Below, piece after piece: positions 1-64,000 of a stretch of 64,000 nt of DNA. Made by a program: the position numbers and the translations under genes. Source of the stretch: Desulfovibrionaceae bacterium (GTDB taxonomy: Bacteria > Desulfobacterota > Desulfovibrionia > Desulfovibrionales > Desulfovibrionaceae). The DNA is taken from positions 1 to 64,000 of the forward strand of contig JAQXJC010000039.1 in NCBI GenBank assembly GCA_029008115.1. The letters run 5' to 3'. Under the pieces are notes generated by a model. The model saw only the letters and a program-made list of their open reading frames with translations, was not told the DNA's origin and searched no databases. Every line of letters starts with the position of its first letter. Positions within the stretch are counted from its first letter, which is position 1.

Positions 1-29
1 CTATCAAAAAATAAAATTCACCTGTTATC

Positions 30-1262
30 TTAATCTCTACCAAATATATCGCGCGTATATACTTTGTGCGCCACATCATTCAGCATAGAATCATATCTAT
101 TGGCCAGAATACAATCAGATCTCATTTTAAATATTTCAAGATCATTCACAACTTCATGCTCAAAGAATGTGCTGCCATTTTCAAGTGATGGTTCATAAAT
201 GATCAGATTCACTCCATGTTCTGTCAGACGCTTCATAACGCCCTGTATGCTGCTTTGACGAAAATTATCGCTATTGCTCTTCATAGTCAGCCGATATATG
301 CCAACAGTCACAGCTTTTTTCTGTATAGTCGCGGCATGGTTCATCTCCGCATCATATCCCGCGCGCTGCAATACTCTATGCGCAATAAAATCCTTACGGG
401 TACGGTTGCTCTCTACAATAGCCTGAATGATGTTTTGCGGTACATCAGCATAATTTGCAAGGAGCTGTTTCGTATCCTTGGGCAGGTAGTAGCCGCCGTA
501 GCCAAAGGAAGGATTGTTATACTGGGTACCTATACGCGGATCGAGCCCTACCCCTTCGATAATCGCCTGCGAATCAAGATTTTTCATCTCTGCATAGGTA
601 TCCAGCTCGTTAAAATAGCTTACCCGCAGCGCCAGATATGTATTAGCAAAGAGCTTTACTGCTTCCGCTTCCGTTAATCCCATAATGCGGACAGGTACAT
701 CCTGCTTTATTGCACTTTCCTGCAACAGAGCTGCAAATTGTTCTGCCGCTTTTTGCATGGTGGCATCACCCTTCGGACAGCCCACGATAATGCGCGAAGG
801 ATACAAATTATCGTATAATGCGCGGGACTCTCGTAAGAACTCCGAGCTAAAGAGGATGTTCCCGCAGTTATACTTTTGTCGGATTGATTCAGTATATCCC
901 ACAGGGATAGTAGATTTTATGACAATGACAGCATCCTTGTTAACAGAGCGAATCAGCTCTATGACGGACTCTACAGCAGAGGTATCGAAAAAGTTCTGCC
1001 GCACATCGTAATTCGTGGGTGTCACCACTACGACCAGTTCGGCATTCCTGTACGCTTCTGCCCCATCCACGGTAGATGTCAGATGTCACTCCTTATGGGC
1101 GAGGTACTCTTCCAATTCCACATCCTGTATGGGAGAAATGCGACGATTGATCTTCTCCACTCGTTCCGGCAGGATATCGACAGCTGTTACGCTATTATGC
1201 TGCGCAAGCAGCACTGCAAGAGATAATCCAACATAGCCAGTTCCGGCAATTGCGATATTCAT
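30..1262 (-). pseudogene. ugd: UDP-glucose 6-dehydrogenase, broken
   Basis: The intact enzyme oxidises UDP-glucose to UDP-glucuronate for capsule or exopolysaccharide synthesis. The full frame runs from ATG at 1262 (Rossmann motif AGTGYVGL) to TAA at 30, about 410 codons, the usual length. Two lesions are visible. Codon 59 is TGA (1088-1086) in the same frame as the rest; the sister remnant at 2448-2749 has a leucine codon there. The catalytic motif that normally reads GGxCLPKDT reads GGYYLPKDT, so the nucleophilic Cys is Tyr at codon 259 (486-488). A GTG at 1070 could restart translation, but that product would lack the NAD-binding fold. It lies directly downstream of the frameshifted epimerase gene. 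A dead gene is by far the likeliest reading. Confidence 0.85.
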
Positions 1263-1307
1263 ATCGTATCCTTCTCCATCAAAATTTCATTTACCATGAT
1301 ATTTTTC

Positions 1308-2377
1308 TTACTTCATGTAGAAATCATGATACCATTCTGCAAATTTTCTTAATCCATCCCGTAGTGGGGTACTTGGCTTAAAGCCAAAATCCAGTTCCAG
1401 GGCGGAAGTATCAGCATAGGTCACTGGAACGTCTCCCGGCTGCATGGGTACAAGCTTTGTATGCGCTTCAAAATTATAATCCTGTGGCAGAACCTTTGCC
1501 CTGACCAGTTCTTGCTGAAGAATAGTAACAAAATCCAAAAGATTTTCCGGCTTATTATTGCCAATATTATATATGCGATAGGGAGGGACAGGCAGCCCAT
1601 CTTCCCCAACGGCACGTACAGGTGGAGACTGCATAATGCGTACTACGCCCTCAACAATATCATCAATATATGTGAAATCTCGTTTGCAGTTGCCGTAATT
1701 AAAAATCTGAATCTCCTTCCCAGCTCTTAGTTTGTCTGTAAAACCAAAGTAAGCCATATCTGGCCGTCCAGCCGGGCCATATACTGTAAAGAAACGTAAT
1801 CCCGTACTGGGAATATCGTATAATTTGGCATAGGCATGGGCCATAAGCTCATTACTCTTCTTTGTAGCGGCGTATAAGCTAACGGGATTATCTATCTTAT
1901 CGTCCGTAGAATACGGCACTTTTTTATTCATGCCATATACAGAAGAGCTGGAAGCATATACAAAATGCTCAATACCAGACTGCCCATTATCATAGGAATG
2001 CCGACATGCTTCCAGCAGATTATAAAACCCTATAATATTAGATTCGATATATGCATCTGGATTGGTAATGGAATACCGTACCCCCCAGCCTGTGCGGCAA
2101 GATTCACCACCACGGTAGGCTTGTATGTTTCAAATATATCGTCAATCATACTTTTGTCTGCAATATCGCCTTTAATAAATACCCATGCGCAGTTTGCATT
2201 CTCGGCAGCAAGTCTCTCGATCTGAGCACGGTGATATTCTTTGATGCTGACATCGCAGTAGTCATTCATACAATCGATGCCAATAATATTGACAGCACCG
2301 GACGATCGGATAAGATCACAAGCAAGATTTGCACCGATAAATCCAGCCACCCCAGTGATCAATATTGTCATAGACAT
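1308..2377 (-). pseudogene. UDP-glucuronate 4-epimerase-like, frameshifted
   Basis: This is an extended short-chain dehydrogenase of the GalE/CapI (UDP-glucuronate 4-epimerase) type, which would convert the UgdA product to UDP-galacturonate. The N-terminal part (2377 to about 2087) has the Rossmann motif TGVAGFIG and ends near VVNLAAQAG. The rest, including the catalytic YAATKK (YxxxK) and the GPAGRPDMA region, continues in another frame from about 2080 to TAA at 1308. The break coincides with a run of six C on the plus strand (2081-2086), where four would keep the expected AQAGVRYSI reading. Apart from this one frameshift both halves look well preserved, so the damage is recent, a sequencing or assembly error, or a reversible homopolymer slip. 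The start at 2377 is approximate. Confidence 0.8.
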
Positions 2378-2447
2378 AGCATTTCTCTTATCTATATGTT
2401 TATATACCATTTAGCAGAAAAATAAAAGCATACCAATAATTATCTAA

Positions 2448-2749
2448 TACACAAGACTCGACTTCCTCATGGATATCGAAAAAGTTCCGCTGTGAATCGT
2501 ACTTTGTGAACGCGACTCACCACCAATTCCCCAGTACTGTACGCTTTCATTCCATCGAGTGTGGCCGTAAGATTCAGCTCCTTATAGCAAGATATTCTTC
2601 CAGCTCTGTATCCTGCATAGGGGAAATGCGCCTCTTTATATTCTCCACCTTCTTCGGCGGGATATCCATCGCCATCACCCTGTTGCGCTGGGAAAGAAGC
2701 ATCGCCATAAGAGTCCCACATAGCCGGTGCCGGCAACTATAATGTTCAT
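2448..2749 (-). pseudogene. Second ugd N-terminal remnant
   Basis: Reading leftward from ATG at 2749, fragments in shifting frames match the N-terminal third of Ugd: VAGTGYVGL, then MAMLLSQRNRVMAMDI and RRISPMQDTELEEYLA, then KELNLTATLDGMKAY, then YDSQRNFFD. At least three frameshifts are needed to join them, and the coding trace stops near 2448 before most of the catalytic part. It is a diverged, truncated duplicate of the ugd at 30-1262, oriented the same way, with the epimerase gene between them. Comparison of the two copies shows that the TGA in the first copy replaces a leucine codon. Confidence 0.75.
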
Positions 2750-3023
2750 GATTTGTCTTCATTCAACACGCCTCCACCGCAAAGGAAGGAACAGGCACGG
2801 AATTGCAGGACGTATTTGTTCAACAAGATATTCTGCTGAAATAACTCCGATATAGTGTATGCCTAAACAGTATAGCAGGCAATCCCCTCCTCTGCTTGCA
2901 TCATTTTTCTAGTAAAAACAGTATATTGTGATACCATATCTATTTCTCACCGGGCTCACCGACAGTATACCTGCTTACACTATTCGTATTTTTCCCATAT
3001 ATTGCATCTATATTTTACCCTGA

Positions 3024-3971
3024 TCACGCCAGCTTTTCCCCCTGCTCCGGCGCGTCGGCGCCAGCCGTCGCAATATCAAGAAATCCGCTCACGGCATCGG
3101 TCGCTGCCAGCAGAGCCCCCTGCTCCAGGTGGGCGTAGCGCATGGTGATGCGCGGATCGCTGTGCCCCAGCAGGCGCTGCACGGCATACAGGGAATGCCC
3201 GGTATTCACCAGAATACTGGCAAAGGTATGCCGCAGGTCATGAATCCGCACATCGGCAAGGCCCAGCTGCCGCCGCAGACGATCCCAGAAGGCATAGATG
3301 TCGGAAATGGGGTGCCCGGGCGTGCGTCCGGGAAACAGCCACGGGCACTCCGGCCTGCGGGGCAGCTCCCTGAGAATGCCGATGGCATCTTCGGAAAGGG
3401 CTATGTAGCGGGGCCGGTTGGATTTTGACAGGGGAACCGTCAGGATGCGCTGCTCCAGATGCACATGCTCCCAGCGGGCCCGCAAAATTTCGCTTTTGCG
3501 CGCACCGGTCAGCAGCAGGAGCTGCACGGCCCGGGCCTCCGGCCGCGGCGAGCACTGGAGGGCACGCAGCAGCTCCTGCGCCTCCTCATGCGACAGGTAG
3601 CGCTCACGCAGCTGCCGCAGAGGGAATCCGGAAACGTCCCTGCAAGGAGAACGCGATATGGCCTCCCACGATACGGCGAGCGAGCACAGGCTCTTGAAGA
3701 CGCTCAGAATGCGATTGCAGGTAGCCGGCGCAAGCCCCTGCCCTGCCAGATGCTGCAGCCATTTCTCTACCTCCTTTCGCGAGATGTTTCGCAGGCTGCG
3801 GGCGGCAAAGACCGGCAGGATATGCTGGCTGAGGATACGCTCGTCCACCTCCCAGCTGCGCTTGCGCAGGCGGATATGGGGAATATACACGGTGCGCACA
3901 AAATCACCGCAGCGCACGGAGGTTGACTTCTTGACACGGCTGGAACGTTGTTGCAGCTTTTTCCGAGACAT
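3024..3971 (-). CDS. Tyrosine recombinase / integrase
   Basis: A 315-residue phage-type site-specific recombinase that would catalyse integration and excision of the element. An N-terminal SAM-like core-binding domain (about residues 40-125) is followed by the catalytic domain with all expected residues: R158 in LTGARKSE, K183 in the SKSNRP hairpin, H244 and R247 in HDLRHTF, H270 in LLGHSDPRIT and the nucleophile Y279 in MRYAHL. I chose ATG 3971 because GGAGAG sits 6 bases upstream; the frame stays open to 4130 but that extension has no ribosome site. The gene lies beyond the tRNA-Leu 3' end and is transcribed away from it. It appears intact, unlike the capsule genes behind it. Confidence 0.9.
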   Translation of the reverse strand: MSRKKLQQRSSRVKKSTSVRCGDFVRTVYIPHIRLRKRSWEVDERILSQHILPVFAARSLRNISRKEVEKWLQHLAGQGLAPATCNRILSVFKSLCSLAVSWEAISRSPCRDVSGFPLRQLRERYLSHEEAQELLRALQCSPRPEARAVQLLLLTGARKSEILRARWEHVHLEQRILTVPLSKSNRPRYIALSEDAIGILRELPRRPECPWLFPGRTPGHPISDIYAFWDRLRRQLGLADVRIHDLRHTFASILVNTGHSLYAVQRLLGHSDPRITMRYAHLEQGALLAATDAVSGFLDIATAGADAPEQGEKLA

Positions 3972-4234
3972 GTACATCTCTCCTGTATACTGTGAGTGAG
4001 AAAAGTCTAACGCCCCCTGCCCTCCACACCTCCTTTCTTTGTACCCGCATAGTACTGGATAACGGAAGCACGGAAAGTCCCATCGATCCGGAGCCGCATG
4101 ACAGCTGCCCAGCCGTAGTTCGCATGACAATCTCGCGCCCGGCTGATTTTCTGCAACAACGGCAGGAAATCTCCTGAATGAATTTTCTCCCGACTAGTTG
4201 GGCGTGGCTATGCCCTTCTGACAGTATACATCAT

Positions 4235-4272
4235 AAAAAAGCCGTTCCAAGGCATCCCCGGAGCGGCTTTTT
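4235..4272. terminator. Bidirectional intrinsic terminator
   Basis: A 13-base-pair stem (AAAAAGCCGTTCC paired with GGAGCGGCTTTTT) with an A/T tract on each side. It lies between the recombinase and the tRNA region and would insulate the element from the chromosome in both directions. Confidence 0.7.
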
Positions 4273-4273
4273 C

Positions 4274-4528
4274 TCATGCTTCAAAACCTATTGTGCGGTC
4301 AATCCTCACTGGCACCTCGGCATTTGACCTGTTCATGAACGCGCCCCACCGGGAGCGGCGACTCCTGCGGGGCGAAAACGCCGAACCCAGCGTCGGGGGG
4401 ACTTGCCCAGAGACGGCTCGGCGCACGTGCCGCACCAGCTGCGTCTTCCAGAGCCACACGCGCATCTGGCATGTAAAAACGCAAGAAGCCCAAGGAGCTA
4501 GAACATCCTTGGGCTTCTTTGACACCAC
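4274..4528 (-). CDS. Small doubtful ORF beside tRNA-Leu
   Basis: An 84-codon open frame fills most of the space between the tRNA and the recombinase. It is rich in Arg, Ser and Pro and shows no domain, signal or convincing ribosome site; it also spans the terminator hairpin at 4485-4517. It may be non-coding junction DNA. Apart from the two hairpins described separately I see nothing else in 3972-4530. Confidence 0.15.
   Translation of the reverse strand: MVSKKPKDVLAPWASCVFTCQMRVWLWKTQLVRHVRRAVSGQVPPTLGSAFSPRRSRRSRWGAFMNRSNAEVPVRIDRTIGFEA
4485..4517. terminator. Terminator after tRNA-Leu
   Basis: GAAGCCCAAGGA pairs with TCCTTGGGCTTC around a short loop, 14 bases beyond the tRNA 3' end. It is the expected transcription end for the leftward tRNA gene and could work in either direction. 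Confidence 0.7.
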
Positions 4529-4530
4529 AT

Positions 4531-4615
4531 TGGTGCCGAGGGCGGGACTCGAACCCGCACAGCATTCGCCACTGCCACCTCAAGACAGCGTGTCTACCAA
4601 TTCCACCACCTCGGC
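4531..4615 (-). tRNA. tRNA-Leu (anticodon GAG)
   Basis: An 85-base tRNA with acceptor stem GCCGAGG / CCTCGGC, a long class II variable arm, T-loop GGTTCGAGTCC and encoded CCA. The anticodon stem CTGTC / GGCAG encloses loop TTGAGGT, giving anticodon GAG (reads CUC and CUU). The sequence closely resembles E. coli tRNA-Leu(GAG). It appears to be the integration site for the recombinase-bearing element to its left and remains complete. Confidence 0.95.
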
Positions 4616-4677
4616 ACGAAGGAATACATATAAAAAATACCGACGCCTGGCAAGTATTTTTTTGTCATTTGCCGGAA

Positions 4678-4703
4678 AATAAAAGGCCCGCCGAAGCGGG
4701 CCT
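4678..4703 (-). terminator. Terminator of the ilv operon
   Basis: On the minus strand AGGCCCGC-TTCG-GCGGGCCT is followed by TTTATTTT. It lies 27 bases after the ilvC stop and is a strong intrinsic terminator with a stable tetraloop. Confidence 0.8.
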
Positions 4704-4729
4704 GTTCCATGCCAGTCAGGGCAAAAAGA

Positions 4730-5743
<1,014 letters not shown>

Positions 5744-5799
5744 CTATACTCACACAGGTTTGATAAACCCCCGCCGCAACCACGGCGGCGGGGCAATTC

Positions 5800-6288
5800 C
5801 TAGGCATCCGGCTGCATGGAGCGGCGCATGGCCACGGAGCCGGTGCGGGCAAGCTCCTTAATGCCAAAACGCTGGAACAGGCTGATAATGGCCTGCAACT
5901 TCTCCGCATTGCCGGTAGCCTCGATGGTCATTTCGTTGGGGCTGACGTCCACGACCTTGCAGCGGAAGATGTCCACCATGCGCAGGATTTCGCCACGCAT
6001 GGATGATTCCGCCTGCACCTTCAGGAGCATCATTTCCCGCTCCACGGCCGCAAGTTCGTTGAAGTCCACCACCTTGATCACCGTCACCAGCTTGTGCAGC
6101 TGCTTGATGATCTGCTCCACAATCTGCTCGTCGCCGCTTGTGGTGACAGTCATGTGCGAAACGCCAGACTCCAGCGTCGGCGCCACGTTCAGCGATTCGA
6201 TATTGAAACCGCGCCCGCTGAACAGACCCGCCACGCGGGAAAGCACGCCGGGTTCGTTTTCCACCAGCACGGAAAGAACATGTCTCAT
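5800..6288 (-). CDS. ilvN: Acetolactate synthase small subunit
   Basis: A 162-residue regulatory subunit that activates the catalytic IlvB protein and gives it valine feedback control. An N-terminal ACT domain (residues 1-80, with ENEPGVLSRVAGLFSGRGFN) is followed by the IlvH-type C-terminal ACT-like half. The length matches the IlvH/IlvN long form. It starts 13 bases after the ilvB stop, consistent with co-translation and complex assembly. Confidence 0.95.
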   Translation of the reverse strand: MRHVLSVLVENEPGVLSRVAGLFSGRGFNIESLNVAPTLESGVSHMTVTTSGDEQIVEQIIKQLHKLVTVIKVVDFNELAAVEREMMLLKVQAESSMRGEILRMVDIFRCKVVDVSPNEMTIEATGNAEKLQAIISLFQRFGIKELARTGSVAMRRSMQPDA

Positions 6289-6301
6289 GGCAACCTCCCC
6301 G

Positions 6302-7993
6302 CTAGACCAACAGCATTTCGTCCAGCGCCGCGCCGGCGGGGACCATGGGATACACGTTTTCCTCGCGCTCCACCCGCACGTCTATAATGGCGGGATTGGG
6401 CGACGCGAGCGCTTTCCGCAGCACTTCCTCCAGCATGGATGCTTCCGTAATGCGGTAGCCTTCCACGCCATAGGCTTCGGCCAGCTTCACAAAGTCGGGC
6501 TGGGCCTCCATGTTGGTGTAGCTGTAATTGCGGTCAAAGAACAACTCCTGCCACTGACGAACCATGCCGAGATGCTGGTTGTTCAAAATCAGGATTTTGA
6601 CCGGCAGCTTGTTGTAGGCCACCGTGGCCAGCTCCTGAATGTTCATCTGGATGGAACCGTCGCCGGCAATGTCCACCACCAGCTTGTCGGGGAAGGCCAT
6701 CTGCGCGCCCATGGCTGCCGGGAAACCGTAGCCCATGGTGCCAAGGCCGCCGGACGTCAGGAGCGTGCGCGGGCGCGTGAAGGTATAGAACTGCGCGGCC
6801 CACATCTGGTTCTGGCCCACTTCCGTGGCGATGATGGCATCGCCTCCGGTCAGCTTGTACAGCAGCTCCACCACGGCCTGGGGCTTGATGTCGCCGCCCT
6901 CCTGATAGGTGAGCGGCTTGTCCTGCTTCCAGCCTTCCAGCGTTTTCAGCCATTCCGCATGTCTGGACGGCCAGTCCACGGCTTCCTTGCGGGCGCGGCA
7001 GATTTCCAGCAGTCCCGCCAAGGACTGGGCGCAGTCGCCCACCACCGGCACATCCACCTCCACGTTCTTGCGGATGGACGTGGGGTCGATATCGATGTGT
7101 ACAATGCGGGCATGGCTGGCGAAGGCGGAGATGCGGCCGGTCACGCGGTCGTCAAAGCGCACGCCGACAGCCAGCAGCAGGTCGGCATTGTTCAGCGCCA
7201 TATTGGCGGCATACGCACCGTGCATGCCCACCATGCCCAGCCACAGCTCATCATCGGCCGGGAAGGCGCCCAGCCCCATCAGCGTGGATACCACCGGAAT
7301 GCGCAGCTCCCGCGAGAGCTGCGTGAGCACTTCGGCAGCATCGGAGGTGATGACCCCGCCGCCGGCCAGAATCACCGGACGACTGGCCCTGGCCAGCTCT
7401 TCAACAGAGCGGCGCAGCTGGTTCAGGTTGGGTTTGTAGGTGGGATTGTAGCTGCGCATGTAGACGTCTTCCGGCCAGACGAATTCCGTCGAGGCCAGCA
7501 TCACGTCCTTGGGCAGGTCTACCAGCACGGGCCCCGGACGGCCGGAGCGCGCCAGGAAGAAGGCCTGCCGCAGCACCCTGGCCAGATCGCGTATGTCTTT
7601 CACCAGAAAATTGTGCTTGGTGCAGGGACGGGTAATCCCCACAATGTCCACTTCCTGAAACGCATCGTTGCCAATCAGCTTGGTGGGCACCTGCCCAGTC
7701 AGAACAACCAGGGGTATGGAGTCGCAGTAGGCCGTGGCTATGCCCGTCACCGTATTCGTGGCACCAGGGCCGGAGGTGACCAGGCACACCCCAACCTTGC
7801 CAGAGGCGCGGGCATAGCCATCGGCCGCATGGACCGCAGCCTGCTCATGCCGTACCAGTACGTGTCTGATTTCCGGATGACGCGGAATTTCGTCATAAAT
7901 GTCAATGATCGCACCGCCCGGATAGCCGAACAGCACGTCCACACCTTCCCTCTTCAACGACTCAAGCAGAATCTGCGTACCCTTCAGTTCCAT
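6302..7993 (-). CDS. ilvB: Acetolactate synthase large subunit
   Basis: The 563-residue thiamine-diphosphate enzyme condenses two pyruvates, or pyruvate and 2-oxobutyrate, as the first shared step of branched-chain amino acid synthesis. The N-terminal TPP domain has GYPGGAIIDIYDE and the catalytic Glu in VRHEQAAVHAADGYARASG. A central FAD-type domain follows, and the C-terminal TPP domain has the GDGSIQMN...NN metal-binding motif (about residues 445-475). It precedes ilvN and ilvC. The gene before it (8003-8224) ends only 9 bases upstream, so it may share a transcript with that gene. Confidence 0.97.
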   Translation of the reverse strand: MELKGTQILLESLKREGVDVLFGYPGGAIIDIYDEIPRHPEIRHVLVRHEQAAVHAADGYARASGKVGVCLVTSGPGATNTVTGIATAYCDSIPLVVLTGQVPTKLIGNDAFQEVDIVGITRPCTKHNFLVKDIRDLARVLRQAFFLARSGRPGPVLVDLPKDVMLASTEFVWPEDVYMRSYNPTYKPNLNQLRRSVEELARASRPVILAGGGVITSDAAEVLTQLSRELRIPVVSTLMGLGAFPADDELWLGMVGMHGAYAANMALNNADLLLAVGVRFDDRVTGRISAFASHARIVHIDIDPTSIRKNVEVDVPVVGDCAQSLAGLLEICRARKEAVDWPSRHAEWLKTLEGWKQDKPLTYQEGGDIKPQAVVELLYKLTGGDAIIATEVGQNQMWAAQFYTFTRPRTLLTSGGLGTMGYGFPAAMGAQMAFPDKLVVDIAGDGSIQMNIQELATVAYNKLPVKILILNNQHLGMVRQWQELFFDRNYSYTNMEAQPDFVKLAEAYGVEGYRITEASMLEEVLRKALASPNPAIIDVRVEREENVYPMVPAGAALDEMLLV

Positions 7994-8002
7994 GCGCGCC
8001 TC

Positions 8003-8224
8003 CTAGGCACTCAGGCGATCAAGCATCGCCACCATCCGCGTCTTGTTTTCCAGCTTCTGCTTCTTCAGCTGCTTCAGCGTCTGATCTTCCGTAGGCGTCA
8101 GGAACGCCTTGGTCATGAGCTTCTCCACCTGCTTCGTGTACAGCTGATGATCTTCCCACAGCTCCTTCAGTTCAGGCTCGGTGGCGGAAAACTTCTCAAT
8201 CAGTTCGATTTGGCGCTGATCCAT
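8003..8224 (-). CDS. DUF465/YdcH-type small coiled-coil protein
   Basis: A 73-residue, highly charged, almost entirely helical protein. The pattern of two helices with LxxxHxxYxxQVExL-like spacing and a KxLKKQKLxxKTRM tail fits the DUF465 (YdcH) family, whose role is not established. It has no signal or membrane segment. It lies between yggT and ilvB, all leftward, with short gaps. Co-transcription with ilv is inference and may not reflect a functional link. Confidence 0.7.
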   Translation of the reverse strand: MDQRQIELIEKFSATEPELKELWEDHQLYTKQVEKLMTKAFLTPTEDQTLKQLKKQKLENKTRMVAMLDRLSA

Positions 8225-8271
8225 AAGGGCCTCCTGCTATAGCAGTTTTTCATCTCCCGGAGGAGACGCTC

Positions 8272-8574
8272 TTAATGCATGGTCATGGCGTATTGGGCCA
8301 GGGAGCTGACGATGACACGATCTGCCAGCTCAATGGCAAACAGCACCACGACCGGGGAAAAGTCTATGCCGCTCGTGTAGGTGAACGGCAGGGCCTTGCG
8401 CACCCGGTAGAACACGGGCTCGGTCAGCTGGCGGATGACCCTCACCACAGGGTTATAGGGATCGGGATGTATCCACGACATGAGCGCGGAAGCCAGCACC
8501 ACCCAGAAATACAGTTTCAGCGCGATGCCCGCCAGAAAGGCCACGGCGGACAGAGCGTTGGCAAAAAGAATCAT
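8272..8574 (-). CDS. YggT family membrane protein
   Basis: A 100-residue inner-membrane protein of the YggT family. Two hydrophobic segments (about residues 3-28 and 72-95) flank the family signature SWIHPDPYNPVVRVIRQLTEP. E. coli YggT has been linked to osmotic or ion tolerance, and the family often sits near proC and cell-division genes; here proC is elsewhere (51121). I start at ATG 8574 with GGAG six bases ahead; an in-frame extension to 8667 has no ribosome site. Confidence 0.85.
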   Translation of the reverse strand: MILFANALSAVAFLAGIALKLYFWVVLASALMSWIHPDPYNPVVRVIRQLTEPVFYRVRKALPFTYTSGIDFSPVVVLFAIELADRVIVSSLAQYAMTMH

Positions 8575-8683
8575 GGTTTTCTCCGAAAAGTCCCGTTGAT
8601 GCGCAATTTTCCTTTGCTGGAATACAGCATACCCGCACATTTCAGGATTGCCAAGGGAATATTCCACATTTTCGACAAAAATG

Positions 8684-9391
8684 TTAACACGCCGCCGTCT
8701 GGCCAGCCCTCATCCCGCCTGCCGGCGGCACGGCAAGCATGGAACGCACGCGATCTTCCAGCTCCGCATAGCTGGCAACGGCAATGCCGGCGCGCAGCCC
8801 GGGGTTGCCAAAGGCCGCAAAGCGCACACCGGCGGCTGCGGCGGCCGCCATGTCATGCGGGCTGTCCCCCACGAACAGCATCTCCTCCGGCGCGCAGGCC
8901 CAGCGGTGCAGAATCAGCTCCAGACCCTCGGGCGAGGGTTTGGGGGCGGCCTGATCCGCCGTCACCACGGGATCGAACAGGGCTTCCAGATCAAAGCGCC
9001 GCAGGATGCGGCCCATGCCGCCGCCCACACGATTGGTATTCACGCCCAGGCGCAGTCCCTCCCGCAGCATGGCGTCCGCAAACTCGCGGAACTGTGGCAT
9101 GAGGGTAAGCATGGGAAAGATGTCCCGCTGATACACCACCACATGCGCGCATACGTAATCCAGCTGCCCATGCAGCTCCGGCGGCGTAATATACTCCATA
9201 GCCTGCCGCGCCGTGGCCATATAGGTATAGGCTTCCTGTTCCGGCGTCAGCGGCGGCAGGCCGAAATACCGCAGAATGCGGTTGTAGAACTCCGCATTGG
9301 CGGCGCGCGAATCAATCATCACGCCATCGCAGTCGAACACAATCCCTTTCAGCGGCGCAATCTCCGCCCTGTCTCCACGCAGTGCGCTCAC
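8684..9391 (-). CDS. HAD-superfamily phosphatase
   Basis: A 235-residue haloacid-dehalogenase hydrolase of the phosphoglycolate-phosphatase/beta-phosphoglucomutase branch. Motif I is VFDCDGVMIDS (nucleophile and acid-base Asp), a helical cap follows, motif II is GVNTNR, motif III is the Lys in APKPSPEG and motif IV is FVGDSPHDM. The substrate cannot be told from sequence. The first codons overlap the stop of the preceding gene (ATGA at 9388-9391), so the two are probably translationally coupled. Confidence 0.85.
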   Translation of the reverse strand: MSALRGDRAEIAPLKGIVFDCDGVMIDSRAANAEFYNRILRYFGLPPLTPEQEAYTYMATARQAMEYITPPELHGQLDYVCAHVVVYQRDIFPMLTLMPQFREFADAMLREGLRLGVNTNRVGGGMGRILRRFDLEALFDPVVTADQAAPKPSPEGLELILHRWACAPEEMLFVGDSPHDMAAAAAAGVRFAAFGNPGLRAGIAVASYAELEDRVRSMLAVPPAGGMRAGQTAAC

Positions 9392-10206
9392 GCTGGCTCC
9401 GTCCGGCAGAAAAGAAACGTCTTGTCCCAGTCAGGGAAGGACGGTACAGGCGCCTTCTTTCCCAGCGCACGCCACACGGGCACGCGCGCCACGCGGCAGA
9501 CCGCGCCTGAAGGCGCGCCCAGGCAGCTCCGCATGGCCTCATCTGCCGGAGAGAAGACAATGTCCCCTTCCTGTTCCATTCCGTCCGCCATATCCGCATG
9601 CACCAGCAGCGCCGTACCATCCGGCAGGAAGAGCGCGGCCTGCTCCAGCATCACGCGCCACGGCGGCAGCAGACCGGCATCCACGCGCAAGGGCTGGGAG
9701 GCGGGATCAGCCAGCGGGCCGAAGTCCTCCACCGCATCCCCCTCGCCCAGAGCTCCTTCCAGCAAACTGCCTGAACAGTGGCGCGCCAGGTCGCGCAGTT
9801 CCAGCACGCGCTCTTCCAGCAGCCATGCCCAGATCAGCACCTTCTGCCCGCGCAGACGGGCCTGCCGCAGCGCTTCCGCGCCCGGCGCCGCGCCTTCTCC
9901 CGTGCGCATGAACTGCCGCAGCTCCTCCTGTTCCGCCGCCTGCCGTGCGGCCCGCGCCCCTCCCTGCATAACAGACAGCGCCTGCAGGGGCACGCCGGAA
10001 AGAGCCGCGCTTTCCATGGCGCGCATGTCGCGCAGGCACAGCGCCGCCTCCCGCTCGCTGAAGGGATAGCCTTCCGGCGTAAAGCGCTGCCTGCCGTCCC
10101 CGCCGTCCGCCGGCAGGCCCGGCCACAGTCTCAGCCAGCCCTGCCATGCGGCAAGCTCCGGCCGCAGGGCGGGATGCAATTCTGGGAAACAAACTACTGC
10201 TGTCAT
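9388..10206 (-). CDS. Unknown protein coupled to HAD phosphatase
   Basis: A 272-residue soluble protein that I do not recognise. It has no signal peptide, membrane segment or obvious catalytic motif. It is rich in Ala, Leu, Glu and Arg, with a helical middle (about residues 85-170) and a C-terminal part that looks beta-rich. ATG 10206 has AGGAGA upstream. A good promoter lies about 100 bases ahead (10309-10337), and the gene overlaps the following HAD gene by four bases, so the pair forms a two-gene operon. GC-rich codon use like the neighbours argues for a resident gene. Confidence 0.6.
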   Translation of the reverse strand: MTAVVCFPELHPALRPELAAWQGWLRLWPGLPADGGDGRQRFTPEGYPFSEREAALCLRDMRAMESAALSGVPLQALSVMQGGARAARQAAEQEELRQFMRTGEGAAPGAEALRQARLRGQKVLIWAWLLEERVLELRDLARHCSGSLLEGALGEGDAVEDFGPLADPASQPLRVDAGLLPPWRVMLEQAALFLPDGTALLVHADMADGMEQEGDIVFSPADEAMRSCLGAPSGAVCRVARVPVWRALGKKAPVPSFPDWDKTFLFCRTEPA

Positions 10207-10239
10207 GCATTCTCCTTGCGCTTGCAATACTGTGCCCGG

Positions 10240-10270
10240 AGGCCCGCCGGAACGGCGACCCCGCGGGCCT
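10240..10270. terminator. Possible terminator hairpin
   Basis: AGGCCCGC pairs with GCGGGCCT across a 15-base loop, in the leader of the unknown gene and beyond the HAD-IIA stop. There is no clear T-run, so it could be an end for the HAD-IIA transcript or a leader structure. Confidence 0.3.
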
Positions 10271-10308
10271 TCCCCGGCCGGAACGAACCGGGGGCTTCCT
10301 GTTCAGGT

Positions 10309-10337
10309 ATAATGTAAACAGCTTCAGCGCCTGTCAA
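10309..10337 (-). promoter_or_regulatory. Sigma-70-type promoter
   Basis: On the minus strand a perfect TTGACA (10337-10332) is followed after 17 bases by CATTAT (10314-10309). It overlaps the last codons of the HAD-IIA gene and points at the gene starting at 10206. Confidence 0.5.
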
Positions 10338-11109
10338 CCGCAGGCCAGGCCAGACCAAGATGCTCCGCAATGATGGCGGGGGGCATGTCTTCACGCTCGG
10401 CATCGGCACGGGTGGCCTCTCCGGAAAGCACCAGGATAAAATCAATGCCCGCATTTTCCGCCAGTTTCTTGTCCGTCATGAGGCGGTCTCCCGCCATGAC
10501 CATGGCTTCGCGCGGATAGCGGGCCAGCAGCGGCGCCAGCACGCGCGGATCCGGCTTGCCAAAGACAAACTGCGGCACGCGGCCCGTTGCGGCCTCGTAC
10601 AGCTTTATCATGCTTCCCACGTCCGGCAGGGGCCCTTCCGGCGAGGGGCAGACAAAGTCGGGATGCGTCGCCAGAAAAAGCACGTCCCTCTTTTGCAGAA
10701 GCAGGGCCGAGCGCGCCAGCTTTTCGTAGGTCAGCTCCGTGTCATAGGCCAGAATAACGGCCTGCGCCCCTTCCTCCGTCTGCGCCAGCTCCGGCATGCG
10801 CTCCGCAAGATCACGCCGGAAGTCGCTGTTGCCCACCACGTAGGCCGTGCCAATCCTCCGCTCCCGCAGGAAGTCCACCAGCGGCGTGACGGGAGAGAGA
10901 AGCCGCTCCCGCGTGGCGGGAATGCCCATGCCGTTCAGCTTCCTGACGTAGGTGTCCGGCGCCTTGGATGTATTATTGCTGAGAAAGAAGAAATCCAGAT
11001 GCTCCCAGTGTGCGCGGATAAAGGACACCGCCCCCTCAATGGGGCGATCTCCCAGATAGACGGTACCATCCATATCCAGCACAACGCAACGCTTCTTTGT
11101 CCAGTCCAT
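10324..11109 (-). CDS. HAD-IIA phosphatase (NagD-like)
   Basis: A 261-residue HAD hydrolase of subclass IIA (NagD/AraL/4-nitrophenylphosphatase type). Motif I is VVLDMDGTVYLGDRP, motif II is FLSNNTSKA, the cap domain lies between, motif III is the Lys in FGKPDPRVL, and motif IV is MAGDRLMTDKKLAENAG. ATG 11109 has GGAGGAG nearby; ATG 11130 is the alternative. It is transcribed divergently from glpABC across a 236-base gap. Members of this subclass include glycerol-phosphate phosphatases, so a role in glycerol-3-phosphate balance is possible but rests on position only. Confidence 0.8.
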   Translation of the reverse strand: MDWTKKRCVVLDMDGTVYLGDRPIEGAVSFIRAHWEHLDFFFLSNNTSKAPDTYVRKLNGMGIPATRERLLSPVTPLVDFLRERRIGTAYVVGNSDFRRDLAERMPELAQTEEGAQAVILAYDTELTYEKLARSALLLQKRDVLFLATHPDFVCPSPEGPLPDVGSMIKLYEAATGRVPQFVFGKPDPRVLAPLLARYPREAMVMAGDRLMTDKKLAENAGIDFILVLSGEATRADAEREDMPPAIIAEHLGLAWPAVDRR

Positions 11110-11229
11110 GAAAACGCGCTCCTCCCACATAGGAATCCTTCAAGCATACACGCCCTGCGCGCACGAGGCAAGCCTGTCCGCACAGCCGCAACAAATATAA
11201 CGTGCGCGCGAGTGAGGGCCTGTCCACCC

Positions 11230-11258
11230 TTGACTGGATTTCTGGAAAGGTCTACAAC
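11230..11258 (+). promoter_or_regulatory. Candidate glpABC promoter
   Basis: TTGACT (11230-11235), a 17-base spacer and TACAAC (11253-11258), about 90 bases before the glpA start, in the divergent gap with the HAD-IIA gene. The downstream leader is conspicuously AT-rich. No operator was recognised. Confidence 0.35.
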
Positions 11259-11345
11259 CTTGGAATCTTTTTTCGTTTTACAATAATTTCTCTCAAAATA
11301 TTTTCACATGCGAAGATTCATGCCCCTTGCGGCATGGGAGGCACG

Positions 11346-12950
11346 GTGAAAGAAACTACAGTAGTCATCATTGGCGGCGGCGCCACCGGGGCAGGCATTC
11401 TGCGCGATTTGAGCATGCGCGGCGTAAGGGCCATCCTGCTGGAACAGGGCGGACTGGCGCACGGCACAAGCTCGCGCTTCCACGGCCTGCTGCACAGCGG
11501 CGGGCGCTATGCCGTGGGGGACAATGAGGCCGCGCGCGAATGTATTGAGGAAAATACCATCCTGCGCCGCGTGGGCAGGGAATGCGTGGAGGAGACGGAG
11601 GGATTCTTCGTCCTCACGCCGCAGGACGATCCCGCCTACGTGGACGGCTGGGTGGAGGCCTGCGACAGGGCCGGCATCCGGGCGGAACAGGTGGACGTGG
11701 CCGAGGCCCGGCGCCTGGAGCCGAATCTGGCCCCCGATATTCTGGCCGTCTACCGCGTGCCCGATGCCTGCGTGGACGGCTTCCGGCTGGTCTGGCACAA
11801 TGCCTGCTCCGCCCGCAGATATGGCGGGGAGCTGCTCACCTACCACCGGGTGACGGGCATCGAGCAGCAGGGCGGCCGCATCCGGGGCGTCACCGCGCGC
11901 AACATGATCAGCGGCGAGGACGTGCGCATAGCCTGCGACGTTGTGATCAATGCCGCCGGTTCCTGGGCGGGACAGGTGGCGCAGCTGGCCGGACTGGACG
12001 TGCGCGTCTCTCCCGACCGAGGCACGCTCATTGCCTTCAACCACCGCTTCACTTCCCGCGTCATCAACAGGCTGCACAAAAGCTCGGACGGCGATATTTT
12101 CGTCCCGCACGGTTCCATTACCATTCTGGGGACAACCTCTTCCGCCACGGACAGGCCGGACAGCACCACGCCCACCAGCGCCGAGGTGCTGCGCCTGCTG
12201 GAGCTGGGGCGCCCCCTGTTCCCGCATATCGGCAGCTACCGCATCCTGCGCGCCTTTGCGGGCACGCGCCCGCTCTATGACGCCGGCGGCGCGGGCGGAC
12301 GTTCCGCCAGTCGGGGCTTCCATATCGTGGATCATGAGGAAGAGGGGCTCGCCGGCATGGCCAGCATCTTTGGCGGCAAGCTGACCACCTACCGCCTCAT
12401 GGCGGAGAAGCTCTGCGACCATGTGTGCGCCCGCCTTGGCGTAAGCGCGCCCTGCCGCACCGCCGAAGAGCCCATGCTGGAGCCGGCCCCCGCAGGACTG
12501 CTGAAACGGGCCGCCGGGCTCTTTCCCATGCAGGGCGCGGAGCTGGCGGCCCACCGCCTTGGCGCCTCCTTCGGCAAGGTGGTGGAGATGATGGAAGAGG
12601 ACAGGGAGCGGCAGATTATCTGCGAATGCGAAATGGTCAGCCGCGCGGAAATCGAATTTGTCGCCGGCGACCCCGCCACCCACTCCCTGCATGATGTCCG
12701 CCTGCGCACGCGCATGGGCATGGGCACATGCCAGGGAACCTTCTGCTCCCTGCGGGCCATTGGCGCGCTGGAAGAATGCGCCGCCCATCTGGCCCTCTCC
12801 CCCACCGAGGATGTCCGCCAGTTTGCCCAGGAGCGCTGGAAGGGCCTGCGTCCTGCCCTGTGGGGTACGCAGGCCAGGGAAGTCATGCTCAGCCGCGCGG
12901 TCTATGCCGCTACCATGAATCTTGACGGAGCCATACATGAACAGGACTGA
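11346..12950 (+). CDS. glpA: Anaerobic glycerol-3-P dehydrogenase subunit A
   Basis: The 534-residue catalytic FAD subunit oxidises sn-glycerol-3-phosphate to dihydroxyacetone phosphate during anaerobic growth. The dinucleotide-binding motif VVIIGGGATGAGILRDL is at the N-terminus, followed by the family signature SSRFHGLLHSGGRYA. The C-terminal BFD-like domain carries Cys residues in IICECEMVSR and GMGTCQGTFC that would hold a [2Fe-2S] cluster, a feature of GlpA and not of aerobic GlpD. I prefer GTG 11346 with GGGAGG four bases ahead; ATG 11334 is the alternative. It overlaps glpB by 14 bases. Confidence 0.93.
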   Translation: MKETTVVIIGGGATGAGILRDLSMRGVRAILLEQGGLAHGTSSRFHGLLHSGGRYAVGDNEAARECIEENTILRRVGRECVEETEGFFVLTPQDDPAYVDGWVEACDRAGIRAEQVDVAEARRLEPNLAPDILAVYRVPDACVDGFRLVWHNACSARRYGGELLTYHRVTGIEQQGGRIRGVTARNMISGEDVRIACDVVINAAGSWAGQVAQLAGLDVRVSPDRGTLIAFNHRFTSRVINRLHKSSDGDIFVPHGSITILGTTSSATDRPDSTTPTSAEVLRLLELGRPLFPHIGSYRILRAFAGTRPLYDAGGAGGRSASRGFHIVDHEEEGLAGMASIFGGKLTTYRLMAEKLCDHVCARLGVSAPCRTAEEPMLEPAPAGLLKRAAGLFPMQGAELAAHRLGASFGKVVEMMEEDRERQIICECEMVSRAEIEFVAGDPATHSLHDVRLRTRMGMGTCQGTFCSLRAIGALEECAAHLALSPTEDVRQFAQERWKGLRPALWGTQAREVMLSRAVYAATMNLDGAIHEQD

Positions 12951-14181
12951 TGTCATCGTTGCAGGCGCGGGCATGGCCGGTCTGCTGGCGGCCCTTGCGG
13001 CGGCACGCAATGGCCGCACGGTGAAGCTCATCACCGAGGGCGTGGGCTCGCTGGCCATCAGCGGCGGCTGCATAGACCTGCTGGGCTATGTCGGCGGAAA
13101 GGCCGTGGAGCATCCGTGGCAGGCCCTGGACTCGCTTGAGGCCGGCCACCCCTACCGCATTCTCGGCAGGGACAGGGTGCATGCCGCTCTTGCGGCCTTT
13201 GAGGAACTGACCGCCGCCGCAGGCTATCCGTACACCGCGCCCGCGGACGGCAGAAACCGCCGCATCCCCACCATCATGGGCACGCTCAAGCCCTCCTGGC
13301 TCTGTTCCCCCGCCGGACATGCCGAGGCGCTGGCCTCCGCCCGCCGCGTGCTGGTGCTGGGCGTGGAAGGGTTCAAGGACTGCCATCCCGCCGTGGTCGT
13401 CCGGCAGCTCAAACGTTACCCGGAAATGGCCGGCAAAGAATTTACGTCCGCCATGATCCGCCTGCCGGAACGGCAGCGCCGGCGCACCCTGAGCCCCCTG
13501 GACGTGGCCCGCTTTCTGGACACTGATGCGGGACGCGCATGGATGGAGCGGGAGCTGACTCCCCACGGGGGCAGATACGATGTTGTGCTCCTGCCTCCCA
13601 TCTGCGGGACCCATGCCGATGACGGCGCGCGGCAGGTTCTGAGCCGCGCTCTGGCCTGTCCCGTGCTGGAAATGCTATCCATTCCGCCGGGCGTGGGCGG
13701 CCTGCGCCTGCGCGAGATGCTGTGCGGCGAACTGGCCAGACTGGGCGTGACGCTGGTGGAAAATGCCACAGTCTCCCGTGCGGAAGTGACGAACGGCCGC
13801 TGCACCGCCCTTGTCACCACCGCGCCGGATGCCGAGCGCCGCCACGAGGCTACGGAATTCATCCTTGCCACCGGCGGCGTGCTGGGAGGCGGCATTGCTA
13901 CCGAGCCGGGCCGGGCGCGGGAACGCATCTGCGCCATTCCCATAGAGATGCCGGAAGACCCGGAGCAATGGTCCACACCGGAACTGTTCGCACAGCATGC
14001 CATCACCAGCATGGGCGTGCGCGTGGATGCGCAGCTGCGCCCCGTGGGACCTGACGGCGCCGTTCTGCTGCGCAATGTCCGCTTTGCGGGCCGCACGCTG
14101 GGCGGCTATGATTTCGGGCTGGAAAAAAGCGGCTTCGGCGTGGCCATCGCCACAGGCTGGACGGCCGGCAGCCTGGCATAG
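12937..14181 (+). CDS. glpB: Anaerobic glycerol-3-P dehydrogenase subunit B
   Basis: A 414-residue flavoprotein subunit of the GlpABC complex, thought to pass electrons from GlpA toward the membrane subunit. The N-terminal motif VIVAGAGMAGLLAALAAARNG binds the flavin nucleotide, and SLAISGGCIDLLGYV is typical of GlpB. The C-terminal GGYDFGLEKSGFGVAIATG closes the FAD domain. ATG 12937 has GGAG seven bases upstream and lies inside the end of glpA, which indicates coupled translation. Confidence 0.92.
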   Translation: MNRTDVIVAGAGMAGLLAALAAARNGRTVKLITEGVGSLAISGGCIDLLGYVGGKAVEHPWQALDSLEAGHPYRILGRDRVHAALAAFEELTAAAGYPYTAPADGRNRRIPTIMGTLKPSWLCSPAGHAEALASARRVLVLGVEGFKDCHPAVVVRQLKRYPEMAGKEFTSAMIRLPERQRRRTLSPLDVARFLDTDAGRAWMERELTPHGGRYDVVLLPPICGTHADDGARQVLSRALACPVLEMLSIPPGVGGLRLREMLCGELARLGVTLVENATVSRAEVTNGRCTALVTTAPDAERRHEATEFILATGGVLGGGIATEPGRARERICAIPIEMPEDPEQWSTPELFAQHAITSMGVRVDAQLRPVGPDGAVLLRNVRFAGRTLGGYDFGLEKSGFGVAIATGWTAGSLA

Positions 14182-14192
14182 AGGATACTGCC

Positions 14193-15386
14193 ATGAAACT
14201 ACGTTTGAATCCCGATGCCTGCATTGCCTGCACCAGCTGCGTAGTGCAGTGTCCCGTGGCGGAAGCCACTCCGGAATTTCTCGGCCCGCGCATGGTCGGC
14301 CCCGCGGCCCAGCGCTTCCGCCTCATGGGGTCGGGCGAGGATGAGTCCCTGCACTACTGCGCCAACTGCAAGAACTGCGATATTTCCTGCCCGCACGGCG
14401 TGCTCATCTCCACATTCAACATGATGGCCCGCGCGGAGCAGGCCAGGAAGGGCCCCTTCTCCCTGCGGGACTGGATGCTGTCCCACGGTGCATTTCTGGC
14501 CAGAGCGCTGGGGCTGCTCCCCGCTGCCCTGCGGAACTTCGGCATGCTGAACCCGGCAAGCCGCTGGGCGCTGGACAGGCTCGGCGTATCCGCCCAGGCT
14601 CCCCTGCCCCGTTTTGCCGCCAGAACCTTCCGCCGGCAGCTCAGGACATTTGCCCAGCCCGACGCCAGCAGGAGCGTGGTCTTCTTCCCCGGCTGCTATG
14701 TGGACATCTATGATCCGCAGACGGGGCTGGACATTGTCTGGCTGCTGAACAGAGCCGGATACCGCGTCATCGTGCCGGATGCGTTCGACTGCTGCGGGCT
14801 GCCCATGATAGCCAACGGCTTCTGGGAAGATGCCCGCAGGAATGCCGCCAGAAACGCCGAAGAGCTGGCCGGCTGGCGGCGGAAGGGCGTGGAGGTGATT
14901 ACGGCCTGTCCCTCCTGTGCGCTGATGTTCAAGAACGATCTGCCCGAATACTTCCCCGAGCTGGCGGACAGCATGGAAGGCGCCGCCCCCACGGATGCGC
15001 AGGAATTTGTGCTGCGCCTCGTGGACAATGGCGAGCTCCCCCTGCCCGCGACGGGCGCTCCTCTGGACATCATCTACCATGCCCCCTGCCACCTGCGTGC
15101 GCAGGGCCTGGGACTGCCCGGGCTGGAGCTGCTCCAGTCCCTGCCCGGCGTGCGGGCGACCAACGCCAACGCGGGCTGCTGCGGCATCTCCGGCAGCTAT
15201 GGCTTCAAAAAGGAAAAATATCATATCGCCCAGCGCATCGGGCAGAGGCTCTTCACAGCCGTGCGCCAGAGCAAGGCCCCCGTGGCGGCATCCGAGTGCG
15301 GCACCTGCCGGGTGCAGATCGAGCATGGCTCCGGCAAGCAGTGCCTGCATCCGCTGACCATTCTCCGACGCCGCATGGAAGCGTAA
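14193..15386 (+). CDS. glpC: Anaerobic glycerol-3-P dehydrogenase subunit C
   Basis: A 397-residue iron-sulfur subunit that links GlpAB to the quinone pool. Two ferredoxin-type [4Fe-4S] sites lie near the N-terminus ([12 protein letters not shown] and [12 protein letters not shown]). Two CCG domains follow, one with [10 protein letters not shown]...DCCGLPM and one with [10 protein letters not shown]...[11 protein letters not shown], as in heterodisulfide-reductase-like subunits. It starts 11 bases after glpB and is followed by a terminator hairpin, so glpABC is a complete three-gene operon. Confidence 0.95.
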
Positions 15387-15416
15387 CGGGAGAGTACTCC
15401 GGCGCACAGCGCATTC

Positions 15417-15441
15417 CGGGCCGCACATGCGGCCCGTTTTC
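15417..15441 (+). terminator. Terminator of glpABC
   Basis: GGGCCGC-ACAT-GCGGCCC followed by GTTTTCG, 30 bases after the glpC stop. It also separates glpC from the convergent histidine kinase gene. Confidence 0.7.
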
Positions 15442-15546
15442 GTTCCATGCGGCAACGGGAATTTCCTTCTCCTGCCCATCCTTCTGCCCGTCACACGGAA
15501 GGCAATGGCGCAGCTTTCCGTGTTCCAGGCAGCATCCCGGCCCCGG

Positions 15547-18369
15547 CTATGCGATCCAGTGTTCCAGAATCTGGCGCAGCTTCTCCACATTTACGGGTTT
15601 GGACACATGCTCGTTGATGCCGGCTTCAAGGCACTGCCGCACGTCATCGTCAAAGGCATTGGCCGTCAGGGCAATGATGGGGACGGCATGGCCGCTTCCC
15701 TTCTCCAGCTCCCGAATGGCGCGGGATGCTTCCAGCCCATCCATGACGGGCATGCGCAAATCCATCAGCACAGCGTCATAGCCGCCGGGCGCAGCCTTGC
15801 GGAACCTTTCCACTCCTATGCGTCCGTTTTCCGCGCAGTCCACGGATACGCCCCATTTGCCCAGCAGCTGCGTCATGATGGATGCGTTCAGAGGATGATC
15901 CTCGCACAGCAGCACATGCCTGCCCTGAAGTGTGGCCGGATGATTCCTGCCGGCCTCTCCCTCCCCGTGCGGCGGCGCACAGCGGGGAAAGCGCAGACGC
16001 AGGCTGATCTTCGTCCCCTGCCCCAGCCGGCTTTCGATGGCAATCTCGCCCCCCATCAGGTCCACCAGGTCCTTCACAATGGCCATGCCCAGCCCGGCCC
16101 CTTCCTGCCGTTCCGCATTGGGAAGCCTTTCCTGCGAAAAGGGCTCAAAGATATGGGGCAGAAATTCCTCGCTGATACCAATGCCCGTATCGCTGATCAC
16201 ATAGGAATCGGTAACCATATCGCCGTCCACGGAGCTTTCCATGACAATATCCACCCTGCCGCCGGATGGCGTATACTTCACGGCATTGGATACCAGATTC
16301 ATGATCAGCTGCTCCAGCCGGGAGGAATCCGCCATAATCCACGCCTCGCCCGGGAAGCGGGGCAGCCGCGTTTCCAGCCGCACTCCCTTTTCCTCCGCCG
16401 CCCGCATGGCATGCACCAGCACATTTTCCAGCAGCACCTTCCGATCCACGGGCGCGGGACGCAGCACCATGCGGCCGGACTCGATCTTGCTCATGTCCAG
16501 CGTGTCATTGATGAGATTCAGCAGATATTCCCCGCTCAGCGACATTTGCGCCAGGTCCCTGCGTATCTCGGCCAGGTCTGTCTTATCCTTCATCAACGCG
16601 GCCAGACAGAGAATGCCGTTCATGGGGGTGCGCATGTCATGGCTCACACGGGCGAGAAAATCCGTCTTCGCCGCGCAGGCTTTTTCCAGAGCCGCATTCT
16701 TCTTTTCCAGCATGGCCAGATGGCGCCGGCGGGAAGCCATGTATATGCACAGAAAAACAATTGTGCAGAACATGACGATGCCGGCCGCCATGAGCTCATA
16801 GCGCACCTTGTACAGCCAGTCTGAAAAGCTGTACTGATAGGGCATGTTGAAATAGGTATAGAGTATCTGTTCGATCTCCTTGTCGGGAATATCGGATATG
16901 GCCTTGTTCAGCACACCCAGCAGGGCCGGGTCCACAGTGGAAAGCGCCACCATCAGCGCGCTTGAGTTCTTGTTGAGCGGCTCCCAGACCGCAAGATTGT
17001 CAAAGCGCGAGTTCTTCGTCTGGTAGCTGAATTCAATGGAGGAAAGCAGCGTCACGTCCGCTTCGCCGCGCGCCACGGCCTCCAGACACTGCTTGGCCGT
17101 GGCGTAGTGTCTGATATGTGCGTTTTCGTAGTGTGCGGCAATGAACTTCCGCCAGTAGCTCCGGCCCAGCGTAAGTGCCACGCTGCCCGGCCCCACGCTT
17201 TCGGCAAACTGGTAGCTCTTTCTGATGACGCCCGTTGTCTTGTATTCCAGAACGGGGCGGCTGGCCACGAACTGCCCGTCGTTCACGGCCGTGAACTGAA
17301 GCTCGTTCACGCCGATGATGAAGTCGACTACACCGTCCCGCAGCAGATCATAGGCATACTGGCTGCGCGGAATCGGATGCACGCGGATGGTCAGACCGGA
17401 GCGGCTGGCAATACTGCGCAGCACGTCATTATAGATGCCCGCCGGCTTGCCGTCCCTGTCCACATAGGCAAGCGGCGCCGTGTCTTCATACAGGCCGACG
17501 GTAATTTCCCGTCCGCTTCCGGCAACGGCATTTTCTTCGGGCGAATAGGCCACATGCCCGCGCACGCCGGCCCCGCCCGCAATATCAAGGGACGGCGCGG
17601 GACGCTCCACCAGCATCCGCAGCATGGCTTCGTCAATCTCGTTCAGCAGGGCCCTGTTATGCGGCGAAACCGCATAGTAGAAAGGCTCCGCCCCGATAAA
17701 GGCCACGACGCTGACATCATCCTCCGCAGTGCTCAACGTACTGTACAGGCACATGTCCGCCTTGCCGAGCCGCAGGGCGGCCAGCCGTTCTTCCGCCGAT
17801 TCAATGTCCACAGTGATGAAGGAAAAGCCATGCTTCGCGGCATATTGCCGGAACAGGGCCGCATTGCGGCTGTCCGCATTCATGGCTATCCGCTTGCCGT
17901 CAAAGGAGGCAAAATCCTCAAACAGGATGCCGGAAGACCGGGATGCGTAGAGGGCTATGCTCTGGTAGCCGCCGCAGAGCGCGGAAAAGCCCATCTCCTG
18001 CTCTTTCCGGGGAGTCTTCCGCATGGGGAAGATAAGGTCGATCTCGTCATTCAGAAGCCGCCGGCGGCTTTCCTCCCAGGTGCCGGGCACATAGACCAGC
18101 CTCCAGCCGCAATGGCGCGCCAGAGCTTGCAGAACAGGTGCGCACACCCCTCTGGGCTCGCCCCTGTCCAGCCAGAGAAAGCGACTCATGTCGCACGCCA
18201 CGCGCACCACCTGCGACGCGGCTCCTTTCCCGGCTTCCTGAGCGCGAACATGTGCCGGCAGGAGCACAACGAGCAGACATACGGCCAGAAGACACAAGAC
18301 CGGCGGCCTCATCCCGAACGCCGCACCTGAAAGGCCGGTTCTCTCCCCCCTGTTTCTGGCAGTGCTCAT
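15547..18369 (-). CDS. Hybrid sensor kinase, two SBP3 sensor domains
   Basis: A 940-residue membrane-bound hybrid histidine kinase. After a leader and hydrophobic signal (about residues 20-43) come two tandem periplasmic solute-binding (SBP_bac_3/PBPb) domains, about residues 50-265 and 280-510, then a transmembrane helix near 535-555. The cytoplasmic part has HisKA with H577 in [12 protein letters not shown], HATPase_c with [15 protein letters not shown] and GAGLGMAIV, and a C-terminal receiver with D870 in [11 protein letters not shown]. This is the BvgS/EvgS architecture but without an HPt domain; a separate HPt gene lies in the same cluster (19820-20167). The ligand is probably a small polar molecule such as an amino acid, by family analogy only. 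The gene starts 35 bases after the GGDEF gene. Confidence 0.9.
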
Positions 18370-18404
18370 GTCTCCTCCAAAGCATGTGCGGCGCACGGGC
18401 CGCC

Positions 18405-19730
18405 CTACAGATCGCAAAACTGGACATGCGTATCCCGGCCGCACTCCTTGGCGGCATACATGGCCTTGTCCGCATGCTCATACAGCATGCTGAACGTCGT
18501 GCCGTCATGGGGCGCAAAGGTAACGCCTATGCTGCATGTCACAATGCGCGTCTTTCCGTCTCTGACCACGGCCTGCCGCAGCACTCTTTTGAGGTAGTCG
18601 AGCTTTGCGTCAATGAAATCCGCATAGCGCTCCGTGGGGATGTAGGCGAAGAACTCATCGCCGCCCAGACGGCAGACCAGGTCGTTCGTGCGGAAGGAAT
18701 CCCGCAGCGTCTGTGCAATGTTCTGGAGCACAACATCGCCATACTGATGGCCGAAGGCATCGTTGATTGCCTTGAAATGGTCTATGTCTATGAGGATGAA
18801 GACGCCATACTGCCCTTTTTCCAGCAGCCTGCCGATGGCCTTCTCGCCATATTCCCGGTTAAAGGTCTGTGTCAGCGCGTCATAGCGCGACTTTCTGATC
18901 AGCCCCAGCACATACTGCATGATCGCATTGATGATGAGGCTGATCACAAGGGAAATCACAAACAGAAGCAGGGCATACAGGGAGAGCCGCCCGGACGTGA
19001 GCTCGTTGCATTCCGTATATGCGTGGATGCTGAAGCGCATGCCGTGAATGAAGAAATCGTGGACATCATACAGCCTCCCATCGTCAAAGCCGCTGTCGCA
19101 CAGCTCTTCATACTGTCCCGGCTGCGGCCCCTCCCGCACAATGCGGTAGGAAGCGCCCACATTCTTCAGGGCATCCAGCTCGCCCGTGGCAAGACTGTGA
19201 AAATCCAGCGTGGCCGCCACCAGCCCCCAGTCTCTGGTGGTTCCGTCCGGCTGCGGCATGACTACCTTGAGCCAGCCAATAACGCCATCGCCGGTCGGCG
19301 TGCTTCTGGCGGCGCGCGGCGTCGACAGCATGCCCAGCTCTCCGCTTTCCCTGCTGCCGGGGCCCACGGCGGACAGCAGGTCCAGCCCCAGCAGAGACTC
19401 GCCGTTCTTCAGCGGATACACATCCCGCACGATGCCTCCCGGCGCGAGCATCACGTTGCCGATGTCCTTGTTCCGGTGCAGCATGGGCCCGACATTGGCC
19501 AGATCAATCTCTCCTCCCCTGGCCCCCAGCACCAGGGCCTGAAGAAAATACACGGACTTCAGCGCATCGCTGGCATGATGCTGCACCTGCCGGGCGCGCA
19601 TTTCCATGGCCGCGGCCAGCGCCCTGTGCTCTTCCCTGTGCGCGTGGCAGAAGAGCAGGACTGCCGCCACTATTGATACCAGCAGCACAGAGGCGAAAAT
19701 CACCCTGAACAGTTCCATCCGATCTTTCAT
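18405..19730 (-). CDS. Membrane diguanylate cyclase
   Basis: A 441-residue protein predicted to make c-di-GMP. Two transmembrane helices (about residues 8-28 and 250-275) bracket a periplasmic sensor region of about 220 residues that I cannot assign to a named fold. The C-terminal GGDEF domain (about 285-440) has an intact GGDEF motif at 356-360 (RLGGDEFFAYIP) and the metal-binding Asp in FILIDIDHFKAIND. No RxxD inhibitory site was obvious just before GGDEF. It sits between the HPt gene and the hybrid kinase gene on the same strand, consistent with a shared signalling unit. Confidence 0.88.
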   Translation of the reverse strand: MKDRMELFRVIFASVLLVSIVAAVLLFCHAHREEHRALAAAMEMRARQVQHHASDALKSVYFLQALVLGARGGEIDLANVGPMLHRNKDIGNVMLAPGGIVRDVYPLKNGESLLGLDLLSAVGPGSRESGELGMLSTPRAARSTPTGDGVIGWLKVVMPQPDGTTRDWGLVAATLDFHSLATGELDALKNVGASYRIVREGPQPGQYEELCDSGFDDGRLYDVHDFFIHGMRFSIHAYTECNELTSGRLSLYALLLFVISLVISLIINAIMQYVLGLIRKSRYDALTQTFNREYGEKAIGRLLEKGQYGVFILIDIDHFKAINDAFGHQYGDVVLQNIAQTLRDSFRTNDLVCRLGGDEFFAYIPTERYADFIDAKLDYLKRVLRQAVVRDGKTRIVTCSIGVTFAPHDGTTFSMLYEHADKAMYAAKECGRDTHVQFCDL

Positions 19731-19819
19731 CAGGCGCCCTCTTGTCAAAAAGCCATCACTGCGCACACTGCGATCATGTCTGAAGCAGCAGCCGCAGCCT
19801 GCCGGAACGCATATCGCGG

Positions 19820-20167
19820 CTATGCCGCCACGATAGAGCCGAGCTTCCGGCGCGCGTCCTCCACCTGCCCGAACAGGGATGCAAGCCGTTCCGTGCGATT
19901 CGCGCGCAGCTCTTCCACCAGCGCGCTCACGGGATGCAGCAGCGGCGCAAGCCCCAGATTGGCGGCAACCCCCTTCAGCATGTGCGCAGCCTCAAAGGCC
20001 GCGCGCATGTCCTGGCATTCCAGAGCGGCGCGCAGCTGCGAAAAGCCCTTGTCCGCAGTGAACATCCGCAGGCAGGAGACATAGAGGTTCGTATCCCCGG
20101 CCAGTCGTTCCAACGCGCCGGGAACATCGCATCCCCAGGTCTCCAGATGGTGCAGTATAGTCTCCAT
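19820..20167 (-). CDS. HPt phosphotransfer protein
   Basis: A 115-residue, all-helical histidine phosphotransfer protein. The phospho-accepting His is H62 in AAFEAAHMLKGVAANLG, the standard HPt signature with the conserved Lys three residues on and the Gly pair. It has no other domain. The hybrid kinase two genes downstream has a receiver but no HPt, so this protein is its natural partner in a His-Asp-His-Asp relay. The final receiver is not evident, because the receiver of the adjacent EAL protein lacks its Asp. Confidence 0.85.
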   Translation of the reverse strand: METILHHLETWGCDVPGALERLAGDTNLYVSCLRMFTADKGFSQLRAALECQDMRAAFEAAHMLKGVAANLGLAPLLHPVSALVEELRANRTERLASLFGQVEDARRKLGSIVAA

Positions 20168-20218
20168 ACCAAGCTCTTCCCCCTGTGCGGGATGGCTCCC
20201 GGCACACTGTTCCGGTTT

Positions 20219-22432
20219 TCAGGGCCATTCCGTTCCACGGGCCGGAGAGCGGAATATCCCCCGGCGCAGACGCCCCGCGCCGTGGCCGCCTGTCCGGGCA
20301 AGGGCATGCTCCTGCCGGCACAGCCGCATTTCCCGCTGCTTCTCCCGCGTCATGTCGCGCAGCATGAGGGCGAGCAGGACGCGCTCCCCGCTTCTGGCCA
20401 GGAAGGATGCGCCCGCATCCAGCCAGACAAGACGCCCCGAGGCTGTCCGGCAACGGCAGCACACATGCTGCGGCTGCCGCCGCTCCGCCGCCGCGTGCAG
20501 CGCGCGCAGGAAGGCTGGCCGATCCGTCTGGCAGATGTGCTCCAGCAGGACGATCTCGCCAATGCCAGAGCCATCCGCCAGCAGCGCGCGGCAGGCGTCA
20601 TTGGCCCGCAGCACTTCCAGCTCTCCGCCGTCAAGGAGGCACATGCAGGCCCCCACGCCGGGCAGCGCATTGAACAGACAGGAAAACTCCCCGCTGGCCT
20701 GCCACAGTGCCTCCGGCTCCATATCCGCATATTCATCCGGGACGCGAAACGATTCCGTGCCCACAGACCCACGGCACAGCAGCGTTCTGAATTCATCCGC
20801 GGGTATGGGCCGCCCGAAATAGTTTCCCTGCCCCACGGCGCAGCCCACACTGCGCAGAAAGTTCACCTGATGCACTGTTTCCACCCCTTCCGCCACGACC
20901 GGAAGGCGCAGCCAGCGGGCCATGCGGAGCACGGCGGTAAGAATGGTGGTGCCGCGCCTGCTGTCGCTGGAATTTTCCAGAAAGCGCATATCCACCTTGA
21001 GCGCATCCACATAGATGTCCTTCAGCATATTCAGGGAGGAATAGCCGCTGCCAAAGTCGTCCATCTCAACAAAGAAGCCGGCCAGGCGCAGATTTCTGAT
21101 AGTGGCATTCAGCTGCTGGGGATCATCCATGTAGGAGGATTCCGTCACTTCCAGCCGCAGCATGTGGATGGGCAGGCGGTACTTCCGCAGCAGCCCCAGC
21201 AGCAGCTCGCACAGCTGCGGCTTGTGGATGTCCACGCGCGAGAGATTCACGGAAACAGGCACCGTGGGCACGCCGGCGTCCATCCAGTTCCGCAGATGAC
21301 GGCAGACATGCTCCCACACATATTCATCCATGGCGGAGATGAAGCCGCTTTTCTCGAAAATGGGCACGAAGCTGGCCGGAGAAATAAAGCCCAGACGCGG
21401 ATGCCGCCACCGCACCAGCGCCTCCGCCCCCACCAGCCGCATGGTCTCCAGATCATGCTTCGGGTGGAAGTAGACAAGAAAATCCTCTTGTTCCAGCGCA
21501 TCGCGCATGGAATTGACAATGGCCTGTTCCTTCAGCAGCGCGCGGCGGTGTTCATCGTTGTAGCGCGCACAGATTTGATCAAACCTGCCCTTGATGCTGG
21601 CTCCGGCCATGCGTGCGCGGTCACACATGATGTTGACGGGAACCGCCGTATCCACAATATCGTACAGGCCCAGGCGCAGCTCTATCTTCATGTCCAGCGG
21701 ATAGTCCCGGAGGCAGTCCCGCGCCAGCGCTATCAGGGCCTCCTCGGCAGCGCCGGTGCGCGGCAGGCAGATCGCAAAGTGATCCGCCTCCAGACGACCG
21801 CACAGCGCCTCTTTTGGCAGGGCATCTTTCAGGCATGCGGCCACATGGCGCAGAAGGGCATCCCCCTGCGCCGCGCCGAAGAGATCATTGATGAGTTTGA
21901 AGCGCTCAACGTCCAGCGAGGCAATCATGTATTCCCCGCCTGCCGCAATGACGGCGCCGGCCCGGGCATAGAACGCTTCGCGGCCGTCCAGCCCCGTCAG
22001 CGAATCCCGCCCCAGCGAGCTGTCCAGCGCCACGGCCTCGCTGAACAGCAGCAGGTTCTCCAGCTGCTGCTGCAAAAGAGACGGCGGGCAGGGCCGGCGG
22101 CAAATATCCGTCGCCCCCAGTTTCAGCGCGCGGAGCTCCCCGTCAAAGTCGTCAAGCTGGGCCAGAATCATGACGGGCAGGGAGGCAAATTCCTGACGCG
22201 AACGCAGGGAGCGCAGAAACTCGTATTCGGAAAGGCTCAGGCGGGAAGCGTTCAGCAATACGGCGGCTATGCGCCTGCCCTGCCGCTCCAGTATGGCCAG
22301 GGCATCCGGCCCGTGCGCGGCTTCCAGCGTATCATACCTGTCCGCCAGCATGGCGCGCAGCGTGATGCGGTCGACAGCGCTGTCATCCACTACAAGAATG
22401 CACTTCCGCGCATCCGCACACTGCGCTCCCAT
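20219..22432 (-). CDS. REC-GGDEF-EAL protein, degenerate REC and GGDEF
   Basis: A 737-residue cytoplasmic protein predicted to hydrolyse c-di-GMP. Domain order: receiver (about 10-130), GGDEF (about 140-300), EAL (about 310-560), then a PAS-like C-terminal segment (about 600-710). The receiver has Asn (N61, LLNASRL) at the phospho-acceptor position. The GGDEF site reads LEADHF, so cyclase activity is not expected. The EAL domain keeps its catalytic set: E337 in [36 protein letters not shown] and VAEGVET. ATG 22432 has GGGAGG upstream. It is the first gene of the leftward cluster with HPt, GGDEF and hybrid kinase genes, and the HPt gene starts 51 bases later. Confidence 0.87.
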   Translation of the reverse strand: MGAQCADARKCILVVDDSAVDRITLRAMLADRYDTLEAAHGPDALAILERQGRRIAAVLLNASRLSLSEYEFLRSLRSRQEFASLPVMILAQLDDFDGELRALKLGATDICRRPCPPSLLQQQLENLLLFSEAVALDSSLGRDSLTGLDGREAFYARAGAVIAAGGEYMIASLDVERFKLINDLFGAAQGDALLRHVAACLKDALPKEALCGRLEADHFAICLPRTGAAEEALIALARDCLRDYPLDMKIELRLGLYDIVDTAVPVNIMCDRARMAGASIKGRFDQICARYNDEHRRALLKEQAIVNSMRDALEQEDFLVYFHPKHDLETMRLVGAEALVRWRHPRLGFISPASFVPIFEKSGFISAMDEYVWEHVCRHLRNWMDAGVPTVPVSVNLSRVDIHKPQLCELLLGLLRKYRLPIHMLRLEVTESSYMDDPQQLNATIRNLRLAGFFVEMDDFGSGYSSLNMLKDIYVDALKVDMRFLENSSDSRRGTTILTAVLRMARWLRLPVVAEGVETVHQVNFLRSVGCAVGQGNYFGRPIPADEFRTLLCRGSVGTESFRVPDEYADMEPEALWQASGEFSCLFNALPGVGACMCLLDGGELEVLRANDACRALLADGSGIGEIVLLEHICQTDRPAFLRALHAAAERRQPQHVCCRCRTASGRLVWLDAGASFLARSGERVLLALMLRDMTREKQREMRLCRQEHALARTGGHGAGRLRRGIFRSPARGTEWP

Positions 22433-22561
22433 ACGAGCGTCCTCCCGTGGAAAGCAAGGTATTGCTGTTGAAGGTGCAACGACGCGGCATGCGTCTTTCT
22501 TCAGAAGACTATCCCAATCCCCGCCGCTTTTCCAGCACAACATGCCGCATATAACGACGGG

Positions 22562-23542
22562 TCACTGATTTTCTCCCGTACCGTATGTGCCAAAGGAGCG
22601 ATCAAGGCTGCGGTTATCCCCGGGACGGACAAAATAGCCGTCGTCCGCCAGCTCCGGCTCGCCCATGCTCAGCAGCTCGCTCACAGTCACAAAGCGGTAG
22701 CCCTGTCCGGCCAGCATTGAAAGCAGGTTGCGCACCAGCACGGCGGTATTCCGGGGAACAAGGTTGGCATGCAGCAGGATGATGGAGCCGGGGCGCACAG
22801 CCCGGACGACACGCCGCGCCGCATCCGGGGCGGCATTGTCGCTGGAATGATGATCCGCCACCACGTCCCACTGAATGACCCGCAGGCCCATCCGGTTGAG
22901 CAGACGGAGGCTTTCCGGGGAGCAGCGTCCATAGGGCAGACGAAACCAGGCAAGCCCCGGAGGAACGGCCTTCATCAGCCCGGCGCACCCGGCGGCCTCG
23001 GCTCTGCGGCCCAGCTCCGCCCGCAGCGACTCGTACAGGGCCTGCGTCCAGCGTACCTGCTCCGCCGCCATCTTCATATCTATGATCCCGAAGTTGGCAT
23101 GCGTCCAGGCGTGATTGCCCAGCTCGAAATTCGCGGAAGCCATGAGCTGCATGGTGCGCTCGGGATGGGAGCGCATCCACTTTCCGCCCGCAAAGAACGT
23201 GGCGTGCGCCCCGTAGTCCTCCAGCGCGCGGACAACATCACGGTCAAAGCCGGATACCGCACACTGCAACTCACATACATCGAAGGTCAGGGCCACGGCC
23301 TTTTCCCCGGCAGGCAGGCGCACACGGCGCACGGTACCCACGGCAGCGGCAGGCAGAGGCGGCAGGGAAAAGCTGGGCTCCCTCCGGTCCGGCATTGCCC
23401 TGTCATTTGCCACGCCGTGACGCCTGTCCGCCGCGCTGAAGGCCGGAAAGCCCTGGGGCCAGAGCGCGTGCAGCAAATCTTCCGCATGCGCGGAAAGCGG
23501 AAAGACCAGTACGGCCATCAGCAACAGCAGGCATTTCTTCAT
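22562..23542 (-). CDS. Polysaccharide deacetylase, secreted
   Basis: A 326-residue exported NodB-homology deacetylase, probably acting on peptidoglycan or an exported glycan. A signal peptide covers about residues 1-20 (hydrophobic run ending SAHAE). Motif 1 is ALTFDVCELQ, where Val-Cys replaces the more common Asp that follows the catalytic Asp. Motif 2 is GNHAWTHANF with two metal-binding His. Motif 3 is FRLPYGRCSPE, and motif 5 appears in SIILLHANL. ATG 23542 has AGGAG five bases ahead. It diverges from the phosphoesterase gene at 23836. Confidence 0.88.
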   Translation of the reverse strand: MKKCLLLLMAVLVFPLSAHAEDLLHALWPQGFPAFSAADRRHGVANDRAMPDRREPSFSLPPLPAAAVGTVRRVRLPAGEKAVALTFDVCELQCAVSGFDRDVVRALEDYGAHATFFAGGKWMRSHPERTMQLMASANFELGNHAWTHANFGIIDMKMAAEQVRWTQALYESLRAELGRRAEAAGCAGLMKAVPPGLAWFRLPYGRCSPESLRLLNRMGLRVIQWDVVADHHSSDNAAPDAARRVVRAVRPGSIILLHANLVPRNTAVLVRNLLSMLAGQGYRFVTVSELLSMGEPELADDGYFVRPGDNRSLDRSFGTYGTGENQ

Positions 23543-23835
23543 ATCTTCTCCTTGGATGCCGAAAAGCAGTCTGCGCCGCACGCCTGCGTCTGCCGTCCTT
23601 CCATGAAGCAGGAACCTCTGCGGACAAAGAGGCTGCATGACACCGGGAAAGAAACTGTACGCCGTTTTTTATAAAATGCAAAATCTGTTCCGCGCCGACG
23701 GCAGCGCCGCCTCCCACCGCCTACGGCCGGACAACAGGTCCGCCTTGACGCCCGGGCCGTCTCTCCTGTAGGAAGCCTTTCCGAAAACTTCGGCACAGAC
23801 CGGAATCCCATCCACCCTTTTGCCCCCCTTCCGCC

Positions 23836-24996
23836 ATGCTGCTTTTCGGCCCGTCCTGCGCGCTCTTCGGCTACCTCCTGCTGCGTCTTGTCCTGCCCCT
23901 GCCTCTCCGTCCGATCCGGAAGCTTTCCCTGGCAGTGCTGCTGCTTCTGCCCTGCATGAAATATCCCCTCTACGCATGGGCCGGCGGCTCCTTCTTTGCG
24001 CCCGAGCTGCCGCAGGAAGCGCTGCTTGTCATGGAGGCCGCCTATGCCTCGCTGGTTATTCTGGCCTTCCTGACGCTGGTAAGAGACTGCGCGGCACTGG
24101 CGCTCTGGCTGGCACGCCGCTGTGGCGCCGGCCAGAACTGGCGCCTGCCCGGTGCAATGCCGGCACAGGCGGCTGTCCTGCTTGCCTGCGCCGGCATGAC
24201 CGGCCTGTGGGGAGCATGGCAGGCCGTGCGCATTCCCGACGTGCATACCGTGGAAGTGCGTCTGAGACATCTGCCTCCCGCGCTGGACGGCATGACGCTG
24301 GTACAGCTCAGCGATCTGCATATCCGTGTTCTGCTGGGAAAAGAGTGGCTGGGCAGGGTAGTGAACAGGGTGAATGCCCTGAATCCGGACATTGTCTGCC
24401 TCACTGGCGACTATAACGACGGGCCGGCGGCGCGGCTGCGGGAGGCCATGTCCCCCCTCGCCCGCCTGCGCGCCCGGCACGGCGTGTTCGGCGTCACGGG
24501 CAACCACGAATACTATTTTCAGACGGAAGCATGGACGCAGCTGCTGAAGGAGCTGGGCGTGGACATGCTGAACAATGAACACCGCGTTCTCACCATCAAC
24601 GGCGCGTCCGTCATCGTCGGCGGCGTGCCGGATCGCATCGCGCCGCGTTTTGGCGGCGCCGGGCCGGATGCGCGGCGCGCGTTTGCCGGCGCTCCTGCCG
24701 GCCCCAGAATACTGCTGGCGCACCAGCCGCGTGACGCCCGGGAAAATACCGCGGCGGACCTCCAGCTTTCCGGCCACACGCATGGCGGCATGCTGGTGTT
24801 CCTGCGGCCCCTGATTGCCGCGTTCAACGAAGGCTTTGTCTCCGGCCTGTACAACGTGAACGGCATGCGGCTCTACGTCAGCCCGGGTACGGGACTGTGG
24901 GGAGGCTTCTCCTGCCGCGTGGGTGTGCCGGCAGAGATTACCCGCCTTGTGCTGCGTCCTGCCCCGCCCTCCGAACAGGATGGCGCCGGGCGCTAG
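23836..24996 (+). CDS. Membrane metallophosphoesterase
   Basis: A 386-residue protein with four hydrophobic segments (about residues 5-25, 30-50, 65-90 and 108-128) followed by a calcineurin-like phosphoesterase domain. The metal-binding motifs are all present: LSDLHIR, TGDYNDG, GNHEYY, HQPRD and SGHTHGG. The layout matches the YkuE/YaeI group, some of which act on lipid phosphates. No ribosome site precedes ATG 23836, so the start is uncertain. The 293 bases between it and the deacetylase gene hold the divergent promoters and nothing else that I can name. Confidence 0.85.
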   Translation: MLLFGPSCALFGYLLLRLVLPLPLRPIRKLSLAVLLLLPCMKYPLYAWAGGSFFAPELPQEALLVMEAAYASLVILAFLTLVRDCAALALWLARRCGAGQNWRLPGAMPAQAAVLLACAGMTGLWGAWQAVRIPDVHTVEVRLRHLPPALDGMTLVQLSDLHIRVLLGKEWLGRVVNRVNALNPDIVCLTGDYNDGPAARLREAMSPLARLRARHGVFGVTGNHEYYFQTEAWTQLLKELGVDMLNNEHRVLTINGASVIVGGVPDRIAPRFGGAGPDARRAFAGAPAGPRILLAHQPRDARENTAADLQLSGHTHGGMLVFLRPLIAAFNEGFVSGLYNVNGMRLYVSPGTGLWGGFSCRVGVPAEITRLVLRPAPPSEQDGAGR

Positions 24997-25031
24997 CCCT
25001 CCAGGCCCTCCACAACGATGTACGACACTAT

Positions 25032-25307
25032 CTAGTGCATATTGGCGAAGCGCTTCACCGCCGTGGTAAAGCGCGCTATGGTCTGCTCGGCATCGCCATG
25101 TTCAATGCCGTCCCGCACGCAATGCCGGATATGCCCTTCCAGCATGACCTGTCCGGCCCTGTGCAGCGCGGACTTCGCGGCATTTATCTGGGCGAGGATG
25201 TCCTCGCAGGGAACGTCCTCCTCAATCATGCGATCCACGGCCTGCACCTGTCCGATGATCTTCCGCAGACGGCGATGCAGATTATCGGCATCCATGCACT
25301 GCTTCAT
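25032..25307 (-). CDS. CsoR/FrmR-family repressor
   Basis: A 91-residue all-helical DNA-binding repressor of the CsoR/RcnR/FrmR family. C34, H59 and C63 reproduce the Cys-His-Cys pattern and spacing of copper-sensing CsoR proteins, which favours copper or another soft metal over formaldehyde. ATG 25307 has GGAGGAGGG upstream; the open frame extends to 25421 without support. No transporter or chaperone gene adjoins it; the neighbours are rpsT and, convergently, the phosphoesterase. Its target therefore lies elsewhere or is itself. Confidence 0.85.
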   Translation of the reverse strand: MKQCMDADNLHRRLRKIIGQVQAVDRMIEEDVPCEDILAQINAAKSALHRAGQVMLEGHIRHCVRDGIEHGDAEQTIARFTTAVKRFANMH

Positions 25308-25455
25308 GGAACCCTCCTCCCTGTGTTGCAAGCGGACTCCGCCGGTGCAGACTCCCGCAGCGGGAGCGCAGACTGCCGCAGACGGGACAGCCGCGCACAT
25401 GCTCCGAACGGAAAAACGCACCGGGCGGACATGCTCCCCATTGGGGACGTGCCGG

Positions 25456-25490
25456 CAAAAAACAGCAAAGGCCGCTTGCGCGGCCTTTGC
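25456..25490 (-). terminator. Terminator of rpsT
   Basis: On the minus strand GCAAAGGCCGC pairs with GCGGCCTTTGC and is followed by TGTTTTTTG, 24 bases after the rpsT stop. A textbook intrinsic terminator. Confidence 0.85.
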
Positions 25491-25513
25491 GACGGCGGGA
25501 TACGCCGAAAAAA

Positions 25514-25780
25514 CTATGCTTCGATGCCGTTCACCGCGCGAGACAGGCGGGACAGGCGGCGGGAAGCCTTCTTCCAGTGAATGGCGCCCTTGCCGGCGGC
25601 CTTGTTCAGCACGGAAGCGGCGACGTTCAGGGCCTGGGAGGCCTGTTCCTTGTTGGCGGACTGGATAGCGGCGCGCACTTCCTTGATGACGTTCTTGACG
25701 CGGGTGCGGGCGGCGCGGTTGCGGGCGGCGCGCTTCAGGCTCTGCTTGTGACGCTTAATGGCAGACTTATGGTTAGCCAC
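25514..25780 (-). CDS. rpsT: 30S ribosomal protein S20
   Basis: An 88-residue basic, helical protein that binds 16S rRNA. The N-terminus [14 protein letters not shown] and the body [11 protein letters not shown]...[21 protein letters not shown] are unmistakable S20. The start codon is GTG at 25780, with GGAGG six bases upstream. It is a single-gene unit with a strong terminator; a non-AUG start is also known for rpsT in E. coli, where it limits expression. Confidence 0.96.
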
Positions 25781-25926
25781 GATATTCCTCCGATATGGTA
25801 TACTCAAAAAGAGCTGTTTGCAGTTCAGCGAGCGGTATGACTACCTTAAGACAGCGGCGCTGTCAAGCCCGGAACCTTCTCCGGATACGAGAACAGGACG
25901 ACTTTCTGTCCTGTAGCACAAAGCGG

Positions 25927-27996
25927 CTATATTTGCAAAGCCGCAAAGTCAGCCGCGCAGGACAGGCGGCGCAGCAGCGAGCCCAGCATGCGGCAGCGGT
26001 TACGCCGCAGGGCCGGGTCGTCGCACATCACCATCACGTTGGCGAAGAAGTCGTCCACGGCCGGACGAATCTGCTCCAGAAGCCCCAGCATGGCGGCATA
26101 GTCCGCTCCGGCGAGCAGGGCCTCGAACTGCGGCAGCACGTCCTTCAGGCAGGCGGCCAGACGGCGTTCCGCCTCCTCCACCAGCAGGCCTTCGTCCCAG
26201 CCGTCCTCCGGCAGGCCGCCCTGCTTGGCAACGATATTGGCCACGCGCTTGAAGGTCTGCACGGAGGCGGCATAGCGTTCCGTGCGGCTGAAGTCCTCCA
26301 GCGCGGCCAGACGCCGCCCGGTCAGCCACACATCGCCGTCAATGAGCGCGGCCTCCACCAGCGGGGTATCCTTGCCCTGACTCTGGAAGTAGCTCTTCAC
26401 ACGGCCCTTCAGGAACTCTTCCAGCCTGCCCAGCGCCTCTTCCGGGGCCAGCTTCCAGCGGCGGTCGCCGTACAGCTCCTGCGCCCTGGCAAGGAAGGCG
26501 CGCACGTCAACGCGGAAGCCGTATTCCAGCAGAATGCGGATGATGCCCAGCGCACAGCGGCGCAGACCATTGGGGTCGGCGGCTCCCGTGGGAATCATGC
26601 CCAGGCCGAAGCAGCCTGCGAGGGTGTCCGCCTTGTCCGCCAGGGACAGCAGCGCGCCCAGACGGGAGGCCGGCACGGGCGTATCGGGGCCGGCAGGCAG
26701 GTACTGTTCGCCCAGCGCCCGGGCCACGGCTTCGGGTTCGCCCTTGCGGCGGGCATAGATACCGCCCATGACGCCCTGAAGGGTGTCAAACTCGCCCACC
26801 ATGCCGGAAACAAGATCAGCCTTGGACAGCCTGCCGGCGCGGGCCGCTTCCGCCACGTTTTCGCCGCAGGCTTCGGCCAGCCAGCCGCACAGGGCTTCCA
26901 GGCGGCGGGTCTTGTCCCCCATGGAGCCGAGCGGGCCGAGGAAGATGACCTGATCCAGCTTGCCAAGCCACTGATCGAAGTCTTCCGCCAAATCCTGCCG
27001 CCAGAAGAAGCGGGCGTCTTCCAGACGTGCCCGCAGCACGCGCTCCCAGCCATGACGCACGACATCCATGTTTTCCGGAGTCAGGTTGGCCACGGTCAGG
27101 AAATACGGCAGAAGCGCGCCGTCCGCACCGCGCAGGCCAAAACTCTTCTGATGGCTTTCCATGCTGGTGAGCAGCACTTCCGCCGGCACTTCCAGATACG
27201 AGGCGTCAAAGCGGCCCAGCAGCGGCTCGGGATGCTCGCACAGCCCCTGCACCTCGTCCAGCAGCTCTTCCTTCCACAGCACCGTGCCGCCAGCTTCTGC
27301 GGCAAGGCGGTTGCCCGTTTCCATAATGATGCGCCGGCGCTCGGCGGCATCGGGCGTCACGCCGCCCAGCTCCGAAATCACGCGCAGGTAGTCAGCCGCA
27401 TCGGCTACGGTGAAGGGACCGCTGCCATGAATGCGATGGCCACAGGTCTGCGCGCCGCTGGTCACTGGACCCACGCTAAAGGGCACCACCTCCGCATCAA
27501 ACAGGGCCAGAATCCAGCGCAGGGGGCGGGCATAGGCAAAGGAATGCGCGCCCCACTTCATGCGCTTGCCAAAGGGCAGCGCGGCAATGACCGCCGGGCA
27601 TATCTCCGCCAGCAGGTCAGCCGCCCTGGCCCCTCCGGAACGCTTCCGCACGGCCACGTACTCGCCCTTGTCTGTGGTAATGGTGTACACATCGTCCAGG
27701 CTCAGCCCGTTGGTGCGGACAAACCCCTCCAGAGCCCTGGTGGGCGTGCCGTCGGCGGCATAGGCCACACGGCAGGGCGGGCCGCTGATTTCCTCCACCT
27801 TTTCCCTCTGGACGGGATTGACGCCGTCCAGCAGCACGACGGCGCGGCGCGGCGTGCTCATGACGCGAAGGCCGGCATACTCAATGCCCGCCTCTTCCAG
27901 AGCGGCGGCAAAACGGGCGCGCAGCTCCGCCTCTTCCCCGGGCAGGAAACGCGCGGGCAGTTCTTCACTTCCGATTTCAAGCACAAATGTGGACAT
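25927..27996 (-). CDS. glyS: Glycyl-tRNA synthetase beta subunit
   Basis: A 689-residue tRNA-binding subunit of the bacterial alpha2beta2 glycyl-tRNA synthetase. It opens with FVLEIGSEELPARFLPG, the family signature, contains an HD-like region near SKADLVSGMVGEFDTLQGVMGGIYA, and ends with an anticodon-binding DALR domain (FDRNYS-like helices, FFANVMVMCDD). Length is typical. It follows glyQ by 11 bases, so the two subunits are made from one transcript in the leftward mfd-to-glyS run. Confidence 0.97.
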   Translation of the reverse strand: MSTFVLEIGSEELPARFLPGEEAELRARFAAALEEAGIEYAGLRVMSTPRRAVVLLDGVNPVQREKVEEISGPPCRVAYAADGTPTRALEGFVRTNGLSLDDVYTITTDKGEYVAVRKRSGGARAADLLAEICPAVIAALPFGKRMKWGAHSFAYARPLRWILALFDAEVVPFSVGPVTSGAQTCGHRIHGSGPFTVADAADYLRVISELGGVTPDAAERRRIIMETGNRLAAEAGGTVLWKEELLDEVQGLCEHPEPLLGRFDASYLEVPAEVLLTSMESHQKSFGLRGADGALLPYFLTVANLTPENMDVVRHGWERVLRARLEDARFFWRQDLAEDFDQWLGKLDQVIFLGPLGSMGDKTRRLEALCGWLAEACGENVAEAARAGRLSKADLVSGMVGEFDTLQGVMGGIYARRKGEPEAVARALGEQYLPAGPDTPVPASRLGALLSLADKADTLAGCFGLGMIPTGAADPNGLRRCALGIIRILLEYGFRVDVRAFLARAQELYGDRRWKLAPEEALGRLEEFLKGRVKSYFQSQGKDTPLVEAALIDGDVWLTGRRLAALEDFSRTERYAASVQTFKRVANIVAKQGGLPEDGWDEGLLVEEAERRLAACLKDVLPQFEALLAGADYAAMLGLLEQIRPAVDDFFANVMVMCDDPALRRNRCRMLGSLLRRLSCAADFAALQI

Positions 27997-28007
27997 GCCG
28001 TTCTCCG

Positions 28008-28877
28008 TTATTTCTTGAGCATGGGATACCCCAGCTCCGCGCGCTGGGCTTCATACAGTTTGGCGACGCCGGAAGCCAGCGCACGCACGCGCCCGATATA
28101 GCCGTTGCGTTCCGTGATGGAAATGGCGCCGCGCGCGTCCAGCAGATTGAACGTGTGCGAGCACTTCAGGCAGTAGTCATAGGCGGGCAGCGGGAGATTG
28201 CGCTCCATCATGGCCATGCTTTCCGCCTCGCAGTCGTTAAAGAAGCGCAGCAGCATTTCCGCATTGCTGCACTCAAAGTTGTATTTGGACTGCTCCACTT
28301 CATTTTCGTGGTAGATGTGGCCGTAGGTCACGGTATCGTTCCATTTCAGGTCGTACACCGACTCGACACCCTGCAAATACATGCACAGGCGCTCCAGACC
28401 ATAGGTCAGCTCCACGCTGACCGGCGAAAGATCAAGGCCGCCCACCTGCTGGAAATAGGTGAACTGGCTCACTTCCATGCCGTTGAGCCACACTTCCCAG
28501 CCCAGGCCCCAGGCGCCCAGCGTGGGGGACTCCCAGTCATCTTCCACAAAGCGGATGTCGTGCTGCGCGGGATTGATGCCCAGTGCGTTCAGGCTTTCCA
28601 GATACAGGTCCTGCACATTTTCAGGAGAAGGCTTCAGAATAACCTGAAACTGGAAGTAGCGCTGAAGGCGGTTGGGATTTTCCCCGTAGCGGCCGTCCGT
28701 GGGGCGGCGGCAGGGCTCCACATAGGCCGTGCGCCACGGTTCCGGGCCGATGACGCGCAAAAAGGTGTTGGGATTGAAAGTGCCGGCGCCGCATTCAATG
28801 CCGCTCGGCTGTTCGATGACGCACCCCTGCCGGGCCCAGTAGGCCTGAAGGGTCAGAATGACATCCTGAAAATTCAT
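28008..28877 (-). CDS. glyQ: Glycyl-tRNA synthetase alpha subunit
   Basis: The 289-residue catalytic class II subunit that activates glycine. It starts [18 protein letters not shown] and carries [19 protein letters not shown] (motif 2 region) and [22 protein letters not shown] 28877 has AAGGA six bases ahead; the open frame extends to 28913 without a ribosome site. It sits between recO and glyS on the same strand. Confidence 0.97.
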
Positions 28878-28952
28878 GGACAATCCTTTCACAAAGACAG
28901 AGTATTCATACACACGGGCCGCCGGGCGGCAGCCTGCGCGGCGGAGGGCATG

Positions 28953-29696
28953 TCACACCCGCCGGAACCGCCCCTCATCCCAGGCCAGGCCGAGATGGTA
29001 CTGCACAAAACCGTCAATGCCGCGCGCGCAGGCCCGCCGCACGTCCGGCGCAGGCTGCGCAAATCCCCACGACGCAAGGGAGTCTTGCTGCACACTGGTC
29101 AAAAGGTCAAGCCCGGCCGCCGGGATGGCCACGGCATACCGGGCGCGCGCGCTGCCGCAGGCCGCGCAGCGCACCTGCCCCTCATCCACCAGAAACCAGC
29201 CTCCATCCACGGCCGGACTGCCGCAGGCCGCGCAGACGGCAAAATTGGGCGAAAAGCCGCTGTCCGAAGCCAGCCGCAGGCGGAAGAACAGGGGCAGAAG
29301 GGGCGTTGGCATGACCGCGCTTTCCAGCAGCTCCAGCAGCTCCGCAAACAGGCCGAAGGCCGCCGGGGCGCTTTCCCGCCCCACGCCCAGCGCCTCGGTG
29401 AAGCGTGCGCAGTTCACGGCCAGCCCCATGCGCCGCCATTCCGCACGCAGACGATGCGGCCCGCGCAGCAGCACGGCTTCCTGCATCGTCAGGAAACGGC
29501 CGTCACGGCTGCTTCTGCACCGGCAGGAAAGCAGGTTGAACGCATCAAGACAGCCGCAGAAGCGTCTGCGGCTCCGCCGCCCGCCAAACGCAAAGGCGGA
29601 ATGCACGCCGTGCTTTCGCGAAAGCAGGCGCACCCAGGCGTCAGACTCCCGAAAATCTCCGACACGCAGCACCAGCGCCGTGTCCGCCCATTCCAT
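28953..29696 (-). CDS. recO: DNA repair protein RecO
   Basis: A 247-residue recombination mediator that helps RecR load RecA on SSB-coated DNA. The N-terminal OB-fold covers about residues 1-80 (ALVLRVGDFRESDAWVRLLS), and a helical domain follows. A zinc site is formed by CAAC (about 155-158) and a second CAAC (about 177-180). Its ATG overlaps the stop of the RodZ-like gene by one base (TAATG), so translation is probably coupled. Linkage of recO with glyQS is common in this group as I recall it. Confidence 0.88.
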   Translation of the reverse strand: MEWADTALVLRVGDFRESDAWVRLLSRKHGVHSAFAFGGRRSRRRFCGCLDAFNLLSCRCRSSRDGRFLTMQEAVLLRGPHRLRAEWRRMGLAVNCARFTEALGVGRESAPAAFGLFAELLELLESAVMPTPLLPLFFRLRLASDSGFSPNFAVCAACGSPAVDGGWFLVDEGQVRCAACGSARARYAVAIPAAGLDLLTSVQQDSLASWGFAQPAPDVRRACARGIDGFVQYHLGLAWDEGRFRRV

Positions 29697-30547
29697 TACC
29701 GTTCCGATTCCGGAAACACCATGGTGTAGTTGCCTGCCCTGGAGACCGGCGGAAGGTCCCTGCCATTATAGGTAAGACGCACCCCGCCCACATTGCCGAA
29801 CTGCACTTCCAGCCTGTCCTTGAACGAGAGGGCCAGTGTCCCTCCCTTCTGCAACATGTGGTCGATGGCCTTCTCGCCGTCGGCCTTGTACCGTATCCAG
29901 CAACGCGCAATGCCCGTGACAACCAGCCTGTTATCACTGAGTTTGTCCACCTGCGCCGCTGCGGGAGCTGCCGCGGGAGCCTCTGCTTCCCCTGCCGGCT
30001 GTTCCGGCGCGGCGGCAGGCTGCTCCGCTGCGGGCGCAGGCGTCTGCGTCTGCTCCACTTCCTGCGCGGGGGCCGGCTGCTCTGGCGGCAGCAGCGGCTC
30101 CTGCACGCCGCTTTGCAGGGGAGATTCCTGCAACACACGGCTGATGGATTCCTGAATCATGCCCCAGTTGGCATAGAAGGCATAGCCGCCGGCAAGCAGC
30201 AGGGCCACCAGCAGCCCCAGCCCACCCAGCAGCATCACCTGGCGGACGGGAATCTGCGGACGGGCGCCGCTCTCCACCGCAAACGAGGGCTTCACCGGGA
30301 AGTCAGCCGCACCCAGCACGGCGGCCGCATCTTCCTGCATCTCCTCATCGCTGAAGCCCAGATACCGACCATAGGCACGGATGAAATTGCGGACAAAGGC
30401 GGCTTGGGGCAGGTGTTCCTCGTCCCCCGCTTCCAGAGCACGCAGCACCTTGATGCTGATTTTCAGCGCCGCCGCCACATCTTCCACGGAAAGGCCGCGA
30501 TCCTCGCGCGCCCCGCGCAGTTTTGCACCCAGTTCAAGCAATGTCAT
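29696..30547 (-). CDS. RodZ-like HTH membrane protein
   Basis: A 283-residue bitopic membrane protein. The N-terminal helix-turn-helix (about residues 1-70, GAKLRGAREDRGLSVEDVA...) belongs to the HTH_25 type that binds MreB in RodZ. A transmembrane helix lies near 103-123, followed by a periplasmic linker rich in Pro, Ala, Glu and Gln (about 145-200). A C-terminal DUF4115-type beta domain has WIRYKADGE and LEVQFGNVGGVRLTYNG. A role in rod shape and the elongasome is inferred from RodZ. I start at ATG 30547; a TTG two codons upstream is unlikely. Confidence 0.85.
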   Translation of the reverse strand: MTLLELGAKLRGAREDRGLSVEDVAAALKISIKVLRALEAGDEEHLPQAAFVRNFIRAYGRYLGFSDEEMQEDAAAVLGAADFPVKPSFAVESGARPQIPVRQVMLLGGLGLLVALLLAGGYAFYANWGMIQESISRVLQESPLQSGVQEPLLPPEQPAPAQEVEQTQTPAPAAEQPAAAPEQPAGEAEAPAAAPAAAQVDKLSDNRLVVTGIARCWIRYKADGEKAIDHMLQKGGTLALSFKDRLEVQFGNVGGVRLTYNGRDLPPVSRAGNYTMVFPESER

Positions 30548-30559
30548 GGCCAATCCCCG

Positions 30560-31471
30560 TTACATGCGGATGTCAATCACAGCGCGCGAACGCAGCTGGC
30601 CGATGTAGTCATCATAGCGTTCCCGCGCCTTCGGCTCGCGCAGGAGCGCATCAATCTGCGGCGTTGCCTCCTCCAGAGAAAGCTGCTGGCCGCCCGGGGC
30701 CACGCCGTACAGCTTGAACTGGGCCTTGTGCCCGTCCATCATGAAAATACCGGACACGTCGCCCTCGCGCATGGAGGCAACGGCCTTGCGCAGCCCGGGA
30801 GACATCTTGCTTTCCGGTACGCCGATCCTGCCGCCGTTCTCCCTGTTGGGGCCAATGGACACGCGGGACACGGCATCATCAAAGGAAACTTTTCCGGAGC
30901 GGATGTCCGCCGCCCATTTTTCCGCCTTTTCCCTGGGCGGATATATCAGCAGGCCGATATTCACTCCGCCGCCGCTCACAAAGGAAGAACGGTGTGCCTC
31001 ATAGTAGGCGCGGATTTCCTCGGGCGAGACCACCACCGAACGGCCCACCTGCCGGGAAAGCAGGCGCTGCCGCAGCAGGCCGGCCTTGATGCGCGTGCGC
31101 AGGCTGGACGGCGTCAGCCCTTCCTTGGACAGCTGGCGGGCAAAGGCCTCCCTGGACATGTTGCGCATCTTCATCATGCCCAGCAGCTCCTGCTCCACCT
31201 CCGCGTCCGACACGGATATTTGCAGGCGCTCCGCTTCCTGCGCCAGCAGCATGTCCAGAATCATCTCATCCAGCACATCCCGGCGCACCTTGACAGGGTC
31301 TTCCCCCTTCTTCCGAAGCAGTTCAGGACGGGCGGCCTCCTCCACATCAAACATGGAGATCATCCTGCCGTTGACCACGGCGGCTATCTTGTTGGATGGG
31401 GCCGCCTGCGCGGTGGCAAGGCCAAGGCAGCACAGACAACAGCAGAACACGACGGACAACAATTTCTTCAC
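30560..31471 (-). CDS. SurA-like periplasmic chaperone
   Basis: A 303-residue exported protein with a cleavable signal (about residues 1-23, ending ATAQA). A SurA N-domain (about 25-150, IAAVVNGRMISMFDVEEAARPELLRKKG) is followed by a PpiC/parvulin-like domain (about 165-265) and a short C-terminal helix. It would assist outer-membrane protein folding. I choose GTG 31471, which has AGGAG seven bases upstream and gives a clean signal peptide; ATG 31489 has no ribosome site. It starts 78 bases after mfd ends and its stop is 12 bases before the RodZ-like start. Confidence 0.85.
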   Translation of the reverse strand: MKKLLSVVFCCCLCCLGLATAQAAPSNKIAAVVNGRMISMFDVEEAARPELLRKKGEDPVKVRRDVLDEMILDMLLAQEAERLQISVSDAEVEQELLGMMKMRNMSREAFARQLSKEGLTPSSLRTRIKAGLLRQRLLSRQVGRSVVVSPEEIRAYYEAHRSSFVSGGGVNIGLLIYPPREKAEKWAADIRSGKVSFDDAVSRVSIGPNRENGGRIGVPESKMSPGLRKAVASMREGDVSGIFMMDGHKAQFKLYGVAPGGQQLSLEEATPQIDALLREPKARERYDDYIGQLRSRAVIDIRM

Positions 31472-31549
31472 AGCGGCACTCCTGTGCATCTGTTATAGTA
31501 TGTAGTAAGGAAGAATCCAGGCATCCTGCCGGAGACACGGCTTGGCATG

Positions 31550-34500
31550 CTATCCTTTTTCCCCGGAACTTGCAATGCGGCCCGGAGCGGCCCCGGCCCG
31601 CAGACCTTCCAGCACGGCGCGCACGGCGGCCAGCCCTTCCGCAAAGGACAGGGAAGTATCCAGCGGCAGCTCCAGCGTTGCCGGAGGCAGAAGGCGCACA
31701 GCGGCAGTGCCGCGAAGCAGCGCCACAAGCTTTTCCGGAGACAGGGCCGTCTGCGTCTCCTCCCACGTGCAGCGCACCCGATCCGGATGCACGTCCGCCC
31801 TGACCGCCTGAAGCGAAGAGAGATGCTGCTTGAAATCCAGCACGGCCAGGAAGTTTTCCAGCTCCACGGGGAAGGGCCCGAACCGATCCCGCATGCCCAG
31901 CGCAACATCCTCGCGGGCGGCACCGTCCACGGCTGAGGTCAGGGCCTTGTAGCAGCGCAGACGTTCGCGCCCGTCGCTGATGTAGGTTTCGGGGATATGG
32001 GCCGGCAGGGCCAGATTCATTTCCGTTTCCGTCGCCGCTTGCGGCATGCCCTTGAGCGTAGCCACAGATTCTTCCAGCATTTCCAGATACATGTCCAGAC
32101 CGATGCGGCCGATGTGCCCGGACTGGCTTTCACCGAGGATATTGCCCGCACCGCGCAGCCGCAGGTCTTCCACGGCAATCTGGAAGCCGGCGCCCAGGTA
32201 GTCCATGTCCAGAATGATGCGCAGGCGCTCCTCCGCTGTCCTGGACAGGCGCGCCTCGTCCGGCACGATGAACACGGCATAGGCCTGCCTGTCCGAGCGC
32301 CCCACGCGGCCGCGCAGCTGATAGAGCTGTCCCAGACCGAACATCTGCGCCTGATCCACGATGAGCGTATTGGCACGGGGAAAGTCCAGCCCCGACTCCA
32401 CAATGGACGTGCACACCAGCACGTCCAGCCCGCCGTGCCAGAATTCGCGCATGGTCTTTTCCAGCACGCCTTCGGCCATCTGCCCGTGCGCCATGCCCAC
32501 GCGGGCCCCGGGGACCAGCGTGCGCACGTAGTCGGCCACGCCTTCCAGTCCGCGCACACGGTTGCATACCCAGAATACCTGCCCCTCGCGCGCAATCTCG
32601 CGCTGGAGGATGGTACGCAGCACCTCCGCATCGCGATGCACCAGCGCCGTGGCCACGGGCTTTCTGTCCTGCGGCGCGGTCTCGATGACCGAAAGATCGC
32701 GAATGCCGGACATGGACAGCTGCAAGGTGCGCGGAATGGGCGTGGCCGTCAGGGTCAGCACATCCACATTCCTGCGCATGGCCTTCAGCTTCTCCTTGTG
32801 CCGCACGCCAAAGCGCTGCTCCTCATCCAGAATGAGCAGGCCCAGATTCGGCAGATGGACGTCGCTGGAAAGCAGGCGATGCGTACCGATGAGAATATCC
32901 ACCTGCCCCCGCGCCGCGGCCCCGAGCGTTTCCTGCTGCTTCTGCCGGCTGACAAAGCGGCTCAACAGCCCCACATTGACAGGAAAGCCGGCCATGCGCG
33001 CGCGGAAGGTCTGAAAATGCTGCTCGGCCAGCACGGTGGTGGGACACAGCAGGGCCACCTGCCGCCCTTCAGACGCCGCGCGGAAGGCGGCGCGCATGGC
33101 GACCTCGGTCTTGCCGAAGCCCACATCGCCGCAGACCAGCCTGTCCATGGGCCGATCCTTTTCCATATCGTCCAGCACGTCCTGAATGGCCCGCGCCTGA
33201 TCCGGCGTTTCTTCAAAGCCAAAGGTGGCCGAGAACTCATGATACAGTTCACCGGGGGGATCATAGCGGAAGCCCTTGGCAATCTGGCGCCAGGCATACA
33301 TTTCCACCAGATCGGCGGCAATTTTTTCAACGGCCTTGCGGGCCTTTTCCCGGCCCGCGCTCCATGCGGCCGACCCCAGCCTGTCCAGCGCGGGGGCCGC
33401 GCCGTCCCCGCCCTTGAAGCGCTGGATCAGCGACAGGCGGTCGGCAGGCACGTAGAGCTTGTCATCGCCGGAGTATTCAATCAGCAGATAGTCGTTGGCC
33501 GCACCGTCCAATGCCAGATGGTGCAGGCCGGAAAAGCGGCCTATGCCGTAATCCCTGTGCACCAGCAGATCGCCCGGCTCCAGATCGTCAAAGCGATCCA
33601 GTCCCTTGAACACGTGGGATGCCGGACGGGCCGCCCTTTCTCCCCGGGGCTGGATGATGCGCTCGCCCAGCACCAGCACGCCATCCCAGGCAATATCCGC
33701 GCCTTCGCGAAAGGGCGTGACCAGGGCAAAGAGTCCACGCTGGCCGGACGCATAGCGCAGTTGGGGCATCAGCCCGTCCTGCCCGGCCAGCTTCAGAAAT
33801 TTCTGACGTCCGCGGCCGGAGGCAAAGCAGAAGATAATCTGCCGCCGCTCCTTCTGCCAGCCACGGATGGCCTGCACCAGCTGCTGCCACGGCCTGTCCT
33901 GCGCCCCCGCGCCGGGCAGCAGCTCGTCAAAAGTGCGCAACTGCCTGTCGGGGAAGGATTCCCCTCCGGCCTCCACGCCCATGACCAGCGGTTCCGCAAA
34001 CACCTGCCGCCGTCCGCTCAGGCGCTCCAGCACGGAGGGAGGCTCACGCAGGGCCATCCAGGCCGGCTGCGGCACAACGCCGTCCTCGCGCTCGCATGCA
34101 GCAGCCAGAGCGCGCCACGAACTGTCCAGCATGTCATGAAAATCCGCCTCGCCGGGCAGCAGCCACAGCGTATCTTCCGGCAGCCAGTCTTCCAGCGTCG
34201 AGGCATCTTCATGGAATGTGCCGGGCAGGATTCCCTTCGCGCCCCGCTCCAGCTGCCGTTCCAGAGCATACAGGGCATTTTCGCTCAGCCGCCCTTCAGC
34301 GCGGCAGCGCTTCCAGCATGCGGCCGCCGCTTTTGCCGCCGGGCCGCCGCCAAGGGGAGTGACCGGCAGAATATCCACGGCATCCAGCGGATGCGATGAA
34401 CGCTGGCTTTCCGGATCGAACAGCCGCATGTCCTCCAGCTCGTCGCCAAAGAACTCCAGACGCACAGGCCGGGCCCATCCGGCAGGGAAGATGTCGAGAA

Positions 34501-35023
34501 TATCCCCGCGCATGGCCATTTCGCCCACGCGCGCCACCATGGGCACGCGGGCATAGCCCCACTCCACAGCCTGCTCCAGCACCATCTCCGGCAATATCTC
34601 CATGCCCCGGCGCAGGGAAAGCTCCCGGCCATGAAAAAAGGACAGGGGCATGAAGCGCAGCAGCAGGGCCTCCGGCGTCACCAGCAGGCAGCGCCCCCTT
34701 TTCTGCTGCAAGCCGCGGAATACAGCCACAGTGCGCGGCCAGTCCGGACGGGCGGCAGTCACCAGACTGTCGGCAGGAAGCTCCAGCACGGGGCGCTCCC
34801 ACATGGGCCGCTCCGCAGAAATGTCCGCATCCGACATGCCGGGGGAAAAGAGGCGGAGCAGTCCCCGCGCCACGCCATATTCCTCGCGGCCGGAGGCCAG
34901 CACCACGGCTGTACCGCCGCGCTCCGCCCAGCGGCACGCCAGAGCGCAGCGCGTGGCCATGCCGGCGCGCCTGATGCGCACCGGGCCGGCCGGCAGCGAA
35001 AAAAGCTCGTTCACTCTATCCAT
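31550..35023 (-). CDS. mfd: Transcription-repair coupling factor
   Basis: A 1157-residue translocase that removes RNA polymerase stalled at lesions and recruits UvrA. The N-terminal UvrB-like domains cover about residues 1-330, and the RNA-polymerase-interacting domain has GDLLVHRDYGIGRFSG (about 490-560). The helicase core has Walker A GDVGFGKTE, the DEEQ box LDEEQRFG, SATAT-type LTATPIPRTL, and the TRG motif region with LRGRVGRSDRQAYA. The C-terminal TRCF domain starts near NLALPAHIPETYI. Length is typical. ATG 35023 fits the family; the frame extends to 35056 through a hairpin. It is the first gene of the leftward mfd-to-glyS run. Confidence 0.96.
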   Translation of the reverse strand: MDRVNELFSLPAGPVRIRRAGMATRCALACRWAERGGTAVVLASGREEYGVARGLLRLFSPGMSDADISAERPMWERPVLELPADSLVTAARPDWPRTVAVFRGLQQKRGRCLLVTPEALLLRFMPLSFFHGRELSLRRGMEILPEMVLEQAVEWGYARVPMVARVGEMAMRGDILDIFPAGWARPVRLEFFGDELEDMRLFDPESQRSSHPLDAVDILPVTPLGGGPAAKAAAACWKRCRAEGRLSENALYALERQLERGAKGILPGTFHEDASTLEDWLPEDTLWLLPGEADFHDMLDSSWRALAAACEREDGVVPQPAWMALREPPSVLERLSGRRQVFAEPLVMGVEAGGESFPDRQLRTFDELLPGAGAQDRPWQQLVQAIRGWQKERRQIIFCFASGRGRQKFLKLAGQDGLMPQLRYASGQRGLFALVTPFREGADIAWDGVLVLGERIIQPRGERAARPASHVFKGLDRFDDLEPGDLLVHRDYGIGRFSGLHHLALDGAANDYLLIEYSGDDKLYVPADRLSLIQRFKGGDGAAPALDRLGSAAWSAGREKARKAVEKIAADLVEMYAWRQIAKGFRYDPPGELYHEFSATFGFEETPDQARAIQDVLDDMEKDRPMDRLVCGDVGFGKTEVAMRAAFRAASEGRQVALLCPTTVLAEQHFQTFRARMAGFPVNVGLLSRFVSRQKQQETLGAAARGQVDILIGTHRLLSSDVHLPNLGLLILDEEQRFGVRHKEKLKAMRRNVDVLTLTATPIPRTLQLSMSGIRDLSVIETAPQDRKPVATALVHRDAEVLRTILQREIAREGQVFWVCNRVRGLEGVADYVRTLVPGARVGMAHGQMAEGVLEKTMREFWHGGLDVLVCTSIVESGLDFPRANTLIVDQAQMFGLGQLYQLRGRVGRSDRQAYAVFIVPDEARLSRTAEERLRIILDMDYLGAGFQIAVEDLRLRGAGNILGESQSGHIGRIGLDMYLEMLEESVATLKGMPQAATETEMNLALPAHIPETYISDGRERLRCYKALTSAVDGAAREDVALGMRDRFGPFPVELENFLAVLDFKQHLSSLQAVRADVHPDRVRCTWEETQTALSPEKLVALLRGTAAVRLLPPATLELPLDTSLSFAEGLAAVRAVLEGLRAGAAPGRIASSGEKG

Positions 35024-35036
35024 GCGTTCCACACAA

Positions 35037-35064
35037 AGAAGGGCGGCTTCACACAAAGCCGCCC
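35037..35064 (-). terminator. Terminator after HesB-like gene
   Basis: On the minus strand GGGCGGCTT pairs with AAGCCGCCC and is followed by TTCTTTG. It lies between the HesB-like gene (ending 35116) and mfd, so mfd should have its own promoter or depend on readthrough. Confidence 0.65.
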
Positions 35065-35115
35065 CATGAGATCATGCTATTGGCACGCGGGCCGCGGCCG
35101 CGCGCCGTCCAGGCA

Positions 35116-35439
35116 TCAATGGCAGCCGCAGGAACCGCAGCAGCCGCTGCCGCAGGAACCGCCCGCGGCGGGCAGCGCCACGCCAGGCTCCAGCACAAAG
35201 CCCATGTAGGTCAGATCAATCTTTACGGACTGCACCTGTTCCAGCAGGCCGGCTTCAATGCAGAAGGTGAAGCCGCCTTCCTCAAAGGTCTTGTCCTGTT
35301 CGTTGGGCTCGTCCAGCGCAAGGGCCAGACGGGGGCCGCTGCACCCGCCGGGGGCAAGATAGATGCGGATGCCACCGCGTTCCTTGCCTTCGAAGTAGGC
35401 TTCCAGTTCCCTGCGGGCATCATCAGTCAGCGTGATCAT
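35116..35439 (-). CDS. HesB/IscA-like protein, Cys form
   Basis: A 107-residue HesB/IscA-fold protein. C33 in YLAPGGCSGPRL occupies the position of the first conserved Cys of the family. The C-terminus is a metal-binding-like tail of Cys, Gly and Ser (about residues 92-107, seven positions from GGSCGSG onward including CCGSCGC). ATG 35439 has GGAG six bases upstream; the long in-frame extension to 35658 overlaps the upstream terminator and is not real. It is a close duplicate of the selenocysteine gene at 35594-35914. The role is likely iron-sulfur or metal handling, but that is family inference only. Confidence 0.88.
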   Translation of the reverse strand: MITLTDDARRELEAYFEGKERGGIRIYLAPGGCSGPRLALALDEPNEQDKTFEEGGFTFCIEAGLLEQVQSVKIDLTYMGFVLEPGVALPAAGGSCGSGCCGSCGCH

Positions 35440-35531
35440 GTTTTTCTCCAATGGGTTGTGATTTCCTACGATCAGCCCTGCCGCTTTGTCAACAAAATCC
35501 GCGTCCGGCGCGTGCCGGACGGAAGCGCACA

Positions 35532-35562
35532 GAAAAAAAGACGAACCCGTAAGGTCCGCCTT
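35532..35562 (-). terminator. Terminator of HesB-like selenoprotein gene
   Basis: On the minus strand AGGCGGACC pairs, with two wobbles, with GGTTCGTCT and is followed by seven T. It separates the two HesB-like genes into separate transcription units. Confidence 0.7.
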
Positions 35563-35593
35563 TTTGATGACGCTCCAGAGAAGAAAGGGGCGC

Positions 35594-35914
35594 TTAATGG
35601 CTGCCGCAGCTGCCGCAACTACTGCCGCAACTGCCGCCAGAAGAAGGCAGCGGCACACCGGGCTCCACCATGAAGCCCATGTAGGTCAGGTCTATTTTGA
35701 CGGACTGAATCTGATCGAGAAGCGAGCTCTCAATGCAGAACCTGAATCCACCTTCTTCAAACGTCTTGTCCTGTTCGTTCGGCTCATCCAGAGCCAATGC
35801 CAGCCGGGGGCCGCTTCAGCCGCCGGGAGCCAGGTAGACGCGAATGCCGCCACGTTCCTTGCCCTCAAAGTACGCTTCAAGCTCTTTGCGGGCGCTGTCA
35901 GTCAATTGAATCAT
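35594..35914 (-). CDS. HesB/IscA-like selenoprotein (Sec33)
   Basis: A 106-residue HesB-like protein with an in-frame TGA at codon 33 (35818-35816), exactly where the adjacent paralogue has Cys33 (YLAPGG-U-SGPRL). The frame is open and closely matches the paralogue on both sides of the TGA, from ATG 35914 (GGAGG four bases ahead) to the stop at 35594. HesB-like proteins are a known selenoprotein family in deltaproteobacteria, so reading TGA as selenocysteine is well grounded. A candidate SECIS hairpin follows the codon (35780-35806). The C-terminus ends in a Cys/Ser/Gly tail. Automatic gene callers would report only a fragment starting after the TGA. Confidence 0.9.
35780..35806 (-). promoter_or_regulatory. 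Candidate bacterial SECIS hairpin
   Basis: Nine bases after the UGA of the selenoprotein gene, CGGCU pairs with AGCCG around a 17-base loop that begins with GG. The Cys paralogue has CGTCT and GAGCC at the equivalent places, which do not pair as well, so the stem tracks the Sec codon. Fit to the SelB-binding consensus was not tested. Confidence 0.5.
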
Positions 35915-36060
35915 ACAGCCTCCAAGATTTTGTGACGTATACGTAAAGTCTCCCCGGCGGTTTGTCAATAAAATCCCCCCGCCATCCTCTTCCCTGTCGG
36001 AGCGATTCGCGCTATACTGCTCTCTCCGGGCTGCTGCAAGGGCGGCCCCCAGGAGGCGCC

Positions 36061-36597
36061 ATGAAAACCACTGCTCTGCTACGTGACAACGAAATTTCCC
36101 GCATTATCGACCGTCTGGCCTGTCAGATTGTCGAAAAGCACGACGACTGCCGCGGACTCATGCTGGTAGGCATCCAGCGGCGCGGCGCGGACCTGGCCGC
36201 ACGCCTGTGCGACGTGCTGCGCCACCGGTGCGGCGCAAACGTGCCCCTGGGCACGCTGGACATCAACTTCTACCGCGACGACTGGACGTCCCTCCAGAGC
36301 AGCCCGCAGATCGGCGCCTCCAGCATGCCCCTGAGCGTGGATGGCGTCACCATCATCCTCGTTGATGACGTGCTGTTCACAGGGCGAACCATCCGCGCGG
36401 CCCTGGAGGCACTGCTGGACTACGGGCGCCCCAGAGCCGTGGAGCTGCTGGTGCTGGTGGATCGCGGGCACCGCGAGCTGCCCATCCACGCGGACTACGT
36501 GGGGCGCACGGTGAATACGGCCCGCACCGAGCAGGTCAATGTGCTCCTGCACGAACGCGACGGCAGGGACAGCGTGGAGATATGCTCCCCGGACTAG
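36061..36597 (+). CDS. pyrR: PyrR-type uracil phosphoribosyltransferase
   Basis: A 178-residue type I phosphoribosyltransferase of the PyrR family. The PRPP-binding motif is TIILVDDVLFTGRTIRAALEAL (about residues 96-117), and LMLVGIQRRGADLAARL and DINFYRDD are PyrR signatures. In Firmicutes PyrR is an RNA-binding attenuator of pyr operons as well as an enzyme; whether it regulates anything here is unknown, because no pyrimidine gene adjoins it. ATG 36061 has AGGAGG upstream. The frame extends to 35962 without a ribosome site. Confidence 0.9.
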   Translation: MKTTALLRDNEISRIIDRLACQIVEKHDDCRGLMLVGIQRRGADLAARLCDVLRHRCGANVPLGTLDINFYRDDWTSLQSSPQIGASSMPLSVDGVTIILVDDVLFTGRTIRAALEALLDYGRPRAVELLVLVDRGHRELPIHADYVGRTVNTARTEQVNVLLHERDGRDSVEICSPD

Positions 36598-36651
36598 CCC
36601 TTCGGCGCCCCGGCCTGCCGCTGCGAATGCCAGATTTTCTCCTCCCGCCGC

Positions 36652-36680
36652 TTGACAAAACGGCGCAAGAAGTACATGCT
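36652..36680 (+). promoter_or_regulatory. Promoter of leader peptide and symporter
   Basis: A perfect TTGACA (36652-36657), a 17-base spacer and CATGCT (36675-36680). Transcription would begin near 36687, just ahead of the leader-peptide ribosome site GGAAGGA. Confidence 0.55.
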
Positions 36681-36701
36681 TCCCGCCAAGGAAGGATTCT
36701 T

Positions 36702-36794
36702 ATGTTCTCCACCCTCTTCATGAACGTCTATTATTATTTCTTCTTCTACTTTAGAAGGATCATAGGGCGTGCCGTGGAGGGAATGCAGGCATAA
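36702..36794 (+). CDS. Phe/Tyr-rich attenuation leader peptide
   Basis: A 30-codon open frame with a strong ribosome site (GGAAGGA, five bases before ATG). It reads MFSTLFMNVYYYFFFYF and then RRIIGRAVEGMQA: three Tyr codons, three Phe, Tyr, Phe in a block (codons 10-17), plus two earlier Phe. Such runs are the hallmark of amino-acid-sensing leader peptides such as PheL and PheM of E. coli. It is followed 23 bases later by a terminator hairpin with a seven-T run and then by the symporter gene. Ribosome stalling for lack of charged Phe or Tyr tRNA would be expected to prevent terminator formation. Confidence 0.8.
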   Translation: MFSTLFMNVYYYFFFYFRRIIGRAVEGMQA

Positions 36795-36816
36795 GCATCC
36801 GCATATACAAACACCC

Positions 36817-36849
36817 AAAGCCGCACGGAATTTCTGTACGGCTTTTTTT
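36817..36849 (+). terminator. Attenuator terminator before symporter
   Basis: AAAGCCGCAC pairs with GTACGGCTTT (one mismatch) and is followed by TTTTTTTG. CACGG in its 5' arm can instead pair with CCGTG inside the leader-peptide gene (near codons 24-26), giving a possible antiterminator. Confidence 0.7.
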
Positions 36850-36899
36850 GTCGTGCAGGCATCCCGGCGCAGCAATGCAAGGGAGGAGGGTACACCTGC

Positions 36900-38477
36900 A
36901 TGCTGATCAAAGTTCTCATTCTTCTCTGTTTCTTTCTTGTCACGCTGGGGGTCGGCCTTGCCTGCCGCCGCAGCGCAGCGGACGTGAACGGCTTCGTGCT
37001 GGGCAGCCGCGCCGTCGGCTCGTGGCTGACGGCCTTCGCCTACGGCACGTCCTACTTCTCCGCCGTCCTCTTTGTCGGCTACGCCGGGCAGTTCGGCTGG
37101 AAATATGGCGTGGCCGCCACATGGATCGGTCTCGGCAACGCCTTCTTCGGCTCGCTGCTGGCGTGGAACGTGCTGGGACGGCGTACGCGCATCATGACGC
37201 AGCAGCTTGACAGCGCCACCATGCCCGAATTTTTCGGCAAGCGCTTCCAGTCTCCCGTGCTGCGCGTCGCAGCGGCCGCCATCGTCTTCGTCTTCCTCAT
37301 TCCCTACACCGCCTCCCTGTACAACGGCCTGTCCCGCCTGTTCGGCATGGCCTTCAACATCGACTACACCTGGTGCGTGCTGGGCATGGCCCTGCTGACA
37401 GCGGCCTACGTGCTGCTCGGCGGCTACATGGCGGCTGCCGTCAACGACTTTATTCAGGGCGTCATCATGATTTTCGGCATTACGGCGGTGATTTGGGCCG
37501 TGCTCAACGCCAATGGCGGCATGGCCGCCGCGCTGGGCTCACTGTCCGCCATTCCTTCCCCGCAGGCGCCGGGCATGCAGGGCGCGCTGATCTCCTTCTT
37601 CGGCCCCTGTCCGCTTGAGCTGCTCGGCGTCGTGCTGCTCACATCCTTCGGCACATGGGGCCTGCCGCAGATGGTGGGCAAGTTCTATGCCATCACCGAT
37701 GAAGGAGCCATTGCCAAGGGTACGGTGATTTCCACGGCCTTTGCCGTCATTGTGGCCGGCGGCTGCTACTTTCTGGGCGGCTTCGGCCAGCTCTATGCCA
37801 GCTCCGTGGAATACGCGGCTCCCGGCAAGCCCATCTTTGACAGCATCATCCCCACCATGCTGTCCGGTCTGCCGGACATTCTGCTCGGCATTGTCGTGAT
37901 TCTCGTCCTCTCCGCCTCCATGTCCACGCTGTCCTCGCTGGTCATCACCTCCGGCTCCACGCTGGCGCTGGACATCATTACGCCCATGCTCAAGCGGCGC
38001 GGCAAGAGCCCGACGGCCCAGGCCCAGCTTCTGCACATCCGCCTGCTGGTGGTATTCTTCATCGCTGTTTCCTCGGTCATCGCCATTGTGCAGGCCAAGA
38101 GCTCCGTCACCTTCATTGCCCAGCTCATGGGCATTTCCTGGGGTGCGCTGGCCGGGGCCTTCCTCGCGCCCTTCCTGTTTGCGCTGTACTGGAAGCGCAC
38201 CACGGAGGCCGCCGCGCTGGCGACCTTCATCTCGGGCGTGGGCATCATGTGCGCCTGCATGGCCTGCCGCTTCGCGGGCGTGCCCTTCATCACGCCCTTC
38301 CTCTCCTCCCCCATCAACGCCGGGGTGCTGGCCATGCTCGCCGGTCTGGTCATCGTGCCTGTAGTCAGCATCGTTACGGCCGCGCCCGAGCGTGCCGCCG
38401 TGGATGCCATGTTTGCCAGCTACAGCCGCAAGGTCACGGTCAACGCCTCCACCTCGCTGTCTGACGCGGACGACTAG
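36900..38477 (+). CDS. Sodium:solute symporter (SSS family)
   Basis: A 525-residue integral membrane protein with about 13 predicted helices, of the SSS/PutP family of sodium-coupled importers. Family features include the N-terminal helix pair, GSRAVGSWLTAFAYGTSYFSA, and the central SASMSTLSSLVITSGSTLALDI that corresponds to the sodium-site helix. The substrate is unknown from the protein alone. The Phe/Tyr leader peptide and attenuator directly upstream suggest uptake of an aromatic amino acid or related compound, which is inference. GGAGGAGGG lies about 9 bases before ATG 36900. A bidirectional terminator follows. Confidence 0.9.
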   Translation: MLIKVLILLCFFLVTLGVGLACRRSAADVNGFVLGSRAVGSWLTAFAYGTSYFSAVLFVGYAGQFGWKYGVAATWIGLGNAFFGSLLAWNVLGRRTRIMTQQLDSATMPEFFGKRFQSPVLRVAAAAIVFVFLIPYTASLYNGLSRLFGMAFNIDYTWCVLGMALLTAAYVLLGGYMAAAVNDFIQGVIMIFGITAVIWAVLNANGGMAAALGSLSAIPSPQAPGMQGALISFFGPCPLELLGVVLLTSFGTWGLPQMVGKFYAITDEGAIAKGTVISTAFAVIVAGGCYFLGGFGQLYASSVEYAAPGKPIFDSIIPTMLSGLPDILLGIVVILVLSASMSTLSSLVITSGSTLALDIITPMLKRRGKSPTAQAQLLHIRLLVVFFIAVSSVIAIVQAKSSVTFIAQLMGISWGALAGAFLAPFLFALYWKRTTEAAALATFISGVGIMCACMACRFAGVPFITPFLSSPINAGVLAMLAGLVIVPVVSIVTAAPERAAVDAMFASYSRKVTVNASTSLSDADD

Positions 38478-38500
38478 CAGCAAAGGCCCTTCCGCAGACA

Positions 38501-38536
38501 ACGGCGGCCGCCCCGGAATCCCGGAACGGCCGCCGT
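38501..38536. terminator. Bidirectional terminator
   Basis: ACGGCGGCCG pairs perfectly with CGGCCGCCGT around a 16-base loop, between the convergent symporter and nrdG genes. Confidence 0.6.
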
Positions 38537-38593
38537 CTCTTCTGTCGTCATCCCTGCCGCGCACAGTGCCTCACGGCCCGGGAACGTCGCAGT

Positions 38594-39124
38594 CTATCCG
38601 TCATGCAGAGGCGAAAGCACCACCCTGCCGGCTCGCAGAGAGGCCTGCACGTCAAGAATCCGCTGGTTGGCCGATCCCCGGAAGCGCAGCTCCAGCGAGC
38701 GCTGTTCTTTCAGATACGGCCCGTCCACCAGCAGGTCCAGCAGGGGCAGCAGGGCCGCCGCGTCCGGCATGCCTTGCAGCGCCTCCCACGTATAGCCCGT
38801 GTAGGCGCACAGGTGGTAGCCTTCCGCGCGCAGGGCCGCTGCCAGCGGCAGCAGGGCCCGTGCCTGAAGAAAAGGCTCGCCTCCGCTGAAGGTCACCGCC
38901 CGCATGAAGGCCCGGGCGCGCACCCCTTCCAGCAGTTCCTGGACGGAGACTTCCCTCCCCCCCGCCGGATCATGCGTGCCAGGATTCTGGCACTCCGGAC
39001 AGCCGTGCAGGCAGCCCTGCAGGAACAGCACATAGCGGATGCCCGGCCCGTCCACAATGGACTCGGGCTCAATGCCCGCGATTCTGAGCGGGAGTACAGC
39101 CCCCGCAGGCATGCGTGTCGCCAT
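38594..39124 (-). CDS. nrdG: Anaerobic RNR activating enzyme
   Basis: A 176-residue radical-SAM activase that installs the glycyl radical on class III ribonucleotide reductase. The cluster motif is CLHGCPEC (CxxxCxxC, about residues 37-44), preceded by DGPGIRYVLFLQG and followed by FSGGEPFLQ (SAM-binding GGE). It is the third gene of the leftward set nrdD, glycyl-radical subunit, nrdG. Its direct target should be the small protein at 39226-39402. Confidence 0.92.
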   Translation of the reverse strand: MATRMPAGAVLPLRIAGIEPESIVDGPGIRYVLFLQGCLHGCPECQNPGTHDPAGGREVSVQELLEGVRARAFMRAVTFSGGEPFLQARALLPLAAALRAEGYHLCAYTGYTWEALQGMPDAAALLPLLDLLVDGPYLKEQRSLELRFRGSANQRILDVQASLRAGRVVLSPLHDG

Positions 39125-39225
39125 GCCCCTTTCCCCCTCATGCGCATCGACCGGGCGGCCCCGCGTCCATCCTGAAGGCGTCCGCAGGCACAGCCCGGCC
39201 CATGCACCGTGAACTCTCGCTCCCC

Positions 39226-39402
39226 TTAGTTGCCGCAGCTCCGCACGGACGTGCAGCCGCCAAAGGAATGCTTGACGCGATCCCTTTCTTCGGCGCGCTT
39301 GGCATCGTTAAAGCGTCTGTTGACATCACCCACCAGATAGCCGGTGATGCGGCGGATGCGGTTGAACCCGATGCCCTCTCCGATCTTCTTCTGCTCTTCC
39401 AT
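39226..39402 (-). CDS. Separate glycyl-radical domain of NrdD
   Basis: A 58-residue protein that matches the C-terminal glycyl-radical tail of class III ribonucleotide reductases. Residues 14-45 read like NRIRRITGYLVGD...RRFNDAKRAEERDRVKH, with G21 in RITGYL as the expected radical site. The large NrdD gene upstream stops just before this domain would begin. ATG 39402 has GGAGG six bases upstream, and the gene starts 10 bases after the nrdD stop in a different frame, so it is neither a readthrough product nor a simple point nonsense mutation. The last residues include C50 and C56 in a Ser/Gly context. It is too short for many gene callers. Confidence 0.85.
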   Translation of the reverse strand: MEEQKKIGEGIGFNRIRRITGYLVGDVNRRFNDAKRAEERDRVKHSFGGCTSVRSCGN

Positions 39403-39412
39403 GACCGACCTC

Positions 39413-41641
39413 CTATATCCGTTGAAATTTCTTCTTCAGCTCCGCGAGGCGCTCTGCGGAGATACCTTCGCCCTCCCGGCGGCCACAGCGCGGGCAGACG
39501 TCGTTGATGATGCCCGTGTAGCCGCAGACGGGATCATAGTCCACGGCATGATTGATGCTGCCGTAGCCTATGCCCTGCTCCCGCATGTAGCGGATGATCT
39601 GCTCGAACGCCTCGGGATTCTTGCTCACGTCGCCGTCCAGCTCCACATAGGTGATGTGTCCGCCGTTGCACAGCGCATGATACGGCCCTTCCAGCCGAAT
39701 CTTTTCGAACACGCCGATGGGGAAGTACACGGGCACATGGAAGCTGTTGGTATAGTACTCCCTGTCCGTCACGCCCTTGATGACGCCAAAGCGCTTGCGA
39801 TCCATCCGCACAAAGCGTCCGGAGAGCCCCTCCGCCGGCGTGGCGATCACCGTAAAATTCATGCCTGTCCGCTGCGATTCGGCATCCGCGCGCTGGCGCA
39901 TGTGGCGCACGACCTTCAGACCGAACTCCTGCGCTTCGGCCGATTCCCCGTGATGCTTGCCGAAGAGAGCCTTGAGCGCTTCAGCCAGCCCGATGAAGCC
40001 TATGGTCAGCGTGCCGTCCTTCAGGACCTCGCGCACCGTATCCGTAGCGGAAAGCCGCTCGGAGCCCATCCAGACTCCCTGCCCCATGAGGAAGGGATAG
40101 TTGTACACATGGCGTTCCGCCTGCACTTCAAAGCGCTCCATCAGCTGGCCGAACACCAGACTGATCACGTCGTCCAGCGCCGTCATGAAGGCCTCCGTAT
40201 CTCCCTTGGCCTCAATGGCCAGCCGGGGCAGATTCACGGACGTAAAGCTCAGATTGCCACGCCCGGACGTGGTCTCCCGATCCGGCGCATGGACATTGCC
40301 CATGACGCGGGTCCGGCAGCCCATGGTTGCCACTTCGGTATCCGGATCGCCTTCCCGGTAGTATTGCAGGTTGAACGGGGCATCCAGAAAGGTGAAGTTC
40401 GGGAACAGGCGCCTGGCGGAGACCCGGCAGGCCAGCTGGAACAGGTCGTAGTTGGGATCGCCCGGATTCAGGTTCACCCCTTCCTTGGTCTTGAACACGT
40501 GAATGGGGAAGATGGAGGTCTCCCCGTTGCCCAGGCCGGCATCCAGCGCCAGCAGGCACTGCCTGATGACCATGCGCTGTTCCGGCGACGTGCCCGTGCC
40601 GTAGTTGATGGAGCTGAAGGGCACCTGCGCGCCAGCCCGGCTGGACATGGTGTTCAGGTTGTGAATCAGTGCCTCCATGGCCTGATAGGTAGCACGGACG
40701 GTCTTTGCGTAGGCAGTCTCATACACCTTGTCAAAGTCCGCCGCGGCCGCACCGGGCAGCAGCAGACGCAGCCTGGTCCTGAAGCCCTCGGTGAGCACGG
40801 ACTCCCCGGCATCGATGGCGGCGCTGAACAGACCGCGCACCATCTCCCTGTTCTCCTCCGTGACAATGCCGGCAAACTCGCCGAACTGGAGAAATTCCGC
40901 GCGGAAGCTCTTGGCCACGCCGGGAGCCAGATTGTATTCGAACATGGGGAGGGACTGGCCGCCGTGCTGATCATTCTGGTTGGCCTGAATGGCAATGCAG
41001 GCCAGCGAGGCGTAGGCGCCTATGCTGTTCGGCTCGCGGATGAAGCCGTGCCCCGTGAAGAAGCCCCCCCTGAACAGCCTGGCCAGATCAATCTGGGTGC
41101 ATGTGGTGGTCAGCGCATAGAAGTCCATGTCATGAATATGAATCCGGCCGCTGCGGTGCGCGTCGGCGTACTCCTTGCGAATCAGGCTGGAAAGATAGAA
41201 TTGCTTGGCCACCTCGCTGCCGTACTTGAGCATGGTCCCCATGGAAGAGTCGGCATCCACGTTGGCATTCTCGCGCTGGCTGTCGCTCTCCTGCGCATCC
41301 TTGAACGTCAGGTCGAACATGGTGCGCATGATATGCGTCTTCTGCTCGCGGATTTCCGTGCGCTTGTGACGGTACAGGATATAGGCCTTGGCAATGTCGG
41401 CGGAGCCAGTGCGCATCAGCGTCTCTTCCACAACGTCCTGCACGTGTTCCACCGTGGGCGTCCTGCTGTCCGAGCTGATGGCGGCGACCACTTTCTCCGC
41501 CACAAAGGAAGCAACTTTCCGGCTGTATTTCTCGTCGTAGCCCACGCCAAGCGCGGAGCGGAGCACGGCCCGCTCAATGCGCTCGTCGTTGAAGGCAACC
41601 ACACGTCCGTCACGTTTCTCGATCTTCTCAGGATACTGCAT
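39413..41641 (-). CDS. nrdD: Anaerobic ribonucleotide reductase, large part
   Basis: A 742-residue class III ribonucleoside-triphosphate reductase without its glycyl-radical tail. An N-terminal ATP-cone (about residues 5-95, KRDGRVVAFNDERIERAVLRS) gives allosteric control. The barrel follows, with HIHDMDFYALTTTC, SSINYGTGTSPEQR and NLSFTSVNLPRLAI. The C-terminal zinc region CGYTGIINDVCPRCGRREGE is present, but the protein ends at KKFQRI, before the RVxGYL radical motif that normally follows within about 30-40 residues. That motif is on the next gene. ATG 41641 agrees with the family N-terminus. Confidence 0.93.
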   Translation of the reverse strand: MQYPEKIEKRDGRVVAFNDERIERAVLRSALGVGYDEKYSRKVASFVAEKVVAAISSDSRTPTVEHVQDVVEETLMRTGSADIAKAYILYRHKRTEIREQKTHIMRTMFDLTFKDAQESDSQRENANVDADSSMGTMLKYGSEVAKQFYLSSLIRKEYADAHRSGRIHIHDMDFYALTTTCTQIDLARLFRGGFFTGHGFIREPNSIGAYASLACIAIQANQNDQHGGQSLPMFEYNLAPGVAKSFRAEFLQFGEFAGIVTEENREMVRGLFSAAIDAGESVLTEGFRTRLRLLLPGAAAADFDKVYETAYAKTVRATYQAMEALIHNLNTMSSRAGAQVPFSSINYGTGTSPEQRMVIRQCLLALDAGLGNGETSIFPIHVFKTKEGVNLNPGDPNYDLFQLACRVSARRLFPNFTFLDAPFNLQYYREGDPDTEVATMGCRTRVMGNVHAPDRETTSGRGNLSFTSVNLPRLAIEAKGDTEAFMTALDDVISLVFGQLMERFEVQAERHVYNYPFLMGQGVWMGSERLSATDTVREVLKDGTLTIGFIGLAEALKALFGKHHGESAEAQEFGLKVVRHMRQRADAESQRTGMNFTVIATPAEGLSGRFVRMDRKRFGVIKGVTDREYYTNSFHVPVYFPIGVFEKIRLEGPYHALCNGGHITYVELDGDVSKNPEAFEQIIRYMREQGIGYGSINHAVDYDPVCGYTGIINDVCPRCGRREGEGISAERLAELKKKFQRI

Positions 41642-41696
41642 CGCACCACCGGTATTCCATCAACATGCTCACACAACACGTTGATTTTATTATGGT

Positions 41697-41735
41697 AAAA
41701 AAATCTCTCCTGCCATTTTTGCGCAAGAGCAGGAG
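41697..41735 (-). terminator. Terminator hairpin in nrdD leader
   Basis: On the minus strand CTCCTGC pairs with GCAGGAG and is followed by AGATTTTTTTA. It lies about 60 bases upstream of the nrdD start and downstream of a plausible nrdD promoter, where it could act as an attenuator. Confidence 0.55.
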
Positions 41736-42047
41736 ATTCAGGCCACGTGCGGAACGCACGAACCTGTTCGAGCTAATAGCCATTTAGCGCCCCGCTGGCA
41801 ACTAGAATTTCGCAGCCGGACATGGCGAAAAAATTTGGTAACGATTTTTATTACCCAAGAAAAAAGGGGACGGCAATAAAAACTTTTTTTCCCAATGCCG
41901 CCTTCCGGCAGCACTTGCGCGGGAGCTGTTCCGCCAGCGGCGCGGGGAGAAAAAGCCGGGGTTCATCCGTCACTTTCAACTTGTGGCCCCGCTCATTTTT
42001 TTATGGGGTGACAAGGCCGCATGAGATATTCCCCCTGAACAGGCCGC
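41736..42047 (-). promoter_or_regulatory. nrdD upstream region with structured leader
   Basis: No gene is visible here. On the minus strand TTGCCG, 17 bases, TAATAA (near 41895-41860) is a candidate promoter in AT-rich DNA. A two-step hairpin (CAGG, GTGCG, loop, CGCAC, CCTG at 41739-41766) precedes the terminator hairpin. I looked for cobalamin, SAM and NrdR signatures and found none convincing. The whole leader would be about 200 bases. Confidence 0.35.
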
Positions 42048-42083
42048 AAAAAAAAACTGCGCCCTCCCGAAGGAGAACGCAGT
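42048..42083 (-). terminator. Terminator of DUF4079-like gene
   Basis: On the minus strand ACTGCGTTCTCC-TTCG-GGAGGGCGCAGT followed by nine T, 23 bases after the stop of the 42106-42534 gene. Very strong. Confidence 0.85.
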
Positions 42084-42105
42084 CTTGCACACTTGGTTCT
42101 GCCGG

Positions 42106-42534
42106 CTATCCGCCGAAGGATTCCCACAGCTCCACGCCGGTCCAGCATTCCGCCGCCACCAGCACCAGCAGCAGCACGTTCAGCGCCCCGTGCACCAGCG
42201 GCATCCACACCCGCCGGCGCTTCCAGCGATCCATGACGTAGCCTGTGCCCAGCCCGATCACGGCCAGCAACATCACTGGCCAGGCCATGAAGGCATGCGC
42301 GCCGGTGATATGCGTTTCACCAAAGATGGAATGCGTTACATAGAAGCCCAGCGCCCCCAGCAGCCACAGGGCCAGCGCCCACGCGCCCAGCTTCACATGC
42401 TGCCGCCACGGAAACAGCACCTTCACCCCGTGCGTCATGCGAAAACGCTGCACGCCCTGCCACATGGCCCACAAGCCCAAGGCCGCCGCAAACACCTGCA
42501 TCAGCGGATGCAGCCAGAACAAAACATCGCTCAT
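42106..42534 (-). CDS. Four-helix membrane protein (DUF4079-like)
   Basis: A 142-residue integral membrane protein with four predicted helices (about residues 5-25, 48-68, 80-100 and 112-132). Conserved-looking His residues (H9, H35, H46, H67, H74, H78) and the spacing resemble cytochrome b561/DUF4079 proteins, which bind haem between helices. That assignment is tentative. ATG 42534 has GGAG six bases ahead. It is a single gene with its own terminator. Confidence 0.6.
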   Translation of the reverse strand: MSDVLFWLHPLMQVFAAALGLWAMWQGVQRFRMTHGVKVLFPWRQHVKLGAWALALWLLGALGFYVTHSIFGETHITGAHAFMAWPVMLLAVIGLGTGYVMDRWKRRRVWMPLVHGALNVLLLVLVAAECWTGVELWESFGG

Positions 42535-42770
42535 AGCGTACTCCTTATTTATATTTATTACTATTAATGGAAATACAAACTCCTGTCAAGGTATTTGCCG
42601 CGCCGCGGAAAAAGGCGTGTGTCTTCCCCCTTGTCCTTTTGGCGGCAGAGCTTATAGTACATTCTGGCGGCAGCGGCAGCAGGGTTTCCAGCTCCTGCCG
42701 CCCCTCTCCGCGCCGGCCATGCGCGGACACCCGTAACAAGGCTCCGTATCCGGACGCTTCAGGAGGACTT

Positions 42771-43523
42771 ATGGCGACATACCGCATTCATCCCATTGTT
42801 ATGGGATCAAAGGCCTTTGACAAGAGCATGATGACCTACCAGCAGAACGCGGGGGTTCCCTATGTCATCCCCATCTATTGCTGGTATCTGGAAGGCGGCG
42901 ACAAGAAAATCCTTGTGGATACGGGAGAAATGAACCCCATCGTCTCCCCCGACAGGGAACAGGCGCTGGGCGGGCATATCCACACCTTCGAGGAAGGGCT
43001 GGCGCAATTCGGCCTGAAGCCCGAAGATATCGACATCGTGCTCCACACCCACCTGCACAGCGATCACTGCGAGAACGATGCCAAGTGCGTGAACGCGACG
43101 TTCTACGTGCATGCCAAAGAACTGGAGCACGCGCATGATCCCCATCCGCTGGACTTCCGCTATCTGGAAGATCATATCCTGGATGTGGAGGAAAACGGAC
43201 AGATTCGCGTCATTACCGAGGAAGAGCTGGAAATCGTCCCCGGCATCCGCATGATCCACACGCCCGCCCATACCGAGGGAGGCATGACCGTGCTGGTGGA
43301 TACTGCCGCCGGCCGCGCAGCCATCACGGGCTTCTGCATCATTGACGAAAATCTCAACCCCCCGCAGAAGGTCCGCGCCATGGAAATGGAGGTCATTCCC
43401 CCGGGAACCTGCGGTGTCAGCCCGCAGGAAGCCTATGACATCGTACTCAGGGTCAAGGGCATGGCAGATATTCTGCTCCCCCTGCACGAACCGCGCTTCG
43501 CCACCGGGACTGCCATCGGGTAG
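42771..43523 (+). CDS. Metallo-beta-lactamase-fold hydrolase
   Basis: A 250-residue soluble metallo-beta-lactamase-fold protein. The metal site is THLHSDHCEND (HxHxDH), with later His in HTPAHTEGG and the terminal LPLHEPRF. The N-terminal region (YCWYLEGGDKKILVDTGE) resembles the N-acyl-homoserine-lactonase/AiiA-like group, but lactonase activity cannot be claimed. ATG 42771 follows AGGAGG directly. No signal peptide. Neighbours give no pathway hint. Confidence 0.85.
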   Translation: MATYRIHPIVMGSKAFDKSMMTYQQNAGVPYVIPIYCWYLEGGDKKILVDTGEMNPIVSPDREQALGGHIHTFEEGLAQFGLKPEDIDIVLHTHLHSDHCENDAKCVNATFYVHAKELEHAHDPHPLDFRYLEDHILDVEENGQIRVITEEELEIVPGIRMIHTPAHTEGGMTVLVDTAAGRAAITGFCIIDENLNPPQKVRAMEMEVIPPGTCGVSPQEAYDIVLRVKGMADILLPLHEPRFATGTAIG

Positions 43524-43577
43524 CTGAACACAGGGACGGAAGAAGGCGTCACAGTCTCTCTTCCGTCCACTTCCCGT

Positions 43578-44057
43578 CTAGGAGCGCATGGCATGCAGGG
43601 CTGCCGCCGCGTAGGCGGCCAGCTCCCGATCCAGCTGCCGCTGCGCCATCGCCAGATCGGACGCCATGCGCTCCGCGCCATTGCGGGAAAGGCGGCGAAG
43701 AAAATCCCCCAGCTCTTCCCGCGAATGCAGCATCCCCGGCCAGCCGAACACAAAATCCACCACATGCAGGGGTTGCAGCAGGGGCTCAAAAGGAAGCGCA
43801 GCCCGCTCCATATCCCGCACAAAGGCATAGGCGGCACGCTCCCTGAATTCCTGAACGCGATGCTCTTCCAGTCCTGCCGGCGGCACGACCATGGCAGAGA
43901 CGCCCAGGCCCGCGCCATCTTCCGTGCTGATCAGAAAGGGCAGAAACTGTTCCATCCTGCCCGGCCTGCGCGCAAGGTTCATGCCGCGCCTGAATACTCC
44001 CTCTCCTGTCCGCATGCCCCGGTATAGTCTTCCGCCACGCACGGCGTCAAGCGGCAT
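43578..44057 (-). CDS. Unknown soluble protein
   Basis: A 159-residue protein that I do not recognise. It has no signal or membrane segment. The C-terminal half (about 75-155) is helical and charged, with FGWPGMLHSREELGDFLRRLS. No good ribosome site precedes ATG 44057; ATG 44015 and 43982 are alternatives, and a start near residue 26 would remove an Arg-rich lead. It is convergent with the hydrolase gene and divergent from the hydrogenase operon. Confidence 0.5.
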   Translation of the reverse strand: MPLDAVRGGRLYRGMRTGEGVFRRGMNLARRPGRMEQFLPFLISTEDGAGLGVSAMVVPPAGLEEHRVQEFRERAAYAFVRDMERAALPFEPLLQPLHVVDFVFGWPGMLHSREELGDFLRRLSRNGAERMASDLAMAQRQLDRELAAYAAAALHAMRS

Positions 44058-44226
44058 GGCCGTCCGCAGCAGCAGGATATATCCTTATAATATATACCTG
44101 GCCGTGCGCCGCCGGCGGTACGGCATGCCTGCATTCCAGATACATGAGGTGCGGGACAGTATGTGAGGTGCTGGCGCTGGCTGGACGAAGCAGCCCGCAT
44201 GTGAACACGGCGTTTCCGCGCATCTC

Positions 44227-44255
44227 TTGACACAACGCGCCTTCACGGATAGCAT
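44227..44255 (+). promoter_or_regulatory. Candidate hydrogenase promoter
   Basis: A perfect TTGACA (44227-44232), a 17-base spacer and TAGCAT (44250-44255). It would start transcription near 44262, giving a leader of about 355 bases before hynB. The rest of 44058-44617 contains no gene that I can support. Confidence 0.45.
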
Positions 44256-44261
44256 GAAAAG

Positions 44262-44285
44262 AACAGGCGGAAATCCCCGCCTGTC
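44262..44285 (+). other. Hairpin at start of hydrogenase leader
   Basis: ACAGGCGG pairs with CCGCCTGT around a short loop, exactly where transcription from the 44227 promoter should begin. It may stabilise the 5' end of the message; on the minus strand it is followed by TTCTTTT and could act as a terminator. Confidence 0.4.
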
Positions 44286-44552
44286 AAACGCATGCGCCGC
44301 GGCATGGCCGCCGCTGCCATGCATGGAGGCATCGCATGTTCATCCCCCGTATATGAGGCTCGCGCTGGCAGACGCAGGGTGCGTCTGTGTTCCGTGCTGC
44401 GTCCGGGGTAGCGGGCATGCGCTTCAGCCTCTGATCCCCTCCTCCGACGCACCGCACCTCCGCATTCTCATTCACGCATGGATTCATGCCTGCTTCTTTC
44501 CGTCGCGTACTGCGGCCGGCCCCGCCGTGTCCGCTGTCCGTAGACGGCAGTC

Positions 44553-44581
44553 GGAGGGGGCCCCCGTGGCTGGGGGCCTCC
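44553..44581 (+). other. GC-rich hairpin before hynB
   Basis: GGCCCCC pairs with GGGGGCC around a six-base loop, 37 bases before the hynB start codon. No T-run follows, so it is a leader structure and not a terminator. Confidence 0.4.
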
Positions 44582-44617
44582 ACAGCATATTCCGCAATCA
44601 TCTGAAGGAGGCAGCAT

Positions 44618-45574
44618 ATGCGTATCGCCATAGGAATGGGGAAAGGCGATCATGAGGCCCGTCTGGAAGAACGAGGCATCAACCGCCGAGATTTCTTGAA
44701 GTTCTGCGCCGCCGTCGCGGCCTGTATGGGGCTGGACGCCACTGGCGCGGCCACCGTTGCCCAAACGCTTGCCGCATCCGGCAAGCGTCCTGCCGTGGTC
44801 TATCTGCACAATGCGGAATGCACCGGCTGTTCCGAAGCCCTGCTCCGCACCACCCAACCCTATCTGGACGCCCTGATTCTGGACACCATCTCTCTGGAAT
44901 ATCATGAAACCATCATGGCTGCTGCCGGGGACGCCGCCGAAGCGGCTCTGCATGCCGCCATCAATAATCCCGACGGCTTCATCTGCGTGGTGGAAGGAGC
45001 CATCCCCACGGCCATGGACGGCAAGTACGGCTACATCGCCGGCAAGACCATGTTCGATATCTGCAAGGAAGTGCTGCCCAAGGCCAAGGCCGTGGTTGCC
45101 TATGGCACCTGTTCCGCCTTTGGCGGCGTGCAGGCCGCAGCCCCCAACCCCACCGGAGCCAAGAGCGTAGCCGATGCCTTCGCCCCCTTCGGCATCAAGC
45201 CCATCAACATCGCCGGCTGCCCGCCGAACCCGCTGAACCTTGTGGGCACGCTGGTGGCCTTCCTTCAGGGGAAGGAAATCAAGCTCGATTCTCTGGGCCG
45301 CCCGCTCATGTTCTTTGGCGAAAGTGTGCATGACCTCTGCGAACGCCGCCCGCATTTCGACGCCGGCGAATTTGCGCCTTCCTTTGATTCCGAAGAAGCC
45401 CGCAAGGGCTGGTGCCTGTATGATCTGGGCTGCAAGGGGCCGCAGACATACAACAACTGCCCCAAGGCCCGCTTCAACGGCACCAACTGGCCCGTGGGCG
45501 CCGGACATCCCTGCATTGGATGCAGCGAGCCGGACTTCTGGGATCAAATGACGCCCTTCTACAGCAACAAGTAA
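44618..45574 (+). CDS. hynB: Periplasmic [NiFe] hydrogenase small subunit
   Basis: A 318-residue electron-transfer subunit carrying three iron-sulfur clusters. A Tat signal (R23-R24 in INRRDFLKF, then a hydrophobic stretch) directs export of the folded heterodimer. The proximal cluster site is [11 protein letters not shown] with later Cys in YGTCSAFGG and AGCPPNPLN. The medial and distal clusters use Cys and His in the C-terminal part ([31 protein letters not shown]). ATG 44618 has AAGGAGG six bases ahead. It precedes the large subunit by 15 bases, the usual hynB-hynA order of Desulfovibrio. Confidence 0.95.
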
Positions 45575-45589
45575 GCGGAGCAGCAGAGC

Positions 45590-47260
45590 ATGAGCACCAT
45601 CATCTCCCCCAAAAGCAATTTCAGCGGCCCCATCGTGGTGGATCCGCTGACCCGCATCGAAGGCCATCTCCGCATCGAGGTGGAAGTTCAGGACGGTGTC
45701 ATCAAGGATGCCCGCAGCGTAGGCACACTGTTCCGCGGGCTGGAAATCATCCTGAAAGGCCGCGATCCGCGCGATGTGCAGCATTTCACCCAGCGTACCT
45801 GCGGCGTCTGCACCTACACCCATGCGCTGGCCTCCACCCGCGCACTGGAAGACGCCATCGGCGTGACCATCCCCAGAAATGCGACCTATATCCGCAATCT
45901 CGTGCTGGCCATGCTCTACATGCACGATCACATCGTGCACTTCTATCATCTGCATGCGCTGGACTTTGTGGACGTGACCTCCGCGCTGCTGGCCGACCCG
46001 GCCAAGGCCGCGCAGCTCGCCGCCTCCATCTCGCCGCGCCCGGCCAAGGCCGAGGATTTCAAGGCCGTGCAGGATCGCCTGAAGAAATTCGTGGAAAGCG
46101 GCCAGCTCGGCCCCTTTGCCAACGCATACTTCCTTGGCGGACATCCGGCCTACTACCTCAGCCCCGAAGAAAACCTCGTGGCCACGGCCCACTATCTGGA
46201 AGCCCTGCGCGTGCAGGTGCTGGCCGCCCGCGGCATGGCCGTATTCGGCGCCAAGAACCCGCACACCCAGTTCCTCGTCCACGGCGGCGTCTCCTGCTAT
46301 GACGCACTGACCAGGGAACGCATCGCGGAATTTGAGGGCCTCTACAGGCAGACCCGCGACTTCGTCGAACAGGTCTACATCCCCGATCTGCTGATGGTGG
46401 CTTCCAAGTACAAGGACTGGGCCGGCTTTGGCGGCACGAAGAACTTCCTCACCTTCGGGGAATTCCCCGGCGACGAACGCAAGCTGGATACCCGCTTCCT
46501 CAAGCCCGGCATCATCTGGAACCGCGATCTGGGCACCGTGGCCCCTGTGGACCCGGGCAAGATTGCGGAGCACGTGCGCCACAGCTGGTACGAAGGCGAG
46601 GACGCGCGCCATCCCTACGAAGGCGAAACCGCCCCGGCCTTCACCTTCATGGGAGACAAGGATCGCTACTCATGGATGAAGGCGCCTCGCTATGACGGCG
46701 AAGTGATGGAAGTCGGCCCGCTGGCGCAGGTACTGGTGTCCTATGCCCAGGGACAGGCGGAAGTCAAACCTGTGGTGGATACGGTGCTGAAGGCGCTGAA
46801 CGTGGGCCCGGAAGCCCTCTACTCCACACTGGGCCGCACGGCGGCGCGCGGCGTGGAAACGCTGGTGGCCGCCAGGCAGGCGGAAAAATGGCTCGACGAA
46901 TTCAAGGGCAACATCGGCTCGGACAACAAGATTGTGGAAGACTGCGACATCCCGGACAAGGCCGAGGGCGTGGGCTTCGTGGGCGCGCCGCGCGGCGGGC
47001 TTTCGCACTGGATTCGCATCGAAAACAAAAAGGTCGCCAACTTCCAGCTGGTCGTGCCCAGCACCTGGAACCTTGGCCCGCGCTGCGCGCAGGGCAAGAT
47101 GAGCGCCGTGGAAGAAGCTCTGGTAGGTACGCCGGTGGCCGATCCCAAGCGCCCGGTGGAAATCCTGCGCACCGTGCACTCCTTTGACCCCTGCATTGCC
47201 TGCGCCGTGCATGTCATTGACGGGCGCACTAACGAAACGCACACCTTCAAGGTGCTGTAA
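45590..47260 (+). CDS. hynA: Periplasmic [NiFe] hydrogenase large subunit
   Basis: The 556-residue catalytic subunit with the NiFe(CN)2CO site, which oxidises H2 in the periplasm. The N-terminal nickel motif is RTCGVCTYTH and the C-terminal one is FDPCIACAVH. The residue that is Sec in [NiFeSe] enzymes is an ordinary Cys codon (TGC) here, so this is the standard type. Residues after H541 (15 of them, VIDGRTNETHTFKVL) form the peptide removed by the maturation protease encoded next. It has no signal of its own and would be co-exported with HynB. Confidence 0.96.
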   Translation: MSTIISPKSNFSGPIVVDPLTRIEGHLRIEVEVQDGVIKDARSVGTLFRGLEIILKGRDPRDVQHFTQRTCGVCTYTHALASTRALEDAIGVTIPRNATYIRNLVLAMLYMHDHIVHFYHLHALDFVDVTSALLADPAKAAQLAASISPRPAKAEDFKAVQDRLKKFVESGQLGPFANAYFLGGHPAYYLSPEENLVATAHYLEALRVQVLAARGMAVFGAKNPHTQFLVHGGVSCYDALTRERIAEFEGLYRQTRDFVEQVYIPDLLMVASKYKDWAGFGGTKNFLTFGEFPGDERKLDTRFLKPGIIWNRDLGTVAPVDPGKIAEHVRHSWYEGEDARHPYEGETAPAFTFMGDKDRYSWMKAPRYDGEVMEVGPLAQVLVSYAQGQAEVKPVVDTVLKALNVGPEALYSTLGRTAARGVETLVAARQAEKWLDEFKGNIGSDNKIVEDCDIPDKAEGVGFVGAPRGGLSHWIRIENKKVANFQLVVPSTWNLGPRCAQGKMSAVEEALVGTPVADPKRPVEILRTVHSFDPCIACAVHVIDGRTNETHTFKVL

Positions 47261-47403
47261 TCCTTTATGTCCCGCGTCCAGCCTCCCTTGCCGGCCGACG
47301 CAGGGATGCTTCCCCAGGCCCCGTGTGGAACTGCCGCGCGGGGCCTTCCCTCCACCTTTCATCCGCCCCGCCGGACGGCGTGCGGTACAAGGGAGCACCG
47401 ACT

Positions 47404-47937
47404 ATGGAAAATGTGCTGATTCTGGGCGTGGGCAATCTGCTCATGCGCGACGAGGGCTTCGGCGTGCGGGCTGTGGAGCTGCTGGAAAAAGACTACCTCT
47501 GGCCGGAAAACGTGCGCCTGCTGGAAGGCGGTACCATGGGCATGATGCTGATGCCTGACATGCAGGACTGCCACCGCCTCATCGTACTGGACGCCGTTCT
47601 CTGCGGGCAGCGGCCTGGTACCATCTGCGTACTGGAAGGGGAGAACCTCCGCAAGAGCCTTGGCTTCCGGGATTCCACGCATCAGACCGACCTTGTCGAT
47701 ATTCTGATCTGCTGCGAGCTGGCAGGCCACCGCCCGGAAACGCTGGTCTACGGCATGGAGCCTTTTGACTGGCAGAGCTTCATCCCGGAACTGACCCCGG
47801 AGGCACGCGCCCTGCTGCCGGAGTTCTGCGCCAAGGTGGTGCGGGACCTGCGGGCGCGCGGCCTGGACATCCGCAAAAAACAGACGGCCCCCGCGCAGGA
47901 GACCGTCTGTTCTGAAGCATCCGGCGCAACCAGCTAG
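47404..47937 (+). CDS. Hydrogenase maturation protease
   Basis: A 177-residue endopeptidase of the HycI/HyaD/HybD family that trims the C-terminus of the large subunit after nickel insertion. The signature LILGVGNLLMRDEGFGVRAVE contains the nickel-sensing acidic residue, and LIVLDAVLCG and the STHQTDLVDIL region (His) follow. It lies 143 bases after hynA on the same strand, as expected for a dedicated protease (often called hynD or hynC). Its stop codon overlaps that of the convergent mrp gene in the palindrome CTAG. Confidence 0.92.
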   Translation: MENVLILGVGNLLMRDEGFGVRAVELLEKDYLWPENVRLLEGGTMGMMLMPDMQDCHRLIVLDAVLCGQRPGTICVLEGENLRKSLGFRDSTHQTDLVDILICCELAGHRPETLVYGMEPFDWQSFIPELTPEARALLPEFCAKVVRDLRARGLDIRKKQTAPAQETVCSEASGATS

Positions 47938-48794
47938 TTCTTTTTCCTGCCCGTCACCAGCTCGATGGTATCCGCCAGGCGCAGGAAGGCGGCTCTGGCA
48001 GGAGAATCCCCTTCCTCCAGCACAATGGGACGGCCGGCGTCCGCCGCATCCACGGCTGCGGGGTCAAAGGGAATGGAGGCCAGCAGTGGCAGGTTGCAGG
48101 ACTGCGCCAGCCTTGCGCCGCCGTCCTTCTTGAAGAAGGCGTATTCCCTGCCGCAGCCGGGGCAGATGAAGGACCCCATATTTTCCACAATGCCCAGAAT
48201 GGGCGCGTTTTCCTCGCGCAGGAAGTCCAGCGCCTTGCGCACGTCCGCCAGCGCCAGTTCCTGCGGTGTTGTCACCACTACGGAAAGCGCATCCGGCACG
48301 GCCTCCAGCACGGCCATGTGCTCATCCCCGGTACCGGGAGGGGAGTCGATGAGCAGGTAGTCCAGCGGCCCCCACAGCACGTCCGTGAGGAACTGCTTGA
48401 TGGCGCTGGTCTTCATGGCGCCGCGCCACATAATGGCCTTGTCCGTGTCGGGCATGAACAGGTCCATGGAAATCAGCTTGATATTGCCCGCGCAGGTGAC
48501 GGGCGTCAGATGCTGGCCATCCTCGGAGCGCACCCGCCCGGCAGCTCCCAGCAGGCGCGGCACGCTCGGCCCGTGCAAATCCACGTCCAGCACCCCCACG
48601 GAATGCCCGCGCGCCGCCAGCGCCGCGGCCAGGTTTACCGTAACGGAGCTCTTTCCCACGCCGCCCTTGCCGCTCATGATGAACAGCTTGTAGCCGATGG
48701 CGCGCATATTGTCCCGAAGCTGCTTTTCCTGCATGGCCTCCTCAATGGGAATGCCATGCCCCCCCTGCGGGGGCTGTCCCTGATGCTGTTCCAT
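47934..48794 (-). CDS. Mrp/NBP35-type iron-sulfur carrier ATPase
   Basis: A 286-residue P-loop ATPase of the Mrp/ApbC/NBP35 family, which transfers iron-sulfur clusters to target proteins. The deviant Walker A is MSGKGGVGKSS, with VLDVDLHGPSVPRLLG and DSPPGTGDEH. The cluster-binding pair is CPGC in FICPGCGREYAFF. I start at ATG 48794 (AAGGA seven bases ahead); ATG 48815 lacks a ribosome site. It is transcribed toward the hydrogenase operon and together with hypB and hypA may serve hydrogenase assembly, an inference from position. Confidence 0.92.
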   Translation of the reverse strand: MEQHQGQPPQGGHGIPIEEAMQEKQLRDNMRAIGYKLFIMSGKGGVGKSSVTVNLAAALAARGHSVGVLDVDLHGPSVPRLLGAAGRVRSEDGQHLTPVTCAGNIKLISMDLFMPDTDKAIMWRGAMKTSAIKQFLTDVLWGPLDYLLIDSPPGTGDEHMAVLEAVPDALSVVVTTPQELALADVRKALDFLREENAPILGIVENMGSFICPGCGREYAFFKKDGGARLAQSCNLPLLASIPFDPAAVDAADAGRPIVLEEGDSPARAAFLRLADTIELVTGRKKN

Positions 48795-48880
48795 ATCGTA
48801 TTCCTTTTTCTCCATGCAGGCCGGAACGGCAGCCGCCGCCCCGGCACAGACCGTCCCTGCGCGCAGAGCCCTGCCCGCCC

Positions 48881-49540
48881 TTATGCCGGCTTCTTTGCCG
48901 CACGCCGGGCACGCAGCCAGTTATACCAGCCTTCCAGCCCCTCGCCCGTGCGGCAGGAGACCTCAAAGACGCCCAGGTTCTCATTGGCCATAGTGGCAAA
49001 CTTCTCAGCGCGCTGCACGTCAAAATCCACATAGGGCAGCAGGTCTACCTTGTTCAGCACCATGGCCTGCGCCAGATTGAACAAGAGGGGATATTTTTCC
49101 GGCTTGTCGTCACCTTCCGTAACGGACAGCAGCGCCACCTTGGCATCTTCGCCGCAGTCAAATTCCACGGGGCACACAAGATTGCCCACATTTTCAATGA
49201 AGAGAATATCCACGCCGTCCAGATTCAGCGCGCCAAGCGCCTGCATGACCATGTTGCCGTCCAGGTGGCAGCCGCCCTCGGTATTGATCTGCACAGCCTG
49301 CGCTCCGGAGGCCGCCACACGGCGGGCGTCATTGTCAGTCTGCAAATCCCCTTCAATGACGGCCATGCGGAATTCCGGAGCCAGGTCTGTCAGCGTCCGC
49401 TCCAGCAGCGAAGTCTTGCCCGCGCCGGGGGAGCTGATGAGATTCAGGACAAGAATGCCCCGCGCCGCAAACAGGCCGCGCAGCTGCGCCGCCATCTTGT
49501 CGTTAGCCTCCAGCACATTGCGAATGACAGGAATTTCCAT
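48881..49540 (-). CDS. hypB: Hydrogenase nickel-insertion GTPase
   Basis: A 219-residue GTPase that delivers nickel to the hydrogenase large subunit with HypA. The P-loop is SSPGAGKTSLLERTL, metal-binding Cys-His lies in TEGGCHLDGNMV, and ENVGNLVCPVEFDCGEDAK and NKVDLLPYVDFD (guanine specificity) follow. There is no His-rich N-terminal storage tract. ATG 49540 has AAGGAG upstream; the long open extension to 49753 overlaps hypA and is not real. hypA ends 25 bases before it. Confidence 0.95.
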   Translation of the reverse strand: MEIPVIRNVLEANDKMAAQLRGLFAARGILVLNLISSPGAGKTSLLERTLTDLAPEFRMAVIEGDLQTDNDARRVAASGAQAVQINTEGGCHLDGNMVMQALGALNLDGVDILFIENVGNLVCPVEFDCGEDAKVALLSVTEGDDKPEKYPLLFNLAQAMVLNKVDLLPYVDFDVQRAEKFATMANENLGVFEVSCRTGEGLEGWYNWLRARRAAKKPA

Positions 49541-49565
49541 GCTGTCTCCTTCCCTTCCGCGGAGA

Positions 49566-49922
49566 TTATTCCGCTTCCAACTGTTGAATAAAAAATTCTC
49601 GCCCCTGCTCCACCGTATGCCCCGGCTCCGCGCCGCACAGCGGACATGGCAGCCACAGCGAAGCCTGTCCTTCCGTTCCCGCGAAGGTTTTTCCGCAGGA
49701 ACGGCACCGCAGCACGAGCGGCACCTCCACCACATCCAGACGTGCGCCGGCAAAGGGGCCTTCCGCAGTCAGGGCTTCAAAACAGAGCTGGAGCGAATCG
49801 GCAACGACATTGGACAGGGCGCCGCAGCGCACCTCCACGCGCGTCAGCGTGCGCAGGCCCCGCCTGCCGAGTTCTTCTCTGGCAATATCCACAATATTTG
49901 CGGCAATAGACATTTCGTGCAT
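49566..49922 (-). CDS. hypA: Hydrogenase nickel metallochaperone
   Basis: A 118-residue nickel chaperone that works with HypB. The N-terminal MHEMS supplies the nickel ligand H2, and the zinc site is CRSC (about 73-76) with CPLC (about 93-96). ATG 49922 has only a weak ribosome site. It is the first of three leftward genes, hypA, hypB, mrp, facing the rightward hydrogenase operon. Confidence 0.94.
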   Translation of the reverse strand: MHEMSIAANIVDIAREELGRRGLRTLTRVEVRCGALSNVVADSLQLCFEALTAEGPFAGARLDVVEVPLVLRCRSCGKTFAGTEGQASLWLPCPLCGAEPGHTVEQGREFFIQQLEAE

Positions 49923-50165
49923 GGCCAATATGATTACGCGCTTTTGAAATCCGCGTCCAGCCCTCCGGCCCACCTTGCCATTTGAATAAAAACGTGTAGG
50001 CTTGGACACATGAGCCTGATGCAGTCCGTTCCTTCCGGCGGAGCGACCGCGCATGGCCCGCCCCCGCCACGCCGGCATGCAGAACGAAGCGCGGCATTCC
50101 CGGCCTGAAACATGCGGCACTGCGCTCCGCTCTCCGGCCATGCACACACGCCGCAAGCATACGCC

Positions 50166-51035
50166 ATGAAACAGCATTCTGACAGCCTGTCGCTTTCCGC
50201 GCCCGAACCCCGTCCCGCCGATTCCCGGCAGGAACACGATACGCCGGGCGCATCCCTCCAGACGTCTGATGACGACCGCCTGCCCGCCCTGGACATTTCT
50301 CCCGCGCCCGCACGGTGCCCTGGCAACAAAGGCATCGTCATGCTGGCCACATGCGCCATTCTTGCCGTACTGGCCGGCACGGCATGGAATGAACACCACC
50401 ATGCGGCTCCCTCCTCATCCGGGAAGAATGCCGTTGCCAGCGGTCCGGCCATGCGCGCCCCCGTGGCGCCGCAGCTCCCTGCCTCAAGCCGGCCGGAGCC
50501 AGCCTCCCCGGTTGCGGCAGCCGCCAATCTTCCGACAGAAGCCCCCCTGCCGGCGCATCCGCAGTCCGGCCCGGCACGCAATGCCCGCCTGACGCTCCAG
50601 GACAGCCAGACGACCTCCCAGCAGGAAGCGACAGTGCCCGCTCCGGCAGCGCCGCAGCCCACGGACACCCGGCAGACAGCCCCGAACCAGCAGAAGCCCG
50701 CGGCAAAAGCACCGGAAGCGCAGTCGGCCGCCGTGGCAAAGCGCATCACTGGTATCCGCGTTGTTACGTCGGACAGGGGCGCGATGGTGCGCATCGCCGC
50801 AAATGTCGCTCCGAATGTCCGCCAGAGTCGCCTGACCAGCCCTGACCGCGTGGTACTGGACATGGATGCCGTCTGTCAGGCAAAGGCTCCCGGCGTGCCG
50901 GCAAACTCCCTGATCAGCAATGTGCGCCTTGGCAGGCATGGCGGCAAGACCCGCATCGTCATTGATCTGAAGAAGGCACCCGGCCGGGTGCAGGTGGTGC
51001 AAACGGGAAGCGGTCTGGAAGTGCGCCTGCGGTAG
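50166..51035 (+). CDS. AMIN-domain membrane-anchored protein
   Basis: A protein of about 289 residues with a cytoplasmic N-terminal tail (about 1-55), one transmembrane helix (about 57-76, IVMLATCAILAVLAGTAW), a long Pro/Ala/Gln-rich periplasmic linker (about 85-200), and a C-terminal AMIN-type beta domain. The AMIN region has ITGIRVVTSDRGAMVRI, DRVVLDMDAV and GGKTRIVIDLKKAPG. AMIN domains bind peptidoglycan or secretin complexes, so a cell-wall or secretion role is likely. The start is uncertain: ATG 50166 or ATG 50112, neither with a strong ribosome site. Confidence 0.7.
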   Translation: MKQHSDSLSLSAPEPRPADSRQEHDTPGASLQTSDDDRLPALDISPAPARCPGNKGIVMLATCAILAVLAGTAWNEHHHAAPSSSGKNAVASGPAMRAPVAPQLPASSRPEPASPVAAAANLPTEAPLPAHPQSGPARNARLTLQDSQTTSQQEATVPAPAAPQPTDTRQTAPNQQKPAAKAPEAQSAAVAKRITGIRVVTSDRGAMVRIAANVAPNVRQSRLTSPDRVVLDMDAVCQAKAPGVPANSLISNVRLGRHGGKTRIVIDLKKAPGRVQVVQTGSGLEVRLR

Positions 51036-51063
51036 CGGGCTGTGGCCGCAGGGGCTGGGAATG

Positions 51064-51094
51064 CAAAACAGGGACGCCCCTCGGGGCATCCCTG
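51064..51094 (-). terminator. Terminator of proC
   Basis: CAGGGA and GCCCC pair with GGGGC and TCCCTG around a two-base loop with one internal mismatch. On the minus strand TGTTTTGC follows, 27 bases after the proC stop. Confidence 0.65.
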
Positions 51095-51120
51095 CATACA
51101 CCGCATATTGTGCACGGCGG

Positions 51121-51930
51121 CTATTTTTCCATATCCCGGCCTCGGGCGTCCGCCGCCAGCACGGCGTCAATAATATGTCCGGCCACGCCAGTGCGCTCCA
51201 TGTGGTTGACGCCCGCAATGGTCATGCCGCCGGGGGAGCAGACCTGATCGCGCAAATCGGACAGGCTGGCCTCGGACTGCCCCGCCATGCAGGCGCAGCC
51301 TTCGAACAGCATTTCTGTCATCCGCCTTGCTTCCGCACGCGGAAAGCCCAGCGTCACGCCGGCCTGCATGACGGCATTCATGCAGTGGAACACATAGCCG
51401 GGACCGCAGCCGATGAAGGCGGAGAAGGCCGCGAATCTGCTTTCAGGCAGTTCCAGCGTCATGCCCACACAGCCGAACAGCTCATGCAGCTGCTGCTTCT
51501 GCTCCTCGCGCAGGGCAGGGTCCTCAAAGCACAGGGCCGTCACGCCCCTGCCTGCCAGCGCAGGTGTATTCGGCATGGCGCGCACCACAGGACAGATGCC
51601 GTCCACACCCGCACGCAGCACGGCCTGCGTGATGCCGGCCGCCACGGACACCACCAGCTTTTTAGACGTCAGCGCCGGCAGGATGGCGTCCAGCACACCC
51701 CGCACCAGATGGGGCTTCACCGCGATAATGACAATATCCGCCAGACTGGCCAGCTCGGCCATGTCCGCCACGGGGCGCACCTGCGGTTCCAGACGCCGCA
51801 GACGTTCCGGCGTTCTGTTGTATCCATAGAGATTGCGGCCATGACGTGCGGACAGTCCCGCCATGATGGCCCCCCCCATATTGCCGCAGCCTATGCAGCC
51901 AACGGAGGGAAGATTCCGCGCAACGGTCAT
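51121..51930 (-). CDS. proC: Pyrroline-5-carboxylate reductase
   Basis: A 269-residue NAD(P)H-dependent enzyme for the last step of proline synthesis. The Rossmann motif is VGCIGCGNMGGAIMAGL, with VIIAVKPHLV, RAMPNTPALAGRGVT and the C-terminal DQVCSPGGMTIAGV signature. The usual GSGPAY reads GCGPGY here, a mild deviation. The start ATG 51930 lies 66 bases after the present stop of the upstream GGDEF-EAL gene. If the CCAT repeat in that gene loses one unit, its stop would overlap this start as ATGA. Confidence 0.95.
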   Translation of the reverse strand: MTVARNLPSVGCIGCGNMGGAIMAGLSARHGRNLYGYNRTPERLRRLEPQVRPVADMAELASLADIVIIAVKPHLVRGVLDAILPALTSKKLVVSVAAGITQAVLRAGVDGICPVVRAMPNTPALAGRGVTALCFEDPALREEQKQQLHELFGCVGMTLELPESRFAAFSAFIGCGPGYVFHCMNAVMQAGVTLGFPRAEARRMTEMLFEGCACMAGQSEASLSDLRDQVCSPGGMTIAGVNHMERTGVAGHIIDAVLAADARGRDMEK

Positions 51931-51996
51931 GATTCCTCCCCTTGCGCCTCTTTGCCTGATGTCGGGGCACGGCGGGCGCCGCCGGTATGCACGATT

Positions 51997-54696
51997 TCAG
52001 TACAGACAGCATGACCATCCATTTTTCCAAAAAAGAGATTTTTTATGATGGATGGATGGATGGATGGATGGATGGATGGATGGATGGATGGGTGGGGAAT
52101 CTGCATTCGCCGCGCACGGCACGCCGGCATCCAGCATCTGCTCGAATACGGCCTGCGGCCTGGGAGGGGCATAGAAATAGCCCTGTATCATATCGCAGCC
52201 GGCCCCGCGCAGGAAGTGCACCTGCGCCTCATGTTCCACACCTTCCGCCACCACTGTGAGCCCCAGATCATGCGCCACGCTGATGGTGTGCCGCAGTACG
52301 ATCTCTCCCTTTTCGGAGCCAATCATGTCAATCAGCGCCTTGTCCAGCTTCAGCTCGCTCAAGGGGAACAGGCTCAGCATGGACAGGGACGAATAGCCGG
52401 AGCCGAAGTCATCCATGTGCAGGACAAAGCCCTCCCGCGCCATGCGCTCCGCCAGATCAATAAGCAGATGGCTGCCCGTGGCGGCAGACTCCGTCAGCTC
52501 TATGGGAACGAGCGCCGCGGGCACGCCGATATTTTTCATAATCTCGCCATAGGTATCGATGATGCCCCTGTGGTGGAGACTGTTCCGCGACAGATTCACG
52601 GACACGGGCAACACCTTCTTTCCCGCTTCCATGCGGCGCTTCTGGAAAAGGCACACGTTCTGAAAGACGTATCTGTCCAGCCTGTGGATCAGGCCGTCCT
52701 GCTCAAACCGGGGAATGAACTCCCCGGGGGGAACCATGCTGCCGTCCTTGCGCATCCAGCGCACCAGCGCTTCGCCGCCCATGATTTCCTGCGTGCGGCA
52801 GTCCACCTTGGGCTGATACCACACGACGAACTCTTCCGCCTTCAGCGCGTCCTCAAAACAGGATTCCATCTCCTGATTCCGCAGGAGACGGTTGTTGATC
52901 TGCTCGTTATAGGTGCACACGGACTGCGTATAGTCCTGCTTGATGCTGGAAACGGCCATCAGCGCGCGGTTGCAGAGCAGGGAAACAGGCTTGGACTTTT
53001 CCACGTCGGGATAGTAGCCGTACTTGATGTTCAGACCGGGCACGGGAGCATTGCTGACGGATTCCTCCCGGAAGGCCTCCCAGTCCTCATCCTTCATGCG
53101 CTTTTCCGCCGGGAGCAGCACAAAGAACCTGTCGCCAGAGCGGGCGGCCAGCCCGCTGCCCATGAAGAGGCGGCAACGCCTGCCAAGATAGGCCAGCACA
53201 TCATCGCCCTTGCTCTTCCCGAAGACGCTGTTGACAATCTTGAAATCTTTCAGATCGGAAACGACCAGATCATACTGCCCGCTGCTGGCGCGGAGCCGCT
53301 TTGCGGCGTGATGGTAGAATGCCTGTATGGTGTACAGCCCTGTCAGACTGTCAAACTCCACGGCCGACAGGGCGGCTACGGAATCCCGCAGCTTGATGAT
53401 GTTGCGGATTCTGCCCAGCACCACCTGGGGATTATATGGCTTTGTGATAAAATCGGACGCACCCAGCTCCAGGCAGCGAATTTCATCGCCCGTATCGCCG
53501 CTCCCCGTGGTCACAATGACAGGCACGGAAGACAGGAAGGCGTCATCCCGAAGCCGCTCCAGAAATTCGAAGCCATTGCAGACAGGCATGTAGACATCCA
53601 GCAGAACCACGGCTATTTCATCGTAATGCCGGGACAGCAGCTCCAGCCCTTCCCTGCCGTTCTCCGCAGTCAGCACGTTATAGCTGTCCCCCAGCAGCGA
53701 GGTGAGCACCAGACGGTTCAGGGAACTGTCCTCCACAATAAGCACGCTGCGCTTTCCGGAGAAGGACGTCCGGGGCCGGGCCTTCGGGCTGTCCTGCGCC
53801 GGGCCTTCGGGCTGCCCCTCATGGCAATACTGCTCATTGTAGCGCACTATGACATGTGCCCGGGTGCTCCTGGCCTCGCACATGATCCTGTCGGCAATCT
53901 CAATGGAATTTTTGACATACTGCCCGCAGTAATAGCCGCCGATGGTGGCGGAAACCTCCAGCCCCGGGCATTCCGGAACGGTGATTCTTGAGATGGTCTT
54001 CTGGATTTCAGTCAGCTTTCTTCCAAAAACTTCCACGCTCATGCCCTGAAAGAGCAGGAGGAACTCGTCCCCGCCATACCGGATCATGACGTCGGAAATA
54101 CGGACACAGCCGCGCACGGCCGACACAAACTCCCTGATGGCGGCATCGCCCCCGTCAGTTCCGTACACATCGTTGATGTTCCGGAAGCTGTCAATGTCAA
54201 TCATGGCAACGGCAGTGACATTCGTCAGCCTGAAGAGCTGATCTTCGAAATACTTGCGGTTATAGATGCCAGTCTGCGTATCGATGTAGAGCTTTTCATT
54301 GGGAGACACAAGGTTCGAGAGCAGCTTGTGATCCTCTTCCATGTGGGTATAGTTCTCACCCACCTTGTCAATCAGCTCAAGGACATGCGGCTTGCCGTCA
54401 ATTTCGATATAGCTGGCGATAAGCTGATATATTTTGTCATCAAAGACTTCAAATTTCTTATGCTGGCTGCAACTGGCCAGCGCATTTCTGGAAATACAGT
54501 TCCTGCATGGCCGCGTCTTTTCCCAGAGGTTGTAGCAGGGGGCGGACATGGGGAGAAGCATGCCGGAATCGTCAAGAGAGGAATAATGGACGCCATTGGC
54601 ATCCATGATGCGGACTACAGGAAATATCTTTCTGTAGGCGTCGAGATATTGCTTCAGTTCCTTGCGAGTCAGGCTTTCCATCAAATGCAGTCCCAT
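51997..54696 (-). CDS. GGDEF-REC-GGDEF-EAL signalling protein
   Basis: An approximately 899-residue cytoplasmic c-di-GMP protein. Order: Cys-containing sensor region (about 1-130, with C54, C64, C67, C76 in a PocR-like layout), GGDEF with an intact [10 protein letters not shown] (about 140-290), receiver with [10 protein letters not shown] (about 325-445), a degenerate second GGDEF (SGDRFF, about 460-610), and an EAL domain with [19 protein letters not shown] and VAEGVEH (about 625-870). It could both make and degrade c-di-GMP. The tail is encoded by the (CCAT)11 repeat (IHPS units) and then [12 protein letters not shown]. Tandem-repeat slippage would change the tail and the distance to proC. 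Start 54696 or 54681; neither ribosome site is strong. Confidence 0.85.
52048..52091. repeat. Tetranucleotide repeat (ATGG)11
   Basis: Eleven perfect ATGG units on the plus strand (CCAT on the coding strand), with partial units on both sides, inside the last codons of the GGDEF-EAL gene. A unit that is not a multiple of three is the hallmark of contingency loci altered by slipped-strand mispairing. Confidence 0.95.
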
Positions 54697-55100
54697 AAAT
54701 GACGCTGTCAGCCCAGCCTTTTGCACAGGACGGCGGCATGCGCAGTCCATGCCGCATCCCTGTCCGGCAGAAGGCACCGGCGTTCTTGTCTGCAACAAAG
54801 CCCGGCAGATACCCCGGGCCGCTTCACGGCTGGCGGCGGAGAAGAGAGGCAGGTCAGCGGAAATCAGCCTTCAGGCAGCTGATTTATAACGCTTCTTCCG
54901 CCTGTAATATTCACAGAAGGTATATACTTCTTCAGCGGCAAAGACAAGACTTTTGCCCGGCACAGTTCATGTTTTACATGAGCCGCGCCGGCAGGAATGC
55001 CGGCCGGACACGCCGGCAACACCTTGCAAATTCAGCGCTTCTATTTTACTCACTGCCTGTACCCGGGCCTGCAATGCCCTATTTCCCATGCGAGGTCGGC
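54697..55100. other. Divergent intergenic region before queD
   Basis: No gene is visible. It holds AT-rich stretches near 54885-54930 that could supply both promoters, a stem AAATCAG / CTGATTT near 54861-54886, and a hairpin GCCGGCA-GGAA-TGCCGGC (54987-55004) in the queD leader. I looked for a preQ1 riboswitch and did not find one. Confidence 0.35.
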
Positions 55101-55439
55101 ATGTATTACGTGCAAAAAAGATTTGAAATCAGCGCTGCGCACCGGTTGAACCTTGACTATGCGAGCAAATGCGGCGCCCTGCATGGGCACAACTGGGTCA
55201 TCACGGTCCACTGCCGCTCCCGCTCGCTGAACGCCAACGGCATGGTGATCGACTTCTCCCATATCAAGGAAAAGGTCGCCTCGGTTCTCGATCACGCGAA
55301 TCTGAACGACGTGCTTGCGGGCAACCCCACGGCTGAAAACATCGCCTTCTGGATTGCCCGGCAGATTGGCGACACCTGCTACAGGGTCTCCGTGCAGGAA
55401 TCCGAGGGGAACTGTGCCACGTGGGAGCTGGACGAATGA
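55101..55439 (+). CDS. queD: 6-carboxytetrahydropterin synthase
   Basis: A 112-residue enzyme of the 7-deazaguanine (queuosine precursor) pathway, converting dihydroneopterin triphosphate to 6-carboxytetrahydropterin. Zinc-binding His are in SAAHRL and LHGHNW, and the acidic DFSHIKEKV and DHANLND motifs are present. ATG 55101 has GAGG five bases upstream. Its stop overlaps the queE start as ATGA, so the two are coupled. Confidence 0.93.
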   Translation: MYYVQKRFEISAAHRLNLDYASKCGALHGHNWVITVHCRSRSLNANGMVIDFSHIKEKVASVLDHANLNDVLAGNPTAENIAFWIARQIGDTCYRVSVQESEGNCATWELDE

Positions 55440-56095
55440 GAGTTGTTGAGATTTTCGACAGCATCGACGGCGAGGGACTGCGCGCCGGCCGGCTGGCGAC
55501 CTTCATCCGGCTGGCGGGATGCAACCTCCGCTGCTCGTACTGCGACACAGGATACGCGCTTTCCCGCGATGCCGGCACGGAGATGACGCGGGAGGAGGTT
55601 CTCCGCGCCGCAGCCGCGCCGGGCAACCGCTGCATCACCGTCACGGGCGGCGAGCCCCTGGCCACGGAAGCGGGACGCGACCTCTGCCACGCCCTGCTGG
55701 AGCGGGGATTTGACGTTAATATCGAAACCAACGGCTCCATTTCCGTGGAGCCCTTCCTGTCCTATCCCAACGCCCTCATCACGCTGGACTGGAAAACACC
55801 CTCCAGCGGCTGCAATGCACGCATGGGCGGCCATGAGCTGCCGCTGCGTCGGCAGGATGTGCTGAAGATTGTCATGACGGATGCGGACAGGCCGGCGGTG
55901 AAGGAACATCTTCTGGCCCTGCGGGGACGATGCGGGGCGCAGATATACCTTTCGCCCGTCTACGGCGGCATGGAGCCGGCCGGACTTGTTGACTTCATGA
56001 AGGAACTGCGCACGGCCGGGATCGACATGGGCAGGGTGCGCATGCAGCTCCAGCTGCACAAATATGTCTGGGACCCGCAGCGGCGGGGCGTCTGA
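55436..56095 (+). CDS. queE: 7-carboxy-7-deazaguanine synthase
   Basis: A 219-residue radical-SAM enzyme that follows QueD and forms 7-carboxy-7-deazaguanine. The cluster motif is CNLRCSYCDT (CxxxCxxC, about residues 29-36), preceded by DSIDGEGLRAGR and followed by VTGGEPL. Length is typical of the long QueE form. It overlaps queD by four bases. No queC was seen in the window, so the pathway is completed elsewhere. Confidence 0.94.
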   Translation: MRVVEIFDSIDGEGLRAGRLATFIRLAGCNLRCSYCDTGYALSRDAGTEMTREEVLRAAAAPGNRCITVTGGEPLATEAGRDLCHALLERGFDVNIETNGSISVEPFLSYPNALITLDWKTPSSGCNARMGGHELPLRRQDVLKIVMTDADRPAVKEHLLALRGRCGAQIYLSPVYGGMEPAGLVDFMKELRTAGIDMGRVRMQLQLHKYVWDPQRRGV

Positions 56096-56198
56096 CGGCG
56101 CGGGAGGGAGAGCCGCCGCGGCAGGGGGAGACATCCCCCGCCCGCACGTCATGAAACAGGACTTGCCGGCGCGGATGCAAGGCGCGCCTCACATCCGG

Positions 56199-56585
56199 CT
56201 ATGCGCCCAGCCTGCCGTGCTTTTCATACCGCGCCACGCTGGTGATGCGGTTGTCTCCATCCACAAAGACCACACGGGGGCGGTGCGCGGCCGCCTCCTC
56301 CGGCGTGAGCCGGGCATAGGCCATCAAAATGACCAGATCACCCACGGCCACGCAGCGGGCCGCCGCGCCGTTCAGGCAGATCATGCCGCTCCCGCGCTCG
56401 CCGGCAATGGTATAGGTCTCAAAACGCTGTCCGTTGCTGACATCCACCACCTGCACCAGCTCATATTCCAGAATACCCGCGGCATCCAGCAGATCGGCAT
56501 CCACGGTAATGCTACCCACATAGTCCAGAGCGGCCTGCACCACCGTGGCGCGGTGGATTTTCCCTTTCAGCATGGTGAGAAGCAT
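56199..56585 (-). CDS. panD: Aspartate 1-decarboxylase precursor
   Basis: A 128-residue pyruvoyl enzyme that makes beta-alanine for pantothenate. The self-cleavage site is G24-S25 in [13 protein letters not shown], which yields the pyruvoyl group, and [16 protein letters not shown] is the usual N-terminus. [16 protein letters not shown] is also characteristic. It is the last gene of panB-panC-panD, two bases after panC. Confidence 0.96.
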
Positions 56586-56587
56586 GG

Positions 56588-57430
56588 CTACTCCAGAATG
56601 AAGTTGTCGATAAGCCGCGTCCTGCCGATGAAGACGGCCACAGCGCCGAGCACGGGACGCTTCAGCTCCGTCTGGGGGCGGATGGTACGGGCGTCCACCA
56701 CTTCCACATAGTCCACGCGGGCCAGCGGCTCCCGCTCAATGATGGCGCGCATGGCCCCGGCCACGGCGGCGGCGTCCCGCTCGCCGGATTCCGCCAGTTC
56801 GCGGCCATGCCGCACGGCGCGGGAAAGCACCAGCGCCGCCTGCCGCTCCTCCGCCGAGAGATAGGTATTGCGGGAGCTCATGGCCAGCCCGTCAGGCTCG
56901 CGCACAATGGGGCATCCCACCACCTGCACGCCCAGGTCCAGGTCTTCCGCCATGCGGCGTACCACGGCGAGCTGCTGGGCGTCCTTCTGACCGAAATAGG
57001 CACGGTCGGGGCGGACAATGCCCATCAGCTTGCACACCACAGTGCAGACGCCCCGGAAGTGCACGGGCCGGCTGCGGCCGCACAGTCCTTCCGTCAGGCC
57101 GGACACATCCACATATGAGCGGAAGTCCCTGCCGTACATCTCCGCCGGATCGGGGCGGAACAGCAGGTCAACGCCCATCTCCGCGCACAGCGCGGCATCG
57201 CGCTCCGGATCGCGCGGATAGCTGTCCAGGTCTTCTGCCGGCCCGAACTGCATGGGATTCACAAACACGCTTGCCACAACCCTGCCGTTCTCCGCACGGG
57301 CACGGCGCATCAGGCTGGCATGCCCCGCATGCAGATAGCCCATGGTGGGCACCAGCCCCACGCTTTCTCCCTGCCGCCGCCATTCCCGGACGGCAGCCCG
57401 CACGGCTTCCTTCGTCGTCACTATTTCCAT
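56588..57430 (-). CDS. panC: Pantothenate synthetase
   Basis: A 280-residue ligase that joins pantoate and beta-alanine with ATP. Motifs include [18 protein letters not shown] (HxGH), [20 protein letters not shown], the [15 protein letters not shown] region and MSSRNTYLS. Length is standard. It lies between panB (18 bases) and panD (2 bases) on the same strand. Confidence 0.96.
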
Positions 57431-57448
57431 ATCTTCACCATTTCCAGC

Positions 57449-58279
57449 TCAATATACCTTTTCCAGAACGTCGTCCTCCATGCCCCAGCCGTGCTCCTCC
57501 GCCGGGAACTCCCCGGCCTTGACGGCATGGCAGTAGGCCTCGGCAGCCTTGCGCACCAGCTCTCCCCCTTCGGCAAAGCGGCGCACAAAGCGGGGACGGA
57601 AGCCCGAAAACATGCCCAGCATGTCCTGCGCCACCAGCACCTGCCCGTCGCAGCCCGCGCCGGCGCCTATGCCGATGACGGGAATATCCAGAGCCTGCGT
57701 GATCCGTGCGGCCAGCGGCGCGGGCACGCATTCCAGCACCAGCGCGAAGGCCCCGGCCTGCTGCACGGCGCGCGCATCATCCAGCAGGGCCTGCGCCTGC
57801 CGCGCCTCGCGTCCCTGCACGCGGTAGCCGCCCAGCGCGTTCACGGACTGCGGCGTCAGGCCAAGGTGCGCCACCACGGGGATGGAGGCCCGCGTAATGG
57901 CGGCGATATGCGGGCAGAAGTCCGTGCCGCCTTCCAGCTTCACGGCCTGCGCATGGCCTTCCCGCACCAGCCTGCCGGCATTGCGCACGGCCTCCTCCAC
58001 GCAGACATGGTAGGACATGAAGGGCATGTCCGTCACCACCAGGGCGCTGGCCGCGCCGCGCGCCACGGCACGGCTGTGATGAATCATGTCCTCCATGGTC
58101 ACGGAAAGCGTGTCCTCATAGCCCAGCATGACCATGCCCAGGGAATCGCCCACCAGCAGCATCTCCACGCCTGCCTCGTCCAGAAGGCGGGCCATGGTAT
58201 AGTCGTAGGCCGTCAGCATGGTAATGCGGTCACCGGCCTGCTTCTGCCGGCGCAAGGTCAGAACGGTATGTCGCGCCAT
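57449..58279 (-). CDS. panB: Ketopantoate hydroxymethyltransferase
   Basis: A 276-residue enzyme that adds the hydroxymethyl group of methylene-THF to ketoisovalerate, linking the ilv products to pantothenate. Motifs include MLTAYDYTMARLLDEAG, LLVGDSLGMVMLGYEDT, VKLEGG and GIGAGAGCDGQVLV. ATG 58279 has GGAGGGAG upstream; an ATG four codons earlier is less likely. It heads the panBCD operon. Confidence 0.96.
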   Translation of the reverse strand: MARHTVLTLRRQKQAGDRITMLTAYDYTMARLLDEAGVEMLLVGDSLGMVMLGYEDTLSVTMEDMIHHSRAVARGAASALVVTDMPFMSYHVCVEEAVRNAGRLVREGHAQAVKLEGGTDFCPHIAAITRASIPVVAHLGLTPQSVNALGGYRVQGREARQAQALLDDARAVQQAGAFALVLECVPAPLAARITQALDIPVIGIGAGAGCDGQVLVAQDMLGMFSGFRPRFVRRFAEGGELVRKAAEAYCHAVKAGEFPAEEHGWGMEDDVLEKVY

Positions 58280-58331
58280 TACTCCCTCCATACGTGCAGC
58301 GTCATCATCTCCTGCCGCGTGGCACGCTCAC

Positions 58332-58361
58332 GCATGGCAGGGGCCGCGGCCCCCGCCATGC
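58332..58361. other. Strong hairpin between cstA and panB
   Basis: GCATGGC and GGGGCC pair with GGCCCC and GCCATGC across one mismatch, an almost continuous palindrome. There is no T-run, so it may be a processing site or a Rho-assisted end for the cstA transcript. Confidence 0.4.
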
Positions 58362-58389
58362 ACGGCCTCCGCAGTGCGGCAGGTTCTTT

Positions 58390-59817
58390 CTAGCAGGATT
58401 TCTCACTTTCCGGCAACGTCCAGCGCCGCTTCAGGAATATCCACAGCAGGCCGAGGCTGAGCGCAATGCCCATGCCCGTCGCCAGCGGCAGCGGCAGCCC
58501 GAAGCCGATCTTCGCATAGCACAGGTAGGATGTGCAGACCGCGGTCATGAACAGCGCGGGAATGGTGGAAATCCAGTGCTGCCGGCCGCGCCGGGCGAGG
58601 TAAACGCTGATGCTCCACAGGGTCACGCAGGACATGGTCTGGTTGGCCCAGCCGAAATACCGCCAGATCACCGAGAAATCAACAAAGGTCAGCGCAATGC
58701 CCGCCAGAAAGATGGGCAGGGCCACCAGCACGCGGCTGTTCGTCGTGTGCTGGGAGATGGAGAAGGTATCCGCCACCAGCAGGCGGGCGCTGCGGAAGGC
58801 CGTATCCCCCGTGGAAATGGGCAGCACCACCACGCCCAGCAGAGCCAGCACGCCGCCCACGGGGCCGAGCAGGGCCACGGAAATTTCCTTCACCACCAGC
58901 GTGGGCGAACCGGCCTTGATGACGGCGGCCAGCGCTTCGGGCGACTGATAGAACGACAGCCCCAGCGTGACCCAGATAAGCCCCAGCACGCCTTCGGCAA
59001 TCATGGGGCCATAAAACAGCAGGCGGCCATCCTTTTCACTGGCCATGCAGCGCGCCATCATGGGCGACTGCGTGGCGTGGAAGCCGCTGATGGCGCCGCA
59101 GGCAATGGTGATGAAGAGCAGCGGCCAGATGGGCAGGCCGGACGGCTCCGTATTCACGAAAAATGCCGTATTGGGCAGGATGTCATAGCCCTGGATGAAG
59201 AGCGCGCCGATCAGACCAAAGGCCATGATCAGCAGAAGCACGGAAAAGACGGGATAGACGCGGCCGATGATCTTGTCGATGGGCATGATGGTGGCCACGA
59301 GGTAATAGGCAAAGATGACCACGCACCACCACACGAAGCCCACGCCGCTGATGCTTTCCAGCAGCTTGGCAGGCCCCAGCGCAAATACCGCGCCCACCAT
59401 GATCATGAATCCTATGGTGAACACTTCCATGAAGCGGCGCACCCGCAGACCGAGGTTGCGGCCGATAATTTCAGGATATGAGGCGCCGCCGTAGCGCAAA
59501 GACATCATGCCCGCGCAGAAGTCATGCACCGCGCCGCCGAAAATGCAGCCGAACACCACCCACAGCAGGGCGGAAGGCCCGTACAGCGCGCCCAGAATGG
59601 GCCCCAGCACCGGGCCGAGCCCGGCAATGTTCAGCAGCTGCACAAGAAATATCTTGCTGCGGGACAGCGGCACGAAGTCCACGCCGTCGCAACGGCTGGC
59701 GAGGGGCGTGGGGCGGCTGCGGTCAATGCCGAACACCTTCTCCACAATCATGCCGTAGATGAAATAGCCTCCCAGCAGGAGGCCGAGAGACAGGAAAAAA
59801 TACACCATGCCAGACAT
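58390..59817 (-). CDS. CstA-family transporter
   Basis: A 475-residue membrane protein with about 12 predicted helices, of the carbon-starvation CstA/BtsT family of peptide or pyruvate transporters. Typical stretches are NIAGLGPVLGPILGALYGPSALLWVV, GGASYPEIIGR and GFHATQSPMMARCM. It is shorter than E. coli CstA (about 700 residues), in line with the short subgroup. The substrate is unknown. ATG 59817 has GGAGG five bases ahead. It diverges from the activator-dehydratase-ABC operon. Confidence 0.9.
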   Translation of the reverse strand: MSGMVYFFLSLGLLLGGYFIYGMIVEKVFGIDRSRPTPLASRCDGVDFVPLSRSKIFLVQLLNIAGLGPVLGPILGALYGPSALLWVVFGCIFGGAVHDFCAGMMSLRYGGASYPEIIGRNLGLRVRRFMEVFTIGFMIMVGAVFALGPAKLLESISGVGFVWWCVVIFAYYLVATIMPIDKIIGRVYPVFSVLLLIMAFGLIGALFIQGYDILPNTAFFVNTEPSGLPIWPLLFITIACGAISGFHATQSPMMARCMASEKDGRLLFYGPMIAEGVLGLIWVTLGLSFYQSPEALAAVIKAGSPTLVVKEISVALLGPVGGVLALLGVVVLPISTGDTAFRSARLLVADTFSISQHTTNSRVLVALPIFLAGIALTFVDFSVIWRYFGWANQTMSCVTLWSISVYLARRGRQHWISTIPALFMTAVCTSYLCYAKIGFGLPLPLATGMGIALSLGLLWIFLKRRWTLPESEKSC

Positions 59818-60030
59818 ACAATCCTCCCGAACTGCGGCGGGCCTGGCAGGCCCGGGGCTCCGCGCCCCGTCTGGCGGAAGCCCTCCTGTGCCGCATGCTC
59901 TTCATGGCCGGAGGGCGCGTCCGCCAGACGCGCAAAATATGGAGAACACTGCTACCCCTTTTCCCCGCCATTGCATAGTGAAAGAAGAATGCCACGGCGC
60001 AAAAGACCTCTCCCGCCGGCGCGGCACCGG

Positions 60031-60059
60031 TTGACGCAGCCTGCCGGAGGGGATATGCT
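60031..60059 (+). promoter_or_regulatory. Candidate promoter of activator operon
   Basis: TTGACG (60031-60036), a 17-base spacer and TATGCT (60054-60059), pointing at the activator gene. Confidence 0.4.
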
Positions 60060-60067
60060 TGCACATC

Positions 60068-60124
60068 ATGGAAAAGGCGTTCATCGCAACCATCTCCGCG
60101 GCCTGCGGCTGCGGCTTTACCTGA
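60068..60124 (+). CDS. Possible Cys-containing upstream peptide
   Basis: An 18-codon frame, MEKAFIATISAACGCGFT, begins a few bases after the predicted transcription start and ends 169 bases before the activator gene. GGAGGGG lies about 14 bases upstream, too far for good initiation. It may be chance. Confidence 0.15.
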   Translation: MEKAFIATISAACGCGFT

Positions 60125-60293
60125 CGCTCCCCTCGGGCGGGACTGGATGTCCTGCGTGACCAGGGGGAGCCTCTCCGCTTCCGTCCCTGCTGACCTCCCC
60201 CTCCTCACCAGTTCCCTTCCCGCCTGCGCAGCGCATGAATGCGCTGTCCTCCCGTGCCAGGTTGGCCCCCCGTCCGCCAGAAGGGAACCGCAC

Positions 60294-61088
60294 ATGCTCA
60301 CAGCCGGAATAGACATTGGCTCCGTCGCCGCCAAGGCGGTCATTCTTGATACATCGCACCAGCAGATACTGGGCTTTGCCGTCCAGCCTAGCGGCTGGAA
60401 TCCCAGGGAGGCCGGCGCGCAGGTGCTGGAGGCCGCCTGCTCCCACGCCGGTGTACAACGCGGCAGTCTGGATGCCGTGGTCGGCACGGGCTACGGGCGC
60501 GTGGCCCTGCCGTGGGCGGACAGAACCGTCACGGAAATTACCTGCCATGCGCGTGGCGCGCTGCATCTTTTTCCCCGCACCGGCGTCGTGCTGGACATTG
60601 GCGGCCAGGACAGCAAGGCCATCAGCACGGATGCTGACGGCAGCGTCCTCGATTTTGTCATGAACGACAAGTGCGCCGCCGGAACGGGGCGTTTCCTGCA
60701 GGTACTGTCCGGCATTCTTGGCATGGACCTGGACGAGCTGAACACTGCCGCCGGCACCAGCGAACCCGCCGCTATTTCCTCCATGTGCGCCGTCTTTGCC
60801 GAAACGGAGATTGTCGGCCTGCTGGCACAGGGCGTTTCCCCCGCCAGCATCGCCGCCGGGGTCTATCTCTCCATTGCCCGCCGCATGCGAGCTCTGGCGG
60901 GACGCATCCCCATGCGCGGCGAATGCACCTTTACCGGCGGGCTGGCCGTCAGCCCCTCCTTCGCCGCCCGCCTCGCTGCCGAGCTGGGCGTTCCGGTCAA
61001 CGTGCCCGAGCACCCGCAAATTACCGGAGCGCTGGGCGCGGCCCTCATCGCCGCGCGCCCGGCCGCCTCCAAAGGAGCATCATCATGA
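60294..61088 (+). CDS. BadF/HgdC-type ATP-dependent activator
   Basis: A 264-residue ASKHA-fold ATPase of the BadF/BadG/HgdC (archerase) family. It would carry a [4Fe-4S] cluster between two subunits and use ATP to push low-potential electrons into its partner. Phosphate motifs are GIDIGSVAAKAVILD and VVLDIGGQDSKAI; the cluster ligands are C127 (NDKCAAGTGRF) and C165 (SMCAVFAETE). ATG 60294 has GGGA eight bases upstream. The stop overlaps the next gene as ATGA, so the two proteins are made together, as in YjiL-YjiM pairs. Confidence 0.92.
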   Translation: MLTAGIDIGSVAAKAVILDTSHQQILGFAVQPSGWNPREAGAQVLEAACSHAGVQRGSLDAVVGTGYGRVALPWADRTVTEITCHARGALHLFPRTGVVLDIGGQDSKAISTDADGSVLDFVMNDKCAAGTGRFLQVLSGILGMDLDELNTAAGTSEPAAISSMCAVFAETEIVGLLAQGVSPASIAAGVYLSIARRMRALAGRIPMRGECTFTGGLAVSPSFAARLAAELGVPVNVPEHPQITGALGAALIAARPAASKGASS

Positions 61089-62218
61089 ACTGTACCGCGC
61101 TGGAGCGCATCAAGAGCATCACGGAGCGCAACGTTCTGAATCTGCAGGCCGCCAAAGCCGCCGGCAGACCCGTGGTGGGGGAATTCTGCATCTACTCCCC
61201 CATGGAGCTGGCCATGGCAGCCGGGGCTATCCCTGTCTCCCTGTGCGGCACCAAGAATGACGCCATCCCTGCCGCCGAGACAGTGCTGCCCCGCAGCATC
61301 TGCCCGCTGATCAAGAGCAGCTTCGGCTTTGCCCTTCAGGACTCCTGCCCCTACCTGGCCGCCTCCGATCTCATCGTGGGGGACACCACCTGCGATGGAA
61401 AGAAGAAGATGTTCGAGCTGCTGGGCCGGCGCAAGCCGCTTTTTCTGCTCCAGCTGCCGCAGACCCAGGACGCCGACGCACTGGCCTACTGGCGGGCGCA
61501 GTATGTGAAGCTTCTGCATTTCTACGAGGAACGGTTCCACACCGTCATTACGGAAGAGCGCCTGCGGGCCTCCATCCGCCTGATGAACCGCTTCCGCACC
61601 GCGCTGAAGCGTGTCTACGACAGCGCCATGCGCGATCCGGCGCCGCTGGGCGGCATGGAGCTGCTGGAATGCGGCTTCCGTCTGTCCTTCATGGCGGACA
61701 AGGAGCTGGCCGTCACCCTGCTGGAAGAGCTGGACGCGGAACTACAGCAATGCGATCCCCCCGCGGAACGGGCCGGCCGGCCGCGCATCCTGCTGACGGG
61801 CGTTCCTACGGGCATGGGCTCGCACAAGCTCATTCACCTGCTGGAAAACTGCGGCGCCAGCGTGGTCTGCATTGACAACTGCTCCGCCTACAAGAAGACC
61901 CGTCTGCTGATCGACGAGGAGAAGGACCCGCTGACCGCACTGGCGGAACGATATCTGGAAACGCCGTGCGCCGTCATGTCTCCCAATCCGCGCCGCTACG
62001 AGACCCTGCGCAGGCTGGCGCGGGACTTCCGCGCCGATGGCATCGTCGATCTTACCTGGCAGGGCTGCCAGACCTACGAAATCGAGGCACACAGCGTCAA
62101 AACGTTCGCCCGCGACGATCTGGGGCTCCCCTTCCTGCATGTGGTTACCGACTATTCCAGCACGGACGTGGAGCAGCTCAAGGTGCGCGTCGAGGCATTT
62201 CTTGAGATGATTGGCTGA
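61085..62218 (+). CDS. HgdB/YjiM-type double-cubane-like protein
   Basis: A 377-residue single-chain member of the 2-hydroxyacyl-CoA dehydratase (HgdB/FldB) superfamily. True dehydratases have two such subunits; a lone one with its own activator fits the YjiM or double-cubane-cluster protein (DCCP) branch, which reduces small molecules rather than dehydrating CoA esters. Candidate cluster ligands are C35, C73, C88, C103, C266 and C328, and C54 may also take part. Sequence landmarks include FCIYSPMELAMAAGAIP, DTTCDGKKKMFELL and WQGCQTYEIEA. The physiological substrate is not known. It overlaps the activator gene and is followed by an ABC importer. Confidence 0.85.
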   Translation: MNCTALERIKSITERNVLNLQAAKAAGRPVVGEFCIYSPMELAMAAGAIPVSLCGTKNDAIPAAETVLPRSICPLIKSSFGFALQDSCPYLAASDLIVGDTTCDGKKKMFELLGRRKPLFLLQLPQTQDADALAYWRAQYVKLLHFYEERFHTVITEERLRASIRLMNRFRTALKRVYDSAMRDPAPLGGMELLECGFRLSFMADKELAVTLLEELDAELQQCDPPAERAGRPRILLTGVPTGMGSHKLIHLLENCGASVVCIDNCSAYKKTRLLIDEEKDPLTALAERYLETPCAVMSPNPRRYETLRRLARDFRADGIVDLTWQGCQTYEIEAHSVKTFARDDLGLPFLHVVTDYSSTDVEQLKVRVEAFLEMIG

Positions 62219-62299
62219 TATGCCCCTTACGGGAGCGCGCGGCATGAAGGCCATGCCGGCGGCGCTCCTGTTCACACAGCAACCCGGAGGAATGTTCCC

Positions 62300-63400
62300 A
62301 TGCTTCCAAAAATCATGCGCCAGCTGGTACTGGCCGCAGTCCTTCTTGCCACGGCCCTGCCCGTCCGGGCGGCCGATCTGCCCGTGCTGAAGACGGGCTT
62401 CATCTTCACCACCCACCATATGCCCTTTCTTGTCGCCTGCTCCAAGGGCGAAGGGCTGAAAGAGCTGGGCGTGTGGCTGAAGCCCGTGGCCGAGCGTGAA
62501 AGCTATACGCTGATGGACGGCGAAAAACCCGTGGCCCTGCTGGACTTGGTCGTCAGCAAGAGCGGCGCGGAAACCGCGGCACTCTTTGCCCAGAAGCATC
62601 TGGACATGGGCATTGCCTCCATCACCGCCATCATGGCCGGAGTGGACAAGGGCACGCCCATGAAGATCGTCTGCCCCCTCCAGACCGAGGGCATGGGCCT
62701 CATCGCGCCCAAGGGTTCCAGTGTCAAAACGCTGGACGACTTCATGACCCTTGTCAGGCAGACGAAAGAACCGGTGAAGGTCGGCTTCCACTCCCCCACC
62801 AGCGCGCCCAAGATTGTCTTTGAAGGGGCCATGCGCCAGGCGGGATTCAAGGTGACGCTGGACCCTTCCGACACCACAGCCCAGATTCTGCTGGTGGACC
62901 TCAAGGAAACGAGCAATTTGCTGGCCGCCCTGAGTGCCAAGCAGGTTGAGGCGGTGGTCGGCCCCTCTCCCTTCCCGGAAATTGCCGTCACCAGAGGCGC
63001 CGGCCAGCTGGTCTGCGATTTGCGCGACCTGCCTCCCAGCGGCCAGTGGCATGACTTTCCCTGCTGCGTAGGCGTCGCGTCGGCAGAGGCGCTGCAGCAG
63101 CATCCTGAAGTGGTAGGAGCCTTTGTCCGGCTGATTGTCCGGGCTAATACCTGGTGCAACGCCCACCGCGAAGAAGCCGGCTCCATTGCCGCGCAGTGGC
63201 TGGGCCTTCCTGCCGAGGCCGGACGCATGAACCGTCTGGTGTTCCTCAACAGCTTCTCCGACTCCTGGATGCGCGGCGCAGGCCAGTATCTGGACATCCT
63301 GAACAGGATGGGAAAGTTCAAGGGAGAGCTGAAGAACCGGTCTCTGGATCAGGTCAGGCCCCTGCTGTTTGACGAAAGCCTGCTGCGGCAGGCGAAGTAG
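62300..63400 (+). CDS. ABC transporter substrate-binding protein
   Basis: A 366-residue periplasmic binding protein of the NMT1/SsuA/TauA type, associated with sulfonate, nitrate, taurine, thiamine-precursor and similar importers. The signal peptide covers about residues 1-24 (ending PVRAA). The mature part has two alpha/beta lobes; hinge-side features include MGIASITAIMAGVDKG and GLIAPKGSSVKTLDDF. Internal Cys at DFPCC and elsewhere are unremarkable. It lies 81 bases after the double-cubane-type gene, and the permease starts 8 bases after it. Confidence 0.88.
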   Translation: MLPKIMRQLVLAAVLLATALPVRAADLPVLKTGFIFTTHHMPFLVACSKGEGLKELGVWLKPVAERESYTLMDGEKPVALLDLVVSKSGAETAALFAQKHLDMGIASITAIMAGVDKGTPMKIVCPLQTEGMGLIAPKGSSVKTLDDFMTLVRQTKEPVKVGFHSPTSAPKIVFEGAMRQAGFKVTLDPSDTTAQILLVDLKETSNLLAALSAKQVEAVVGPSPFPEIAVTRGAGQLVCDLRDLPPSGQWHDFPCCVGVASAEALQQHPEVVGAFVRLIVRANTWCNAHREEAGSIAAQWLGLPAEAGRMNRLVFLNSFSDSWMRGAGQYLDILNRMGKFKGELKNRSLDQVRPLLFDESLLRQAK

Positions 63401-63408
63401 GGGGCTTC

Positions 63409-64000
63409 ATGCGCGCCGGCTGGCAAACCGCGTGCCTTTCCCTGTGCGCGCCCGCGCTGTTCTTCCTGCTCTGGGAAGCAGTGGCGCGGGCCGCCGGGAA
63501 TGAAATCATCCTGCCCACGCTGGAGGCCGTGGGCAGCCTGCTCCTGCACCCCTTCGACAATGTCATTTCCATGGGCTCCATTGCCTCCAACATCGGCGTG
63601 AGCCTGGCGCGCGTGCTGTGCGGCTATCTGCTCGCGGTACTGTGCGGTATTCCACTAGGGGTCCTCATGGGCTACAGCTCGTCCATGTTCACGTTTTTCA
63701 ACAGCTTCCTCGGCATGTTCCGCCCCATCCCGCCGCTGGCCTGGGTGCCACTGGTGCTGGCCTGGTTCGGTGTCGCCAGCCTGGCCACCCTGCTGGAGGT
63801 GCCGCGCTCCCCGCTCTACTACTATCTGAATAATCTCAAGCTCTCCATGCTCTTCATCATCTTTGTCGGCGCGGTGTTTCCCGTACTGCTGAGCGCCATC
63901 CACGGCGTCCGCTCAGTCAACCGCACGCTCATCGATGGCGCGCGAGTGCTGGGAGCCTCGGAACGGGACATTTTCCGGCTCATTCTTCTGCCCGCCGCCG
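63409..64000 (+). CDS. ABC transporter permease, cut by window end
   Basis: The first 197 codons of an SsuC/TauC-type permease (BPD_transp_1 family). Helices lie near 8-28, 62-85, 95-115 and 140-160 as far as visible, and the EAA-like loop begins at DGARVLGASERDIFRLILLP just before the window ends. No clear ribosome site except GGGG 7 bases before ATG 63409. An ATPase gene is expected next. With the preceding binding protein it forms an importer operonic with the activator and double-cubane-type gene. Confidence 0.88.
   Translation, partial: MRAGWQTACLSLCAPALFFLLWEAVARAAGNEIILPTLEAVGSLLLHPFDNVISMGSIASNIGVSLARVLCGYLLAVLCGIPLGVLMGYSSSMFTFFNSFLGMFRPIPPLAWVPLVLAWFGVASLATLLEVPRSPLYYYLNNLKLSMLFIIFVGAVFPVLLSAIHGVRSVNRTLIDGARVLGASERDIFRLILLPAA

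Follow-up and report, generated by a model that had tools for sequence, protein, structure and literature searches.

A gene for a sodium:solute symporter of the SSS family, in a 64,000-nt stretch of a Desulfovibrionaceae genome (the window), is preceded by a promoter, a leader peptide carrying a block of tyrosine and phenylalanine codons, and an intrinsic terminator. The arrangement and its recurrence in related genomes most likely reflect a ribosome-mediated attenuator of the classical type, whose common signal across these genomes is tyrosine. Comparative sequence evidence leaves little doubt that a leader-peptide attenuator that senses Tyr (Tyr and Phe in this lineage) controls the symporter. 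To the fuller reading, in which such an attenuator acts on a symporter whose cargo is an aromatic acid, we assign a probability of roughly 0.6.

The regulatory region lies on the + strand. The promoter (36652–36680) consists of a -35 element, TTGACA, at 36652–36657, a 17-nt spacer and a weak -10 element, CATGCT, at 36675–36680. With so weak a -10 it escaped a generic promoter scan; in an alignment of four genomes the pattern TTGACA-N17-CATnCT is invariant, spacing included. The ribosome-binding site of the leader peptide, AAGGAAGG (36688–36695), occurs also at two sister loci, L111 and L112. It is followed by a 30-codon open reading frame encoding MFSTLFMNVYYYFFFYFRRIIGRAVEGMQA (36702–36794), which starts at the ATG at 36702, ends at a TAA at 36792–36794 and has homologues at L111–L113. 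The putative stall region is the block YYYFFFYF (TAT TAT TAT TTC TTC TTC TAC TTT; 36729–36752), whose counterparts are YYSYFYYY, YYSCFYYY and YYYLYY in sister genomes and runs of three to seven Tyr residues in other phyla.

The terminator, AAAGCCGCACGGAATTTCTGTACGGCTTT, forms a hairpin followed by a run of seven T residues (36817–36849), with 12 pairs and a folding energy of -13.5 kcal/mol. A generic terminator scan missed this hairpin, which carries an internal mismatch. It is the same in L111 and L112, has one base changed in L113, and is nearly invariant in the alignment of the four Desulfovibrionaceae genomes. A direct repeat, TGCAGGCAT, flanks the terminator at 36784–36792 and 36854–36862; it is not conserved in the sister genomes. 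The symporter gene follows, with its ribosome-binding site GGGAGGAGG at 36881–36889 and 525 codons from the ATG at 36900 (36900–38477). Promoter, ribosome-binding site, leader, terminator and SSS gene all lie where the first-pass annotation had placed them. Since a folded hairpin at 38501–38536 (+ strand) marks a probable transcript end, and the next genes lie on the other strand, the symporter mRNA is probably a single-gene transcript; the first gene beyond, judged by eye, is presumably that of an anaerobic ribonucleotide reductase activase.

Among 288 family genomes, 20 carry a close relative of the symporter. In G212, G213 and G214, the three nearest (symporter identity 85–88%), the leaders MHPIFSMNAYYSYFYYYRRSCGVSCEG, MNSIFAMNAYYSCFYYYRGSCGVSGER and MNSIFAMNAYYYLYYHSGSCGVSCER precede a near-identical terminator hairpin. 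Orthologues in other Desulfovibrionaceae had been named as the place where absence of the leader would count against attenuation; three of the four nearest (L111–L113) have it, and only L114, the fourth nearest with a 74% identical symporter, has no leader upstream. The remaining orthologues, at 60–72% identity, come mostly from gut and rumen Bacteroidales and Clostridia. Many from Bacteroidales likewise have no leader, and nine of the 60–72% group have a Tyr-run leader (YYY to YYYYYYY) with a terminator starting 54–108 nt before the gene.

In a scan with fixed criteria, a Tyr leader with a terminator was found in 13 of 96 orthologue upstream windows, whereas 3000 windows taken elsewhere in these loci yielded no case. 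These 3000 control windows are mostly coding, and a fairer control is a per-residue scan of the same upstream windows, which returned 13 cases for Tyr and between 0 and 3 for each other residue. This supports Tyr as the signal common to all the leaders, and the Phe codons as a feature of the window and the sister genus. The aromatic signal had been proposed at the outset as Phe/Tyr; the Tyr part holds throughout and the Phe part is of limited scope. Sensing of charged aromatic tRNA by a ribosome on the leader, as the same annotation had suggested, gains support from these comparisons.

When 100 symporters were placed in a tree, all but one of the 13 leaders (12) belonged to a single clade of 29, which spans three phyla and mixes Desulfovibrionaceae, Bacteroidales and Oscillospiraceae-like Clostridia. 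Because of this mixture, the symporter gene probably crossed between phyla, and the attenuator perhaps moved along with it; as a label on the tree, presence of the leader requires six changes when the operon leader of L032 is counted.

According to the mechanism we propose, ample charging of Tyr-tRNA (and Phe-tRNA) would let the ribosome proceed to the leader stop codon, where it would cover the stretch that directly follows the aromatic codons. This would allow the terminator hairpin to form, and transcription would end some 50 nt short of the symporter gene. Under Tyr shortage, the ribosome would stall within YYYFFFYF, leaving a downstream segment exposed that could pair with the terminator's 5' arm; RNA polymerase would then read through and the symporter would be made.

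Folding bears on this model in several ways. The leader region is more stable than its shuffles (z = -4.3), and its minimum free energy fold contains a long hairpin of the 1:2 type (36694–36800, + strand) that would form without a ribosome on the leader. The candidate left arm of an antiterminator is CGUGC (36768–36772), which pairs with GCACG (36823–36827) in the 5' arm of the terminator. We assessed alternative pairing on transcripts cut just before the 3' arm of the terminator, with a ribosome placed either in the aromatic codons or at the stop codon, because equilibrium folding of full-length stalled transcripts retains the terminator in many leaders, including that of the window, where the terminator still wins. 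In these truncated transcripts, upstream pairing of the window's 5' arm was 0.46 with the ribosome stalled and 0.03 with it at the stop codon; this pairing is of 5 bp only and does not exceed that of shuffles, which gave 0.38 and reached the window's value in 24% of cases. In all 18 leaders examined, the segment just 3' of the aromatic codons can pair with the 5' arm when the ribosome is stalled, and in most of them a ribosome at the stop codon abolishes most of that pairing. The pairing is strong or long in L046 (GUGAUUUGUG/CACAGAUCAC), L032, L034, L180 and L199. The modelled antiterminator is convincing in several relatives and weak in the window, where pairing is no better than in shuffles, and this step of the mechanism therefore rests on the relatives. 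An F-rich peptide upstream of L033 (MGMSFSFPFFFG) was rejected as a leader, as it is the terminator itself.

Aromatic leaders also precede operons of aromatic metabolism. In the window's own genome, a second leader, MTFASNSFFSFFYFSYWNMEACGQELL, with Phe, Tyr and Trp codons (FFSFFYFSYW) and a strong terminator, stands before an aromatic biosynthesis operon (L199 7685, which is G000:C18 at about 21684, - strand). The operon encodes, in order, ADH synthase, 3-dehydroquinate synthase II, PheA (chorismate mutase/prephenate dehydratase), a protein named by eye that we take to be EPSP-synthase-like (aroA), and TyrA (prephenate dehydrogenase). Leaders resembling MTFASNSFFSFFYFSYWNMEACGQELL are found before pheA-region genes in G001, G212 and G213. 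The paaK-ACT operon of the sister genus is preceded by Phe-rich leaders, MIRTSSVTCLLETNAFSFGFFFYFSGSRGRKDC and MLHTSSTTCLLETNAFGFGFFYFSESRGRKDC (L206 5845 and L179 2143, - strand), whose tail and terminator are closely similar to those of the aro leader of that genus; they look like an attenuator duplicated from the aro operon. One Clostridia genome whose symporter has a Tyr leader also has a Phe leader before paaK, at L218, and in the Bacteroidales locus L032 a leader with six Tyr codons heads a single paaK-ACT-symporter cluster.

The cargo of the symporter was approached through its sequence and its genomic surroundings. The protein matches PF00474 over the full profile (1–406 of 406; E = 1.4e-51), as do the SSS members PutP, PanF, MctC and ActP, and it falls below every subfamily cut-off in NCBIfam; its best NCBIfam match, the PutP equivalog, scores 174 bits against a cut-off of 515.5. 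The closest solved structures by sequence are of the SGLT type (4.8e-12). A gene for an ANL ligase, PaaK, ACT, IorA or IorB lies within the fetched flank of 41 of 100 orthologues and of 1 of 24 paralogous SSS loci, a contrast somewhat inflated by flanks of 3 kb for most orthologues and 1.5 kb for the controls. Genes in GC-rich loci, where longest-ORF calling was misleading, were assigned by tblastn. By NCBIfam, the neighbours include indolepyruvate ferredoxin oxidoreductase alpha and beta subunits above cut-off and a phenylacetate-CoA ligase-like protein below it. In G304, the genes for the symporter, an ANL ligase and IorA are adjacent. Relatives of the symporter at 42% identity also adjoin an acyl-CoA ligase gene. 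Among the 288 family genomes, strong matches to the G304-type ANL ligase occur in five, of which three have the symporter, and strong IorA matches in nine, of which four have it. PaaK-type ligases were present in all 11 genomes tested from other phyla of the leader clade.

The formation of Phe from phenylacetate in rumen anaerobes has been known since the 1960s, and we know of no importer or regulation for this route. A passage in one source, citing Allison (1965), describes rumen bacteria as synthesizing Phe from phenylacetate (PMC7356843). This route, the neighbourhood of the orthologues and the PaaK ligases of the leader-clade genomes together point to import of an aromatic acid. The symporter would most likely take up 4-hydroxyphenylacetate, phenylacetate or an arylpyruvate, and a CoA ligase with IorAB would convert the imported acid to an arylpyruvate and thence to Tyr or Phe. 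We infer that an arylacetate, 4-hydroxyphenylacetate or phenylacetate, is imported for aromatic amino acid salvage. As to the cargo first suggested (Phe, Tyr or a related aromatic), the aromatic character is retained, and the gene neighbourhood favours an arylacetate at least as much as Phe or Tyr themselves.

Two further observations concern these neighbourhoods. At the Bacteroidales locus L228 (130–3402, + strand), genes for two different PaaK-type ligases stand in tandem before an ACT gene; possibly one ligase acts on phenylacetate and the other on 4-hydroxyphenylacetate or indoleacetate. An amidohydrolase-like gene, whose product begins MIIDIHTHTFPD and has no NCBIfam match, adjoins the Clostridia orthologues L049, L056, L060, L065, L081, L086, L093, L097, L099, L104 and L105.

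The window's symporter itself has no paaK or ior neighbour, and the ANL and IorA types linked to the symporter elsewhere are absent from its genome. A different iorAB, paaK-type ligases and an ACT gene are present in that genome, all away from the symporter, and pheA and tyrA are retained, so that aromatic salvage is not obligatory. These features keep in play, as the main rival, a tyrosine/phenylalanine uptake system that is induced by Tyr shortage through the same attenuator. A Tyr leader is most simply read as a sign of Tyr or Phe import, the best match of the symporter among curated families is to a carrier of an amino acid, proline, and co-regulation with paaK would also fit, as both would relieve Tyr shortage. 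However, the orthologues adjoin CoA ligase, IorAB and ACT genes, the association of the 42%-identical relatives with an acyl-CoA ligase fits a carboxylic acid cargo, and the symporter reaches a third of the score required for PutP; we regard uptake of the amino acids themselves as possible, with the odds against it.

The reactions of IorAB and PaaK-type ligases are in principle reversible, and the pathway encoded beside the orthologues might therefore operate oxidatively, from amino acids to arylacetates, with the symporter importing aromatic amino acids or handling the acid product. Induction by Tyr shortage would nevertheless have the wrong sign for degradative uptake, and the paaK-ACT leader of the sister genus resembles the leader of the aro biosynthetic operon, which makes an oxidative role improbable.

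Arrest peptides require specific residues. Apart from the Tyr run, leader peptides of different phyla have hardly any residues in common, and the length and position of the run vary, as expected if codons are read. No T-box was detected by Rfam at any of the 18 orthologue loci searched, Clostridia included, and the absence of a T-box together with peptides that are alike only in their Tyr codons argues for codon sensing. Some leader peptides do sense free metabolites, as is described for TnaC (PMC8429421), but on this evidence it is very unlikely that the nascent peptide here arrests the ribosome on a small molecule, in place of codons that report charged tRNA. By themselves, five-codon F/Y patterns are no commoner in these genomes than in a reversed control, and their counts were for that reason not used as evidence. 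Although that null result would suit a chance conjunction of low-complexity codons with an unrelated upstream terminator and no regulation, such an explanation is contradicted by the eight consecutive F/Y codons, the leader and terminator kept in four genomes, the Tyr-specific excess in the upstream windows and the same layout at the aro and paaK operons, and can be set aside.

The proposed mechanism of attenuation is itself classical. The attenuators of amino acid operons (trp, his, pheA, pheST and leu) likewise combine a short ORF with tandem cognate codons, an early terminator and alternative pairing of its 5' arm; unlike them, the system described here would have Tyr as its signal and a sodium symporter as its target. 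The only Rfam match of the window's leader was to Leu_leader (RF00512, 36688–36849), below threshold at 28 bits against a gathering cut-off of 50. In the literature searched, RNA regulation by Tyr is assigned to T-boxes (PMC1262725). The Tyr T-box riboswitches of Firmicutes likewise respond to uncharged tRNA-Tyr and stand before genes that relieve a shortage of Tyr, whereas at the loci studied here, which have no T-box, the sensor would be a translating ribosome. In some Firmicutes, His-leader attenuators control the his operon and/or the hisXYZ transporter (PMC9413887). Those resemble the present case in that leader attenuation extends to a transporter operon, there for the amino acid that is sensed, and differ in the amino acid, in serving an ABC transporter instead of an SSS symporter, and in having no link to acid salvage. 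The first-pass annotation had stressed a transporter in place of a biosynthetic or synthetase target; the target is indeed a transporter, and hisXYZ provides a precedent for that class.

PaaK, ACT, IorA and IorB, which adjoin the orthologues, are shared with arylacetate salvage as it occurs in rumen bacteria and methanogens, where phenylacetate is converted to Phe by a CoA ligase and indolepyruvate oxidoreductase. The literature searched, a sample lacking most subscription papers, names neither a transporter nor an attenuator for this salvage. Within the same sample, no leader-peptide attenuator was described as specific for tyrosine, and none as lying upstream of an SSS symporter. The putative Tyr-responsive leader supplies a candidate importer and a prediction, that it is induced by Tyr shortage and carries an aromatic acid; if this is true, tyrosine would be a further amino acid to which leader peptides respond, and it would be so in Desulfovibrionaceae, Bacteroidales and Clostridia. 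More tentatively, and at slightly less than even odds, these loci may form a horizontally spread regulon of gut anaerobes that crosses phyla, in which Tyr/Phe leader attenuators control both uptake (the SSS symporter) and activation (PaaK-ACT) of arylacetates; the symporter would then be the first transporter known for arylacetate salvage, and its control the first leader-peptide attenuator specific for tyrosine.

Upstream of the symporter region, on the - strand, the window encodes a HesB/IscA-like protein (PF01521; 35594–35914) with an in-frame TGA (LAPGG-TGA-SGPRL). A search for a SECIS-like hairpin for this gene gave no convincing candidate. A tandem paralogue (about 35116–35436) has Cys at the position of the TGA, and the protein is probably a selenoprotein.
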